Made by a program: the position numbers and the translations under genes
Shown: positions 1-64,000 of the stretch, piece after piece
Layout of the letters: each line of letters begins with the position of its first letter
How positions within the stretch are numbered: position 1 is the first letter of the stretch
Assembly (NCBI RefSeq): GCF_038396675.1
Contig: NC_088926.1
Location: 37,908,501 to 37,972,500 of the forward strand
Direction of reading: 5' to 3'
Origin: Hydra vulgaris
Taxonomy: Eukaryota > Cnidaria > Hydrozoa > Anthoathecata > Hydridae
Length of the DNA: 64,000 nt
The notes under the pieces: generated by a model
The model's database searches: none
Seen by the model: only the letters and a program-made list of their open reading frames with translations
What the model was told of the DNA's origin: nothing

Positions 1-100
1 TTTAAGAATTGATTGTAGAATTGCAGGGTATACAAATATGACAGGAATCAGGATGATCAGTAATAGGATTATTAGTTAAAAAAGACTGGAACTAGAATTG
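1..100. repeat. Dispersed repeat, inverted perfect copy at 13492-13591
   Basis: All 100 bases are the exact reverse complement of 13492-13591. Identity stops sharply after base 100, so this is one end of a repeat that continues left of the window. Its inner end reads actagaattg. No coding capacity was seen. It could be the terminus of a MITE or larger transposon present as two inverted copies, or the outer repeat of a composite 13.6-kb segment. Confidence 0.9.
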
Positions 101-1792
101 GATTGCAACAGAGAGTTCCTGGTGGTGTTGGTGATAAACAAGGTGGTATTTGAGAATTTGTTGGTTGTAAATGTTTGTAATTGCGATGGTTTTAAATGTG
201 TTGGTAGAGTTAGGGAAATTATAAAACTTAGAAAATATTGTAAAACTGAAAACTGAATAATTATTATAACATTAAAAGAGTATATTATAAAAATATTAAA
301 AACAGGATATAGTATAAAACAGTGGATTATGTCGAACGCTTAAGCTCGCTAGAGTTATAGAAAAGTTATTACAATTTTAGCCAGTTATTAAAAGTTTATT
401 AAATTCTTTAAATACACTTTACAGTGATGTAATGATGACAGTGGCTGATTGTGGCTTATTATAGTGTTTAATGTATATATATAAGTGTAGTATATCAATA
501 TTATGTATATAATATACATATTTAAGGTGCACCTATGCACCAGTGGTGGTTTGGCTTATTAGCAGATGCTGATGCATAACCAGTATGCTGTTAGCCGTTT
601 ATATCGGGCAATTAATCCGCTGATAAGTCTGCCGATGATTACCGATGACAGACTAGAAGGTCGTGTCATGTCTGATGTTAGGTAAATCTTATATATATAT
701 AAATATATTTTACATCCCTAATATTATTACATTACCCTTATATATATATATACATTAAACCCTATTATTAGCCATAATCGGCCTTTGTCATCGGTACATC
801 ACTAACACTTTATTAAAAACTAAATATATTTATATGGTACATCACTAACACTTTATTTTTCACTAAATTAAATTAACGTACTTTCAATTTTTTTGTACAA
901 TGTTGTTAGTGTCTTGGCAAAATCCAACAAACAATGTTGAGCAAAACCAACCAATGGCAAATTCAATTCTACAATAATTGAAATAGTAAGCTACAATATA
1001 AGAATTCTAAAGTTTGTACAATGTTATGATAAAAATAATACGTTAATTTTATGAATAAATAGGATGAGCACCTCATTTCTATTCAAACAACTCATCACCT
1101 TGTATCAAATGTTTTTATAAAATATTTTCAAACCGGCATGCTAAATATTTCACTGTTACATGTTTCTAAAAAGTATACAAATGTTATCCAGTGTTTAGAC
1201 TGATTTTATTTAAAAAAAACACCCTAATATACAAACCTCATTTTCATCCACAAAACATTTATTTAGCAGATAAATCATAAAAAATGTATCTGCTAAATAC
1301 TATTAACAATATAATTATCATATAATATAATATTATATAATATGATATAATATTACATATTATTAAATATGTGAAACAAACTGGACACATACACAAAGAA
1401 AAGAATTAACTATTTTAAATATAACATATGCAAAGAAATTTCAAGCATTTCAAATTTGAAGTTTACCAACCACATAAATAACTACACCCTTCTTAATGGG
1501 GCATCAATTACATCTCAATTTGTGTATGGTATGTTACCCTCCTTGTTATTTGCCAAAAGAGCCAAATGAGTATTGATGTATCCTACAGAGACCGTTCCAT
1601 TGTGAGACCATTTGACAACAACAAACTAGGACATTATGAATAACTAAACTTATAAAAATTTACAGATTACAAATTTTGGAGGTACAAGTTCTCAATAAAA
1701 TGTATACCATATTGACAAATTATAGTTATAGATGCACTATTTTACTCATTTTACCTATTTTATTTTACTAATTTTACATATTTTATTCATTA
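101..1792. other. AT-rich non-coding stretch with a short direct repeat
   Basis: No open frame of note on either strand. The only internal structure seen is a 22-bp direct repeat (ggtacatcactaacactt followed by tatt) at 793-814 and 836-857, separated by 21 bp of AT-rich DNA. A slightly GC-richer block at 530-665 has no recognised identity. Confidence 0.6.
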
Positions 1793-3470
1793 TATATATA
1801 TATATATATATACAGTGGCGGCTCGTCAATTGGGGCCATAGGGGTCCGGCCCCACCTATATTTATTTAAGATAAAATATTTGATTATGTTAATATGTATT
1901 TTTATATATACAAATATGCAATTATCAGCCTAAACTATTTGCAGACAAGTTTTATAAAAATAAATAGTTCTAAGTTAGTTCTAATTTTAAACTATTTTAA
2001 TTTATAAGTAATACGTTTATTTGCAATTAATTCAAAGTATTGTAGCGTTGTTTTAATTCATTGCCAATAACGGATGGGCCGATTTTCACTGGCCCTATTT
2101 ATTTTGTTTATAGTGATATTATTTTTAATGCGCGCGCAGAATTTATTGTGCTTTCAGATGGGACGAAAAAACGCACCTCAGGGCCTCATTGAACTGGCCC
2201 TTAAAGAAAAGAACCATAAAAAACATCACGAATTTTAAAAACTTCATACACCATTTTTAATTCTCGATTTTAAGAGTGAAGAATTTAGTTTAGAAGTTTT
2301 GTTGACTCAATAAGGTACAGTAATATTAAGAAACTTTATAACATTAAATGTAAACATTTATTTGTAAAAATAATGTAAACACTATACATTAGTTAATATT
2401 GGAATTTCATTATGAATATTAACAGTGTTTATATTGCAATATTAACAGTGTTAGTATTAGTTTCTTAAACTGGATATGTAAATAAAAAATTTACGAAGTA
2501 GTTATTAGGAGTATAAATTAACAGGAATAAGAACATGGCAAAAATATGATATTTAAAACAATGTAACAGAAATTACTGGTATAAATGTTGGTCTGACATA
2601 AACATTTAAAGAGATACAGTTAGGTAAAAGAAATTAGTTTTTAATATTTTTCAGAAACTAGATTTTCTAGGACAAGTCATTTTATTCTATAATTATAAAC
2701 AGGAATAATAAAAATTATAAGATTGGAAATTTTATAGTTTAGAAAATTGATTTTAAAATATCATAGAAAAGTCCTGCATTTTTTTTATTATCAACAATCT
2801 TATACATTTTATAATACTTGTTAGTAAACTACATTTTTCAAACATATATTGTTTTATTTATTTTTAAAAAAGTTTTTTTTTTTTTCTTACAGAGAAAAAA
2901 ATTGTGGCTCAGCCATATTAATGATGATCTTGATTTGTGTATTGATTGGCAAGTATATATGTTGTGACATGAGAAAGTTTAGTCATTTCTACAAATATAA
3001 TAAGAGCTTCTTGTTCTTTTCTCAATGAGGGATTGCTAAAGTTTATTTCTTCCAAATAGCTTATGTATCATATTCTGTGGCATAATGAATCAGCAATTGA
3101 AAATTGTTTACATTGTTTGGTGGCAGTTTAGTCATTCTATCTTTTAAGTTGTCAATTGGATTGACGCTGAACCAGAGCCAATATCAACCATGATAATAAG
3201 CATTAAACACAAGTTTTAAAGACTTGATTTTCAAGTAAAGATTAAAATTAGTCAATATTATTATTAGTTCGATACAACAAAGGTACAAACAACAGAAGAT
3301 ATAAAGAACATTTTTTTTCGATCACAAAAACTCTACCACTAGTGGTACTGTTGCATTTCATAATATATATAAAAATATACAAAGTTTAGATTATTTAAAA
3401 ATGTTGGACATTTACCATTGCCATCGAAATAAAAAAATCAGAGTGTTTTATTGAAATGTTTTTTTTTTTT

Positions 3471-3498
3471 TGGTGGGGGGGGAAGGGGGGTTGGGGGG
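3471..3498 (+). other. G-rich tract, candidate G-quadruplex
   Basis: Four runs of G (2, 8, 6 and 6 bases) occur within 28 bp directly after an 11-13 base T run, in DNA that is otherwise strongly AT-rich. The spacing of the runs fits a G-quadruplex-forming sequence. It lies inside the hAT element upstream of the transposase relic. A slippage-prone homopolymer patch or assembly artefact is the alternative. Confidence 0.5.
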
Positions 3499-3828
3499 AT
3501 GAATAAAGCTAAAGTCAAAGAACTAAAACTATATAAATATTTATGATTGCTTACAAACAGATATTAAGTTTTCATCTTTAATTACATAAAATTGTTAAAG
3601 CATGTAAAGACAATGTAAATAATCTTAAGAAGTTCACTATTATTTATGACTGACATTCTAAATGTTGTATTTAAGAATTATGGAATTAATTAACTAAAAT
3701 ATGTGTTGTATTATGAAAAGATTCTTTAATAAAATTTTGAATCATGCCAAGTTCATATATTCTAGTTACAATATAGTTTAAAGTTATCTTATTACAATAA
3801 TTTAGGTTCATTAATAAGATAATTTAAC

Positions 3829-5880
3829 ATGAACAAAATTGATAGTTTATTGGCAAAACGTTTCTCGTCATTGGGTCTTCAAGAAAAACTAGAAATCAAA
3901 AATCTTGGGGCATACCAACTAAAAGGTGTTCGTATAACTCAAGTTGGTGGTAAAAAAACACGAACACTTTGTGTATCATGGTTTGAAAAAAAATCATCGT
4001 TAAGTGTTAGTTGTTTTGTTTTTATTGTGTTTTGTTTGGTGGCGAGAGCTTGTGGGCAGAAAATGGCTGTAAAGATATGAAACATCTTTCTGAGCGAATA
4101 CAAAAACACGAATCCAGTAAAACACATATAAGTAATTCGTTGCAGTTTCAAATGCTCGGAAAGACAAACATTTTATCGACAATTGATGCTGGATACAGTC
4201 TTAGCATAAAAAAACATAATGAATTAGTTGACAAAAACAGACATACATTATCGAGGGTTATAGATTGTATAAAATTTTGTGGTGTACACGAATTGCCCTT
4301 AAGAGGACATGACGAAACTATTGACTCAAATAATCGAGGGGTATTTTTAGATATGGTTTCATACACAGCTACATTGGATAGTGCGTTTAGCGATCATCTT
4401 AAAGATTCAAAAGTAACAAAAAATACTTCGAAAACAAACCAAAATGAGATTCTAGAATGTATGTATAAAAAGTATACATAGAAGAAATTAAACGTGAGAT
4501 AGATAAAGCAAGATTTGTTTCCTTGCAAGCAGATGAAACAACTGATGTATCTTGTCGTTCTCAGTTCGTCATTATTTTGCGTTATTTAAAAGGTTATCAA
4601 CCAGTTGAAAGATTTATAGCATTTATTGATTTTCAGGATAGAACTGCTATGGGTCTTACAAATGTATTAAAAGAAGAATTAAGTTGTTTTGGTCTGAAGG
4701 AAAAATTAATTGCACAGGCATTATGATGGTGCAGCAGTTATGAGCGGATCAAGGAATGGAGTCCAAAGTCTAATGAAAGAAGTTTACCCAAAGGCCCATT
4801 ATGTTCACTGCTATGCACACCAATTGAATTTAGTTTTGAAAAAAGTTTGTTCGTCGAATAAGCAAGTAAGAACATTTTTTTCTACTTTAAGTGGATTTGG
4901 CGTGTTCTTTACATCCTCGCCAAAACGAAATGATTTACTTCGCGAAATTACTTTTAAACAGATACCAAGAGTTTGCGAAACACGATGGAATTTTCGTTCA
5001 AAAATAGTTACTTGCATAAAAGAAAACAAAGCAAAGATTGGGGAATGTTTTAATAAAATTATAAACGATGAAGGATGGGATGATACAAGCGTGTGGCAAT
5101 CTGTTGGGTTCAAAAAATGTTTGGAAGATTTAGAGTTCAACTTTTTTTTATCTTTTTTTTATTCAATTTTAGTTGATGTACTTTACAATATATTGCAATC
5201 AAGTAACAGCAACACTATTACAATCAAGGAGGCTTTTGAAAAATTTGAGTTATCTATAAATTTTGTGCGAAATAGCATCACTGATAATGTTTCTGGATCG
5301 ATTCTTAACGATTGCGAAGAAATGCATGAAAACCGAATGAAACGAAACACATCAATCGAACTTCTAATAGAAGATGCTAAAGATGCTTGTGATAAAGTTA
5401 TTTACGAAATTAGCGACAGGTTTAGAAGCATTAAAATATTTAAATCATTTTCAATTTTGGATCCGAAAAATTTCAAATTTCAAATCATATAAAAATATTC
5501 TAACAAACTATCCAATGCTGAGTGAAGTTAAGTTGATGAATTTATATGAAAATGCTGTTTTTAGTGATATTGGCACCATTAGTGCCCTATCCCAGTTTAT
5601 GCATGAAAATAACTTGATTGAAACATTTTCTGAAATATCGAAGTTGATAGAGATTGTTTTAGTCACACCTGTGTCTACAGCCGATGCTGAACGGTGTTTT
5701 AGTACTTTAAAAAGAATTAAGACACTATTGAGAAATTCCACAGGTCAAGATCGGTTGAATGCATTAGCTGTACTATCAATACATAAAGATTATTTGCAGG
5801 ATATTGATCAGTTTAATCAAAAAATAATTGAAATGTTTTCTCTTATGAAACAGAGAAGAGCAGAATATTTGTATAAATAA
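3829..5880 (+). pseudogene. hAT transposase (zinc-finger/DUF4371 type), frameshifted
   Basis: The reading passes through at least five segments in different frames (3829-4080, 4011-4481, about 4482-4726, 4710-5492, 5374-5880), so small indels have broken it. The N-terminal part (WFEKK, LFGGES, HLSERIQKHESSKTH) is the TTF-type zinc finger region. FCGVHELPLRGHDE is typical of the DUF4371 domain. DETTD, YDGAAVMSG and HCYAHQLNLVL mark the RNase-H-fold core. TRWNFRS and the C-terminal STADAERCFSTLKRIKT are the hAT dimerisation region. The family would bind and cut its own termini. Here no continuous product is possible, and the element is at best non-autonomous. Confidence 0.9.
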
Positions 5881-6335
5881 TATGCTTAAATCATTGTTTT
5901 TAACATCATTCTTTATTTCAAAATATATTATACCTTTATGAAAATTATAGTGTTAATCGTATTTTTTTATATTTATGACTTACTTCAAACTAACTAAAAG
6001 TTTTTACCATAAAGTTAGAATAAAAAAAAAATCTAAAGAAGAAATATCAAAATCTGTTCAAATCATAATGCACCACTATCAGGGCAGTTTTCAGTCAGTT
6101 TTCAGTCAGTTTTTGCTGCTTTTTACGTAGGTTTAAAAGATTCAATGCCATTAAATACTTATGCTTTATTTTAGGAGTATGCTAGCGCTTAACTCTCTCA
6201 ACCAATCAAAAAACGCTAGCGACCAAAAAATTCCTCATAAACACCTAAGTATCAGTTACGCTGACAGTGAGTCGTTGCGATATTTTTTGGTTAATATTTG
6301 CTGGCCCCACCAAAGTTTATTGTCACCGGCCGCCA

Positions 6336-6338
<3 letters not shown>

Positions 6339-6376
<38 letters not shown>
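6339..6376. repeat. (TA)n microsatellite
   Basis: An uninterrupted TA tract directly abuts the right end of the hAT element. A matching shorter tract (about 1793-1812) abuts the left end, so the hAT inserted into a TA microsatellite or duplicated TA target sequence. Confidence 0.9.
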
Positions 6377-6380
<4 letters not shown>

Positions 6381-8647
6381 CTAGCTGTTGCGAAAATTGG
6401 CCCAAAAAGTAAACTTAATTTAAATGGAAACCACCTAGACCATATATCCATTCTAGACCATTTATCAGCATGGTGATAAAAATCTAAATGGTTTCTATTT
6501 ACTCACACATGTAAAATAGAAAATGACAATAAATAAAATGGTTTGTGATGAAATTTAACACACAAAAGATATAATTAATCATAACTATTTGTTCAATTTA
6601 TAAGGTTGTGAGAAAAGAAAAAATCAAACAAAATGGCCCTCTTATGCTTCATCAAAAAATAATTGATTAATAATACTAAATCATGTTGTGAAAACCTAAA
6701 ATCAAATATTAAATAAGTTTCTTTCCATTCATACCATAGCAGATTATTTAACTAAATAGCCAATCAACAGTACAATGTACAAAAATTTTTTTTATGTAGA
6801 ATCTTTTTCAAAATAGATAACTTAAATTTTCAAAAATGTCAACGATCCAATGTCAATGATGCAATAACGTTTAATAAGAAAAATAAATGATATACAATAA
6901 TGAATCACGTTGTAAAAATATAAAATCAAATCGTTAAGTAAGTTTCTTCCTTCTCATTCCGCACCACTGCAAATCGTATAACTAAATAGTAGTGCAAAGT
7001 ATAACCTTCAGTACAATGTATAACCTTCAATGAAGATATTTACCTGAAGTATTCTGTAAATTGTCTGAATGTCAAAGTTAAACACCAAGCATAAAATAAA
7101 AGGAAGAATGTGACAAACATTAAAAACCTGAAAATTAATAAAACAAACTTGCATTGTTGGAAAAAGTGTTTTAAATATTATTATTTAACACACATGTATT
7201 CCTTCGAATCTCATGTATCCCTGTTCGATGAAAAAATACAACTATAACTTTAGTTAATAAAATCGAGCAATTTGACATAATTAATAAACAATGTAGAGAT
7301 AAATTCAATCAAATAGAAACTCGTACGTGCTACGTGTATCAATCAACAACACGATTTACACGAATGAAACTAAAAGCGTTCTCAAAAAAACAAGCAAATT
7401 ACAAAAACATTGCTTTTTTAAAACAGTTAACTAAATATTAAAACTATTGAATATCTTTTTCTTTAACGAATATAAGTTCTTATAATAATCTATAGAGATC
7501 ATGTCTCAATTTATTAAACAGTTTTAGCAAGTACATATAAATATGCTACTACTATTTTAAAAATAAAATTTGTAATGAACTGATCAAACATAAAAAAATA
7601 TAACATCGACATTAACAACCTTACAACGACAATCAACATCATTCTTGGTTTATTATATAAGTCTTCACTGTATTTTAAAGTGTATATATGTTGTACTTTA
7701 GCAAGTATATATATAAATATGCTACAACTACTATAAATAAAATATAAAGTATAAATGTCTGAATAAAAGAATAAATTTATAAAGAATAAGTTATCGTGTA
7801 TTTAACACATGTGTATTTAAAGGCCCATGTATCCCAGCAAGATAAAAACAAATAAAAACGATAACATTTCAACAACCAACAAAATAAGTTTACAATAACA
7901 ACCAACGTTAACCTTTTATAAAATATAACTTCAATGTATTTTCAAACACTTATATCAAGCATACACAAATATGCCACTACTATTATAAATCTCCACTACA
8001 AAACATAGATATTGAAAGGTATACATTTCTGAAAACAAAGAATAAATTCATAAAGAATTAATTAGTGTGTATTTAAAGCAATAGCAATTAAATAGCAGAT
8101 ATACCAAGTATACTACTACTACAAAAACAAAAATTTTATTAAAAATAATATAAAGCTAATCAAATCCTGATTTAAAACTTACTAAAGAACCTTTAACCAA
8201 CAACAACAATCTTCTTTTATAAAAAAAAAAAATTTTACTTTTTACTTAAATTAAATTTTTAAATGAAATGAAAATTACAGTAAAAAAGATAGTTAAAATA
8301 GTATTTAATTCCAGAATATAAATATACTAATCAAAACTTAAAACGGTGTGTTGAAAAAAATGACAGCTTATGAAACTTACTATACGGAACAAACCAGTCT
8401 AAAATATAGCACAACACAACAAAGTTAGAAAAAACATAGTAAAAAAAATTTAAATAAAAAAAGAACAATTATGTAATCTTAACTTGAAAACAGTAAAGTA
8501 AACAAAAAAAAAGCAACCTAAACAAAGCCATAAAACAAAGCCATAAAACAAATAGCTGTGACCAAGTCGAATCTTGCGTTTTCTTTATGTAAAAAAAAAA
8601 TGGCTGATTTTAAAAATTATCGCATTTTTGCGTTTTTTTTTATAAAA
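6377..8647. other. AT-rich non-coding stretch, no gene seen
   Basis: About 2.3 kb with no supported gene on either strand. Two loosely similar passages (around 6640-6780 and 6890-7020) share short words such as aatcatgttgt and aagtttctt and may be old duplicates. Several later segments (about 7190-7260, 7795-7860 and 8030-8100) share the word cacatgtatt or similar, again suggesting degraded repeats. Confidence 0.5.
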
Positions 8648-8657
8648 TATATATATT

Positions 8658-8758
<101 letters not shown>

Positions 8759-8779
8759 ATTCACAAGTTTTAAAAAATT

Positions 8780-9680
8780 GTGAATTTTCTTGATGTCACA
8801 TTTAACCTCTCTGAAAATTCATATAAGCCTTTCAAAAAACCAAACGATGAACTATTATATATTAACATTGACTCTAACCATCCACCCCAAGTTCTAAAAC
8901 AAATCCCGATTTCAATTAATAACAGACTAAACCAAAACTCCTCAGATGAAAATGTATTTAATTCCTCTAAACGAATAAAAAGAATACAAAAAAACGAAAT
9001 AGAACTAGAAATGTAATTTGGTTCAACCCCCCATATAGCAAAAATGTTTCTACTAACATAGGAAAAGTGTTTTGAAAATTGGTCAATAAGCATTTCCCGC
9101 GATCTAATAAATTACATAAAATTTTTAATCGAAATACAATTAAAGTTAGCTACAGTTGCACAAAAAATATGGAAAGATTTTTAAAAGGTCACAATAAGGC
9201 TGTGTTAAACAAAAAAGAAATCCTAAATAAAAAAACTACAGATTGTAATTGTAAACAAAAAATCAATTGTCCAATGAGTGGAAGTTGTTTATCAAAAAAT
9301 GTGGTATATAAATGTGTTGTTTCCTCTAAGAATGTACCTGATAAACAATATATTGGCATAACAGAGGGTGAATGGAAAAAACGTTTTGCCAATCATAAGC
9401 AATCTTTCAAGAATAAAAAGTATCCAAAAGACACCATGCTGTTAAAATATATATGGGAATTAATAGAAAAAAATATTGCTGATTTTATACTGAATTGGTC
9501 TATCCTTAAAACAGCGCCTGCATATAACAATATTTCCAAAAAATGCATACTATGCCTACAAGAAAAATTTGAAATAATTACACATGCAAATCAAGAATGC
9601 TTATTAAACAAAGATCGGAATTAATTTCTAAATGTAGGCACAAAAATAAGTTTCTCCTAAAAAACTATAAAAATAAATGA
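8780..9680 (+). pseudogene. Penelope-like RT C-terminus plus GIY-YIG endonuclease, broken
   Basis: Segment 8780-9016 (NFLDVTFNLSENSY, KKPNDELLYIN, SNHPP) corresponds to the end of the PLE reverse transcriptase. Segment 9079-9624 continues with a linker (KVSYSCTKNM), a Cys cluster (CNCKQKINCP) and a GIY-YIG nuclease region (QYIGITEGEWKKRF, NHKQSF, KYIWEL). After a frameshift near 9617 the frame continues with SKCRHKNKFLL to a stop at 9678-9680. In PLEs the nuclease nicks target DNA to prime reverse transcription. Missing N-terminal RT motifs, a stop near 9014 and at least two frameshifts make this copy dead. Confidence 0.85.
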
Positions 9681-9837
9681 GTTCAAATAATATTTACATT
9701 AACTAATTTTTTAAAAAAACATTTAAAAAAATAGCATTAGTAATCATTTCTAAAGAATTCTTTTTAAAATAGTGTCAGCAAATTCCACAAATGTGTCAAA
9801 ATTTACAGTAGTTAAGACATTTGCAACTTCCTGTAAT

Positions 9838-9958
9838 TTAATTTTTGGTATAAATTGAAGTTTTATTAATTTTATAATCCATTTCTGATGAATCTTTGTT
9901 GATGAAACACAGTTTTAAATGGAAAAAAATTTTGTTAAGTGATTTTCTACTAATATAT
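9838..9958 (+). repeat. PLE tail repeat, copy 1 (contains hammerhead)
   Basis: Aligned by eye over about 120 bp with 11767-11888: both start with ttggtataaattgaag, contain the hammerhead core and continue through a run of A into tttccactaatt-like sequence. This fits the terminal (pseudo-LTR) repeat of a Penelope-like element. Confidence 0.75.
9879..9922 (+). ncRNA. Minimal hammerhead ribozyme (PLE type), copy 1
   Basis: The hammerhead core is complete: CTGATGA at 9885-9891 and GAA at 9904-9906. Stem I pairs CCATTT (9879-9884) with AAATGG (9917-9922). Stem II pairs ATC (9892-9894) with GAT (9901-9903) around a 6-nt loop. Stem III is the very short type seen in PLEs: ACA (9907-9909), loop CAG, then TTT (9913-9915), which leaves one C-U mismatch where copy 2 has TGT. 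The predicted cleavage site follows T9916. Known role in PLEs: self-cleavage of the transcript. The stem III defect probably weakens this copy. Confidence 0.75.
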
Positions 9959-9979
9959 AATTGCTCTGTTTTTTTAAGA

Positions 9980-10009
9980 AAAATCGACAAAATTGACAAA
10001 ATTGACAAA
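9980..10009. repeat. Short 9-bp minisatellite (aaaattgac)
   Basis: Three to four tandem units of 9 bp follow the PLE tail repeat. Related words (cttcaaaattg) recur up to 10040. Probably slippage in or just after the element tail. Confidence 0.7.
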
Positions 10010-10275
10010 ATCTTCAAAATTGCAATCTTCAAAATTGACCACTGCAATTTTGAAGGAAGGTTCGGCAAACAATTTGCCTCGTAATCCTCGAGGACAGTAA
10101 AGAACTGGAAAATGGCGAGTTGTCTAAATTTTTGATTATTTCCATACTGTCCAGAAAAGTAATTTGTAAATTTGATAAGCGACAAAAATTAAATTAAACT
10201 TAATTTAAATTACTAGAATAAGATTAATTGTAATAACTGCAAGCCTACAACAGTAGTCTGTGTAATTCACTGTAT

Positions 10276-10860
10276 ATGTGTATGTGTGTGTTTAAGGTAT
10301 GTATTTTGAATGAATCAACACTGGAAATATTGGACAACAACTGCCGCTATGTAAGAAAAAGACCAGGAAAAGAATTTCTTCCACAGTGTCTGGTACAGAA
10401 GGTGGAACAGTTGATTAAGATCATGATTTGGAGCGTGATATCTTTCAAAGAACCTGGACGTCTATACATTGTAGATGGCAAGATGAGTGCTAAACAGCAC
10501 AAGAAAGTTACAAAAACTTGTCTGATTTCTCAACTATGGGACAACTCATTTACATGCAAGATGGGGCACCCTACCATATGGCAAACATTGTCTAGGATTG
10601 CTTTTTGACATCGTATGGAGGTGATGCCCTCCATACCATGTCAAAAAAGCAAGTAGTCCTGATATGAACCCAATTGAAGGGTTATAGCACAATTTTAAAT
10701 ACAGAGTAAAAGAGGTCACCACCACTAATAAACGTGACCTAATCGAACGCATTGGTCATGTATGATTTTACAACCCGGATATTACACAGTTAATTTCAAA
10801 ATACTATACAAATATCCAGAATAGAATTGCAGCGCTTATAAAAGTCAAGAGTGGTGCAAC
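10276..10860 (+). pseudogene. Tc1/mariner-family transposase fragment
   Basis: The translation gives LNESTLEILDNN (the region of the first catalytic acid, here ESTLE), RRPGKE-like and KIMIWSVISF motifs, and LYIVDGKM. After a frameshift near 10608 it reads SPDMNPIEG (the last catalytic acid of a DDE triad), NFKYRVKE and IQNRIAALIK at the C-terminus. These follow the order of a Tc1-like DDE domain. The N-terminal helix-turn-helix half is absent and no terminal repeats were recognised. Dead fragment. Confidence 0.75.
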
Positions 10861-10979
10861 CAAATAATGAAAACATATGGACAATGAATGAATTGTTCAC
10901 AGTACATGTATGTTTCTGATTTTTCATTCTATTTGAACATGAGAAAAAAAAGCAGTTTTTAAGTTTAAAAAAACAATTT

Positions 10980-11663
10980 ATTTGTCAGGTTTCTCAAGCA
11001 CCATATATTCTTTTTCTGGAACGGCAAAAGACAACAGTTTGTTAAGGATGTTGTTCTTAACTCGGTATCTAGATCTCTATCAGCAAGAGACAAAACCACA
11101 GGGTGGGGAGCTATGATACCAAGTGTAAAGTAGAAGGTTCTTGTAGAATTTTTCCGAATATCTGCATAGGCTCCGTAATCATCTGACATTTGGAGCTGGT
11201 AAGCTATCTTTAAAGCTCTTAGTTCATTTGAAAGAGATTGAGTTGCCATAGGACTCTTCAGAAAAAATAGACCATGAAAAAACACAATGTAATTTGTAGC
11301 AGTGTTTATGTTCTTGAGAGTAGCAGGCACTACTGCACTAAAATTTTAATTTCAACTGCAAGTTGGTGCAAAAGAGTTCCTGGTCTAAATGCATCCTGAG
11401 ACCATTCAAATTTGACAACTCTTTTAATTTTATTAACTTCTCTATGTTTGCGGCCATAGCTTCTGAGAGTGAAAACATAGAGGTGTTAGCTTGGACTTTT
11501 TGTTGTACCAAAAACAAGCTCCCATGACATGCAACACATGACTCTCATATATGTGATGTCTGCACAACAGCCACAGAAAAAGCCTCCTCAAAGCATGAAC
11601 AATAGCATTCCTTATAGCTTCTTTGTTCTTTCCTTTGTTGCTAGCTGTGTTCTCAGCAAACAC
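10980..11663 (-). pseudogene. Decayed transposase-like protein with CRHH motif
   Basis: Two minus-strand segments in order: 11663-11442 (ENTASNKGKNKEAI, LFLWLLCRHHIYESHV) and 11330-10965 (SLSNELRALKIAYQL, SDDYGAYADIR, LSLADRD). The TASN-to-CRHH spacing resembles an unclassified transposon-encoded protein that I recall as abundant in cnidarian and insect genomes; I cannot place it in a named superfamily with confidence. Frame changes between the segments show it is not functional. Confidence 0.45.
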
Positions 11664-11766
11664 TCTAATGATTTGATCTGATAGTATTCAGAAGTACTTT
11701 GTATATATTGCTCATCATATTCAGAAATACTTTGAATGGCTATAGCCTGGTCGCTTCCCTTGGAGT

Positions 11767-11881
11767 TTTTAATATTTGGTATAAATTGAAGTTATATTAA
11801 TTTGATCATTCATTTCAGATGAATTTTTATTGATGAAACACAGTGTTAAATGAAAAAAAAATTTGTCAAGTAATTTTCCAC

Positions 11882-11888
<7 letters not shown>
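11767..11888 (+). repeat. PLE tail repeat, copy 2 (contains hammerhead)
   Basis: Diverged copy of 9838-9958, directly followed by a long TA tract. No Penelope reading frame lies next to it, so it is a solo tail or the end of another truncated copy. Confidence 0.75.
11811..11852 (+). ncRNA. Minimal hammerhead ribozyme (PLE type), copy 2, core mutated
   Basis: Stem I pairs CATTT (11811-11815) with AAATG (11848-11852). Stem II is ATT with GAT, including one G-U pair. Stem III ACA/TGT with loop CAG (11838-11846) is intact, and T11847 is the residue before cleavage. The first core block reads CAGATGA instead of CTGATGA (T to A at 11817), a change in an invariant position expected to abolish activity. 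Confidence 0.7.

Positions 11889-11967
<79 letters not shown>
11889..11967. repeat. (TA)n microsatellite between PLE tail and Tc1 element
   Basis: Pure TA tract separating the PLE tail repeat from the CAGTGG terminus of the Tc1-like element. TA is the target site of Tc1/mariner elements, so the latter may have jumped into this tract. Confidence 0.9.
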
Positions 11968-11970
<3 letters not shown>

Positions 11971-13329
11971 TGGTTTTCATAAATTTAGACGCGAAATTGA
12001 GAATAGAAATTTTTAGTTTAAGACAAAAAAAGTTATTCATAAATTTAGACGCACGATACATTAGGAGGCATAATACTGAAGCCAATCAATATTTTGTGTA
12101 TCCGCCATTTTCTTTAATACAACTAAGAACTCTTCTAGGCATTGACTCAACAAGAGTTTCGCACATCGTTTCTGTGACCCTATACAAGTTCTCCTTAAGG
12201 ACGTCCTTCAGCTCGCCGGTGGAAATTTGAACCTTTGCCAATTCACGGTCAATCCAAGCCCAAATGTTTTCAATCGGGTTCAAATCAGGTGAGTATGGAG
12301 GCCACGGTATTATCTTGATATTATTATTGTTAACCACTCCTTTGTATAGTATGCAGTATAGTGCAGTAGCGCCATCTTGTTGAAGTTTTCATGGTTTATC
12401 ATTGAGCATAAGCAGGTCAATTGATGGAATTAGGTTGTTTTTTCAAGAACTTCTACGTATATTCTAGAGTTGATTTTTCCGGTGTATGTTTGGCACATAC
12501 CAACATCTTTGTAATTGAAGCATGGCCAGATTCCTATCGAGCCTCCTCGACTTTGTAAAGTCGGTGTACCTGTCATAATACTTTTTGTGAGCCATTCTTT
12601 TCTGACTGTTATGTTGCATTTGCGATTGATAGACTCAAAGTTACTCTCATCACTCCACATAATGTTTTTCCATTGTTCTATTGTCCAATACCTCCTTTCA
12701 CGACACCATTTTGGTCTCCTTTGTTTATCAAATGGACGCGGGAGCGGTTTTTTTAAAGCAGAGTAGACTCCAATCTTGTATTTGATAAGTATTCGGCGGA
12801 CTGTGCTTTGAGAAATAGATGTATTTCGCGTTGTTTTGAATTCTGTGGTCAATCCTTTGTAACTAATTTTTGGATTAGCTCTGACAGCTCTATTAAGGGC
12901 ACTATCATCCTTTCTGGTGGTTGACAAAGATCTACCTGGCCTCGTTTTCTCGCTAGCACCACCAGTATGAAGAAAGTTTTGCTTCGTTGCCCGAACGTAT
13001 TTTCTCAGAAACTCCAATTAACCTGGCAATTTCTTCTACTACTTTTTGGTTCCTACTTTAATGTGAGCAATAATTTGCCATCTTTCACGTTGAGTGATAC
13101 GTCTTTTGCCCATTTTTCGCGTCTTTTTAGTACAAAACTAACTTAACTTTTGTTTATTTATTAAATAATAATTAACTAATTCCAGGTAAGTCATATTTAT
13201 ATAAGGTTTTTTGACAAAATCAATTGATTTAGGCCTATTAATGAGAATTATGGGAAAAAAACTACTAATTAACTATCAATTAACAGGATATTAGACTTTT
13301 TTTGATTGTGCGTCTAAATTTATGAATAA
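11968..13329 (-). mobile_element. Tc1-like DNA transposon with IR/DR-type ends
   Basis: The left end starts CAGTGGTTTTCATAAATT next to TA and contains two direct copies of TTCATAAATTTAGACGC (11976 and 12035). The inverted counterpart of the inner copy lies at about 13309-13329. The outer right copy is not recognisable, so the right end is eroded. Inside is a full-length but broken transposase on the minus strand. Paired direct repeats within the inverted ends are typical of many Tc1 elements. Confidence 0.8.
12086..13113 (-). pseudogene. Tc1-like transposase, full length but broken
   Basis: Read from 13113 down: MGKRRITQRERWQIIAHIK starts the N-terminal helix-turn-helix. After stops near 13035 it continues with LRKYVRATKQNF, the second HTH (SISQSTVRRILIKYKIG), MWSDESNF (first catalytic Asp), QQDGATA (second Asp) and WPPYSPDLNPIENIWAW (final Glu of a DD34E-type triad, exact spacing not certain because of indels). 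A TGA replaces the Trp codon just before QQDGA, and the frame shifts after it. The copy cannot make transposase. Confidence 0.9.
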
Positions 13330-13491
13330 AATAAATCAAGACTTATCAATTAACTTTTTTGTGTTAATTGGTATAGAGAATTAGTATTCTTGTAAGAAAA
13401 ATGAAGGTATTCTATAATAGAGTTTTACTTCCTCTATTAAATTTTATATCAAACATAGCGGTAGCACTTTTTTTTATTTTTATTTTAAGTA

Positions 13492-13591
13492 CAATTCTAG
13501 TTCCAGTCTTTTTTAACTAATAATCCTATTACTGATCATCCTGATTCCTGTCATATTTGTATACCCTGCAATTCTACAATCAATTCTTAAA
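13492..13591. repeat. Inverted perfect copy of bases 1-100
   Basis: Exact reverse complement of the first 100 bases of the window, with the boundary at 13492 matching base 100. The homologous element therefore lies to the right of 13492 here and to the left of base 100 there. Confidence 0.9.
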
Positions 13592-15037
13592 TCTGGTTGA
13601 GTGAGAGAACTGAGAGACTTCTTTTTTTTTTTAATTTATGCGTGGAGAAAATTATTTTCTTCTAAATTTTTTGAAGTGGTATACATTTGTTTAACTATGT
13701 TTTACTATTTGTTTTTATTTTAGATTATTGTTTCATATTTTAAGTGTTTGTAAAATCCCTCATTATATGAATCTTTTTTTTTTAGGCTCAAACTGACAAG
13801 AATGTGCCGAGAAATTTTTAAAGAAAGAAATTCATAATTTTTGTTTGTTTTGTTTTAATAGTTTCAGTAGAAAAGTAGCGAACCAACAGGCCTTTTTCAC
13901 GTGTTCATAAAAGATTTTTTCAGTTTTTAAATTGTTATTTATCATTATAAATCTATTGCTGTTTGTGAGATAACAACTGGCAGAAAATTTTAATTTGAAA
14001 GAAAGTGAAGTATGTAGCCATTTTGAGAGGATAAAAATACCGGTGTGGATAAAAGATTTTTTTTTTTTTGCTGTTTGTTAAAGAAGCTCTAAGAAGATCA
14101 AACGGTCTTATCACTGAGTATCACCACATGAAGAATTGAGAAAAGTATGAATAGTTAGTAAAAAAAAATTACAAAAGTTGTAAACTGAGTTCAGTGTTAA
14201 AAAATGTGCTAAGAACAAAAGTAAAACAAATATGTATACTTAATAAAACATAATTTAATTACAAGTAGATAAAAATTTTCGCTGAATGAAAAATTTGCTG
14301 CTGCCAACATTGATAAAAAAACGCATTTTTTCAAACTCACTTTCAAAGTCAGCTCTAATTTGGAAAAGATCAGTACTCCAGTTACTACTTTTACTTCTAA
14401 ACTTCTAATTCAGCCAATCAAACCTTTTAACCACTTGGCATTGAACAATGTGAACATGAATCCAAACAACATAAAAAGAAACCATACAGCACTACATTCA
14501 GGACGAGGCCACTTCATAATGTTATAGCTATTTTATTAAATATTGTTATTAAAAACATTTCTCAACAATAAAAATCTTAGAGTACAAGGTTGTTAGAATC
14601 AAGCCAAGAGCCATAGTATTAAAAATGCAATGTTTAATGCAAAATCGACTTGTACTCTGCTGCACACCTTTTACACTGCAGCCTACTGCCTATGTATTTC
14701 TTTTTTATTTACACTTTAACTTCCATGGTTCCACACTTGTGTGGTTTGGACAATTTTCCTTAATATCATTTTTTTAATGAAAATGACACGAAAAGTTTTT
14801 TCCTTTTCCTAGGTAGATGTTAGATCTTTTAGTTGCCTAGAATGGTTGGAGGTGAGATGAGTTGTGAGGTACTTTATGTTAGATCTTTGGAAATTTAATT
14901 ATTTATTAATTTAGATTTAAAACATTTAGGAAATAAAAAAGTTTTATTTCCTAAATGTTTCAAATCTAAATACCAGTATACAATCTTTCTTAAAATCTTT
15001 AGTTAACAAAAAGTTTTGATATTATACAATTACTTAC
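13592..15037. other. AT-rich stretch with one hairpin, no gene seen
   Basis: No supported coding region. The start may belong to the dispersed repeat that begins at 13492. Homopolymer T runs and a short direct repeat (ttagatcttt near 14820 and 14879) are present. A strong hairpin at 14911-14969 is listed separately. Confidence 0.5.
14911..14969. repeat. Foldback hairpin, 28-bp arms
   Basis: Arms 14911-14938 and 14942-14969 are complementary in 27 of 28 positions around a 3-nt loop. The shape suggests a very small foldback element or collapsed MITE, lying close to the V-ATPase exon. Confidence 0.85.
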
Positions 15038-15214
15038 ACTATAACAATCAGCAACTTGTCGATCTTGGTCGTAATCTTCAGCCGTTGCAAGCCTTGCTAA
15101 TTCATCTGGAGCTAGCTTATCACAATTAGGATATAACTTGGCGCGATCATCTTTATAAAGTTCAGTACCAAATGAATTTATAGTAATCATCATTGCTCTG
15201 CGATCAGCTTCAAA
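15038..15214 (-). CDS. ATP6V0D1: V-type ATPase subunit d, internal exon
   Basis: The exon is bounded by tttttag at its 5' side and gtaagt at its 3' side and encodes 59 in-phase residues ([46 protein letters not shown]). This matches the well-conserved central part of subunit d of the V0 sector, which links the membrane ring to the central stalk of the proton pump. No other exon of this gene was recognised nearby, so introns must be long or the exon is an isolated duplicate. DCYS where animal homologues usually have DYYP is slightly unusual. Open reading and perfect splice sites favour a real gene. Confidence 0.85.
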
Positions 15215-16091
15215 CTAAAAATGCACACAAATAAAGTGTTATGTACAACAATGACTGTTATTTTACTAGAAAATTGAAAAAATCCATTGTTGTTCATAGC
15301 CTAAATAAAATATAAAAATATTTAAGAAGGGAAGAGGGAAATTTTTTGCTAATATTATGTGGAAAGGAGTGGTCATATGTGAGTGTGTGCAAAGAAGGGT
15401 TCTTGAATTAAGAAAAAAAAAATTAAAAAAGTTTTATTCTTGCTTAAAGTGTTTTTTTTTATTAATTTAAGATTTAAGATTTCGCTGTATATTAAACAGC
15501 AATTAATTAGCAATTATTTGCAACACAAAAATAGTGGATAATATGAAGGAAAAAAAAGAGAGCTTTGTGAGTAAAATCAAAATTTTGAAATTGAAAGAAA
15601 ATGATTTAATCATTTTGAGAAGGAAATTTAAGCAAGAGCAGAAAGTTAAATGAAAATTACAGTAAAAGAGATTAGTAAAATAATAGTACTAAATTCCAGA
15701 ATATGAATAAATACTAATCAAAACTTTACAGTCTAAAATGCAACACAACAAAGTTACAAAGTAAAAAAATTATCTAATTATATAATATAAAAATAAATTA
15801 ATACCAACAGATAACTAAATATCAAAAAGCCTTTCTACCGGAAAAAGGAAAGGCTTTTTCTATGATTTAATATTTAGTAGAAAGGTTCTAAAAACCTCTG
15901 TATCAAAAAACGCATGAATGGGTAGGATTGGCACTACTATTATTAAGTTCAGTATTATTATATAGAGAAAAAAGTAAACATGTATACTAACCGATAAAAT
16001 AATTTTAGTAACCAAAAAAACTACCCCCACGCTTATTTTTTTTGAGGACCTATATTTTTGTATATATTTATATACTTTTTTTTGTATACAT
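15215..16091. other. Intron or intergenic AT-rich DNA
   Basis: No gene recognised. It contains a small hairpin at about 15821-15861 (aaagcctttc and ggaaaggcttt arms around taccggaaaaa). Probably an intron of the V-ATPase d gene, which would extend to the right on the minus strand. Confidence 0.4.
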
Positions 16092-16238
<147 letters not shown>

Positions 16239-16244
16239 TTTTAT

Positions 16245-16836
16245 TTTTTCTATTTTGGGGTGCATTACGAGGTGCCACAGCATAGGTATTGCGCTTGGGT
16301 TGACCTTTGGAACGTGCAAAGAAAAGATTAAAGTTTGTTTCATCTATCCAAATTGAAACTTTGCCATCACCAAGCAGTTCACAAATGTTTTGAACGTGTT
16401 GCTTTGAGCTTCTTTTTCAACCTCTGTGTTCATTTGCAAAGGTTCCTAATAAATGTCTTTATAGGTAAGAAAGCGCGACCATCAAGTGCTCGGTGTTTCG
16501 TAGAAATAGCAACATCTACGTGAAGGTCATTGTATATTCGGGCTTTGATTTCGTTTAAAGTCATTTGACAATAGTTTTTATTTCAATCTTGTATGGCATC
16601 AAGGTGATTTTCAGTAAGCTTCTTCTTCTTGTACCCTCCGCATTTCCCTCGCTCCATATCATCTTTGACAATGTATCGAGGTGTTGTGTGAACGTTGACA
16701 CCCATGACTGCTGCAATTGCTTTCCAGTCGCCCCCAGCATTGGCTGCATCGCAGATGCGTTGGCGTTTGGCAGCAGTGACCTTTTTGTGGTGGCCACGTT
16801 TTGGAGCAGCAGTGATGGGTTGTTGATTGTCTTGAG
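16245..16836 (-). pseudogene. Tc1/IS630-family transposase, truncated by TA tract
   Basis: From about 16836 downward: KRGHHKKVTAAKRQRICDA, GDWKAIAAVMGVNVHT (helix-turn-helix), CGGYKKKKLTENHLDAIQD, MTLNEIKARIYNDLHVDVA and, after stop codons and frame shifts, [16 protein letters not shown] with the first catalytic Asp. The rest of the DDE domain is missing because the copy ends at the TA microsatellite. The IDETNFN form belongs to a Tc1/IS630 branch different from the element at 11968-13329. Confidence 0.7.
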
Positions 16837-17499
16837 TAGATTTTATTAAATTTAAAAATGAAAGATTTTATTCTAACATTTACCTATGATGAATTTATTA
16901 AATTCAGCTTAATAAATTCATAGAATTCATTTGGCTGATTAAATGATACCAAAATTGGCCAACTTAAAATAAAAATTGGCCAAATTAATGTGACAATTTA
17001 GAATGAAAAAATGATAATTTAAAACGAAAAGTCCCAAATTAAAAGGTTACACTAAAAAGTTAGTTGAGTGGCCACGATTGCTCTAAACTCCTCTATAGTC
17101 CTCTTTTTAAAACAATTTTCTTTAAACCCTCTAATATCCTTGTTTTTTTATGAAGATTTTGTTTGGCCACTTCGTTATTTTAGTTAGACTTAAACTAATC
17201 TTAACTCCAATCCTTAACAAAAACAATGTGATTTCAAATTATATTCATAATATTTCACTATGGGCTAAAAATCAAGATGTAATCAATATTTTTTATCAGT
17301 TAATACCAGGTAACACTAAAATCTGGATATTACCATGATCACACAGACTTCACCATTTAAAGTATATCATATTCATGTCCAGATTTTATTGTTGTCTTTT
17401 ATTATCTGGTATTATCTGTAGTAAGTAAACTTCAACTTAAAAAGTTGATTTTTTTTTATTTAGTTAACTTTAGTTTGATGATTATGATTGTCTTTTTAG
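16837..17499. other. AT-rich DNA upstream of the DCTN6 exon, probably intron
   Basis: No coding exon recognised. A pyrimidine-rich acceptor (tgtctttttag) ends the stretch at 17499. The N-terminal exon or exons of DCTN6 were looked for here and not found. Confidence 0.5.
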
Positions 17500-17879
17500 G
17501 CAGCATTGTAATTGGTGATGGTAACTTAATAGAAGAACAGGTTACTATTATTAACACTCATCCTGGTCGCGTATTAGTAATTGGTCACTGCAATGTTTTT
17601 GAAATTGGTGCCCATGTAGAAGCGATTTCTATTGATAGCAATAATGTTTTTGAAGCCAAAACATTTATTGGGCCAAACGTTGTAGTAACAGATGGTTGTG
17701 TTGTTGGAGCGATATGTCGATTGACTGGAAAAGAAAAACTAACTGAAAATATAGTGATATATGGAGAAAAATGTTCAAGAAGAATTGCTTTTGAGAAAAC
17801 TGCTCCACAAATACTTCAGTTAGATTTTTTAGCAATAATTCTTCCAAATTACCACCACATGAAAGTAAAGAGTAAATGA
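17500..17879 (+). CDS. DCTN6: Dynactin subunit 6 (p27), terminal exon
   Basis: Starts after an AG acceptor at 17498-17499, in phase 1 (first codon GGC shared with the previous exon), and ends at TGA 17877-17879. The product is a left-handed parallel beta-helix of hexapeptide repeats (IVIGDGNLIEEQ, VLVIGHCNVFEIGAHVEA, NVFEAKTFIGPNVVVTDGCVVGA) followed by NIVIYGEKCSRRIAFEK and the family's C-terminal signature LQLDFLAIILPNYHHMK. DCTN6 sits in the pointed-end complex of dynactin with DCTN5, supporting dynein cargo attachment. About the last two thirds of the protein is present, and the upstream exon was not located. A likely poly(A) signal AATAAA lies at 17972-17977. Confidence 0.92.
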
Positions 17880-17971
17880 AAAGTGTTTTTCATTTTTATG
17901 TTTAAAGCAACATGCAACTAATCGAAGTTAAAGCATATTTTCTATTGCACAAGCATACCAAATTTCACATC

Positions 17972-17977
17972 AATAAA
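17972..17977 (+). terminator. Candidate poly(A) signal of DCTN6
   Basis: AATAAA about 95 bases after the DCTN6 stop codon, in AT-rich 3' DNA. Such hexamers are frequent in AT-rich DNA, so the assignment rests on position. Confidence 0.4.
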
Positions 17978-17979
17978 AT

Positions 17980-18960
17980 GAAATTCAAAATTATAAGAAA
18001 AAAGAGAATCTGCTAATTTTTAAATCTTTAAAACTCGATATATTTATATCTTTACTGCAAATTGCAAATTACTGCTTGTTAAATTATAAACAAGAAGAAA
18101 ATTTTTTTTATCAAGTATACATTTCTAGGGGAAGACAGGGAACATTTGACCTTTTCAAATATTTCTCAACATGCCTAATATTACCGCATGGATCTTTTAT
18201 AAATGTATATAAGTATTGATCCATCTTTAAGAGCATACACATTTATTTAGAAACAAATATGATTATTGATATAAAAGGTTATTTTGTTATTTTTTGAAAA
18301 ATCTTAAATGCCCAAATTTTGTTGTTATTTATTGCTTAACGATATCATGAGTAAGAAACTTAATTGTTACGTTTCCTTAAAAAAAATTAATTTGGTTTTT
18401 ATTAATGTTTGTTTGCATATAACAATTGCGGGGTAAGTTCGACCTACCCATCTGGGAAACATTCGACCAGTGGTTGTTTAGTTGTTTAGTCGCATTTAAA
18501 TGTCATATTGTTGTTATTTGATTACTAGTGCTTTATCACTTTCAATTTAATTTTGTTACAAAAATCGTTAATTATATATATAAATTGCAACAATACCACT
18601 TAAAAATACAACTGGTGAGTCTTGTCTACAATTAGCAACTTTACAATAGAAATGCTACTAAACGAAGGAAAAATGCATAGTGTGACTTTTGTCAATTATT
18701 AGCAAAGCTTATTATTGAAGCAAATCGATATCACCACAGGTTGAAACGTTAATTTATCGCATTCATTCAAACAGTGCCATGGCTTGGCCCCCAAAACGTG
18801 TAGTTTGGGCCAAAAATCATTAAAAATACCTTCATTATTACGTGTTACTGTCTCCCAATCGAGGTTTGGGTAGGGAAGCTACGGCTCTCCTATGAAGACA
18901 GAAAAAACAGCATGGTTATTTTTGTTTAGATACATTTTCGCAAATTGCATTGTAAAATAG
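17980..18960. other. Non-coding; possible pogo-type terminal motifs
   Basis: No gene seen. Three short segments resemble each other: ggggaagacagggaacatttgacc (about 18128-18151), ggggtaagttcgacc (about 18430) and ctgggaaacattcgaccag (about 18452-18470). A reversed relative (ctgttcgacgtgtttccca) lies at about 24837-24855, beyond the Tigger-like relic. These could be subterminal repeats of that transposon, but this is weak. Confidence 0.3.
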
Positions 18961-18984
18961 TTGTTACGTGTTATTTATACATAT

Positions 18985-19172
18985 TAAAAGTTAAACCCTT
19001 AAGGTAGGATATTATACCAAAAATGGTCATATGTGGTATAGTTTGCTACCTCAAGGGTATAATGTTCTGCCTTAAGGATATAATTTTCTACCTTAAGGTG
19101 TAGGATATGTGATATACCCTTAAAGGTAGGATATGTGATATACCCTAACTTCTAACTTTTTTTTTTTAGTGT
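18985..19172. mobile_element. MITE-like palindromic repeat, copy 1
   Basis: Built from inverted and direct variants of taccttaaggta and ggatatgtgatatacccttaa, ending in actttttttttttagtgtg. The same composition and right end occur at 44881-45118, with a partial copy at about 45531-45650. Self-complementary, non-coding, and present in three places in the window, as expected for a MITE. Confidence 0.7.
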
Positions 19173-19378
19173 GCGCGGTGGCTTTTGTTTTAAACCTTCC
19201 CGTATACGATCGTAAAGCGAGATTTTAACTCATCAGTTTTGTAGGAAATCAGTGTGCTGAATACGAATTCAACAACAGTTCGTACGCAACTGTCAGAAAT
19301 GTACATTAAAAATTTTAAAAACATTTTCAAAAAGTTTAGCTATTAATAACAACAGCATCAGCTGTGAGTATTCAATTG

Positions 19379-19459
19379 CTGAATAGAATGTTACCATTAT
19401 TTGTTTTACTGGGTGGGTCTGAATAGAATGTTACCATTATTTGTTTACTGGTTGGGTCA
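19379..19459. repeat. Two-unit tandem duplication (about 40 bp)
   Basis: gaatagaatgttaccattat followed by ttgtttactgg(g/t)tgggtc occurs twice in direct succession with only small differences. Recent local duplication in non-coding DNA. Confidence 0.9.
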
Positions 19460-21001
19460 GCGTTGTTTCGAACGGGAAAATTATAGCTATGTTGAATTTT
19501 AAAAAATATATATTTTGTCCAAAAAGTCAAAAAATGGCCACATAAAGTGAGTTTTTGTGAAGGGTAATTTAACAAAAATTAGGCACTTTTTTCATATTAT
19601 GGACCAAGAATGTTTTTGTTTGTTTTTATCTAAATTTAAAAATAAGGGGAGTTTTACATTTCTGTGAAGAATTTTGTAATATTTAAGTTTTGGAGATAAC
19701 ATTAAGTTTTACAAAACCGATGCTATTCATTTTATCTATCTTTTTTACCAGTAATAGATAGACACCAGCCGATATTTTTATAATTTTTGTGTGTACACTT
19801 GTAAAAAACAAATTGTAAAATTCAAAAAAAAATAATTGTCGTTGTATAAATCACAATAATAAAAAAATTTTTACAAGAAAAAACTGAGCTAGGTTTTTGT
19901 AAAGTTTACATCTGGATGTTATAAACAAGGGCATTAGTAAAAACCAAATTTTTATCTCACCATAAATTTTTATGTGTTTGTGGGGCAGGTTGTCAGAGTC
20001 CTATATATACTGTAATAAATTTTATTCGGTTATTAGATTGCTAATTTAATCTGACACGACTAAATCTTTATGCACTTAAGGGATATACAGCTAGATATTA
20101 AACAATTTAACAGTTTAAGAAAACAACTTTTGACATAAAGTAATATGCAATGTAATAAAAATAGAAGTTTTACAAAAAAAGTTTTGACAAACCCCAAAAT
20201 AAATAGAAAATAGTATTTACGTTGGCGTTAGTTTTAGAAAGAACAAAATGAAACTTTTAGAATAGTTGTATTTTAAAAAGAACAGATTTTATAAACAAAA
20301 AACAAGGTCTGAGGACTTATGTGCCAAAGTTGATTTAAGAAAAAAGTGTATTGTGATTTGAAAAGTTAAATACTGACTTTTTTCTTAATTATAAATAAAC
20401 ATTCTGGGTACGTTCCACTTAAAACCCAGCTTTTATTGAAAAAAAGATACGTTAAAATTTCAGAAAAAAAGCTCAAGTAGTTCTCCTGTAAGTGTGGCAT
20501 ATTGAAAAATCTCAAACTGAGAAAACGCTCCAAAAAAAAAAAAGATAATTATAAAATATACAAATGTACAAAATAGTACATATCAGACTCTAATAAAAAT
20601 TAAAAACCTGTTTTATAATATGAAACAGGCGGTTTTATATAGATAACATTTAATGTTTTAACTTCCTATTCTAAAGTTTTGTCACTTCTTTTGATACACT
20701 TGACAAAAATACATCATTTGCAAGTGACAAGTATGTTACAGCAACTTGGGTTGGTCCTAACACTAGTCAACTGCCCTTTAAAGTAGCTGGTGAGAGTGTC
20801 AGTACAATTAAAAGTGTGAGGTTGATGGTTAGATTAGTCACTATGAGTTTTATGCTATAAGATAAAGTGGACAAATGGACGGTAAAAGAAAACAGCTGCT
20901 TGCAGTAGACTAGCTATAAAGGTTGCAGTACTAAGATATTTATATATATGGATTTAGATGCGCAAATTTATGCTATTTTATAAATTAAGAAAATACTTTA
21001 C
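19460..21001. other. AT-rich non-coding stretch, no gene seen
   Basis: No supported open frame or repeat family was recognised. It borders the unknown exon at 21002 and may be its downstream intron on the minus strand. Confidence 0.4.
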
Positions 21002-21171
21002 CTTTCTGTTAATGATAACTCATTGGGACGCTTTAAATCCATACCACCATAAATAATATTTTTTAATGCCAATTGAATCAAAGGAAAATTGTGCTGAGAA
21101 TCGGTTAAACAAAGGAGATTGTCATTTTTGTAATACTGACTGTAAACTGTTACGCTTAAATTAAAGTTGAC
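21002..21171 (-). CDS. Unrecognised coding exon with good splice borders
   Basis: On the minus strand, aatttag precedes GTCAAC at 21171 and gtaaag follows at 21001, enclosing 170 bases that are open in one frame. The peptide contains NFNLSVTVYSQYYKND, LLCLTDSQHNFPLIQLALK and IIYGGMDLKRPNELSLTE. It has balanced amino-acid use, unlike the low-complexity translations around it, and a codon split (AG) at the donor. This looks like a real exon of a conserved host gene, but I do not recognise the family. No neighbouring exon was found. It has few methionines, so a length- or ATG-based search would miss it. Confidence 0.6.
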
Positions 21172-21514
21172 CTAAATTAAAATAAATTTACATCAATATT
21201 AATAAATTGATTTTGATTAATACTATAATAAAAAATTTTGAAAAAATTGTGATATTACTTCAATACTTCAATACTACTTCAATAAATGGAAGCACTTATA
21301 AAAAGTTTATACGTTTATGAAAAAAATTTGTATAAAGCGTTCAAGTGTGTTGAATTAAAGATTATTTCGAGTTATTATGAGTTTCTCGAAGTTGCGCGAG
21401 ATCACAATACCAGAAGTGAATTTCAAAGTTTATTTAAATCAAATCATTGAAACTTTGCAGTAACGAAGAAAAAAACTATTTAGTGCAAAGTGAAACTTTC
21501 GATGTTGGTGGTAG

Positions 21515-21850
21515 ATCTTCATAAGTGCGAAGCAAGTTTAAAAATCGACATAAGTGCGAACTGGCATAAGTTCAAAGATTCACTTATAAAGATTCGCACT
21601 TATGCTTACACAGTGTTTGCAAGTTCTTGTGGCGCTTATGCCAGTTCGCACTTTTGCCGATTAGCAGTTATGCAGGTTTTTTCAAATTCCTTTGGCGCAC
21701 TTATAGCAGATTACACTTATGCCAGGGTTTGCTAGTGCTTGACACTTATGCAGATTTGCACTTATGCTAGTTTGCACTTATGCAAATTCGCACTTACATC
21801 ATTTGTACTTATGCAAATTCGCAGTTATGAAATTCGCACTTATTCAGTCG
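21515..21850. repeat. Foldback minisatellite based on cgcacttatg
   Basis: About 20 imperfect copies of a core ttcgcacttatgcaaa. Those at about 21520-21570 are in reverse orientation (cataagtgcgaa) and those after 21590 in forward orientation, so the whole array can fold into a long imperfect hairpin. No coding function is supported. Confidence 0.8.
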
Positions 21851-22260
21851 GCCCATGAAATCTTAATCATGCGGCACATAAATAAGGTATATAGATAAAG
21901 AAGGTGTAAAAATGGTGTCAATAAACTCAACACCTCAACTTGATATATCAATTGTAGCTGCTTGCACACAAAAAAAAATGCACTGTTGACAAGTTGGGTA
22001 TTTTCTATAGTGATAGATACCAGTTCATTATTGTTTGTACGCAAAAAGGTTGCAACTGTACCTCTCTTTTTAGCAATATTATTAAACCTTGTACTATCAG
22101 ATAATTCAATAAAGTGTTCTTCAGGGTTAAAAAACCCAATAAAAGTAAAATATTCATCATCAGGGTAGGCCCAAAAAGGTGTTATATAGGTGGAGGGGGG
22201 TTGTTTCCATGATATTTTTCGACTAAAAAACAAAATTTGAGTTCTGCGACCTGCCGACAA
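21844..22260 (-). other. Open frame of 138 codons, function unknown
   Basis: The frame reads GRRTQILFFSRKISWKQPP, YITPFWAYPDDEYFTFIGFF, EEHFIELSDSTRFNN, KKRGTVATFLRTNNNELVSI and then a hydrophobic tail. A possible acceptor (tgtcggcag) lies just upstream at about 22252-22260, so it might be an exon. About 350 bases further upstream on the same strand lies a block shared with the 5' end of the deaminase-like gene. I do not recognise the protein. It could be part of a decayed relative of an unknown gene, or chance. Confidence 0.35.
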
Positions 22261-22615
22261 AGGCCAAGTGCGCCAACTGGTTCAACTAAAACTCATTGTA
22301 TACACCCCACGCACCCCATATATTCAACTTTGCTCATCATTATTTACTATGTAAGTGGTTTCACCACTAACTACAAGAAAAATTTTGTTTTGGATCTTTA
22401 CATTGCTCTTCATTTATTTCAAATGCATTGGTATGTTTTTATACATAATCATAGTCTTAGCTTTACTTTTTTTTTTTTCCTGCAGGATTTATCATTGTGA
22501 GTATTTGATTTGCAATAATTACCCAACAACCAGTTTGAAAACAGAACACACCATTTGACGGTTAGATTTCCAAAATAAAGTAAACAATACGTCACCAATC
22601 TCGTCAATATCTAAA

Positions 22616-22658
22616 AGGTCAGCGCAAGAAAGTATCATTCAGAATACGATCAAAGTCC
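22616..22658 (-). promoter_or_regulatory. 43-bp block shared with upstream region of deaminase-like gene
   Basis: On the minus strand this is identical in 42 of 43 bases to 40006-40048, which ends 15 bases before the start codon of the deaminase-like gene. Weaker similarity continues on both sides (cgcataatt upstream, tgacgaga downstream). Either a duplicated promoter/5' UTR or the relic of a second copy of that gene, lacking the ATG. Confidence 0.7.
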
Positions 22659-23149
22659 GCACTTAATTTATACTAATCATGCGAAAGGTTTATTTTTAAA
22701 TTATGCGAATGTCGAAACGCTTTAAAAATAGCTGTTTACAAAAGTTCTTCCGTCGTAAACGTAATAAGATTATCTCAACTTAGTTAAAATTCATGTGACA
22801 TAATAAATAACTAAGTGTGATAAAATTTGACACATAACTTGTGTGAAAAAAGTTAAATTAAGGTTGTTAACTGGTAAGCAACATCCAAATTTTACTTAAA
22901 TTAACTTGATTATACATACTGAATGAAACTATACATACATACTGAATTTATATTATATTATACATACTGAATGAAAATTTGAATGTCGCGTTAAAGGTAA
23001 AAAAAAAGTAATCAATATATATTTTTTGATTTATTTTATTTACATATGTTTGTAGACTTGTTTCTATAATTACTATTTTTTTTTAGTTGAAAATAGTATT
23101 AAATACGAAAAAACAAAAAAGTTAAAACATACTGAAAAATCCAAAGTCA

Positions 23150-24560
23150 AATGTTATCATTAAACCAACTTCAAGTATAATTAAAAAAATGCATGCTGAA
23201 GACAATTCAGATTCTAATATGAAACTGGTAATAAATGGTATGTCTCAGCAAAAAGGAATATAAAAAAGTTCCACGTTTAACTATGCAGGCCACTATCTAT
23301 TGAAAATCTAAAATAAGAGCATAACCAGGGAAAAAGCCAATTAAAGGTGATCTTGAAAAAAGTATTATGCTGGCAATTGTACCCAAATAGGAATTAGTTT
23401 TTGAAAATAACATTTATTAATTATGCTGCTAAGTTAGCAAAAAAAAAAAAAACTGGTAGCAACTACTTAAAGAGAGTCATGGTTGTGCAAGTCTTCGTTG
23501 TCGAGAGCCAATATATTCTTTGCCAAAATTATGTATAGACAGGGGGAAAATTTTAAAATACTTCACATCTTTGGAGAGACTGATACAAAATGAGAACTTA
23601 TTTAATAAACTAATATGTATTTGGAATATGGATGAAACAGGATCACAACTAGATCATACACCAAAATGTGTTGTTGTAAGTAAAAGGATCAAAATATATT
23701 CAGAGTCAAACAAGTGGCAACAAAGAAACCATTACTAATATAGCTTGTATAAATGCAGCTGGTCATACCACCTCATAATAGTGAAGGAGCAACATTGAGT
23801 GTTTCTTGCTGGACTAAACAAGGTTTTGTTAAGTTACGGTTTGAAAAATTTTTTTTTTTCAAATATTAGTTCTGCAAGGCCACTGATTTTAATTCTAGAA
23901 AGACATGAGGTGTAAAACTTCCAGTTCACATCCACAACTGGTTGCAGCTTTTGGTCAGCACAGTTTTAAAGCCACTAAAAAATATGCCTTCTGATGTCTA
24001 TCAAACAATGATGAATAAAACTATAGGGGATAAAGTTTCACATTCTAAGTTATTTGGTTTATTTTCTAAAGCGTATCAATATGACATCACAACAATGCAA
24101 GAACTCAACCTGGAGTAAAAGATGATTCAATTGATTTTTCTATTCGAGACAATACTGTGGATATTAATACAAATGTAAGTTTTGAAGAAGTAAAGGTTAA
24201 TAAATCAACATTAGTTAAAAAAGGTTCGTTTAATAGTTCATTGGTGCTTCATGGTTTTAAATTGTAAGTATTTTTTTGAATTCTTTTGAATAATAAAAAA
24301 TAGCCTCTCACAACACATCAATAGAACTCAAGTTTTCATTCCCATTTAATGGTTCATCTAGTCTATTAGACAAAGACTCCAATATTTTCACTTATCCTTC
24401 ACTACAAATTAAACAAAAGAAGATTAACTCAAAAACTCTGTTTTACAGTTGTTTTTTTTTCACATTACAGTCTTACAACACGAAGCTTGAAGACAGCTGC
24501 AAAAGTTGTGAAAAGAGAAAAGTTGAATAACAAAAGGTATTAAAAGAAAAATAAAGGAAA
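23150..24560 (+). pseudogene. pogo/Tigger-like transposase (DDE_1), heavily decayed
   Basis: Pieces follow the order of a CENP-B/Tigger-type transposase: KKVPRLTMQATI near 23265, HGCASLRCREPIY-like near 23480, IWNMDETGSQLDH (first catalytic Asp in MDETG) at 23615-23660, VLQGH-like and RPLILILERH near 23880, WLQLLVSTVLKPLK near 23945, KLFGLFSKAYQYDITTMQ near 24050, and a basic C-terminus near 24480-24600. Many stops and frameshifts. pogo elements duplicate TA on insertion; the termini were not established. Confidence 0.7.
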
Positions 24561-24599
24561 ACTGTGAACTATAAAAAGAAGTTAGCTGAGATATCAAAT

Positions 24600-25488
24600 T
24601 TGAAAAAATCAACCTCTATTGAAGAATTAAAATATTGAAGATATTGAAAATTATCAAGATATTGAAGAAAATGATGGTATTTAGCAATAAGTTTTTTTAA
24701 CTTTTTTTCGGGGTTCATTACCTGCACTTAGCATACAATGAGTTAAACTGAATAAATTATATTGATTTATTTTTTAGTTTTGTTTTATATCTAAATAATT
24801 GCATTAAAATAAATAAATTTTCAATGCTCTATTATTCTGTTCGACGTGTTTCCCATTTACGGATCATTGGCCAATAAATGGTTAAGACATTTGCTAGTAT
24901 TTGATATAAAATACAAGTCAGTATTTGGTGAAATCTTTATTACCTGCATTATATGTAATTTGATGTTGCGATAGTTACAATAATCCTTGCTTAAATTGAA
25001 AGAGCTTTTATTGATCTAAAATTTATATTAAAAATAACTAAAGTATATATGTGATATATACTTCAATTAATTTCTGCAATGGGTATTTCTTATAAAAATG
25101 TGGCCTATAACTGGCGAAGTTGTTTGCACTTTTTTTTAAACTGAATAAATGAAGCTTTTGTGTGACCTAAGGGGGAGTTAATTAAAATTGTCCTATTCAT
25201 TAAGAGGAGTACCTTAATGAATAGGGCAGTTCTCGTGAAATGCTCTTTTTAATTTCATAAAGTTGCTTAACTTATATATTGAAAACAGTTTGATGACCAT
25301 TAACTCTTGCACTATTATGTACTTTTGGTAAAAAGAACGATTTAGTAGACCTGGTCATTTATCCCATTTATTTAGAACTACTCATTAAAATGGACAAAAA
25401 AATTATTGAATGGGACAAATATAAAAGATTAAAAAATGAAATGAGGTCAGTAGTAAGTTTCAAGTAAGTTAAGCTGTAAAGGTTGTTT
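24600..25488. other. AT-rich non-coding with one hairpin
   Basis: No gene seen. A hairpin at about 25189-25229 (gtcctattcattaag and cttaatgaatagggc arms, 14 of 15 matching, short loop) stands out. The motif ctgttcgacgtgtttccca near 24837 may be the end of the Tigger-like element. Confidence 0.4.
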
Positions 25489-26002
25489 CTACCACTTAGG
25501 GTGCCAAAAAGGCAGCGCATATGGTATACATTTACGCAATAGGAGTGCCAAAACTTTTTTTTTAAGGATTAATAAAGTAGGTATAAAAATTTTATAATTT
25601 TCAGTATGTATTCTTTTCAGTAATACTTCTTCCACTGACGGGTCGATTTTACGAACGAAGTACAATGTTTTCTTCACGCCATTATGTCCTGTAGATCTAT
25701 GAACGTGCTCGATTTCTTTGGAGGATAGCGAAGTACTAATAATACCACTTGCTGCCATTTCAGATGGTTTATCAACCAATTTTAACCAACTATTAGACAC
25801 TCTAGTAAGGGCATCGGCCAGGTTAAATTCCGTAGCGACAAGCCTAATATCTACTTTGAGTTGGTGTACTGTTTTTGATGTACTGTTTTTGATAAAAAAT
25901 AATCCTATTAAAACGGAGAATATTAAATATTAAAAAAAACTAGACTAATAACAAAAAAGGAAAAAGTGAATGAGCTGACATGAAAGATAATGAATAATTA
26001 AA

Positions 26003-26051
26003 ATAACACAACATTTAATGATCAGATTCTGATCATTAAACGTTGTGTTAT
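26003..26051. repeat. Hairpin with 23-bp arms inside the retroelement relic
   Basis: Arms 26003-26025 and 26029-26051 match in 22 of 23 positions with a 3-nt loop. It lies in the gap between the RNase H and integrase pieces and is probably a small foldback insertion. Confidence 0.85.
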
Positions 26052-26763
26052 CTCATTTATTCCTTCTAAGAAAGGTGATAGAAAATAAAATATAATAAAA
26101 GGATGTAAATAAATACTATGATAAGACAAAAAAAAATGAAGTCACTTGAATAATAGCAACAAATGCAAAATGCAACAATAGTAAAAATAATTAGCAACCA
26201 CAAAAAACCACAAAAAAAAAAAAAGCATGACAATATAAACAGTACACATATGTCTGTATTGATGTACCAATGTTTTCAGAACAGTCACGAGTTATCTGAT
26301 TAAATTTATCCGTAGGCCCTGATTCGAGATCCTCAAGTTGATCTCTTACGTTAAATGGGCTATGGGGATTGAACCACGATAAGATCTGAAAATACACAAA
26401 TTCACGCTTAATTTTCTCTGCACAAATTTTTTTTTTTTTTTTAAATATCAAACATCAAGACACATTTTTTTCTTCCATTATATTTGCAATATTCTTGAGT
26501 ATTCTCCTTAACACCATTTCGTTTGATGCGTTTGTCCTCAATCCAGATTTTTCTGCGAGTGTGTCGGTAACTAAATGGAACACCGCTTTCGAATCGGTGC
26601 AGATATGCAAAACTTCCATTTTCGAGTTAAGGCCCATATTTAATCCTTTAATCACTGTATCAAGTTTGGACATGTTTATATGCGCTGTGTATGTTTTCTT
26701 AACCGACCTGCGTCTTCGATTATATTGCCATTAAACTCGACAACCACGTCTAGTACGATTGAA

Positions 26764-27848
26764 CTAGCATCTACCCAATTTGTTACCTGACGTTTTTGTC
26801 AGGGCGTTTGCTGTTCTTTTAACATACGACAACGCTACACGCAACCAACCACAAACTGGAAGATTTCCTGTCATTCTTCCGCACAAAAAAAAGATATTAC
26901 GTCTTGTTAACGAATTCGGAATTTCACAAAAATCGTTATCTCTTCTCCAACATAACTTTTTGCTTTCCATTCTGACTTGTAAACCAAGAACTCTCGCTCC
27001 ATCGGATACGCGGACCGCCGGCTTACAATTAAGCCCAAAGATTTCCAAATGATCAAGTACGCGACAAACAGGTACTATGTCTTCAACAAAAGTATCATTA
27101 ATGTATGATGACGTTCCTTTCCAGATTGTTTCACCTTGCGATAGCACTTTGTCTAATACCGCTTTCGCTATGACTGGCGCAACGTTTAGTTCGAATCCCA
27201 AACGTGTTAAACAAAACTTTGTCCACGGAACACAGCATTTTGGTAAGTCCAGAGTTTCTCATCGATTTTTAGTTGCATATAAGTTGAAGATAAATCAATT
27301 ATTGAAATATTTTTTCCAAACCGTCTCTAGTCTTGAAGTTTGTCAGCACACGCATCTGTGTTCGCAGTGAATGCTTCAATAAACGTGTTCAGCTCCCTGA
27401 AGTCTAATACTGGTCGCACTTTTCCTTTGTTTTGCTGCACCACTGCCATGAGAGGAACCAAACCCTTTATTGGACCGTGTTTCTTTAAATCGTACTTTTG
27501 AAGCCATTTTTTCTCTATCCACCCTTCAATTTCTTTTTCGTAATTGTGTTTTATGCCAACAGGGATAGTGTATTCAGCAATCTTATTCACTAGAGTTTCA
27601 GGTTGAGAATTATTGTTCCATTTCCACGCAATTATCCATTCTCGATTTTGTTTCTTAAACAAAGCTGTAAAATCCCGAGATATTATATTCGTATTACTGA
27701 CATCTTTTGAAATATCACCTTTTAGTCCAAGTAAACATGATTTGTTTCTTCCCATAAAACAAACATCACGAGTTGCGGATATTGATACTCCACCAAAAGC
27801 CACTATTCCATACCCATCAAAAACAATAACTAAGTGGTTTGAAGTCAA
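26764..27848 (-). pseudogene. Reverse transcriptase of gypsy-like element, broken
   Basis: Segment 27848-27327 contains IPVGIKHNYEKEIEGWI, KKHGPIKGLVPLMAVVQ and GKVRPVLDFRELN, the first RT motifs. After a frame change, 27201-26764 contains FELNVAPVIAKAVLD, SYINDTFVEDIVP (the position of the YxDD catalytic loop, here YIND) and LTRRNIFFLCGRMTGNLPVCGWLR from the connection region. The altered YIND loop and frameshifts imply no polymerase activity. Confidence 0.75.
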
Positions 27849-27982
27849 CTACAAGTGCTTCCACAAAAACTTCATTTTCATTAGGTGTGACAATTCTAGT
27901 TCGGCTAACGTTCTTCGTACTGTTGTTGTTGTCAATTAACAGTTACCACGCTAAGTATTTTCTTCGTAATTTTTGGCGCACA

Positions 27983-28427
27983 TTATTTATAAATGATGCA
28001 GCAGGTACATTCTGAGTCGATTAACACATTCCGAGAAACGCCATTAATGTTCAACCGTATAGCAGGTAACGCCATTATTGATTGTTTAGGGAGAGAACTG
28101 GCGCAAACATCTTCTCTCTCGGCACGTTTTTTGGACACATTCTTGATGTGTCCTTTCTCTTGACACGAGTAAGACAAAACATTGCTTGTCTCCCGTCTTC
28201 GACCCGACTTGTTTCGATTACTATTTCTTCGCAGATGACTATCTCTTGCAAAATGAATGGGGAGTTAACATTCGTAACAATTTGGTTGCGTTTGATCTTC
28301 AAACAACCTCGGCTCAGCACGTCTGTAGTTTACATACCAGTTCAACTTTTTCCAGCCATTCTGCGACTGATTGTTGATCGTTTCCACTTAACTCCGGAAT
28401 TAACTTTAAATCAACTTTAGTCGACAT
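27983..28427 (-). pseudogene. Gag and aspartic protease remnant
   Basis: The Gag start at 28427 reads MSTKVDLKLIPELSGNDQ and reaches a stop after about 40 codons. The bulk of Gag is deleted. A CCHC-type knuckle (CQEKGH) and a protease-like IDSECTCC follow in another frame. No active protease, because the DTG/DSG triad is altered. Confidence 0.6.
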
Positions 28428-28429
28428 TT

Positions 28430-29732
28430 TAGCCGAAATAGCTTTTTGTTTCACATCAAAAAGAACTTTATGAGTCAAGCGTAAAACGCCTCTCTCTTAA
28501 CGTAATTCAACATAATTTATATACTAATTCTCTTGATATTTACAATTATGTCTTTACATTATATACAAATACGTCTATATACATATACAATTATTTACAA
28601 GTAACTCAAATCGATCGTTACCTTTAAAACAATCATTAACTATAATTACACTTTACAACAAAATACTTGAACTCAAGGGATTTCATTTATTAAAATATTT
28701 AAACTAGAGAGACAATTGGAGTTAAGCAATTTGAAAAATTATATCATGAATTAAAAGTAAATCCTTAAATATTTTTTACGTTGTCATAATTATTTGTGAT
28801 ATAACGAAATATGATAAGTGCTAAAAAAACATATAATTAAGATTTACAATCGTAATAAAAGCTTTTATTGATAATGACTATCACAAAAACAACATGTTGT
28901 TTTTGTTATATATTTGTCATCAATGTTACAGTATAAAACTAAAGAGCTGAAACACAATCAACCATAAAAACTAGTTTTGTAATGTTACCATCGGCAACTA
29001 ATGGTAATACCAGTAAACATAATCATTTTTACCTTAATTATGTAGAATTCCAATTTCTCCCTAACTGTTATCTGATGATTAATAGAGTAAATTTCACATC
29101 ATATAAATTTACTAAATTAAAACCATGTTTCAACAGTAGGCAAACTAATAAAGCAATGACAAACGCAACTAAAAAAAAAAGGAAAATTGTTATGTTTAAA
29201 AAAATTATTATATATTAAAAAAATATATATTCATTGAAATGTAATTAATAATAAATACTTATTACAAATACTAAGATTTATACTTAGACTGAAACTAAAA
29301 GTGTTTACGGTAAAAATAAATAAATTGAAATACAACAACACCACTTTCAGAGTTGAAAAAGAACCATTTAGTTTGAAAAAATTGATCTTGTTCTTGAACA
29401 TGCCTTTACTTAACCAGATCATCTTACTTACTTAACCAGACCATCTTAATTAAGGGACTCTTGACTAAAATAAACCTTATTTAGGTAACACAACTTTTTA
29501 GGCATTGCTATCCTTCAAAAATCATGTATTCCTTTAAGACTATATATTAGAAAATTAGAAAATGAAAAACTATTTAAATAAGATTTTTTATCAATCATAC
29601 ACTTTTTGCCTACCATAACAAAAAAAAAAAAAGAAAAGAAAAAATACTAAAGTAAAACTAAGTAGTACTAAAAAAAAAAAAGTACTAAAACTACATAAAA
29701 AAGGATTATAAATGTTAAAGTCAAAATCTCTT
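28430..29732. other. Non-coding; small palindrome and short duplication
   Basis: Directly upstream (in the minus sense) of the retroelement Gag, so a 5' leader or LTR would lie at 28430-28900, but no repeat partner was found. A perfect 20-bp palindrome (aaaaacaaca tgttgttttt) is at about 28885-28904, and a direct repeat of acttaaccaga(t/c)catctta at about 29408-29447. No genes. Confidence 0.5.
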
Positions 29733-29874
29733 TTAAGTTAAAGTACTACATGGTAAAGTTATTGTGCATTGCGAACAAAACCATTCAACACTCTCACATT
29801 CTAAAATAAAATCAGGTATGCGTTCACAAACACGATGAAACCAACATTCACATTTTCCACATTGCACCATATGC
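29733..29874 (-). CDS. Terminal exon completing the PHD finger
   Basis: 142 bases, 46 residues and a TAA stop. It supplies VQCGKCECWFHRVC and WFCSQC. Joined in phase to LYCVCR from the preceding exon this gives a C4HC3 PHD zinc finger with the usual WFH before the sixth and seventh ligands. PHD fingers commonly read histone H3 tails, which for a transposase or domesticated factor would suggest chromatin targeting (inference). Confidence 0.75.
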
Positions 29875-32800
29875 CTAAATGTATTAACACATAAAAAACA
29901 GTCAAAAAAATGTGAATAAAAGTAATGTGTGTAAATAAAATAAAAGTAATAAGTGCGTGCGTGCGTGCGTGTGTGTGTGTGTGTGTGTGTGTAACTAGTT
30001 AGATTGAAAAGCTAAAACATAACTTAAATAATTCACTTACTTATCTTTGACAACTTTATCAGAAGCCATCCAAATTTGCCGACATACGCAATAAAGAGTA
30101 AAATTAAATTCTTTTTCTTTGCAAAATCTGGTCAATTTTCCAGTCTTTGGAAACTCATTTAAGTGGTTTTCTATAACACTTTTAAATAAATGGTTTCTCA
30201 TTTCATCATTTTCAAATGAAATGTAGTGTGGATTTGAGCCGGTACAAGCAATGTGCTGTGCAAACGCCAATGCAAACAAACCACAGTCTACACCATTTGT
30301 TTGTTGTTGCACAGGTAAGACTCGTACTTTCAAACTGTCTTTGGTGCACTGCATTATTGCACAAATTTGTCTGACAACATAGTTCTTTATTTTGCCCTTA
30401 AACATGCTGTCTAACAGAAATACCTCACCTTCAGAGCACCCAAAAGTGCTTATTGTCAGCCAGTGTACATCACCATCATGTAATACCTGTACAAAGGAGC
30501 CCTTTACCACACAAAATGACAAATTTTGCCCCAAAACTGGATCCTGCAGACCAGAAACACCAGTTATCATTTTTTGTACCGAATGGATAACATTGTCTGA
30601 CAACATCTGATGGGTTGTAATATCATTCATATCATCTGATGAGAGTTTTGTCTGAGGAAGTAAAACCAGTTTTTCTACTAAATGTTCATCATTGTTATGT
30701 GAAATAACTATCTCATGGTCAACAACAAACCTTTCTTTGTTTACAGGCTCATCAACAATTTTATGTTCAATCGAGTCAACTAAGTAACTCTCTGCTACTA
30801 TAAACACTTTAGAAGCATTTGATGTTTTTTCTTTTTGTGATCCAACACGCTTAGTTTGAGCTTTTATTGGTTTCCGTACAGGAATAGAAATATGTTTTTT
30901 GCTTAATTTATTATTTGTTTGAGTGACAGGAATCCCAGATTCTCTTACTCTTCCTTTGTTTAGTTTGTCTATTAGAGTGGAAAGAGTTTTATGTAACATC
31001 ACTAGTTCATCAGAGTTTGCCTCAAATTCAAATGATAAGTTCTTAATAGTATTAAGCATCTCCCTAACATCGACACCAGAATAAATGGGAATATGTTTTT
31101 TACATATGTCATTCTGATCTTCTACAGTTGTATTTTTTTTTAAAGACAAAGATGACTCTTTTAAAGGTGAAAGCAACTTTGAAAAATTGAAAGGTTTTTT
31201 TTCATGGAATATATCATAGTTATCTTCATCTAAATTTAAGAATGGAGAATTTACATAAAGTTTTGATAATGTATTCCATGACCAAGCAGGATACTTTTTG
31301 AATATAGCAAAAAAATGTTTGCAGGGATAGCCTGTTGATATCCAATCATAACAAGTACATTTTGGCATAATATTTTCATCACCAAAATGCACAAAGTATT
31401 TTGTAGAAGAATCAATGGTACTAGATACAGTAAAGATACCATGTTTCATCATTACAACTGTGTTCAAATCCATATAATCAGCAGTAGATTTTCGCAACAA
31501 GCAATGCTTAACTAAACTACGAGGGCGATTATATAAATATTTTGGCACCCAACAGCCATATCTCCTGTATCTTGCATCCATTTTGAAGTTGGCATCAGTG
31601 TAGCTAAATTGAATAGATAAAACTTAATAAAAATAAAAAGATTATATTAAAATCATTACTGTGAACTTTTAAATTGACAATAGTCCCTTTCAAACATTAG
31701 TTCAATGACTTAACTTTTCTTTTAAACTAACCTTTCTAGCTTATCAGTGAAGAATTCTTCAATTAATAAAGTTAACATGCCTGTCAAAGAAGAGTTGTTA
31801 TATTTCTTTAAATAGCAATACTTAAATGACTCATTTTGTCTTTCAACACCATTGTTTGTGTTGCAATTAATTAGAAGACGATTTTGCCTATACCACCAGA
31901 TCCATCTCTAAACAATAAGAAAGAAATTCTACTTTTACATACCTTACCTTAAAATAATACAAACCAAACCAAATGATTGCCACAAAATGTATTCTCAAAT
32001 AAAGGTTTAATTATTTAAACTCATGTTTAATAATAAATACCTTTTTTATAGGCATCCAATACATTTCAACATAATGTTTTAATTTAGAAAAACCATCTTG
32101 ACACCAAAAGTCAGAAAGCTCTAACGCTTTTATAGCATCTACTTCTTCTTCACAAGATCTTGACCAAGCTATACATCTTAACAATTTTAAAATATCTTCT
32201 TTTTTACTAAAACAACCATTGGAAGTTTTTTTTATCCAACGATCCCATGCCTGTTCTCTATGAAAATCGCAGATGAATACTTCACACCCTAATAAGAGAA
32301 CAAAATTTTATTTAAAATGATTATGAACTTAAATCACATGAAATATAAAAAATGATTTCTTTAAAGAAGTTAATAACTTAAAAATTAAATAAATAAATAC
32401 AGATTGGAAAAACACACCAAAAAAAACAGATTCCAAAGCACGTATCTCCTCATTACAATAGTCAGTCATGCAGTATAAAGGTTGAAAATCAAGATTCCAA
32501 GATTTGATGACATTAAGTGCTTTTTTTATTGTATCAAAAGTTTCACTTTCAGATACAAATGTTGCAACTATTTGAAAATCAACATTAGTTTTAACAACTA
32601 AGAAAAACAATGGTAATGAATATCTAGTGGTCTTATATGTTGCATCTAAAAACACCATTTCATTACCATATTTATTTAGAAGTTTTTTTTGCCAACCAGC
32701 TTGATAAACAAACAACAGCTCATCCTTACTATGACTTCTTTTTGGATGGTAATGTATTTTGACAGTGGCGTCAGAAACCTTCCATTCATTTATTTTGTTT

Positions 32801-35614
32801 TCTAAACAATCTTGATCAATGTTTGAGAATCTGAAAAATTAATAAATCTAAAAACTTTTTGATAATATGAAACATCTAAAAGTACTAAAAATTAAATAAA
32901 AAAATTACCTAAGCTTTTGACGTTCAATGACTATGTGTGTACGAATGATATTATTTCTTGGATAGAACCTTCTGTTGTTAGAAGGAGGCAAATCTTTTTT
33001 TCCAAACATATCACTAACCATAATTTTTAAAAGCCTCTTCATCTCACATACATTTGAAACGCCTTGTTTCACAAATTCAGAAATCTTTGTTGACAATCGA
33101 TGGTCAATTTTCTGAGACAGGAGTTCACTCTAAAAATAGTATTGAGTAACACAAAATGTAACTACTTATCTGCATTCGTACTACTACATCAATTAATAAA
33201 ACAGTAGCAAGATATGAAAGGTACATATTATTACGCACAAATAATATAAAATTAGTTGTAACTTTGTACATGTATAAAAATCATGCTTAGCATTACTACT
33301 AGCATTACAATATGAAAAATATGTTTCAAAAATATAGTAATAATAATAATAATAAAAAGAAGAATTAATGATTAACACAGTTTGCAATATAGTATCAAAG
33401 CGCAAAGCAATTACTTTTCCAAGTGGATGATTTCGGTGACATAATAGGCAGTCTATTTCAACTTTAATTTTTCTACAAAATACAAAAGTATTATGCTTCA
33501 TCAAAGAATTTCGAATATCTCTTGATACTTGGTTTTTGTAATAATTTGTCATGATGACAACCTGAAAATAAAATGACAGAATTGATCATTCTTTTTATTG
33601 TTATAATTTTTCTAATAACGATAGATTCATTAAAAATGTGACTAAAAAAAATAATTACGGTTTTGTAAAATACCTTTAAACTAGTAAAATATACAATCTC
33701 TTTTATGTTAACTTTTGCAGGACATTCAAACTTCTTAGTGTCTTGAATAATCACATATTCACCTCTGTACCAATGATCAAACTTCTGTAATAATAATAAC
33801 AATAATAATATCATATTATTATTATTATTATTATTATTATTGTTATTATTATTATTATTACTATTATTATTATTAGTAGTAGTAGTATAATAAACATAAA
33901 CATCTACTTTTGTTCTATTTAATTTAAAGAATTTTAAGTGAAATTAAAGAACATTTGTTACAATAATAAATAAGACTATTTAATTGTTACTTTTTGATTT
34001 TCTTTTGCATCGATATACTTTTGCTTAGCATTAGAATTCCGATCAACGCCATGATGACAATCAAACCTTTTTGATGACAAAACAACGTAAGGCGTATTAA
34101 AAAATTCTGGGGATGTTTCCCATAACACTTTGTGCTTGTGTGAAAATATATCTAAAAAATGAAACAAAAGTTATTCAAAAATGTATTTATATAATATTAA
34201 ACTCATTAAGCTTTAAGCAGTTGAAAACAAATATTTAAAGAGAAATGGAATCAATAGGGTGTCTGTCTAAGAGTTGCTCAACTGCTTTTTAATAAGATGA
34301 AAAGGTTAACAGTTTACTTTTATCTCATCAATACACAGTTTAGTCTGTCATTCAAAAGTCATTCGAAGCTTTCATTGACCTCCCTGATTGAAAACCAGTT
34401 TTAAAAGCATATTGGATTACATGAGGTTGCAACTTTTAGTTTTAGGAAGTTTAGGAAATTCTTGTTGCTCACACTGCTTTTTAATAATATCAAGAGGTCA
34501 CCATTTTACTTTTGGGCCATCCACACACAGTTTTGTCAGATTTATGCAATTGATTGTTGCCAAAGATGTGGTTGTACTCAAGTAAATTTTTTGGGTGGCC
34601 CAAAATTTGAGTCAAAGTATTTGTATTCAGCATGATTTAGATTGCTGTTCCAAAACCAAATATTTAGAACCATTTAGAGATTTCCTGATATTTTCTGTTA
34701 AAAGTGTAAACGATGCTAAAGACCAAAACTAATAACTAAGTTTTTTTTAGAATAAAACTTAAATTTTTTTCATAATGATTAAATATTAATATATTTGAAC
34801 AATCTTTTGAGCGATATGATTTTTAAAATAGTAACCTAAAAAAAGAATATTATTACAAAATTAAAAAATTCCCTGACTTTCCCCTGATTTTAAACGAAAT
34901 CAAGCTTTTCCCTATATTTTCCCTGATTATATCTAAATTCCCTTGACTTTCCCTAAACTCCCTGATTCGGTGGCAACGCTGTATGAACTGTTTATTATTT
35001 AAACTGTATAGATATAATCATAAGCTGTAAACACAGTAGAGACAAAAAACTCCATAAATTTGAATAACTGATTATTGCAAAGTGTATATCACAACTTAAA
35101 TAAAGTAACTCTGAACTTTCATTTAGTTTACATTGTTCCAAAACTTTTTACCTGTACTACCAAAATCCTTTGGAGTTGAAAAAGCAGCAAAGCGAACAGT
35201 ATTATCTATCTCATAGTTATGAAGACACTGATTGGCTTCTTTAACTGAATCACATATGTAGATATCACTTTTACCTGAAATGTGAAGATCTTATTAATTT
35301 CAAAATAAATGCAAAGAAAATATTGTAGAGCAAATAATAACTAAAAATCTTGCAAACTTGAAATTTTTGATGGTTCATTAACAGATAGAAGATAGTGTTC
35401 AGCTTCTTCGACAGAATTGTAAATACAAACCGTTTTTTTATCTAAAATTTGAATTTGCATAAGTCAAAACCATAATTACTTTGAATGTTTTTGATATAAG
35501 TAAAAATTAAATATTCAAAAAAAAAAAAAGTTAAACAAATCACCCTGAAGACTTAAATCATCTTTTGCCTCATTATTTGATATGTCTGAATCATCGTAAT
35601 CTGATACATCTGAA
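29733..35614 (-). CDS. MULE-type transposase with SWIM, Ulp1 protease and PHD finger (12 exons)
   Basis: Twelve exons, all with AG acceptors and GT donors, join in phase: 35614-35544, 35441-35358, 35274-35152, 34151-33991, 33784-33674, 33561-33415, 33129-32909, 32830-32418, 32288-32041, 31907-31732, 31603-30041, 29874-29733. They sum to 3,460 bases, about 1,150 codons, without a stop until TAA at 29733. Domain order: acidic N-terminus, two paralogous short exons, CARF/FAR1-like zinc region, MULE RNase-H-fold core, SWIM finger, coiled linker, Ulp1-type protease, PHD finger. Known MULE proteins cut and paste DNA, and Ulp1/SENP proteases remove SUMO or related modifiers. The intact frame suggests a young transposon or a domesticated gene. 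The first exon with the start codon was not found (AT-rich DNA above 35614). One donor (35357, GTTTGC) is weak. Confidence 0.8.
29953..29992. repeat. (GCGT)n(GT)n microsatellite in last intron
   Basis: About 40 bp of gcgt then gt repeats within the intron before the PHD exon. Confidence 0.95.
30041..31603 (-). CDS. SWIM finger and Ulp1-type protease exon of the MULE gene
   Basis: A single 1,563-base exon. Counting from the Met at 31581, SWIM ligands are C75, C77, C87 and H89 (CTCYDWISTGYPCKH). A basic, Ser/Lys-rich linker follows. MLSDNVIHSVQKMI and GLQDP open the protease region. Its catalytic residues are H373 (DVHWLTIS), D391 (LLDSMF), Q425-427 (PVQQQTNG) and C433 (GVDCGLFALAFA), the His-Asp-Gln-Cys set of C48 peptidases. 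The exon ends in LYCVCR, the first two zinc ligands of a PHD finger completed in the next exon. Confidence 0.85.
31732..32830 (-). CDS. MULE transposase core (three exons) of the MULE gene
   Basis: Exon 32830-32418 carries NEMVFLDATYKTTRYSLP (first catalytic Asp) and CMTDYCNEEIRALE (second Asp candidate). Exon 32288-32041 carries CDFHREQAWDRW, the C-x2-H insertion typical of Mutator-like transposases. Exon 31907-31732 carries NNGVERQNESFK, the usual site of the catalytic Glu. All three acids of a DDE triad are therefore plausibly present, unlike in the other DNA-transposon genes of this window. Confidence 0.8.
33674..34151 (-). CDS. CARF/FAR1-like zinc region (two exons) of the MULE gene
   Basis: Exons 34151-33991 and 33784-33674 encode FDCHHGVDRNSNAKQKYIDAK and KFDHWYRGEYVIIQDTKKFEC. 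The C-x-H pair plus the later KKFECPAKV pattern resembles the N-terminal zinc-binding, DNA-binding region that accompanies many MULE-derived proteins (FAR1/CARF type). The following exon (33561-33415) adds another CLLCHRNHPLG cysteine pair. Assignment is by pattern only. Confidence 0.5.
33785..33895. repeat. (ATT)n trinucleotide microsatellite in intron
   Basis: Imperfect ATT/TTA array with interspersed G, C and agt units, occupying most of the intron between the zinc-region exons. It starts almost at the splice acceptor (33785), giving a TAA-rich rather than pyrimidine-rich tract. Confidence 0.9.
34152..35151. other. Large intron with internal duplication and ccctga repeats
   Basis: Contains two related segments (actgctttttaata...acacagttt at about 34278-34345 and 34474-34535) and a cluster of the word ccctga(c/t)tttcccct at about 34868-34970, a dispersed-repeat motif. 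A related cctccctgattgaaaacc lies near 34379. Probably a non-autonomous element inserted in the intron. No coding sequence. Confidence 0.45.
35152..35441 (-). CDS. Tandem-duplicated short exons of the MULE/protease gene
   Basis: Exons 35441-35358 and 35274-35152 both begin with two bases completing a codon and end with one base, so either can be skipped without breaking the frame. They encode similar peptides: TVCIYNSVEEAEHYL and DIYICDSVKEANQCL. This points to exon duplication at the N-terminal side of the protein. Function unknown; possibly alternative or repeated binding modules. Confidence 0.65.
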
Positions 35615-36232
35615 CTAATAACGTAATGATAAAAACTGATAACAACATTATTGTAATCAATAATTAATATTATTATTATAATATTATAATAATACTACTA
35701 AAATAATATGATTATTATAATATTATTATTATAATTGTTATTATTGATTAAACTACTAATAATAATAAATAATAAATTACTACTATTTATTTTATTTATA
35801 TTAATCAATTAATCAATATATTCTGAATTACATGATTTTACAATTCAAGGATGTTTACAAATAGTATAATTACTAATGATTTGTAAACACCTAATAATAA
35901 TGAATAATAACATAAGAGTAAAATAATAACAACTATAAAAATCATAACGTTAACAATAATAATAACATTAATAATAACTATCATAATAAAAATGGTATTA
36001 ATAACAATAAAAATAATGGTATTAATAAAAAAAATGATATTAATAAAAAAAATGATATTAATAAAAAATGACGATATTAATAAAAATAAAGGTAATAGCA
36101 ATAATAACAATGATAATAATAACAATGGTATATTTAAATATATCTATACTTATACACGCACACATACATACATGTCACACATACGCTTATATATATACAC
36201 ATAAACACACATACATCTATACACATACAAAC

Positions 36233-36235
<3 letters not shown>
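35615..36235. repeat. AT-rich trinucleotide and CA/TA-rich simple sequence
   Basis: aataat- and attaataaaaa-type runs (35640-36130), including a near-tandem ggtattaataaaaaaaatgat unit repeated about 35994-36070, pass into acacatacat-type sequence. No exon of the upstream gene was recognised here. Confidence 0.8.

Positions 36236-36315
<80 letters not shown>
36236..36315. repeat. (TA)n microsatellite, about 80 bp
   Basis: Pure TA tract followed by acacat-rich imperfect simple sequence to about 36450. Confidence 0.95.
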
Positions 36316-36319
<4 letters not shown>

Positions 36320-36779
36320 CACACACACATACGCATATAAACGTATACATACGCACATACATACATATACACACAACACACATACATACACATATACACA
36401 CACATTATACATGTACCCATACATATACCCACACATGCATACGTACATACACATTCAATTATTGTACAAGGACGACAAAAAAGCTGTACAAAAAAATAAA
36501 GATTCTTAAAAAAAAAAAGGTATAAAATAAAAAATATATACATAAGAGAGTATTTTTTAATAAGACTATTAACAGTGATATATTGCTTTTATTGGAGTTA
36601 TTATTCTAGTAGCTATCCAAATATTGTTTTTTTAATCTATTGAAAAAATTATAACGAGAAATTGAGTTTTCGGTTTTTCTCTTTTCAAAGAATGAGGGAG
36701 ATTGTTCCAAGCATTGGTGCACTAATGTTTAATTGATGCGCTGCCAAATTTAATTGTCCTAGTATGTTCTACAAAGATA

Positions 36780-38462
36780 TTGTTGCATGAGGAGGATCAT
36801 GAAGGAGGAAGTGAGAATGTTTGTTTAAGTTTAACTATAAATAACCAAATTATAACTGATAATGCCCTAATCACTAACTCATTTAATGACTATTTTTCCA
36901 CAATTGCAGAAAATCTTTCTAAAACAATCACCTCTCCTAGGCATAACTTTAACCACTACCTTAAAAATACTCCTTACACCTAGTGCAAAATACTCCTTAC
37001 ACCTAATACTCAAATATTGATCTTAGCATCAAAAGATTTAAGCTACCCTTTGAGCATTATGATGAATAAATCATTCGAAATTGGAGTGTTTCCTGACTTG
37101 TTTAAAGTTGCTGAAGTTGTACCTATTTTTAAAAGTGGATCCAAACTAGATCATTGTAACTATCAACCTATATCTTTACTTTCAAATATTGGCCAACTAA
37201 TTGAAAGATTCATGTTTAACAGACTAGAAAACTTTTAAAATCAATCTAATAGTTTCTATAGCCTTCAATTTGGCTTCCGCAAAAAGCACTGTACAAATCA
37301 AGCATTCATTGATATAACTGTGACAATACGTGAAGCTCTGGATCAAAAATAGTTTGCGGCTGGAGTGTTTGTTGATTTGCAGAAGGCGTTTGATACTGTT
37401 GATCATGAGATTTTGCTGACTAAATTAAATCATTATGGTGTCAGAGGAGTTGCTCTCAAATGGTTCAAGTCGTACCTGTATATGCGCTCTCAGTTTGTAA
37501 GCATTGGAAACACTTCCTCCAATACTAGGTTTACATGTATTGGTGTTCCACAAGGTTCAATCTTAGGTCCTCTACTCTTCCTCGTTTATATAAACGATCT
37601 GCACACATGTGTAAAATTCTCCAAAACATATCATTTTGCTGATGATACCAATCTTCTTATTGTTAGTAAATCTCTTAAAAAACTAAATAAAAATCTTAAT
37701 CATGACCTTGCATGTTTGGTACAATGGCTACGATCAAACAAAATTATACCAAGTCTGAAATAGTTATCTTTAAATCTCAAAGCAACAAAATTACAAAAAA
37801 ACTTAATTTCAGAATAAGCGGTAAAAAAATTAATACCATAAATAAGATCAAATAATATAGGCATTATATTAAATGAAAGTCTATTGTTTCACCGACAAGT
37901 AAAAGCAATATCTTCCAAACTAAGTCGAGCTAATAGAATGCTTTCCAAAGTAAGGCATTTTGTCAACTACGAAACATTGATAAATATTTGGCATGCTATA
38001 TTTAACTCCCACCTAAGGTATGGCTGCCAAATTTCATCTACTCATCTTAAAAATCTTATAAAACTTCAAAATAAATCTATACGAATAGTTCATTTCCAGC
38101 CAAGTAATTTTAATCCAGACTTATTGTATAGTTTATCAAATATCTTGAAGTTAGATGAACTCATCTTCTTATTAAACTGTGTTTTTGTGTGGGATATCAT
38201 TAATAATACCATGCCTATTGCTTACAACAACTATTTTAAATTCACAAGTGATATCCATAATTGCAAACTTAGGTCAACATCTTGTTATAAACTAGCTACC
38301 TTCAAAAAAACTAGCAAATATGGTATTCAATCAACTAAATACCAATCAATTCACTCTTGGAACTCTCTGCCACTTTCAATAAAAATAAATCTTCCAAACA
38401 TTACTAGAAATGCTTTCATTGCCAATATCAAAAAATTTATCCTTCATAAAAATACTCAATAA
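36780..38462 (+). pseudogene. LINE reverse transcriptase, in one frame but with stops
   Basis: All pieces lie in the same frame: NALITNSFNDYFSTIAENL (pre-RT), [49 protein letters not shown] (first Asp motif), [29 protein letters not shown] (catalytic FADD), then the C-terminal ANRMLSKVRHF and WNSLPLSIK regions. Stops fall near 36981, 37238, 37351, 37763 and in the 37770-37880 gap. A 17-bp direct duplication (aaaatactccttacacc) at about 36964-36998 marks an internal rearrangement where RT motifs 0-1 should lie. Inactive. Confidence 0.9.
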
Positions 38463-38820
38463 AATTCTAACACAGCATTTTCACTATCTTATATCTTCAA
38501 TTAATTCTGTCTATTTTTCTAAATTATAACAGCTTTTAGTTTTCCCTTATTTTAAACCTATTATCAGTTATCTCTTCTACCACTCCTTACCCTTCTGTTC
38601 CATATATGTATATATTTGTATGAACCTGAGTGTGCATTGTGTGTATGTATGTGTATATGTATAATGTGTTTACTTATTTTTTTATATGTGTTTATTTACA
38701 TTAATGCATATGTGTGATTATGTATATGTATGTATTGTGTGTATGTTTGTATATATATATGTGTGTATGTATATGTATGTATGTATCTGTATTTATAAAT
38801 GTGGGTATATGTATATATGT

Positions 38821-39175
<355 letters not shown>

Positions 39176-39561
39176 TATGTGTGTGTCTTAAATAAATGTA
39201 GGTATTGCTTATATGGTAGTATTTATAGTACTTCCTCAAACGACCACTTCTATGCCACATATTGTTATTGTAAAGTATTATTATCTCTGTAATTGACATT
39301 ATTATTTTTATTACTGCTACTGTTGCAAATTACTAATGTTATTATTAAAATTATTATTGTTATTACTACTATTATTATTACAATTATTATTACTGTATTA
39401 TCATTATTAATTTTATTACTATTATTAATTTACTAATAAGTTTATATACTTTTACAAATTTACGGATAATATTTGTAGGTCGTCACGTTTTTGTCAGTTA
39501 CATAACTGTTTGTGACTGATCCTAGCTTTGTATTAATTTTATTTTATAAAGTAAAATAAAT

Positions 39562-39716
39562 GATTGATTGATTATTGTCAATAATCAATCAATTGATTGA
39601 TTATTGTCAATAATCAATCAATTGATTGATTATTGTCAATAATCAATCAATTGATTGATTATTGTCAATAATCAATCAATTGATTGATTATTGTCAATAA
39701 TCATTTATGTCAATAA
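39562..39716. repeat. 29-bp palindromic satellite, five units
   Basis: Units with ttattgtcaataa start at 39572, 39601, 39630, 39659 and 39688, an exact 29-bp period. Each unit is a 27-nt near-perfect palindrome (tgattgattattg / caataatcaatca around one central base). Half-units continue to about 39765. It lies at the 3' end of the LINE and 300 bp upstream of the deaminase-like gene. It may have grown from the LINE's tgat tail. Confidence 0.95.
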
Positions 39717-40005
39717 TATTGACAATAAGTGCAATTTTTTGTGTAAGTCACGATTATTGACAATAAGAATAAAAAACTTATACAAACTGAAAAATCCTTA
39801 CAACGGCTTATTAAACTTTAGAATTAACATATACCTTGTCATTTCTATATCCATTTAAAACTTTTTTTAATTTTAAAACTATAATTTTATTATTTTTTAG
39901 CTTACGAGCACGCTGTCAACAAGCTTTATAATGATGGAATAATTTAAATAAAATTTGCATAACTTAATTTAAATAATACACGCATAATTACGTATTTTTG
40001 TCATT

Positions 40006-40048
40006 GGACTTTGATCGTATTCTGAGTGATACTTTCTTGCGCTGACCT
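40006..40048 (+). promoter_or_regulatory. Conserved 43-bp block before deaminase-like gene
   Basis: Matches the minus strand of 22616-22658 at 42 of 43 bases and ends 15 bases before the ATG at 40064. A 5' UTR or core promoter segment is likely. A TATA-like aaatataaaatgg directly precedes the start codon but is too close to serve as TATA box for it. Confidence 0.6.
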
Positions 40049-40063
40049 ATCTAAAAATATAAA

Positions 40064-41494
40064 ATGGATGACGAGAGAAAACGTAAAATGGATGGTTCAA
40101 GCGAAAGTTCTGATGCTGGCCAGTTGAGCATTCAAGATAGTACGCAAATATACAATGCCATTCCGGATATTAAACAAAATCTGATCAAGACTAAAAATGA
40201 TTTAAATCTAAAACGAGATCTAGTTGGGGATCCCTATGTAGATCTAAAACGAGAACCAGTTTATAATGACGATGTAGATTATAAGGAACTTTTTGAATCG
40301 GATTTTTATTGCTATACCAATATTGAAAATAAAGTAAATCGTGATAAATCCGAAAATAAGACAGATGTAAGTAATACAGAATTCAATAAATTGGCTAAAG
40401 ATGTGTTTAATATATGTGGCAAAAAATATATTTGTGCTACGTTAGTACCATTACCTCCTCATAAGATGCTTATTTCTTGTAACCGTGTAATTAAAAATGA
40501 ATTCCGTGATGACATAAAATCGAAAATAAACAAAAGCCCATATATTAAAAAAGCATATTCCCATAATCAGGAAATTCACCCTGTCTTTCTTCCTAGTGGC
40601 AGTACAGAATGTGCACATGCAGAGATGTATTGTTTGCAATGGCTTTTTGATCATAAAGAATCAATTGAAATTTCAAACATAAAAGAAATATCGTTTTCAA
40701 CTTCGAAAATACCTTGTTTGTTGTGTCATACTTTGTTGGTCGAATTTAAAAAATTATACATGCCCAATCTCATTTTTGATAAGAATCATGGAAACCTATG
40801 TACAAAATGGTCTTGTAAAAATTTTACATTTTTAACGAATGAAATGTATTTCAAACTTCATTCCAATTTAATTAAAGAATATTCGCCTTATTTCGAACAG
40901 AGTGAAGATAGAAAATACAAGTTTAGTCATAAAAAGTTCAATGAAAGAATATTTAAAAGTAATGATATAGAGATGTTAACTTCGCACTATAATCAAGCGA
41001 TGAACCTACACACACCTACCAAGCCATCTGATTTTTCTGATGAGGAGATTTTAAAAACTAAGAAAGAACCTTTATGTATTTCTGTAATGTAAGTGTAACA
41101 TAATTTACATAACTAGTTATTTAACTTAGTTATTTTGAAAATCATAGTTTTTTAACGAGGTGTTTACATATAAAAATTTCATCAAATTTTTTGTTTTAGT
41201 AAAGAAAAGAACTGTATAGAAAATGAAGAATCAAATTATCACTATACAGTAGAAAATGACAAGGAAGAAAACAAAGATAGTAAAGCATGTGAAGATGACA
41301 TAGAATTTTCAGGAGATGTGAATAAATTGTTATGTAATTATGAAATGTAAGTATACTTACAAATCTTTTAATGAGTTGAAATGTTATAAATTGTTAAAAT
41401 GTTATGTTGATTTAGTTTACTCTGTTTTAGTAAAGAAATAAATTTTACAGAAAACGAAGACGGAAATAGTAAAGCATGCGAAAATGAGGACTAA
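40064..41494 (+). CDS. Deaminase-fold protein (HAE / PCLLC zinc site), 3 exons
   Basis: Exons 40064-41088, 41200-41346 and 41431-41494, each junction GT..AG (gtaagt donors, tttag acceptors) and in phase, give 411 residues ending at TAA. Residues 185-187 are HAE (ECAHAEMYCLQWLF) and 217-221 are PCLLC (TSKIPCLLCHTLLVEF), the His/Glu and Cys-x2-Cys zinc site of the cytidine/nucleotide deaminase superfamily; the 31-residue spacing from His to the first Cys is within the range for these enzymes. The N-terminal 110 residues are charged and low in structure, with KRKMDG as possible nuclear signal and a short internal repeat (LKRD..DPYVDLKREP). The C-terminus is acidic. Subfamily (AID/APOBEC-like, OTT_1508-like or other) and substrate are not known. 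No frameshifts, so probably functional. Confidence 0.75.
41200..41494 (+). CDS. Paralogous tail exons of the deaminase-like gene
   Basis: Exons 2 and 3 both start TAAAGAAA after a tttag acceptor, share the motif (N/D)SKACE(D/N), and use the same intron phase (2 bases before, 1 after). The introns before each also begin with the same gtaagt and end in similar cttgttttag-like sequence. Exon 2 is 147 bases (49 codons), so it can be skipped without frameshift. The tail therefore arose by exon duplication. It is acidic (EENKDSKACEDD) with no known domain. Confidence 0.7.
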
Positions 41495-43230
41495 CTGGTG
41501 AGTTGGAGAGTCTGGCTGCGCAGTAGCTATCGGAATTGTAGTTGTAGCAATTATATATTTTTGAATATTATTGTTCCTCTTTTTATTGATTTTTTTTTTA
41601 CTTTTAAGTATATCTTTCCTAAAAATTCCTCGATTTTAATATTCTAATAACTTTTCTTTTTAAAAATTTTTCCTTTTTCTTCTCTTTATTCTTTTGTTTA
41701 TTTTATTGTTAATATTATTATTATATTTTATATTTATATTTTAATTATTTTGTTAATATTATTATTACTATTAATTTTATTTTTGTTATAATTACTGTTA
41801 TTAACATTATTATTGTCTCACGTTTTTAATGATACACAAAAACACAGGACAATGCAGAAAATAAACAAAACTTAAAAATTATTCTTTATATTTTCTTTCA
41901 ATAACGGATCTTTTTCATTATTATTTTCCATTTTCAAATTTTTTTTCTTTTATTTGGGGTAGATGAGGCTCCTTAGCTGTGATGAAGGCAACTTATCTAG
42001 GAGAAGGAAAACTCTGATATAAAATCCCCACGTTAAAGTGGTCTGGGTAGGAAGAGCTCATTAACCTTGGCTGGTAATCTTCCTAGTGATAGTGTCACGA
42101 TAAAAATACTCAGTCCTGTTCTGTAAAATAGGTTAATTTCGGAAGAGCATCCAGTTGTAAAAATTTGCTCCAAACTTTTCAATATATAATTATTATTAAA
42201 AAAAAGATAATATGAAAAAAACTTTAAAAAAAAAAACCTTGTACTTTGTTTTAAGTTCTTTTGTTTCTTTTAATTTTTTTGTTTTGGTTTTTCGTAACTT
42301 TTTTTGCTTTATTCTTTTTTTTTTCTTTTATTTATCTATTATTTTTGTTCAAAACTTCTATTAAAACTCTTCTTTTTTTTTCTTTAACTATGAAATTTTT
42401 TTAATTCGTTATTCCGAAAACACAAAAACACACGACAATTTTTTGTTTTATGTCATTGTTAGTTGTTACGTTTTATCAGTTTTTAACTGTTTGTAACTGT
42501 GTCTTTGCATATACAACTATTTTATATATGCTATTATTTTCATAATTATCATTAGGTGTTAACTTTACATTTACACCTTGAAATGTAACAACTATTTCAG
42601 AAATATATATTGATTACAATCTGTTTTTTTGCTATTTTCTTGCATCAGTTTATTAAAAAAAAGTATTCAATTTTTATCAAATTTTACGTTTTCTTTTTAC
42701 AATATTATATTATCTACTTTTCAGCTAACTGCATCACACAATTAACCTTAACTTATGTAACATTTATTCAATAGTAAAGAAACTCAAAAATGATAGGTTA
42801 TAACACTACAAAAGCAAAGCTTCTAGATGAAAATTAAACTTCATTAATGTAACAATTTTCTTTGCTTTTTTGATGCCACGTACAAAAGCAGTATATCTTG
42901 AGATGTCTAAAAGTCATGATTTTAATTTTTTTTTAATGGACCTATATGTAAAAAACTCTATAATGCAAAAAAAAGGTTTTCTTTTTTAAATCTTATTTAT
43001 TTGCATCAAAATTTTATAATAATAAAATTCAAAAAGTGTAACTATATGCTTAGTTCTAAACTAATCCTATAAATGCCTAAAAAATGTAAGCCTAAAATGA
43101 AATAAGAATTAACTTGAGAGAATTATCTTAAACACATACCATCTCTTAAAGGCCAATAATATGACCTTGATACATGAATGTTATTTAAAAGTCTAAAACA
43201 ATATTTTCATTAACTAGTCCGATCCATGGA
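41495..43230. other. AT-rich stretch with a SINE/LINE-tail-like insert
   Basis: T-rich, no gene. The 41960-42190 part is GC-richer and listed separately. The remainder is homopolymer-rich, including several runs of t and a. Confidence 0.5.
41960..42190 (+). mobile_element. SINE-like or LINE-derived segment
   Basis: Shares the words ctc(t/c)gatataaaa and cgataaaaatactca (42098-42112) with the 5' region of the LINE at 62 kb (62159-62173), in the same order. It ends with ggaagagcatccagttgtaaaa and a run of a, a type of tail seen in animal SINEs. Probably a short non-autonomous retroelement related to that LINE. Confidence 0.5.
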
Positions 43231-43455
43231 CAGGGGCGGATCCATAGGGGGACGAGGGTTGGCAAGAGGGGGCAATTGGATCAATGGTCACCCTTACATG
43301 ATTTCAAAAAAAAAATTAAAAGTGTGGTTAAGACTATAAGACTGATATACAAACAAAAATTAACCAAAAAAGTTTTATGATTTGTGGGAATTGCCGAAAA
43401 AATCTGAAAATCGACCACCCCACCCCCCTTACTAAATGGTCTGGATTCGCCCTTG
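43231..43455. mobile_element. hAT-type MITE
   Basis: Starts CAGGGGCGGATCCAT and ends with the inverted counterpart (ATCCAGA-type, GGATTCGCCCTTG), 225 bp long, with an internal run of C (ccaccccacccccctt). The CAGGGGCGGAT terminus is typical of non-autonomous hAT elements. No 8-bp target duplication was visible at the flanks. Confidence 0.65.
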
Positions 43456-44698
43456 TCAATTGCGAATCTTGCTCCATTTTACTTAAAGTTTTCATGTTTG
43501 ACTCTTGATAACTAGTAGAAAAACTAGTTCCTATGATTTCATTTTTGCAGAAATCAAACATGCAGATGCCGTACGTATATGGTTGTTTGTTGTTCTATGA
43601 AGGCTAGCAATTGGAGTTAATCTTTTCACAGTCCGTTAATACCATCACAGGGTGATTTACCGTGACTTGTTGCAAAGTGGAACTTTGTACATTTTATAGA
43701 AAAATCCTGTTCATGGTGGCATATATTTATGAGTTGTTAGCAGTTTTTAGAGTTTCACACCCACCTAAAAAATAATGAATAGTTTCTATTTACTGAGTAA
43801 TATTGATTTTAATATGCTCAATTGTTAACTTTATCACATGGTATACCGTGTCTACATCATGCAGTATGTTATCAGAGATAAAAAATTGAATCGCATTTGG
43901 GGACATTGTTTACTTTGTAATGCACAACTGTTGGATGGAATGTTGCTTGAATTTTATTCCTGTGAAACTTTGTGTTGTGTCTTGTACAATAAATTCGCAA
44001 ATTTCTGAATAAATATAGTGGACCGAAAACTATAGTGAACTGAAAAAATATAGTGGTTACAGTACGACCTAGCTCATTTTTTAATTTTATTAAATAAGCA
44101 GCTTGACTATTTGCAATGTAAGAATGAACAGTAAGTTTTTGTCAACTATTTATCACAGTACGAATGAAGCTGCTTGTGGTTTCAGTTAGACTTACTAGTT
44201 CAGATCGGTCTATTGTCTGACCCCTCCAAAGGGTTCAAGAGGCCTGGGTCATTTTAAGATTATAAGGACTATGGTGAGTAGTAAGCGTGTGTTTGGAGAC
44301 TAAAAAAAAATGCCCGATTTCTATGCAAAGCAACTTTTTGAGTGAAGGCCCAGGTCAGAAAGCCCTCCTGACCCCCTCCTTCCTGAGATAAAGGCTGTCT
44401 GCTTTTTGCTGTTGTTACACGTCGTTTGTAATCTATAAAAAAACTACATTTACTTCATCAATATCATCTTGATAATACAACTCATTCTCAATATGACGCC
44501 CTAATATAACATCTTTAGGACACAAATGGCAACGATGTATCATGCAGTTTTTGTTAGCTCTACTACAGACAATTATATCAATACGTAATCCTTTGGTAGT
44601 TTAATAATAATTTAATAAATAATCTTTTGATAGTTTAACTAATTATTAACACAGGTATGCATACTAATTGTATGCGTACCTAATGCACCTACTCTAAC
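43456..44698. other. Non-coding stretch, no gene seen
   Basis: Slightly less AT-rich than average. No supported coding region, repeat partner or hairpin found in the window. Confidence 0.4.
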
Positions 44699-44880
44699 GC
44701 ACCACTTTCGACGATGTGATAAACAGTAAGTAAAGATTTTGTTATAAATCATTTAGAAAAACACAGTACTGTTAGAAAAAAAGTCTTCATATCTGGATGC
44801 TCTTTAGAAACTTTAACTTTGCATACAGTTCTTTTAGATTTGAGAGAATCAAATGCTTTTGTGAGATTTTTTAGTAATAT

Positions 44881-45118
44881 ACACTAAAATAAAAAGTCGA
44901 AATTTCTACCATTGAGGGCATATCACATGTTCTACCCATTAAAGGTATTAAGTTATACCTCTAAGGAAGAAAATTATACCCTTAATGTAAAAAATTATGC
45001 CAAAAATATTAACTTAAGGTATAGTTATCTACCTTAGGGGGGTAATTTTCTACCTTAAAGGGTTAGGATATGTGATATACCCGTAAAGGTCAAAAATTCT
45101 ACCTTTTTTTTTAGTGTG
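44881..45118. mobile_element. MITE with acactaaaa termini, copy 2
   Basis: Left end tacactaaaataaaaagt and right end ttttttagtgtgta are inverted, flanked by TA. The interior consists of taccttaa- and ggatatgtgatataccc-type motifs shared with the copy at 18985-19172. A left half of a third copy lies at about 45534-45645. Confidence 0.75.
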
Positions 45119-45664
45119 TACTCACAAAATCTTTTTCCCCAGGTATTTATTTACTATTTTCCTCGTTATAATAGAATTCAATAATTTGATCTACAGTCTC
45201 TTGTCACCAGTCTCTTGAGATATTTCCTTTCCTTTTTTTCTTAAGAGAGAAACAGAATCCCGTTTTTCTGAAGCAACTTGCGTGAACTCACCATATAATT
45301 AGTTGCACTCTTTTTTTTTTTTTAATAATTAATTAAACTCTTATTCGAACGCACCACTTTGGACGATGTGATAAACAGTAAGTAAAAATTTGCTTATAAA
45401 ACATTTAGAAAAACACAGTACTGTTAGAAAAAAAGTCTTCATATCTTGATGCTCTATAGAAACTTAAACTTTGCATACACTTCTTTCAGATTTGAGAGAA
45501 TCAAATGCTTTTGTGAGATTTTTTAGTAATATACACTAAAATAAAAGATAGAAATTTCTACCTTTAAGGGCATATCACATTTTCTACCCATTAAAGGTAT
45601 TAAGTTATACCTCTAAGAAAGAAAATTATATCCTTAAGTTAAAAAATTGCAACTTGCGTGAACT

Positions 45665-45722
45665 TATATTTTTATGTTGCAAAAACATTGTAAAAGCTTA
45701 TTTCTTTTTAATGACCAAATAA

Positions 45723-45756
<34 letters not shown>
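45665..45756 (+). mobile_element. Poly(A)-tailed retro-insertion, about 90 bp
   Basis: Interrupts the otherwise repeated gcgtgaact-caccatataatt sequence of the second duplication unit, compared with the uninterrupted first unit at 45288-45305. The insert ends in about 32 A, with aact at both borders as a possible short target duplication. Probably a truncated SINE or other reverse-transcribed RNA. Confidence 0.75.
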
Positions 45757-45759
<3 letters not shown>

Positions 45760-45819
45760 ACCATATAATTAGTTGCACTCATTTTCTTTTTTTTAATAAC
45801 TAATTAAACTCTTCTTCTA

Positions 45820-46619
45820 TATAGGGTAAAGTAGTCTAATAACGCGACCTTTTTATATTTTGTTGATTATTATTATGTAAATATTACATTTTTGAAAAAA
45901 TCATTTTATGATTAAGTATGTTTGAAGTATGATTGTTTAGCTCTAGAAACATTATAGATTTAGTGCTCTGAACTAAGATAAATTCTAAGAAATATCATTT
46001 TTTGAAAAATAGTACTAATGGCGTTACGAGGCTCATATGCCTCCTATATCGCCACCCACAAATTTCTTTTTATTATGTTATTCATAACGCAGATAATATT
46101 AAAAATATGATTAAAAAATGAATAATTACTCATTAAATCATAATACTTATTGAACTTTTGAATAAAAATAATGCCAAGTTTAAAAAATTACACAAAACAC
46201 GCAAATTATAATTTGCGTTTTTTTGTGCTGTTTTTTAAACTGACAATATGTTACAGTACTTTGCTTAAATTTTCAGATCTATGTTTTTATACAATTCTTA
46301 ATCAAGATAAAATACTCTATCATATTATCAGTAATAAAAATAGGTGGTAGAGATATGAGATTCATAGAGATCCTCTAACTTTGGGCACCAAAAGAGATAC
46401 AAAAAAGTATACGAAAGTCCACTTCGTGAAAAGATCCCCTAATGCCTAATGTATTGTTTTAATGTTATTTTAGTGGTCTATATAGGCGATAGTTCATTGA
46501 GCACTATTGCAACTCATAACCTCAATATCAAAAAAAAACATGCGGTGTAATTAGCCAAATATGGTCTGGGGTTATCGGCCACAGTACTACATTTCGTGTA
46601 GGACGGTTTTTTTTAGGCG
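45820..46619. other. AT-rich non-coding stretch
   Basis: No gene recognised. It ends where composition shifts upward in GC toward the Polinton-like relic. Confidence 0.4.
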
Positions 46620-46621
46620 CT

Positions 46622-46990
46622 CTGTCAAGTCGTAGAGTATAAAACACTTTTTCTGACTTGGGTCGCGGAGATTAGAGGCCACCTTTGATTTAAATACTTT
46701 TTCCGAAGAACTAAGCCTTATATCTGGATGTCACTTTTTAGGCTGTTTTTTTACCAATCAAGGTGTTCCATCAAGTCGTAGCGTAACAAACATTTTCTGA
46801 CTTGGGTTCGGCCAAAAGTTTTTTTTTTTCTGAGCAGATATTTTTTTCTGTGACTTGTTTTGCGGAATTATTTATTTTCGGAACCCATCAAAACAAGTCA
46901 CAAAAAAGTTTTCCTCGACTTATTTTCATCGCACCGTTGTTTTTTTTTTCCAAGGCCACGTCATAGTTTTATTTGGAGCCATTCAAGACA
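46622..46990. repeat. Putative terminal repeat region of the Polinton-like relic
   Basis: Two direct copies of a block with caagtcgtag and tttctgacttggg (about 46626-46664 and 46772-46810), plus an inverted pair tgtgacttgtttt / aaaacaagtcaca (about 46851-46903). Such tandem and inverted motifs fit the end of a Polinton. The matching right end was not found. Confidence 0.45.
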
Positions 46991-47022
46991 AGTCACCGTG
47001 AGCTGCCGAACCACCAATTATT

Positions 47023-47640
47023 TTGCCGTCTAGTGTCGGAGATTCGTTCGGCTTAGCACATTACAATAGATGCACATTTATAATGAATGAGAAACTATCA
47101 TCGGTATGCTACAACCCAAAAGGGTGCTGGCGCGGACTTACTGCTATCAAGAAACTTGCAACAGTCACGAAAGTCCCTAAAAAGGTTGCTGACAAATGGT
47201 TAAGGAAGCAGTTCGTATTGTAGATTTACTTACTAGCCCCAAAATACATGCTCACAGTCAATGAAACCAGTCCTAATGCAGTCCACCAGGCGGACTTAGT
47301 TTTTCTACCGCATGAAAAAGTTGGCCGACAAACCTAGCAGTACACCTTGGTATTCGTTGATGTGGCCAGCTGTAACAAAGAAGTTGAACCGCTTATAAAC
47401 AAGACTGCGATAGAAGTTGTAGATGCCTTAACTTGCATATACGAGCTGATGTGGCTGCGATTGCTTCACGTATATTCTGGTTGCAAATTCAAGGGAACTA
47501 CTACTCAACTTATCAAGAACCATAATGTACAGGTGCGGCAAGGCGTTGCCGGGAACTATCGTGAGCAAGAAATCTTTGAGGGCTTTAATCGTACTATACG
47601 GAAAGACTACTTGACGCGCATTATGTACAAGAGATGTTAA
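47023..47640 (+). pseudogene. Polinton/adintovirus integrase (rve), broken
   Basis: Two pieces: YNPKGCWRGLTAIKKLA with KVPKKVADKWLRK (47023-47223), then after stops NAVHQADLVFLPH, LVFVDVASCNKEVEPL (first and second catalytic Asp regions) and EIFEGFNRTI (47347-47640), where the last motif normally holds the catalytic Glu. Similarity may continue past 47640 into a C-terminal region (KKPKGAIK near 47745). Stops at 47221 and 47336 and altered motifs make it inactive. The enzyme would insert the element into host DNA. Confidence 0.75.
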
Positions 47641-48095
47641 TTGCAGCGCACGGTTCTTCGAAGAGATTAGCCTAGTGGATCAAGTCATTGTCATTAGTAA
47701 TGGCTGCCCTTAATAATGAGCCAACTCGATTATTAGATAAGAAGCCGAAAGGTGCTATCAAGTTTGAAAAATTCAATACCGCTTCAAAACCAGCTTGAAG
47801 CGGTATTGGTCTAAAAAAGAGCCTATAATATATACTGGTGCTCAATAAATATGCATTTTATCGATTCCGTGATGCGGCAATAGTACCAATCTGCCCTTTA
47901 TCGTTTTGTAGGTTGGCCGAATCGAGGCTTTGTTTTTGAAGAAAGTGACCATAAGCAAGGATGGTAAAGCCGTAAGGAGCGATTCATTCTTTAGTATCGA
48001 GTGGGGGTAAGAATGTCTTGCTAAAGTCATAATGCTCTCAGCTATCCATCGTATCCTAGTAGATCTATAAAGTTTTGACATCAAAGAAAAGATTA

Positions 48096-50290
48096 TTAGT
48101 GTCCTACACCAATAGTCTTCTCTTCGATGAAGAGAAGACTATTGGTGACTGCAGTTTTGGGAGCAAGGGGATAATCGTTGTGGGTGTCATGTAATTGCTC
48201 AGGATACTCAATATCAACTTCAAGGACATAGCCTTTCGATGCATCGTCAGATGTTGCTAGTACTTCTTCCAGTGATGGCGACACCGTTGGAATCCGCCAA
48301 TAGGTAATGTTTGCATCATTAGCAATTTGGCTTAGTGATGTCATAACTAATCACGCTAAAAATCCAGGGCACTCTGGATTATTAACCAAAAGTGAATCTT
48401 TTTGAAACCATTGAGATACCGCTACGTAACGCTTTTCCGAAGAAGAGGTGCATGTCGATGCCGGTGAGGAGCTCAAGGTTGTCTTTTTGAAATAGACTCA
48501 GCCATTGAATGATTCTTTTTCAGGAAAGTGTTCATGACTTTCCCGATAAACTAAAGTAGTTGGCTGGGTCGAGTCCATAATAAGTCCATTAATGTCTTTC
48601 GGAATTTGAAGACGTCATCTAGGAGCGTCACATCGTGGTACTTGCCAAAGTTCTTAAAACCAAGAGTGCTCCAGATTTTCAGATTATCATAATTACTTAT
48701 TCCACTCTTAGTAAGTGATGAGTAGAAAACCTGTTTATGTGGTAGCTGAGTTTCATTAAATCTGTCAAAGCTATCAACATACTCATAAGAATAAACACTC
48801 TTGCGTCGCAATAATTTTACCTAAGCATCTGTCATGCCTTTGCTTGTAATAGATAACTCCTCCTGCAAAGATTCTTTGATAGAGCATTGAGTGAGGAATT
48901 CAGAAATTATAACATATCGATGAAAGACAGCTGCCCGACTGAGAAGGTCATGTACTTTTCCATCGTGTTAGGTATACATGATATCTTTTGACCTTCTGCG
49001 GCTGTGCCAAGAGCCTGTATGATGAGATTAGATTATGATGAAACCATTAGGAGATGAGGTTATGATGAGACCATCATAACCTCTCAACTTATGGAAGACT
49101 ACTGGTACTTTGGCTTGCTTATGCAAATGAGACCCGATTATCTTCACCCATAATATTTTTTTTCTTTAGAAAAGACCTCGTTTATCCTTTCCAACTTATC
49201 TTGATGGCTAGACAGAAAGTTCTCCACCGCATTATCACCGCAAAATAATACTGGATCATCAGCTTGACCATCGCTACGGACTTTTAAATAACAGTAGCTG
49301 CATGGATCCTGCTTAGCAATCAGATGAGTAGAGCTTTTCTCTGGGTTACCTGTAGCGCCTTCTACGGGTATGTTAAGACACTCGAAATTGGCATAAATGA
49401 CGTACGGTACACGCATCTACTTATGATAGCTAGTGAAATTAAGAACATTCTTTGCAGCTTCTGCCATCAATGTTCTCTGTGGTTTATCGCCGATACCAAG
49501 ACAATCATTTTGATGGGCTTCCAGCAGGTCAGCTCTCGAGAAGACAAAAAGGCATCGGAGACACGGATCTTTTGAGTTGCGATGTATGCTTGTATAGCAA
49601 CACATTCGTGCCAGGTCCATGATCCAGATATAATGTGACTTATCTGGATCGGCTTCAACAACTTTGACTCAACCGCGAAACCTTTCTGCTTGCTTACGTA
49701 GATGGGTTATAACCCATTCTGCCACCCAAAGATGTTATCTGATAGAGATGTGTTTTGACGCTCAAACCTATCAACATTGCTGACTTTACTGGGAAGCTTA
49801 TATCTGTAAAGTCTAGCTCTCCGAGATCATCACTATACTTTGATGTGTGATCAGAGTGTTTTTTACCAGTTGTGCGGTCAGCGCGAAATTTGGAATCTAC
49901 TGGGTATTTCTCGCTGAGGATAGCCCATTCAAAGCACCGATTGTCAGCGTGTTTCATATTCATGACACATCGCTTTGGAATGCAAGTAGGTGTTTTAATG
50001 TAGGTATACCGTGTAAAGGACGGTATTGACCAAAACCGATAAATAATATTTCGCAGCGGCTAAGATTCCAGCCGGAGATTTTATTAACAACTTTTCCAGC
50101 AACTCGACGATTCTTGCACGACCGTTTACAAGCAGCTCCATGATTATATTTGTCTTAAAGACTGTCACAGTTAATGCGAGGAGATAAACTTTTTTTTTTA
50201 TAATATCTCCTACTGGCTCACCTGCCTCACATAAAGGTTGTCGATGCCGTTTTGATGAAGTTTTCTTTTCCCTTTCAGCCACTAGGATCA
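48096..50290 (-). pseudogene. Protein-primed type DNA polymerase B, fragmented
   Basis: Read downward from about 50290: basic N-terminal region (50282-49995), YRPL-type motif near 50020, RCFEWAILSEKYPVD (49963-49694), a Cys motif CLRCLFVFSRADLL with NDCLGIGDKPQR (49620-49417), VPYVIYANFECLN (49416-49144, the exonuclease I site, where DFE is usual and NFE is seen), YEYVDSFDRFNETQLP (48811-48551) and YVLEVDIEYPEQLHDTHNDYP (48344-48096). Polymerase motifs after this are missing. Multiple frameshifts. In intact elements this enzyme replicates the linear DNA using a terminal protein primer. Confidence 0.8.
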
Positions 50291-50722
50291 GTGTAACTTT
50301 TTATCCATCTTCCTGAATCGCGTTTTCTATTTTATCACCGAAGCCAGGAAGCATTTTGTTTAGGAACACCAGTGCATCGGATTTAATTGTAAAATTTAAT
50401 CCGAGCTGCTAAACTAGAAGAATTGATCCCCTTAGTTAATGATAATAGGGCTGAATTTGATGATTACGTAGCTAAACTGCGGGGAAACAAAGGCTCACCC
50501 TTAGACATATGTTTTCGAAAGTCATTTGTGAGGGGGATAGCGTTGATTCAACATCCCTATGCTAAAAAAGGGGAGGGCAATGCGGACCGAGCAATTCAAA
50601 AATATCAGTCTCAAATGCGCTGCACACATACGCAAAAAAACTGGCGTAAATATTTACGCCAGTTTTAACACGATAGCTAACTTCATATACAGGCGGTAAA
50701 GCTAGTGAAACTTATAAAATAA

Positions 50723-51140
50723 TTAATCGAGATTGATTACGATTCGGACAGCGACATCTGTAAGGCTGTGCATAGTTCGGACAAAGTGGCCACTCACAAT
50801 AAACGGATTATCGAGAGACGCCGGTCGAAAAGAAGCAAACCTTTGATTTCGGTAGAAGGGATCATTGAACAAATCTGAATGTTGTCCGTTGAGGGTAAAG
50901 ATCTTATACAGAAGGCGATAAACCAGCTTGGACCAAACTAATGCGCCATCCACAATGGCAGCCTTGCTTGAAGAGGTACTGGCCAAGAGCTGTGTGACCC
51001 ATAGCAAGTACATCTGCGCGACAGTGGTACGTTGGACTTCCGCAGTCTTCAAGGTATTTGACCGTGGCACAGGTTAAACGGTCCCAGGAGTGACCTTGAG
51101 AATGAAGAAATAATACGATCTCTCGTTGACCGCGTCTCAC
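50723..51140 (-). pseudogene. Ankyrin-like repeat fragment
   Basis: Two overlapping frames, 51140-50904 (RRGQREIVLFLHSQGHSWDRLTC, GHTALGQYLFKQGCHCG) and 51070-50723. The alternation of (G)-x-x-x-hydrophobic-L-x-x-Q-G-x-x-W-D resembles ankyrin-type repeats found in large DNA viruses and some Polinton-like elements. Frame broken. It may be a passenger gene of the relic or a separate degraded gene. Confidence 0.4.
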
Positions 51141-51563
51141 AGCTAAGGTGATAACTGTGTCGTCCCATGCGCACTTTTCAAGAGAAACGTGACAAAGTCA
51201 AGAGATCTTCTGCGTATGGTGGTTTTTAAAGCTTGGATCGTTTTACTCTTTTGCCGAGACGGACAAGGGGTTAAATGAAAATTTTACAATTGGACATCCG
51301 TTGAGCCTCGCTATAGCAGCGCTGGATTCTGTGGGCTCGCTACATCCATCCCGGTCCAATAATGCTAGATGCTCAAAAGCTCCAGTGATGATTAATTGAA
51401 AAATAATAAAAAATATAAAAAAAAAATTGGGCCAAAAGGAGGAGAAGATTGAAGCGGGAGATGGAACGACCTATTTCTGCTTTAAGGTGGAGCTCTTTTT
51501 CTGCTTTTTGCCTAAGAAATATTACCATCCGATCAGGCCTCCCGTGACGGCGGCTCTAGCAAC

Positions 51564-51571
51564 GTATAAAT
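51564..51571 (+). promoter_or_regulatory. Possible TATA box
   Basis: TATAAATA in a GC-richer context, followed about 25-30 bases later by cgctcactttg. It resembles a core promoter facing right but no intact gene follows, so it is at most a relic. Confidence 0.25.
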
Positions 51572-51605
51572 ACTCATTCATCCTTTTGTCATCGCTCACT
51601 TTGTA

Positions 51606-51824
51606 TTAATCTGAGAATTGGGGGCTTTTAGGTAGACTAAGGAGGCCTCCTTCCAGTTGCTCACCTTTGGCGCTGACCACCTTACGGTACAGACGACTAG
51701 CTTGGACGTAGTTGTCGAGACGCGATCTGAATGCTTCTTTGGCCGCTAGCCACTGGTTAATTTTATTTAGGTTCTCTGCTTGTTTCTGAGCGTACCTTTG
51801 TTGAGTCTCGGTCAGTGTCTCCAT
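51606..51824 (-). pseudogene. Small coiled-coil protein fragment, origin unclear
   Basis: 72 codons rich in Gln, Glu, Lys and Ala (ETQQRYAQKQAENLNKINQW, AKEAFRSRLDNYVQASRLY) that predict a helix or coiled coil. Upstream on the same strand the frame may continue (NPSADEIERR). GC-rich like the Polinton relic, so probably part of it. I do not recognise the family. Confidence 0.4.
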
Positions 51825-51840
51825 CGGTTTGTTACGTCTT

Positions 51841-52515
51841 TCAATTTCATCTGCGCTCGGATTACCAGATAGTTTTTACGCAACGACTAAATTTTCTAGT
51901 ACCTGACCTTAAACCTTTTTTTGTTTTATTTAAGGTGCTCTAAGAATTCCTAATACTCTTTTGCTGAGCACCGCCATATGGAGAATAGCATTTAATAAAG
52001 AATGGTCGTTGTATTACTCGGTAAGAATTTCTTTCCACGCTTGTTTGACATGGCAATCGACACCTCTATTCAATGGTTGTAGAATATGTGAAGATTGCTC
52101 TGGTAGACAAATCGAGATTATATTGTGTTTTTTGCATAGCATTACCGCTTCCAAATGTGATTCGTATGCTTATATAGTACTGAAATATGAATACCACTAA
52201 TTTTCTCAGTTTCAGGTATAAATACTTCTTTCAGTCATTCAATAAACGAATCGTGCTTCATCCAATCTAATTTTGAAATTGAATATTTGGTGTGAACTGG
52301 ACCACCTCATGCCAAGTCAGGACAAAAGTTTCATTTTCTTTTTTTTCTTGTAGGTGCCCCAAGAGTCCTAACGGTTTTGTCCTAGAGCACCAAGGAATAG
52401 CATTTAACTAGGAAGTTCACGCCTCCTTCCTTACCGATGGCGAAAAATACGCCCAGAGCTCGAGTCGAACCCTTGACCGCTTACTTATGAAGCAAGCGTG
52501 CTGATGTTTTAAATT
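51841..52515 (-). mobile_element. tRNA-derived SINE and related duplicated block
   Basis: On the minus strand, 52508-52445 resembles a tRNA: an anticodon arm with CAT (gcttcataagt), then a B-box-like GGTTCGACTC (52471-52462). The neighbouring block caccaaggaatagcatttaac (about 52388-52410) is related to about 51969-51995 (accgccatatggagaatagcattta), with aggtgc(t/c)c(t/c)aaga in front of each, so the module occurs twice. tRNA-head SINEs are common in animals. Confidence 0.6.
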
Positions 52516-52562
52516 TTTAAATTTTTTGCTACGACTTTTTTATTTTACTTTTTCAAAAGTTA

Positions 52563-52823
52563 TCAAATCTGTACAGTACAGCTAGGGTTTCCCGCTCCAA
52601 AAAAAACAGCGAATATATTAATGGCGACGATTACCATGGTTATAATAAGAGGAAGGTTTAAAATAATTATATTTTCAGCGAACAAAATTAAGGGATTACT
52701 TAATAATGTTGCAGTTCTTAAATTGCTGCTAATAAAAAATACCCCCATGCAAGTGATAAAAAACTGCATTGCTAAGTTGTAAAAATGCACTACAATCATC
52801 GAATATGATTGATTAGGGAGCAT
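52563..52823 (-). other. Hydrophobic open frame of 86 codons, unknown
   Basis: Three hydrophobic stretches (MQFFITCMGVFFI, LILFAENIIILNLPLII, MVIVAINIFAVFF) would make membrane segments if translated. AT-rich DNA read in a T-rich frame often gives such peptides by chance, and no splice sites or family signature are evident. Confidence 0.2.
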
Positions 52824-55186
52824 TCGCTAAGGCTGCAACCCGCTTGATACTAAAACTGGAATTTTCTGCCAGTTAACAGTGGTAACAGTGAAGGTGAGTT
52901 TACTTTGTTATAACAAAAAAATAAATAATTGGAGACAGGAACTAATAAATAGATAATGCACACACTGTACCAACACAATGTTGTTCCCTAACATTAAAAT
53001 ATAAAAGTAATTTTAGAGCACAGATTTTCATCTGCGGGGGCCAAAAAGATTTTTTGTACAAATAAACAATGTTTGTATCTTCATGGATCAAAAGGTTCTC
53101 ATTCCGAATTCTGGGAGGGTGTTGGGTGAATGTAAAATACTTTGGGATTTGATTTGATGTACGTTCGGAATTAGAAACACGTGTCCCTCATTCCGAAAGA
53201 AAACTTCACTTTCTAAAATTTAAAAATGACAGCATTTTTATTATCTATATACTTGTTGCCTAATATTGTTCGATTCAGTTTATGATTTTGTATCAAACCA
53301 TATATATTTAATTTTGTTAAAGTATTTTAAATAACAAATTTTGGAAAAAAAGTATAATTGTTTAAAATAGCTTTCTTAGCAATAGTTATTTTGTAAAAAA
53401 TAATTGTTGGATCAGTACCTTCACGTTGTTTTTTTTATAAGAAGTTTATATATAAGAAACTGGTACAAGAAGCCTCACATTCTTAAAACCTTTTAACGTT
53501 GAACAAAAAAAACAATGAATCAGATTTCTCTCTTTTTTTCTACCCATATTTGAATTTTAAATATCACATCGTCATCATAATCGTAATAATCTGAAACAGC
53601 ATAAAAAAGTCAAAACAAAGCTATTATTCACAATGAGAACAACAGTTTGAATGAGTATTTAATCTTCACTATTTCTGTATTTTGAAAATCTATAACGTAA
53701 GATAATCTATTGCCAAGCATTGCCATTTGGACTCTCGCATCATGTCTGAACAAAAGTCTTTTTACACTTTTACGTTCTTTATGTATTAACTTTTCTTTTT
53801 TTGGCTTCAGGTGATATATTAGATCTTGGCAATGGCATTAAGATTTTGAAAATTTTACATTTTCTAGCTTTTTTTTCATCTAGTTTGAGTTGCTTTGTTT
53901 CTTCTCTTCTTTTGAGATGGCCTATATTACCACTATCTGTAATACTTTAGCCAGCAACTTTTGAAACATTTGGTTTTTTTTACATGAGACTGATTTTTCT
54001 CTTAAAAAATCTCTTTATCTCATATGTCATTTCATTTTTCATTCTCATGTATTGCTTTATACTTGTCAAACCTCGGAGATGCCGTTACTCTGGTTCAGAC
54101 AATAATGGTAATGGCTGTATCGTTGGCAATGGCGTTGAAAGTGTTGGTTGATTAAATTGAGAAACGGATGAATATTTTCTTCATTTAAATATACTAATAT
54201 CTAAATATTCACGACATAGCAATGAAGCAACATCATGATGTAAAATATGAAGGTAGCAGATATTAGAGTGAGTAAAACCGGGTTAAACCGATCAATAAAA
54301 ACCAAACTTAATTTTTTTTTTTAAATGATGAAAAATATAAAAACCGAAATTATTTTCATAATTAAAAATAAAAAATGTTAATATCTTTTTGATCGAAGTA
54401 TTTTGTAATATCATCTTCATTGTAAACTGTTGTCATTAAAATTGTTGACACCTTGAGTGGGATAATTAATAAATATATTCAGATCCAATTTGTAGAATAA
54501 TTTTATAGAGAAAAAAACCGGAACTTACGCATGAGAAAATCCGTTAATTTAATTCAGATAGGTACCTATTTTAAAAATTCATAGAGGTACCTAATAAAAG
54601 AATTTATAAATAATTAATTATGTAAATGGTTTTATCAGAAAAGATTGAACTTTGTTGTTACTATTTTGAATAATGTAAAAATGATTCGGTTTCTACTAGT
54701 TTTACAGAGTAAAACCGGGTCAAACCGGACACCATATCATTCCGCATACTGATCGAAATTATCAAATAAAAACTGAACGGATATGTTTATGAAAAGAATA
54801 AATATAGACTCTAATGCCGATTCAACTCCATTTTTATACACTTTAACGGGGTGTTAAAATTTTTTATATATTTCTTATCGTTTCGAACAAAATAGTGCTA
54901 GAACCGAAACTGATATAAAATAATTTTAGCACTATCTTGTTGGAAGTTTACTTTCCATTCTGATAGTATAATTTTTATGAAGCTACAACAAAAAGTTAAA
55001 TCAAAAATCAAAAAAGTAAAAAAAAACTCTCTTTTCTGATAAAACCGCATAAGATTAATTACTTAGCGCCTATCTTTATCTAACTAACAAAGCGTTAATT
55101 CCGTTTAATCTCATTAAAAATCACTTATTATGTTATTTCTCAATATAATCATCACTCACTCAATTCAACTCAACTCGTTCACGTCA
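52824..55186. other. AT-rich non-coding; possible transposon fragments
   Basis: No intact gene. aaaaccgggttaaaccgatc (about 54277) and aaaaccgggtcaaaccgga (about 54712) are related 20-mers in direct orientation. On the minus strand, near 53866-53940, KRREETKQLKLDEKKARK is like the basic C-terminus of pogo transposases and resembles a second piece near 55955-56015 (AAKKRKLDEKLAKK). Confidence 0.35.
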
Positions 55187-55860
55187 AAATGTCAACTAAA
55201 AAAATAAAAGCGTACAAGGAAGATGGTATACTAGCCACATGGCTCAGGTACAACAACGGTACTCTCAAATGAAAGAATGATAGTGCATGCGCACCAATCA
55301 TTTGGTGACTGGGGTTATGGTTTGAAATGAAATGAACTCCTCGAATGAACTCCTTGAATTTGTAACTGACTACCTTGAACGCGAAGATCAATTGCACTTA
55401 TTCAAAAATGGCGAGCTTGGCAAAGACTAATTTTGCCTTTATGAAAAAATGGTCAAAAAAAATTTCAACATGAAAAGAGGACAACTTAGCATCTAACAGA
55501 GCCGCTTCTTGTACTCCAGAAATAACTGATCGTAATTTTGAATGCGTCGCCAAGCAATATCAACAGGCTGGTGTAGCTTCTGGGTCGCATATTTGGAATT
55601 GTGATGAAGCAGATTTTTTGGGTGATCAAGGCAAAGAAACCGTAGTGTGTCGATAAGGGATAAGACTGCATTGAAACTTAATTGATGATAAGGAATACAC
55701 GACCAGTTCAAACACTTTTCACATCCAACCCATTTGCTGCTTGTAGTTTTGTCCCAAAGGGTTCCTCAGAAATAACAAAGATGTTTGACATGATAAAAAT
55801 TACAGCTCACGGCAGGAAGACACTCAATATTTTGACTAGTAGACTTCTTTGTTGTTAAAA
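55187..55860 (+). pseudogene. pogo/CENP-B-like transposase fragment (DDE_1)
   Basis: Starts STKKIKAYKEDGILATWLRY and continues through several stops with FAFMKKWSKKIST, CTPEITDRNFECVAKQY, SGSHIWNCDEADFLGDQGKE (first catalytic Asp in CDE) and VVCR-GIR. This is the HTH-linker-DDE order of a pogo-type transposase distinct from the Tigger-like relic at 23-24.5 kb. The catalytic core after the first Asp is lost. Confidence 0.65.
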
Positions 55861-56128
55861 AATTCATTATATTTCTTAGACCGTCTCAAGGGTTGCTTTA
55901 ATTTTGAAAACCTTTTTTTTTTGAGAATTGCTGCATCTAATTTTTTTTTTTCTTAAATAACTTTTTTGGCTAATTTTTCATCTAGTTTTCTTTTTTTAGC
56001 AGCTCTATGGCCTACTATAATTACACGGCCGGATATCTTGCTTTTCGGAGCGAAAAATTAGAAGGATAACTTTTTGACTTACATAAACGTATACGTATTT
56101 TAAAACAGTTTATTCAAATATTCTTAAT

Positions 56129-56405
56129 ATGGTTAACACATGTGCTGTAATTTACTGTAAAACTGGATATAAAAAGAGAGAGAATCGAATTAATTTTATT
56201 CCTGAAAAGCATCCACTTTTTGGATTTCCAGAAAATAATCCTAACATTAAATCAGTGGGTAGTATTTATCAATCAGAAGGTATGGAAGCCTAGTAAAAAT
56301 TCGGCTATTTGTGCTAAACATTTTGAAGAAAAGTATTTAAAATTTGGCAAAAGAGTTACATTAATTTGGGATTTAAATCCCGTGTTAACGCTATTAGGGC
56401 AATGA
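56129..56405 (+). pseudogene. THAP zinc-finger domain, one frameshift
   Basis: MVNTCAVIYCKTGYKK at 56129 begins a THAP C2CH domain. HPLFGFPEN follows, the frame shifts near 56255, and VWKPSKNSAICAKHFEEKYL with its C-x2-H supplies the last two ligands (frame of 56220-56405). THAP domains bind DNA and occur in P-element-type transposases and host regulators. With the frameshift and a stop at 56403 it is a fragment. Neighbouring foldback DNA suggests a transposon context. Confidence 0.7.
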
Positions 56406-56465
56406 ATTGAAAATAATTTTCAATTCATTGCCCTAAACAAAAAACAAATTATTTGTTTTTTGTTT
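56394..56465. repeat. Two adjacent perfect hairpins (21-bp and 15-bp arms)
   Basis: Arms 56394-56414 and 56416-56436 are perfectly complementary (21 bp, one central base). Sharing its last two bases, a second perfect inverted repeat has arms 56435-56449 and 56451-56465 (15 bp, one central base). The first directly overlaps the end of the THAP relic. Confidence 0.95.
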
Positions 56466-56493
56466 AATTATAAACTAAATATATCTTCATTGA

Positions 56494-56576
56494 TAGATTT
56501 TAAAGTAGGAACGACCACCATTTTTTTAAAGTGGGAACGACGATTTTAAAGGTTGTTCCTACTTTAAAAAAATCTA
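56494..56576. repeat. Foldback element, about 83 bp
   Basis: tagattttaaagtaggaacg-acc (56494-56516) is inverted as ggttgttcctactttaaa...aatcta (56551-56576), with a third direct variant (aaagtgggaacgacga) between the arms. Small MITE-like foldback. Confidence 0.85.
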
Positions 56577-56886
56577 AACTTTGATTGTTTTTATTATTGT
56601 CCCATTTTTATTATTATCATCTTATTATTGTCATCTCATTCCTGTTTTTTTTTTAGTAAGATCTTCAGTTCATTAATTAACAAATGTTTCATATTTTTTT
56701 AATGTTTTATAATATATGTAAATAATCTATAGACGTGGATGGAATGAAATTTGATCTTCTTGTTTCACCTTTTAGGTTTATAAAAAAATATATGATTTAT
56801 AGTGCATAATATGAATGCGGGTAGGATAAACCTTTAGCATTTTACATTTCTAAGATTTACTGTTTACATCCATAAGTAATTCACTT

Positions 56887-56923
56887 TTCGGTGTATCAGA
56901 AAAGTTTTCCGTGATACACCGAA
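56887..56923. repeat. Hairpin, 12-bp arms
   Basis: ttcggtgtatca (56887-56898) and tgatacaccgaa (56912-56923) are perfect inverted repeats, with an aaaagtttt centre that can extend the pairing. Confidence 0.85.
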
Positions 56924-57840
56924 TATTTTTTTTGCTGTTTAAAAGTTATCACTGGACAGCATTTTGTTGTTGTTTTACTTTCATGAATACTAGATTTATT
57001 TATAAGCAACTGATTGTTTATAATATATATCAACAATTATCCTGAGAACTTTCTCTTTATTTTAAAGCTATTACTGTTTTCAGTTAGATCAATGAAGCTT
57101 TGATATTTTGAGAAGAGAAAAGGTTTTTATTTTCTGGAAACAATTTATTTAAAGGAGAAGCATTATAAAGATTGTTAATAGGTTATTATATAATATATGG
57201 ATTGGTAATAATAATAAAAAAACCATTCACAGTAAAAAACCCCGCAGCCTTCGTATAGACCTCATTAGTCTTTATAGAGTTATTAAAAAACGTCTTAGTT
57301 CTCTAATTGGTCTTTGGACACTTGAACCTCCCTGAATACATGGACTTACATCGTACTCCTGGCTCGCTAAAAATTGGAGTCCAACTATTTATTTTTGAAC
57401 TATCAATACGTCACTCCCCCCATCCATAATAATTGTGTGGTGCCAATAGTATTAATGCTTCCATGGGTTTAATGGACTTGATGATTTCATGAATCCAATC
57501 CCAAATGTTATATTTCTAATCAACCCTAATTTCTAATCAATCTAGATCATGGGTTTTATTAGACTCCACGAATCTTTATGGAAATTATTACAATTCTTCT
57601 TGATCTGGCCGTTTTTGAACCTCTTTGAACAGATCGCACTACGGACCATGATTTTTTTTTAAATATGTATATTCTTTGAATTTGTTGTAAAAGGTGATAT
57701 ATTTTGTATTCTCTTGAAACTAAACATCTTAATTTAATTTTCCCACTTACATTATAGCTTGCTACTGATATTATTATTGGACTCCATAAACTAATATATT
57801 TGGGTTAAGGATTCCATAAAGTCATATATGGAATCCATAA

Positions 57841-57930
57841 ACACATTTTATGGACTCCACAAACACATTTTATAGACTCCACAAACACATTTTATGGACT
57901 CAACATACACATTTTATGGACTCCATAAAA
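57841..57930. repeat. 22-bp minisatellite, about four units
   Basis: Unit acacattttatggactccacaa, about four copies with small changes. Related half-units (actccataaa) occur from 57780. Confidence 0.9.
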
Positions 57931-59199
57931 TCATGTACAGTATTTTTGAATGATATCAACTTTTAATTGACATTTTTCAAATAAACATTATATGATGCAT
58001 ACATTTTAATTAAAATGGTGTTTTCATATTTTGATTGAAAAATAGCTTTTTTAACTACCAGTCAACCAATTTTTAAACAACTTTTAAACAGTTTTACATA
58101 GAATTTCATTTTAATAGTGTGAAACACTTTATTGTAAAATATAGAGTATTGTTGCTTAACTATTTCTACACAAATCATTACTTTCAGAAGAAGATAACTT
58201 TTACAGGTAAAAGATTTTACCCTGTAAATGTGTACTTTTGTATCAGGTTGTTAAGGAAATAACAGTTGATCAGAAATATATAAGATTAATTGAAGTTCAG
58301 GCATGTCTAGTCTGTCTTTATAGTTATTATACGTCAACAAAATAAATGGCATTGCAATGCCTAAAAATATTTATGGTATTGCTATATTTAATGTATGAAT
58401 AATGATGTCATAAATGCAATTAATAAAAATTTCCCTTGATTCTATTAATATTTTATGAAATGTCATGATGAAGCAAATTCCTGGCATTGCAACTCCCAAC
58501 GAAGCCAATTCTTAACATTGCTACTCCCACCGAAGTCAATTAAATCTAGATATACCTATACTAAGATACCTACACTATAAGAGATATATCTAGATATATA
58601 TCTCTTAAATCTTAAGACAATGAAACTTAAAATAAGTCACTTAGCTGGCATTTTATATAAAAATCGAGTAGACAGTTCATTTTTAATTTTATATTACAAA
58701 AAAGTAGAATCAAAAAGGTAGGGTTTGCTCTGTTTTTTCAAAAAATGTTTTATAATACAATATATTTTTTTGAAAGAAAGCAAAAAATGTTGCCAAAAAT
58801 TCTTACTAACATTTGAAAAAAAATCTGTTTTATTTAAAGTCATTGGCGGAAGGTGGAGGTTGATTAAGGAGGAGGGATTGTTTACATAATTATAAATAAT
58901 TAGTGTTAGCTTTAAACTCATTTACAATATTCCATTTGTTTGTCTGAATATGACATTTGGAACTATGACATTCAAAAATACTACGATTTTAACATTATTA
59001 TAAAACAGAAAACTTTCTCTTTTTTTATAAAGACTATGAAATACTATTAAGAAATCATAAAGCCTTTTTTACATTCTTAATGACCGTTTAACTTTTTATA
59101 TATTAAATGTTTGCAATAATGTTTTTATGACATAATCTACCTATTTTAATTTAATACAATCAATGAATTTTTTCAACACATTTTTCAAAGATCAAAGGA

Positions 59200-59440
59200 A
59201 TACTTATTTTTGAATATAAAATCAAGGCCGCTGCCCAGAAGCAAGTTGAGCACGGTACTACCAGAGACATGGTGGGGATTGATCTCAAAACCTTTCGCAT
59301 ATAAAGTGAGAGTTCTACCACTACACCATTACCGCATATATATTGGCAGATAACCAACATTAGGTAACTGATACTTTCAGTCCTCCTTCCAGGCAACCAA
59401 CCAAAAGTAGGAGTGACCTCAGTCCACCATGTTACCGTAG
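59200..59440 (-). mobile_element. tRNA-derived SINE-like element
   Basis: On the minus strand, tggtgtagtggtagaactctc (about 59326-59306) matches a tRNA A-box and D-arm, and ggttttgagatcaatcccc (about 59283-59265) is a degraded B-box. The flanking sequence (ctggtagtaccgtgctc, cctggaaggaggactg) is GC-richer than its surroundings. The anticodon arm is poorly paired, so it is not a functional tRNA. Confidence 0.5.
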
Positions 59441-59980
59441 GTTGCGTTATTTTTCCTGCTTTTATCAAATTTTAAAAATACTGGAATAAAAATTGGAAGT
59501 TTACTGTTAAAAACAAGAATTAAAGCTAAATTTTTCTGAAATCAACCTTCATGTTATACACTATTATAACAATTTTTTAAAATGATTATTTGGTTTTTTA
59601 AAATTTAGCGTACTAAATATTGAACTCTATAAAAATGTAATCAAAGAAACTGTTGTTTTAAATATAGTTCTTCCTCCTATTTAGTCATATTTTTGTCATT
59701 TTTTCTCAATAAAAAAGCAGATCCTCCCAGCAAGATAGTTTCAGATCACTTTTTACTTTGCAGATTCTCCTTATAAAAGCTTTTACAACTCACAAAAACC
59801 ATTCACTTAAGAATTGCCTCGAATTTCCTACTTGTGGAAATAATGTAAGGGATTTGCAGTGTTGTAATTACTTGCCTAGAGAGAGAGTTATACTAATTCT
59901 TAATATTTTATCCAGAGAGGGAGTTGTAATAATTACAATATTAATTGAGATCACAAATTTGTGCTTTTACGAACTTTTCC
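59441..59980. other. AT-rich non-coding stretch
   Basis: No supported gene. A direct repeat agagagggag(t/a)... around 59878 and 59914 (gagagagttatactaattctt, agagggagttgtaataatta) is the only structure noted. Confidence 0.4.
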
Positions 59981-60360
59981 ATTCTTAGCATATATTTTTT
60001 TAGCATTACATTCTTAGCAATAATCTTTTAGCAATACATTCTTAGCATTACATTCTTAGCATTACATTATTAGCATTGAATTATTAGCTTTACATTTTTA
60101 GCATTACATTATTAGCATTACACTTTTAGCATTACATTCTTAGCATTACATTTGTAACATTACATTTTTAGCATAACATTATTAGCATTGCATTATTAGC
60201 ATTACATTCTTAGCAATACACTAATAGCATTACTTTCTCAGCATTACATTATTAGCATTACGTTATTAGCATTACGTTATTATTAGCATTACGTTATAAT
60301 TAGCATTACGTTATTAGCATTACATTCTTAGCATTACACTTTTAGCATTACTTTCTTGCA
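59981..60360. repeat. 14-bp minisatellite (ttagcattacattc), about 26 units
   Basis: About 380 bp of degenerate tandem units, most reading attagcattacatt(c/a/t)t. Head-to-tail without spacers. Confidence 0.95.
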
Positions 60361-60953
60361 TTAGGCACATTACATTTGATGATGATGCATTGAAGAAATA
60401 TTTATGTAGAGCACTTAATATACTTGAGATGTTGATTTGATTCAAATTTGACTGGAAAAGTGAGCTTACATTTTCTTTTTTAAAGAAAAATAATCTGTCA
60501 TTTTTGTTCTTGATTTTAGTTTTAATAAAATTAGCCAATTTTATTGATTACACTAGTCTTATATTTAAACTAGACTTAACTACATCTTTGTGTTATCTCT
60601 GTTTTTTCTGTTGAGTGTCTCTGTTATTTGTGTACTGTACTTTGTAAAATTAGATATATATAATTCTTTTAATTTAGTTACCACTTCAAAGCAACTGAAC
60701 TTAATCCAAAAATTAAGCAATAGAACAAAAATCCAAAAAAAGGATGTTTGTATGGTGTAAAACAAATGCCTGAAGCTCATACTACTAAGTCAATCTGTTC
60801 AACTTTTCAATTGAAAATTGAATAGAACAGCTGAAGCCTAAAGAAGAACCATTACCAGTGAGTAACAAAGTATTATAATATACAGTACAATGCGTATAAA
60901 ATATTTTTGCTTTAAAATAAAAACTATAGATGTTATTGAATTAGGACTAAAAA
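60361..60953. other. AT-rich non-coding stretch between minisatellites
   Basis: No gene supported on either strand; open frames here are short and of AT-biased composition. Confidence 0.4.
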
Positions 60954-61714
60954 ACAATATACTCTAAAGAATATAATTACTCTAAAGAATACAATTACTC
61001 TAAAGAATACAATATACTCTAAAGAATACGATATACTCTAAAGAATAAAGTTACTCTAAAGAATACAATTACTCTAAAGAATACAATATACTCTAAAGAA
61101 CACAGTTACTTTAAAGAATTCAATTACTCTAAAGAATACAATATACTCTAAAGAACAAAATTACTCTAAAGAATACAATTACTCTAAAGAATACAATTTC
61201 TCTAAAGAATACAATATACTCTAAAGAATACAATATACTCTAAAGAATACAATTTCTTTAAAGAATACAATTACTCTATAAAATACAATTACTCTAAAGA
61301 ATACAATTACTCTAAAGAATACAATTACTCTAAAGTATACAATATACTCAAAAGAATACAATTACTCTAAAGAGTACAATATACTCTAAAGAATACCATA
61401 TACTCTTAAGAATACAATTACTCTAAAGAATACAATTCACTCTAAAGAATACAATATAGTCTAAAGAATACCATATTCTCTAAAGAATACAATTGCTCTA
61501 AAGAATATAATTACTCTAAAGAATTCAATACACTCTAAAGAATACAATATACTCTAAAGAATACAATTACTTTAAAGAATACAAGTACTCTAAAGAATAC
61601 AATTACTCTAAAAATTACAATATACTCTAAAGAATACCATATACTCAAAGAATACAATTACTCTAAAGAATACAATATACTTTGAAGAAACAATTACTTT
61701 AAAGAATACAATTA
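60954..61714. repeat. 18/19-bp minisatellite (actctaaagaatacaatt), about 42 units
   Basis: 760 bp of tandem units alternating between an 18-bp form (…caatt) and a 19-bp form (…caatat), with higher-order order such as two long then one or two short. No spacers, so not a CRISPR array. Confidence 0.97.
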
Positions 61715-61917
61715 CAACATTTTTAAACAAAAATTGAAAAAGTGCATTTTGTTGTTGTTTTTGTAGCAGTAAAATCTTGTTAATAGTTTAAGGGACCTGT
61801 CATATGTTTAATGATGTTATAGGGTTAATGAGCTACTCCTAAATATACTTTTTGTAAGAAAAGTTTTGAAACTTAGTGTTATTATGTCATATAGAATATG
61901 TTGTTTTGATTGGCACC

Positions 61918-61920
<3 letters not shown>

Positions 61921-61984
<64 letters not shown>
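61921..61984. repeat. (TA)n microsatellite
   Basis: Pure TA tract that ends exactly where the GC-richer 5' region of the LINE begins. Confidence 0.95.
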
Positions 61985-61988
<4 letters not shown>

Positions 61989-64000
61989 CAGATCAGGTTA
62001 TCCTGCTACTGGTAACATGTTACCCAGTACAATCTGCTTCATGTCCTGCTGCCTTGTAGGATACGCCTTTTTAGGCAAAGGCTAGGAGATGCCAACTCCG
62101 ATATAAAACACCCTCTGCCTTGGGGCTCTTGGTTGAGTTGAGGCTAGAGATGGTGTCTCGATAAAAATACTCATCTTGGGCAGATGTTAAATGCACCCAG
62201 CTACTGTCTTGTAGAAGGCCTCCTAGGCAAAGACTTAAGGGGTAAACAGATTCTATCTGTTGACCAGCCTTGCACCCCTTCTTCATCTATTAGGCTGGCG
62301 CAGATGTATTTTTAATACATTGTTTCCAGTCTAGGAAGTTGAATGCTGGATCTTCTTGACTCAATGCATGGGTTTGCTTGTGTCACTCTCTTTATGACTA
62401 GGCATCTCATTCTATTATCTCCTTATGAGGGTACAGCTCTAAAACTTAGTTTTATGGTTCTGAGGCCGGCTGGTAGTCAGGTTTCCCGAACTCTGTGGTA
62501 GCTCTCAGAGAGGCTGATTCCATCAATAGCTGAAAAATATCAAAGTATTAACAGTGCCAATGTTGCGCATGGATGGTGTGCCTGTTTGTAATTTTGGTGT
62601 GCATTGCGGAGGCCACATTTGGAGCCCTTTGTTACGGCTTAGGGTTTATTAGTAGTAATGAGAAAATTTCTTGGGCTATTAAACGGTGTTCTGAGTACTA
62701 TCTATGCTTTGAGTCAAATTCTTCAATCTAATTTAAAAATGAATAAAGTACCGAAAACTATAAAACACAAAAAACCATCATCATCACCAAGTTCTCTAAA
62801 CCTATCATTCACTAATATTCGTGGTCTTGGAAGTAACTTTTCTTCTGTTGAGTCTTATCTCTTGCAAAGTTCACCAGACCTACTTGTCTTTGTGAGACTA
62901 ATTTGAGTTCAGCTGTCTCATCTTGTGATCTTAGTGTTGATGGTTATCTTCCTCTGATTCGTAAAGACTCCAATAGTCACATGGTTGACCTGGGCATTTA
63001 CATTCGTAAGAATTCACCTGTTTGTTGTAAAACTAGGTTTGAATCCACAGACTATTCTTTCATGTGCTTTCGTTTAGCACCACTTCACTCTATTGCCTTT
63101 CTCTTTGTTCTATATCGCTCTCCTTCATCTCAAGACTGCACTCTTTTTGATGTTATTTCTGATCATATTGACGAAGCCCTCTCTCTTTATCAATCAGCTA
63201 ATATAGTTGTTGTCGGTGACTTTAATGCTCGCCACTCTGAATGGCTTGGCTCTAGTGTCAGTGACTCTGCAGGCATTAAAGCCCACAACTTTTGCCTTTC
63301 TCAATCCCCAAATCAAATAGTCAACTTTCCAACTCGTTTTCCTGACAACCCTATCATTTACCTTCTCTACTCGACTTATGTCTTGTTTCTGATCCTAGTC
63401 AGTGCTCAGTTTCTCCACATTCACCCTTAGGTGCTTCTGATCACAGTTTGATCTCTTTAAAACTAATATCTCATTCTTCTTCATTACCTGAATACCCCTA
63501 TTATCGAACCTCTTACAACTACAGTAAAGCTGACTGGGATTCTTTCCGTGATTTTCTTTGTGATGGCCCTTGGTTAGAAATCTTTTGTCTTCCTGTCGAC
63601 AAATGTGCTTCTTACATAACTTCGTGGATTCAGGCTGACATGGAATCTTTTATTCCCTCTCGACGATTCCAGGTCAAGCCTCAGTCTCCTCCATGGTTTT
63701 CCTTACACTGTGCTGCTGCGATTGCCAGTCGAAAACGTTACTTCCATATTTATCAACAAAATAATTCTCCAGAAAACAGACGTCTGTTTATTACTGCTAG
63801 AAACAATTGTAAAAAGGTTTTGTCTAAAGCCAAAACACGCTATTTTCAGGTCATGAAATCTCGTATCTCATCTAAAAAATTAGGCTCTCGTGACTTCTGG
63901 AGAATCTTTAATAATATCAATAATAAGGGCAAATCTATAATTCCACCTCTCTTGCATGGTTCAAACTTTGTCACCTCACCTAAAGACAAAGCCGAATTGT
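61985..64000 (+). mobile_element. CR1/L2-like LINE, 5' half, runs off the window
   Basis: The GC-richer leader (61985-62657) precedes a reading frame with an APE-type endonuclease and the region leading to reverse transcriptase, open to base 64000. The TA tract at its left edge may be the insertion target or part of the flank. Much less decayed than the LINE at 36.8 kb. Confidence 0.8.
62658..64000 (+). pseudogene. LINE APE endonuclease and pre-RT region, two frameshifts
   Basis: Frame 1 (62658-62906) has SLNLSFTNIRGLGSNFSSVE, the first endonuclease motif. A shift near 62895 leads to 62903-63430 with IRKDSNSHMVDLGIYIR, LFVLYRSPSSQD and VVVGDFNARHSEWLG (GDFNA, catalytic). A second shift near 63355 leads to a frame open from 63391 to the end, with PLGASDHSLISLKL (SDH, catalytic His) and FWRIFNNINNKGKS before RT. 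The nuclease nicks the target to prime reverse transcription. Only two small indels separate it from an open frame. Confidence 0.85.

Follow-up and report, generated by a model that had tools for sequence, protein, structure and literature searches.

A candidate OTT_1508-like zinc deaminase gene and its relatives in the genome of Hydra vulgaris

Two accounts of the OLD and OTT systems (PMC12754623 and PMC13327615) both cite Honda et al. 2025 as the primary paper. Fungal OLD proteins are described, in the available part of PMC12754623, as A-to-I mRNA editors with an HXE...CXXC centre that belong to an antiviral circuit; when a virus infects, OLD is said to edit away a premature stop codon in the transcripts of the neighbouring ZAO gene. 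The OTT system is said not to be found in other eukaryotic lineages (PMC13327615, in extract), and a putative OTT_1508-like deaminase is named from Leishmania (PMC12315365, in extract). For Hydra vulgaris, the accessible portion of PMC9989829 describes a single ADAR of the ADAR2 clade, with ADAR1 reported lost, and editing that is high in repeats, with recoding sites scarce or absent. By their titles, the mentions of OTT_1508 in the open-licence papers searched concern fungi, Leishmania and general RNA editing, and no paper joining OTT_1508 and Hydra was found among them.

The window analysed here is a 64,000-nucleotide stretch of the Hydra vulgaris genome (G000:C7:37908501-37972500; assembly of 911.5 Mb in 15 contigs). 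At 40064-41494, three exons, separated by introns that begin with GT and end with AG, give a joined sequence of 1236 bases, corresponding to 411 codons and a stop. The original prediction had described an uninterrupted three-exon frame of 411 residues with the motifs ECAHAEMYC and IPCLLCH. Joining the exons confirmed this frame, and H185, E187, C218 and C221 lie at the predicted residue positions. The features, in window positions, are:

40064..41088, forward strand: exon 1, encoding residues 1-341 and ending two bases into codon 342; the whole deaminase match lies inside it
40607..40633, forward strand: ECAHAEMYC, residues 182-190, with H185 and E187
40616..40816, forward strand: match to PF14441 (OTT_1508-like deaminase), residues 185-251; 28.7 bits, cut-off 27
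40709..40729, forward strand: IPCLLCH, residues 216-222, with C218 and C221
40784..40810, forward strand: NHGNLCTKW, residues 241-249, a third shared motif, covered by four of five alignment rows
41200..41346, forward strand: exon 2, acidic tail; GT-AG borders, joined frame open, same junctions in the database protein P0002
41431..41494, forward strand: exon 3, which includes the stop codon and is in part a tandem copy of exon 2

Exon 3 matches exon 2 in stretches of 45 and 32 bases at ~80%. The stop-to-stop frame around exon 1 spans 345 codons (40055-41092), and the G+C content of the joined frame is 38%, 27% and 24% at the first, second and third codon positions. When all six frames of the window were scanned for H-[AVCLIP]-E followed, after 15-60 stop-free residues, by C-x-x-C, a single match came up, the gene described here. 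Contamination was ruled out because the gene contains introns and sits in a 41-Mb contig. Together with the family match described below, the structure makes a strong case for a protein-coding gene of Hydra vulgaris whose predicted product is an OTT_1508-like zinc deaminase.

On exon 1, the PF14441 match has an E-value of 1.3e-6 across a library of 24,736 models, which makes a chance resemblance unlikely. Its score lies 1.7 bits above the cut-off, and the same match reaches 31.6 bits in a genome-wide profile search. PF00383 matched weakly (14.8 bits, cut-off 25), and exon 1 matched no further Pfam family (E up to 10). Neither exon 1 nor the family profile matched PDB sequences, and PHROGs, NCBIfam and PADLOC returned nothing for the window protein. 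Both halves of the zinc and proton-shuttle signature are present, H-x-E with H185 and E187 and C-x-x-C with C218 and C221. Membership of the deaminase superfamily, as originally predicted, is thus borne out by the above-cut-off match and both catalytic motifs. The label 'unassigned' no longer holds, as exon 1 falls in PF14441, and the protein very probably belongs to the OTT_1508-like (fungal OLD) family.

Compared by family description, the Hydra protein shares PF14441 and the H-x-E ... C-x-x-C centre with fungal OLD (OLD-ZAO, Neurospora crassa). Unlike the fungal gene, it resides in an animal host, has three exons and carries an acidic tail. It also differs from OLD-ZAO in having no adjacent C2H2 zinc-finger partner: the window and eight loci were scanned for the motif in six frames, in a way that would miss a split or unusual finger gene, and no finger array lay beside it. 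The one good C2H2 motif lies near a copy on C15, in a frame that we take to be a transposase. To the bacterial OTT_1508 proteins (PMC13327615, in extract) and the Leishmania OTT_1508-like protein (PMC12315365, in extract) the likeness is a Pfam family common by name. With ADAR, the protein shares the deaminase superfamily and, if our best reading holds, A-to-I chemistry; unlike ADAR, it showed neither an ADAR-type deaminase nor a double-stranded-RNA-binding domain in exon 1, the part scanned (E up to 10). SNAD4 belongs to the same superfamily and is weakly matched by a member on C10, below the cut-off; the window protein has no such match.

This last resemblance bears on the substrate. An OTT_1508-type deaminase could act on cytosine in DNA or RNA, mutating transposons or viruses as APOBEC proteins do: the superfamily is the same, the motifs do not reveal the substrate, and the C10 member does resemble SNAD4 (AID/APOBEC-like), if weakly (19.5 bits, cut-off 27). 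We consider a cytosine substrate unlikely, as exon 1 of the window gene matched none of the AID/APOBEC and SNAD Pfam profiles at E up to 10, and the family members with a described activity are A-to-I editors in the available part of PMC12754623.

The original prediction needs amending on a second point, as the gene is one of a family with several loci in this genome. The genome search gave 44 rows at E up to 10, seven of them above the cut-off on four chromosomes: C10, C7 and C15 carry two each (those on C7 being the window gene and a duplicate), and C5 carries one. The profile had no match above the cut-off in any of 14 control genomes. As read, the frame is open at two of the seven places and has a stop or frameshift at the other five. 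PF14441 was again above the cut-off in the C10 and C15 members, for which PHROGs gave only rows at E 0.13-0.15 and NCBIfam and PADLOC nothing. Among five aligned Hydra members, two of which are fragments starting past the HAE motif, C218, C221, F228 and K229 are invariant. At the position of NHGNLCTKW, other members show GSH with RR (C10) or GN (C15), with a W nearby.

One C15 copy is collinear with the window protein over residues 97-297 at ~24% identity (tblastn E 0.009 and 0.019, with that one locus as the database). The two C15 copies lie ~93 kb apart and show frame changes relative to each other, of which the single-base ones in one-letter runs could be assembly errors. Their dN/dS values of 0.54 (233 codons) and 0.60 (128 codons) indicate that the family has been under some protein-level constraint. 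On C10, an open frame of 849 codons (L045:2847-5396, G000:C10 ~30.364-30.366 Mb) consists of three in-frame 249-codon units. Units 1 and 2 are identical in 743 of 747 bases; HAE occurs in all three units and the C-x-x-C half in the last unit only. It may be that a second member works here, that the units expanded recently, or that the assembly is at fault. Several further Pfam rows for this frame, three of them above their cut-offs (ketopantoate transferase, URO-D, PIN_5), match in three stretches each, look like products of the threefold repeat and were set aside. Three weak PDB matches of a C10 unit to secretion chaperones (E 0.1-0.3), away from the deaminase part, were taken as chance. The second C10 place, at a distance of ~25 kb, is interrupted by a stop and by changes of frame. 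Of the 44 PF14441 rows, 21 belong to an array on C5 (44.003-44.034 Mb; G000:C5:44003140-44033694; L047-L050), where they are weak and arranged in tandem; all nine rows that were read have stops in the surrounding frame, and these are apparently decayed exon copies.

No database protein was found for exon 1 itself (E up to 1; 871 candidates, 5.8-billion protein database), nor for a C10 unit (E up to 10; 4437 candidates), and a five-member Hydra profile found P0002 alone among 3248 candidates; such searches reach only entries that have five-residue words in common with the query and are 0.55-1.75 times as long, and imply no absence elsewhere. The best explanation of these loci is a small Hydra family that is quick to duplicate and to decay.

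The closest relative of the window gene is an inverted duplicate ~50 kb off (G000:C7 ~37.895-37.901 Mb). The block common to both is:

40048..44242, forward strand: common to window and inverted duplicate; its start lies 16 bases upstream of the start codon, and 42243-43131 has no match

A genome search with exon 1 returned the window gene, three rows of this duplicate (C7:37897081-37901167) and three weak rows (C15, C9, C8). The duplicate carries a ~3.1 kb insertion with inverted ends and TA on both sides (a transposon), a 4-base gap causing a frameshift, a second gap of 18 bases, and a stop where codon 229 would be. P0002 (LOC136082750, uncharacterized protein, Hydra vulgaris, 179 residues) represents this broken copy at G000:C7 ~37.897 Mb and not the window gene: its letters are those of the duplicate, starting just past the internal stop. 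Its two splice junctions are the same as those of the window gene. The duplicate and the window are identical in that part, and these junctions support the splicing of the window gene indirectly. Identity between the two copies is patchy, at 100% in the introns and exons 2 and 3 and 74-88% in parts of exon 1, a pattern that fits gene conversion having re-copied some stretches.

Comparison of the two C7 copies by the Nei-Gojobori method (403 gap-free of 412 codons) gave 77.3 nonsynonymous and 11.7 synonymous changes, a dN/dS of 1.52; purifying selection over the whole protein is not indicated by this comparison with one duplicate. The changes are unevenly spread: by region, with bounds that were set after the alignment was viewed and one of the two copies being a pseudogene, residues 111-180 have 24 nonsynonymous against 1 synonymous change, while residues 181-235 and 236-281 each have a ratio of 0.37, from 2.5 against 1.5 and 6.5 against 3.5 changes. 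Outside the catalytic half, amino-acid changes are in excess (68.3 against 6.7).

Neutral simulations were run with substitution spectra taken either from non-coding or from coding differences. For the whole frame, the observed nonsynonymous count was reached in a fraction of 0.024 and 0.032 of 1500 runs, respectively, and for the divergent parts (35-180, 282-325) in 0.0013 and 0 of 1500 runs. For residues 181-281, with 14 changes, it was reached in 0.945 and 0.942 of 3000 runs, 9 of the 14 being nonsynonymous against 11 expected under neutrality. These figures hint at diversification in the past, with less change in the catalytic half than around it. Conservation of the catalytic half is weakly shown, since it rests on 14 changes and identical stretches may reflect gene conversion, which could itself account for the low change in residues 181-281. 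Part of the nonsynonymous excess could arise because the duplicate has been decaying, because the alignment has small errors or because a third copy went unseen.

These results also bear on whether the window gene is losing its function, recently or now, its frame being intact merely because decay has yet to come, as it has to its relatives. Five of the seven above-cut-off places are interrupted, the duplicate 50 kb off is broken, and dN/dS between the C7 copies is not below 1. Yet the window gene retains 411 open codons, both catalytic motifs and matching splice borders, and nonsynonymous changes between the copies exceed a neutral ratio; stretches re-copied between loci would moreover blur the age of any decay. 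We consider loss of function rather unlikely, and the product of the window gene is probably a working enzyme. Of the proposal that the intact frame implies recent function, the intactness itself stands; alone it is no proof of present function.

The surroundings of the gene were also inspected. Neighbouring coding sequence had been predicted to be broken, and in the part inspected, a reverse-transcriptase stretch at 36726-38459, it is indeed spread over several frames. The gene as a transposon passenger was considered and rejected on downstream sequence: among the 40 of 723 candidates that were scored, 41495 to ~41919 was matched only in the two C7 copies, so the coding sequence does not belong to a repeat of high copy number. 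Further downstream, 41947-42197 is a dispersed repeat with tens of copies on many contigs; several copies have a second match nearby on the opposite strand, perhaps as part of a foldback element. A 29-base unit is repeated 4.9 times at 100% identity at 39563-39703, ~360 bases upstream of the start codon. The unit is nearly a perfect palindrome and would form hairpins if transcribed. Elsewhere in the window, a 528-codon open frame (30040-31623, reverse strand) matches a SWIM zinc finger and an Ulp1-type protease above the cut-offs and probably derives, we assume, from a MULE-type transposon. A 172-codon frame (17361-17876, forward strand) has a hexapeptide-repeat match below the cut-off and presumably encodes a homologue of dynactin subunit 6.

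No bacterial source was found for the family, the large searches covering two phyla only. PF14441 had no match in any of 10 prokaryotic genomes; in the phylum reached through an Aquimarina record, 3 of 395 genomes matched at E up to 0.001, and in that reached through a Planctomycetota record 1 of 294 matched, with none above the cut-off in either. A viral source was likewise rejected, with no relative in viral contigs and no phage-record match at E up to 0.1.

In the mechanism that we propose, H185, C218 and C221 would hold a zinc ion, and E187 would activate the zinc-bound water, leading to removal of the amino group of the base. By analogy to fungal OLD, the substrate would most likely be adenosine in structured RNA. 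The fast-changing flanks (35-180 and 282-325) may form surfaces on which a target or partner is recognised and which conflict with viruses or transposons has shaped. A role in editing or defence is plausible, and A-to-I RNA editing in a conflict role, a reading taken over from the fungal case, is our best single guess; that the substrate is adenosine in RNA is possible, short of probable. A different use of the same chemistry would be a toxin-derived effector that deaminates core RNA (tRNA or rRNA) and halts the growth of infected cells, much as activation of OLD-ZAO in fungi is said to sacrifice the cell itself (PMC12754623, in extract). This is very improbable, given that the deaminase region is the only recognised part of exon 1 and that PHROGs, NCBIfam and PADLOC gave no matches. 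We tentatively favour, as a whole, an OTT_1508-like zinc deaminase of a fast-turnover Hydra family, with adenosine in RNA as its substrate and flanks shaped by conflict.

A broader proposal, rather unlikely in its full form, is that Hydra, in which ADAR1 is reportedly lost, has an OLD-type protein as its second A-to-I editing enzyme. Duplication and gene conversion would diversify the copies of this enzyme during an arms race with viruses or transposons. If true, this would be an RNA-editing defence of a kind so far described from fungi. Animal members may already be contained in the 2011 superfamily survey or in sequence databases. The presence of the PF14441 family, above the Pfam cut-off, at seven places in the genome of a laboratory animal speaks against the statement in the available part of PMC13327615 that the OTT system is not found in other eukaryotic lineages. 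Hydra is a tractable organism for asking whether animals have an mRNA-editing enzyme besides ADAR, and the family bears on how Hydra, reported in the accessible portion of PMC9989829 to have ADAR2 only, handles viral and repeat RNA.
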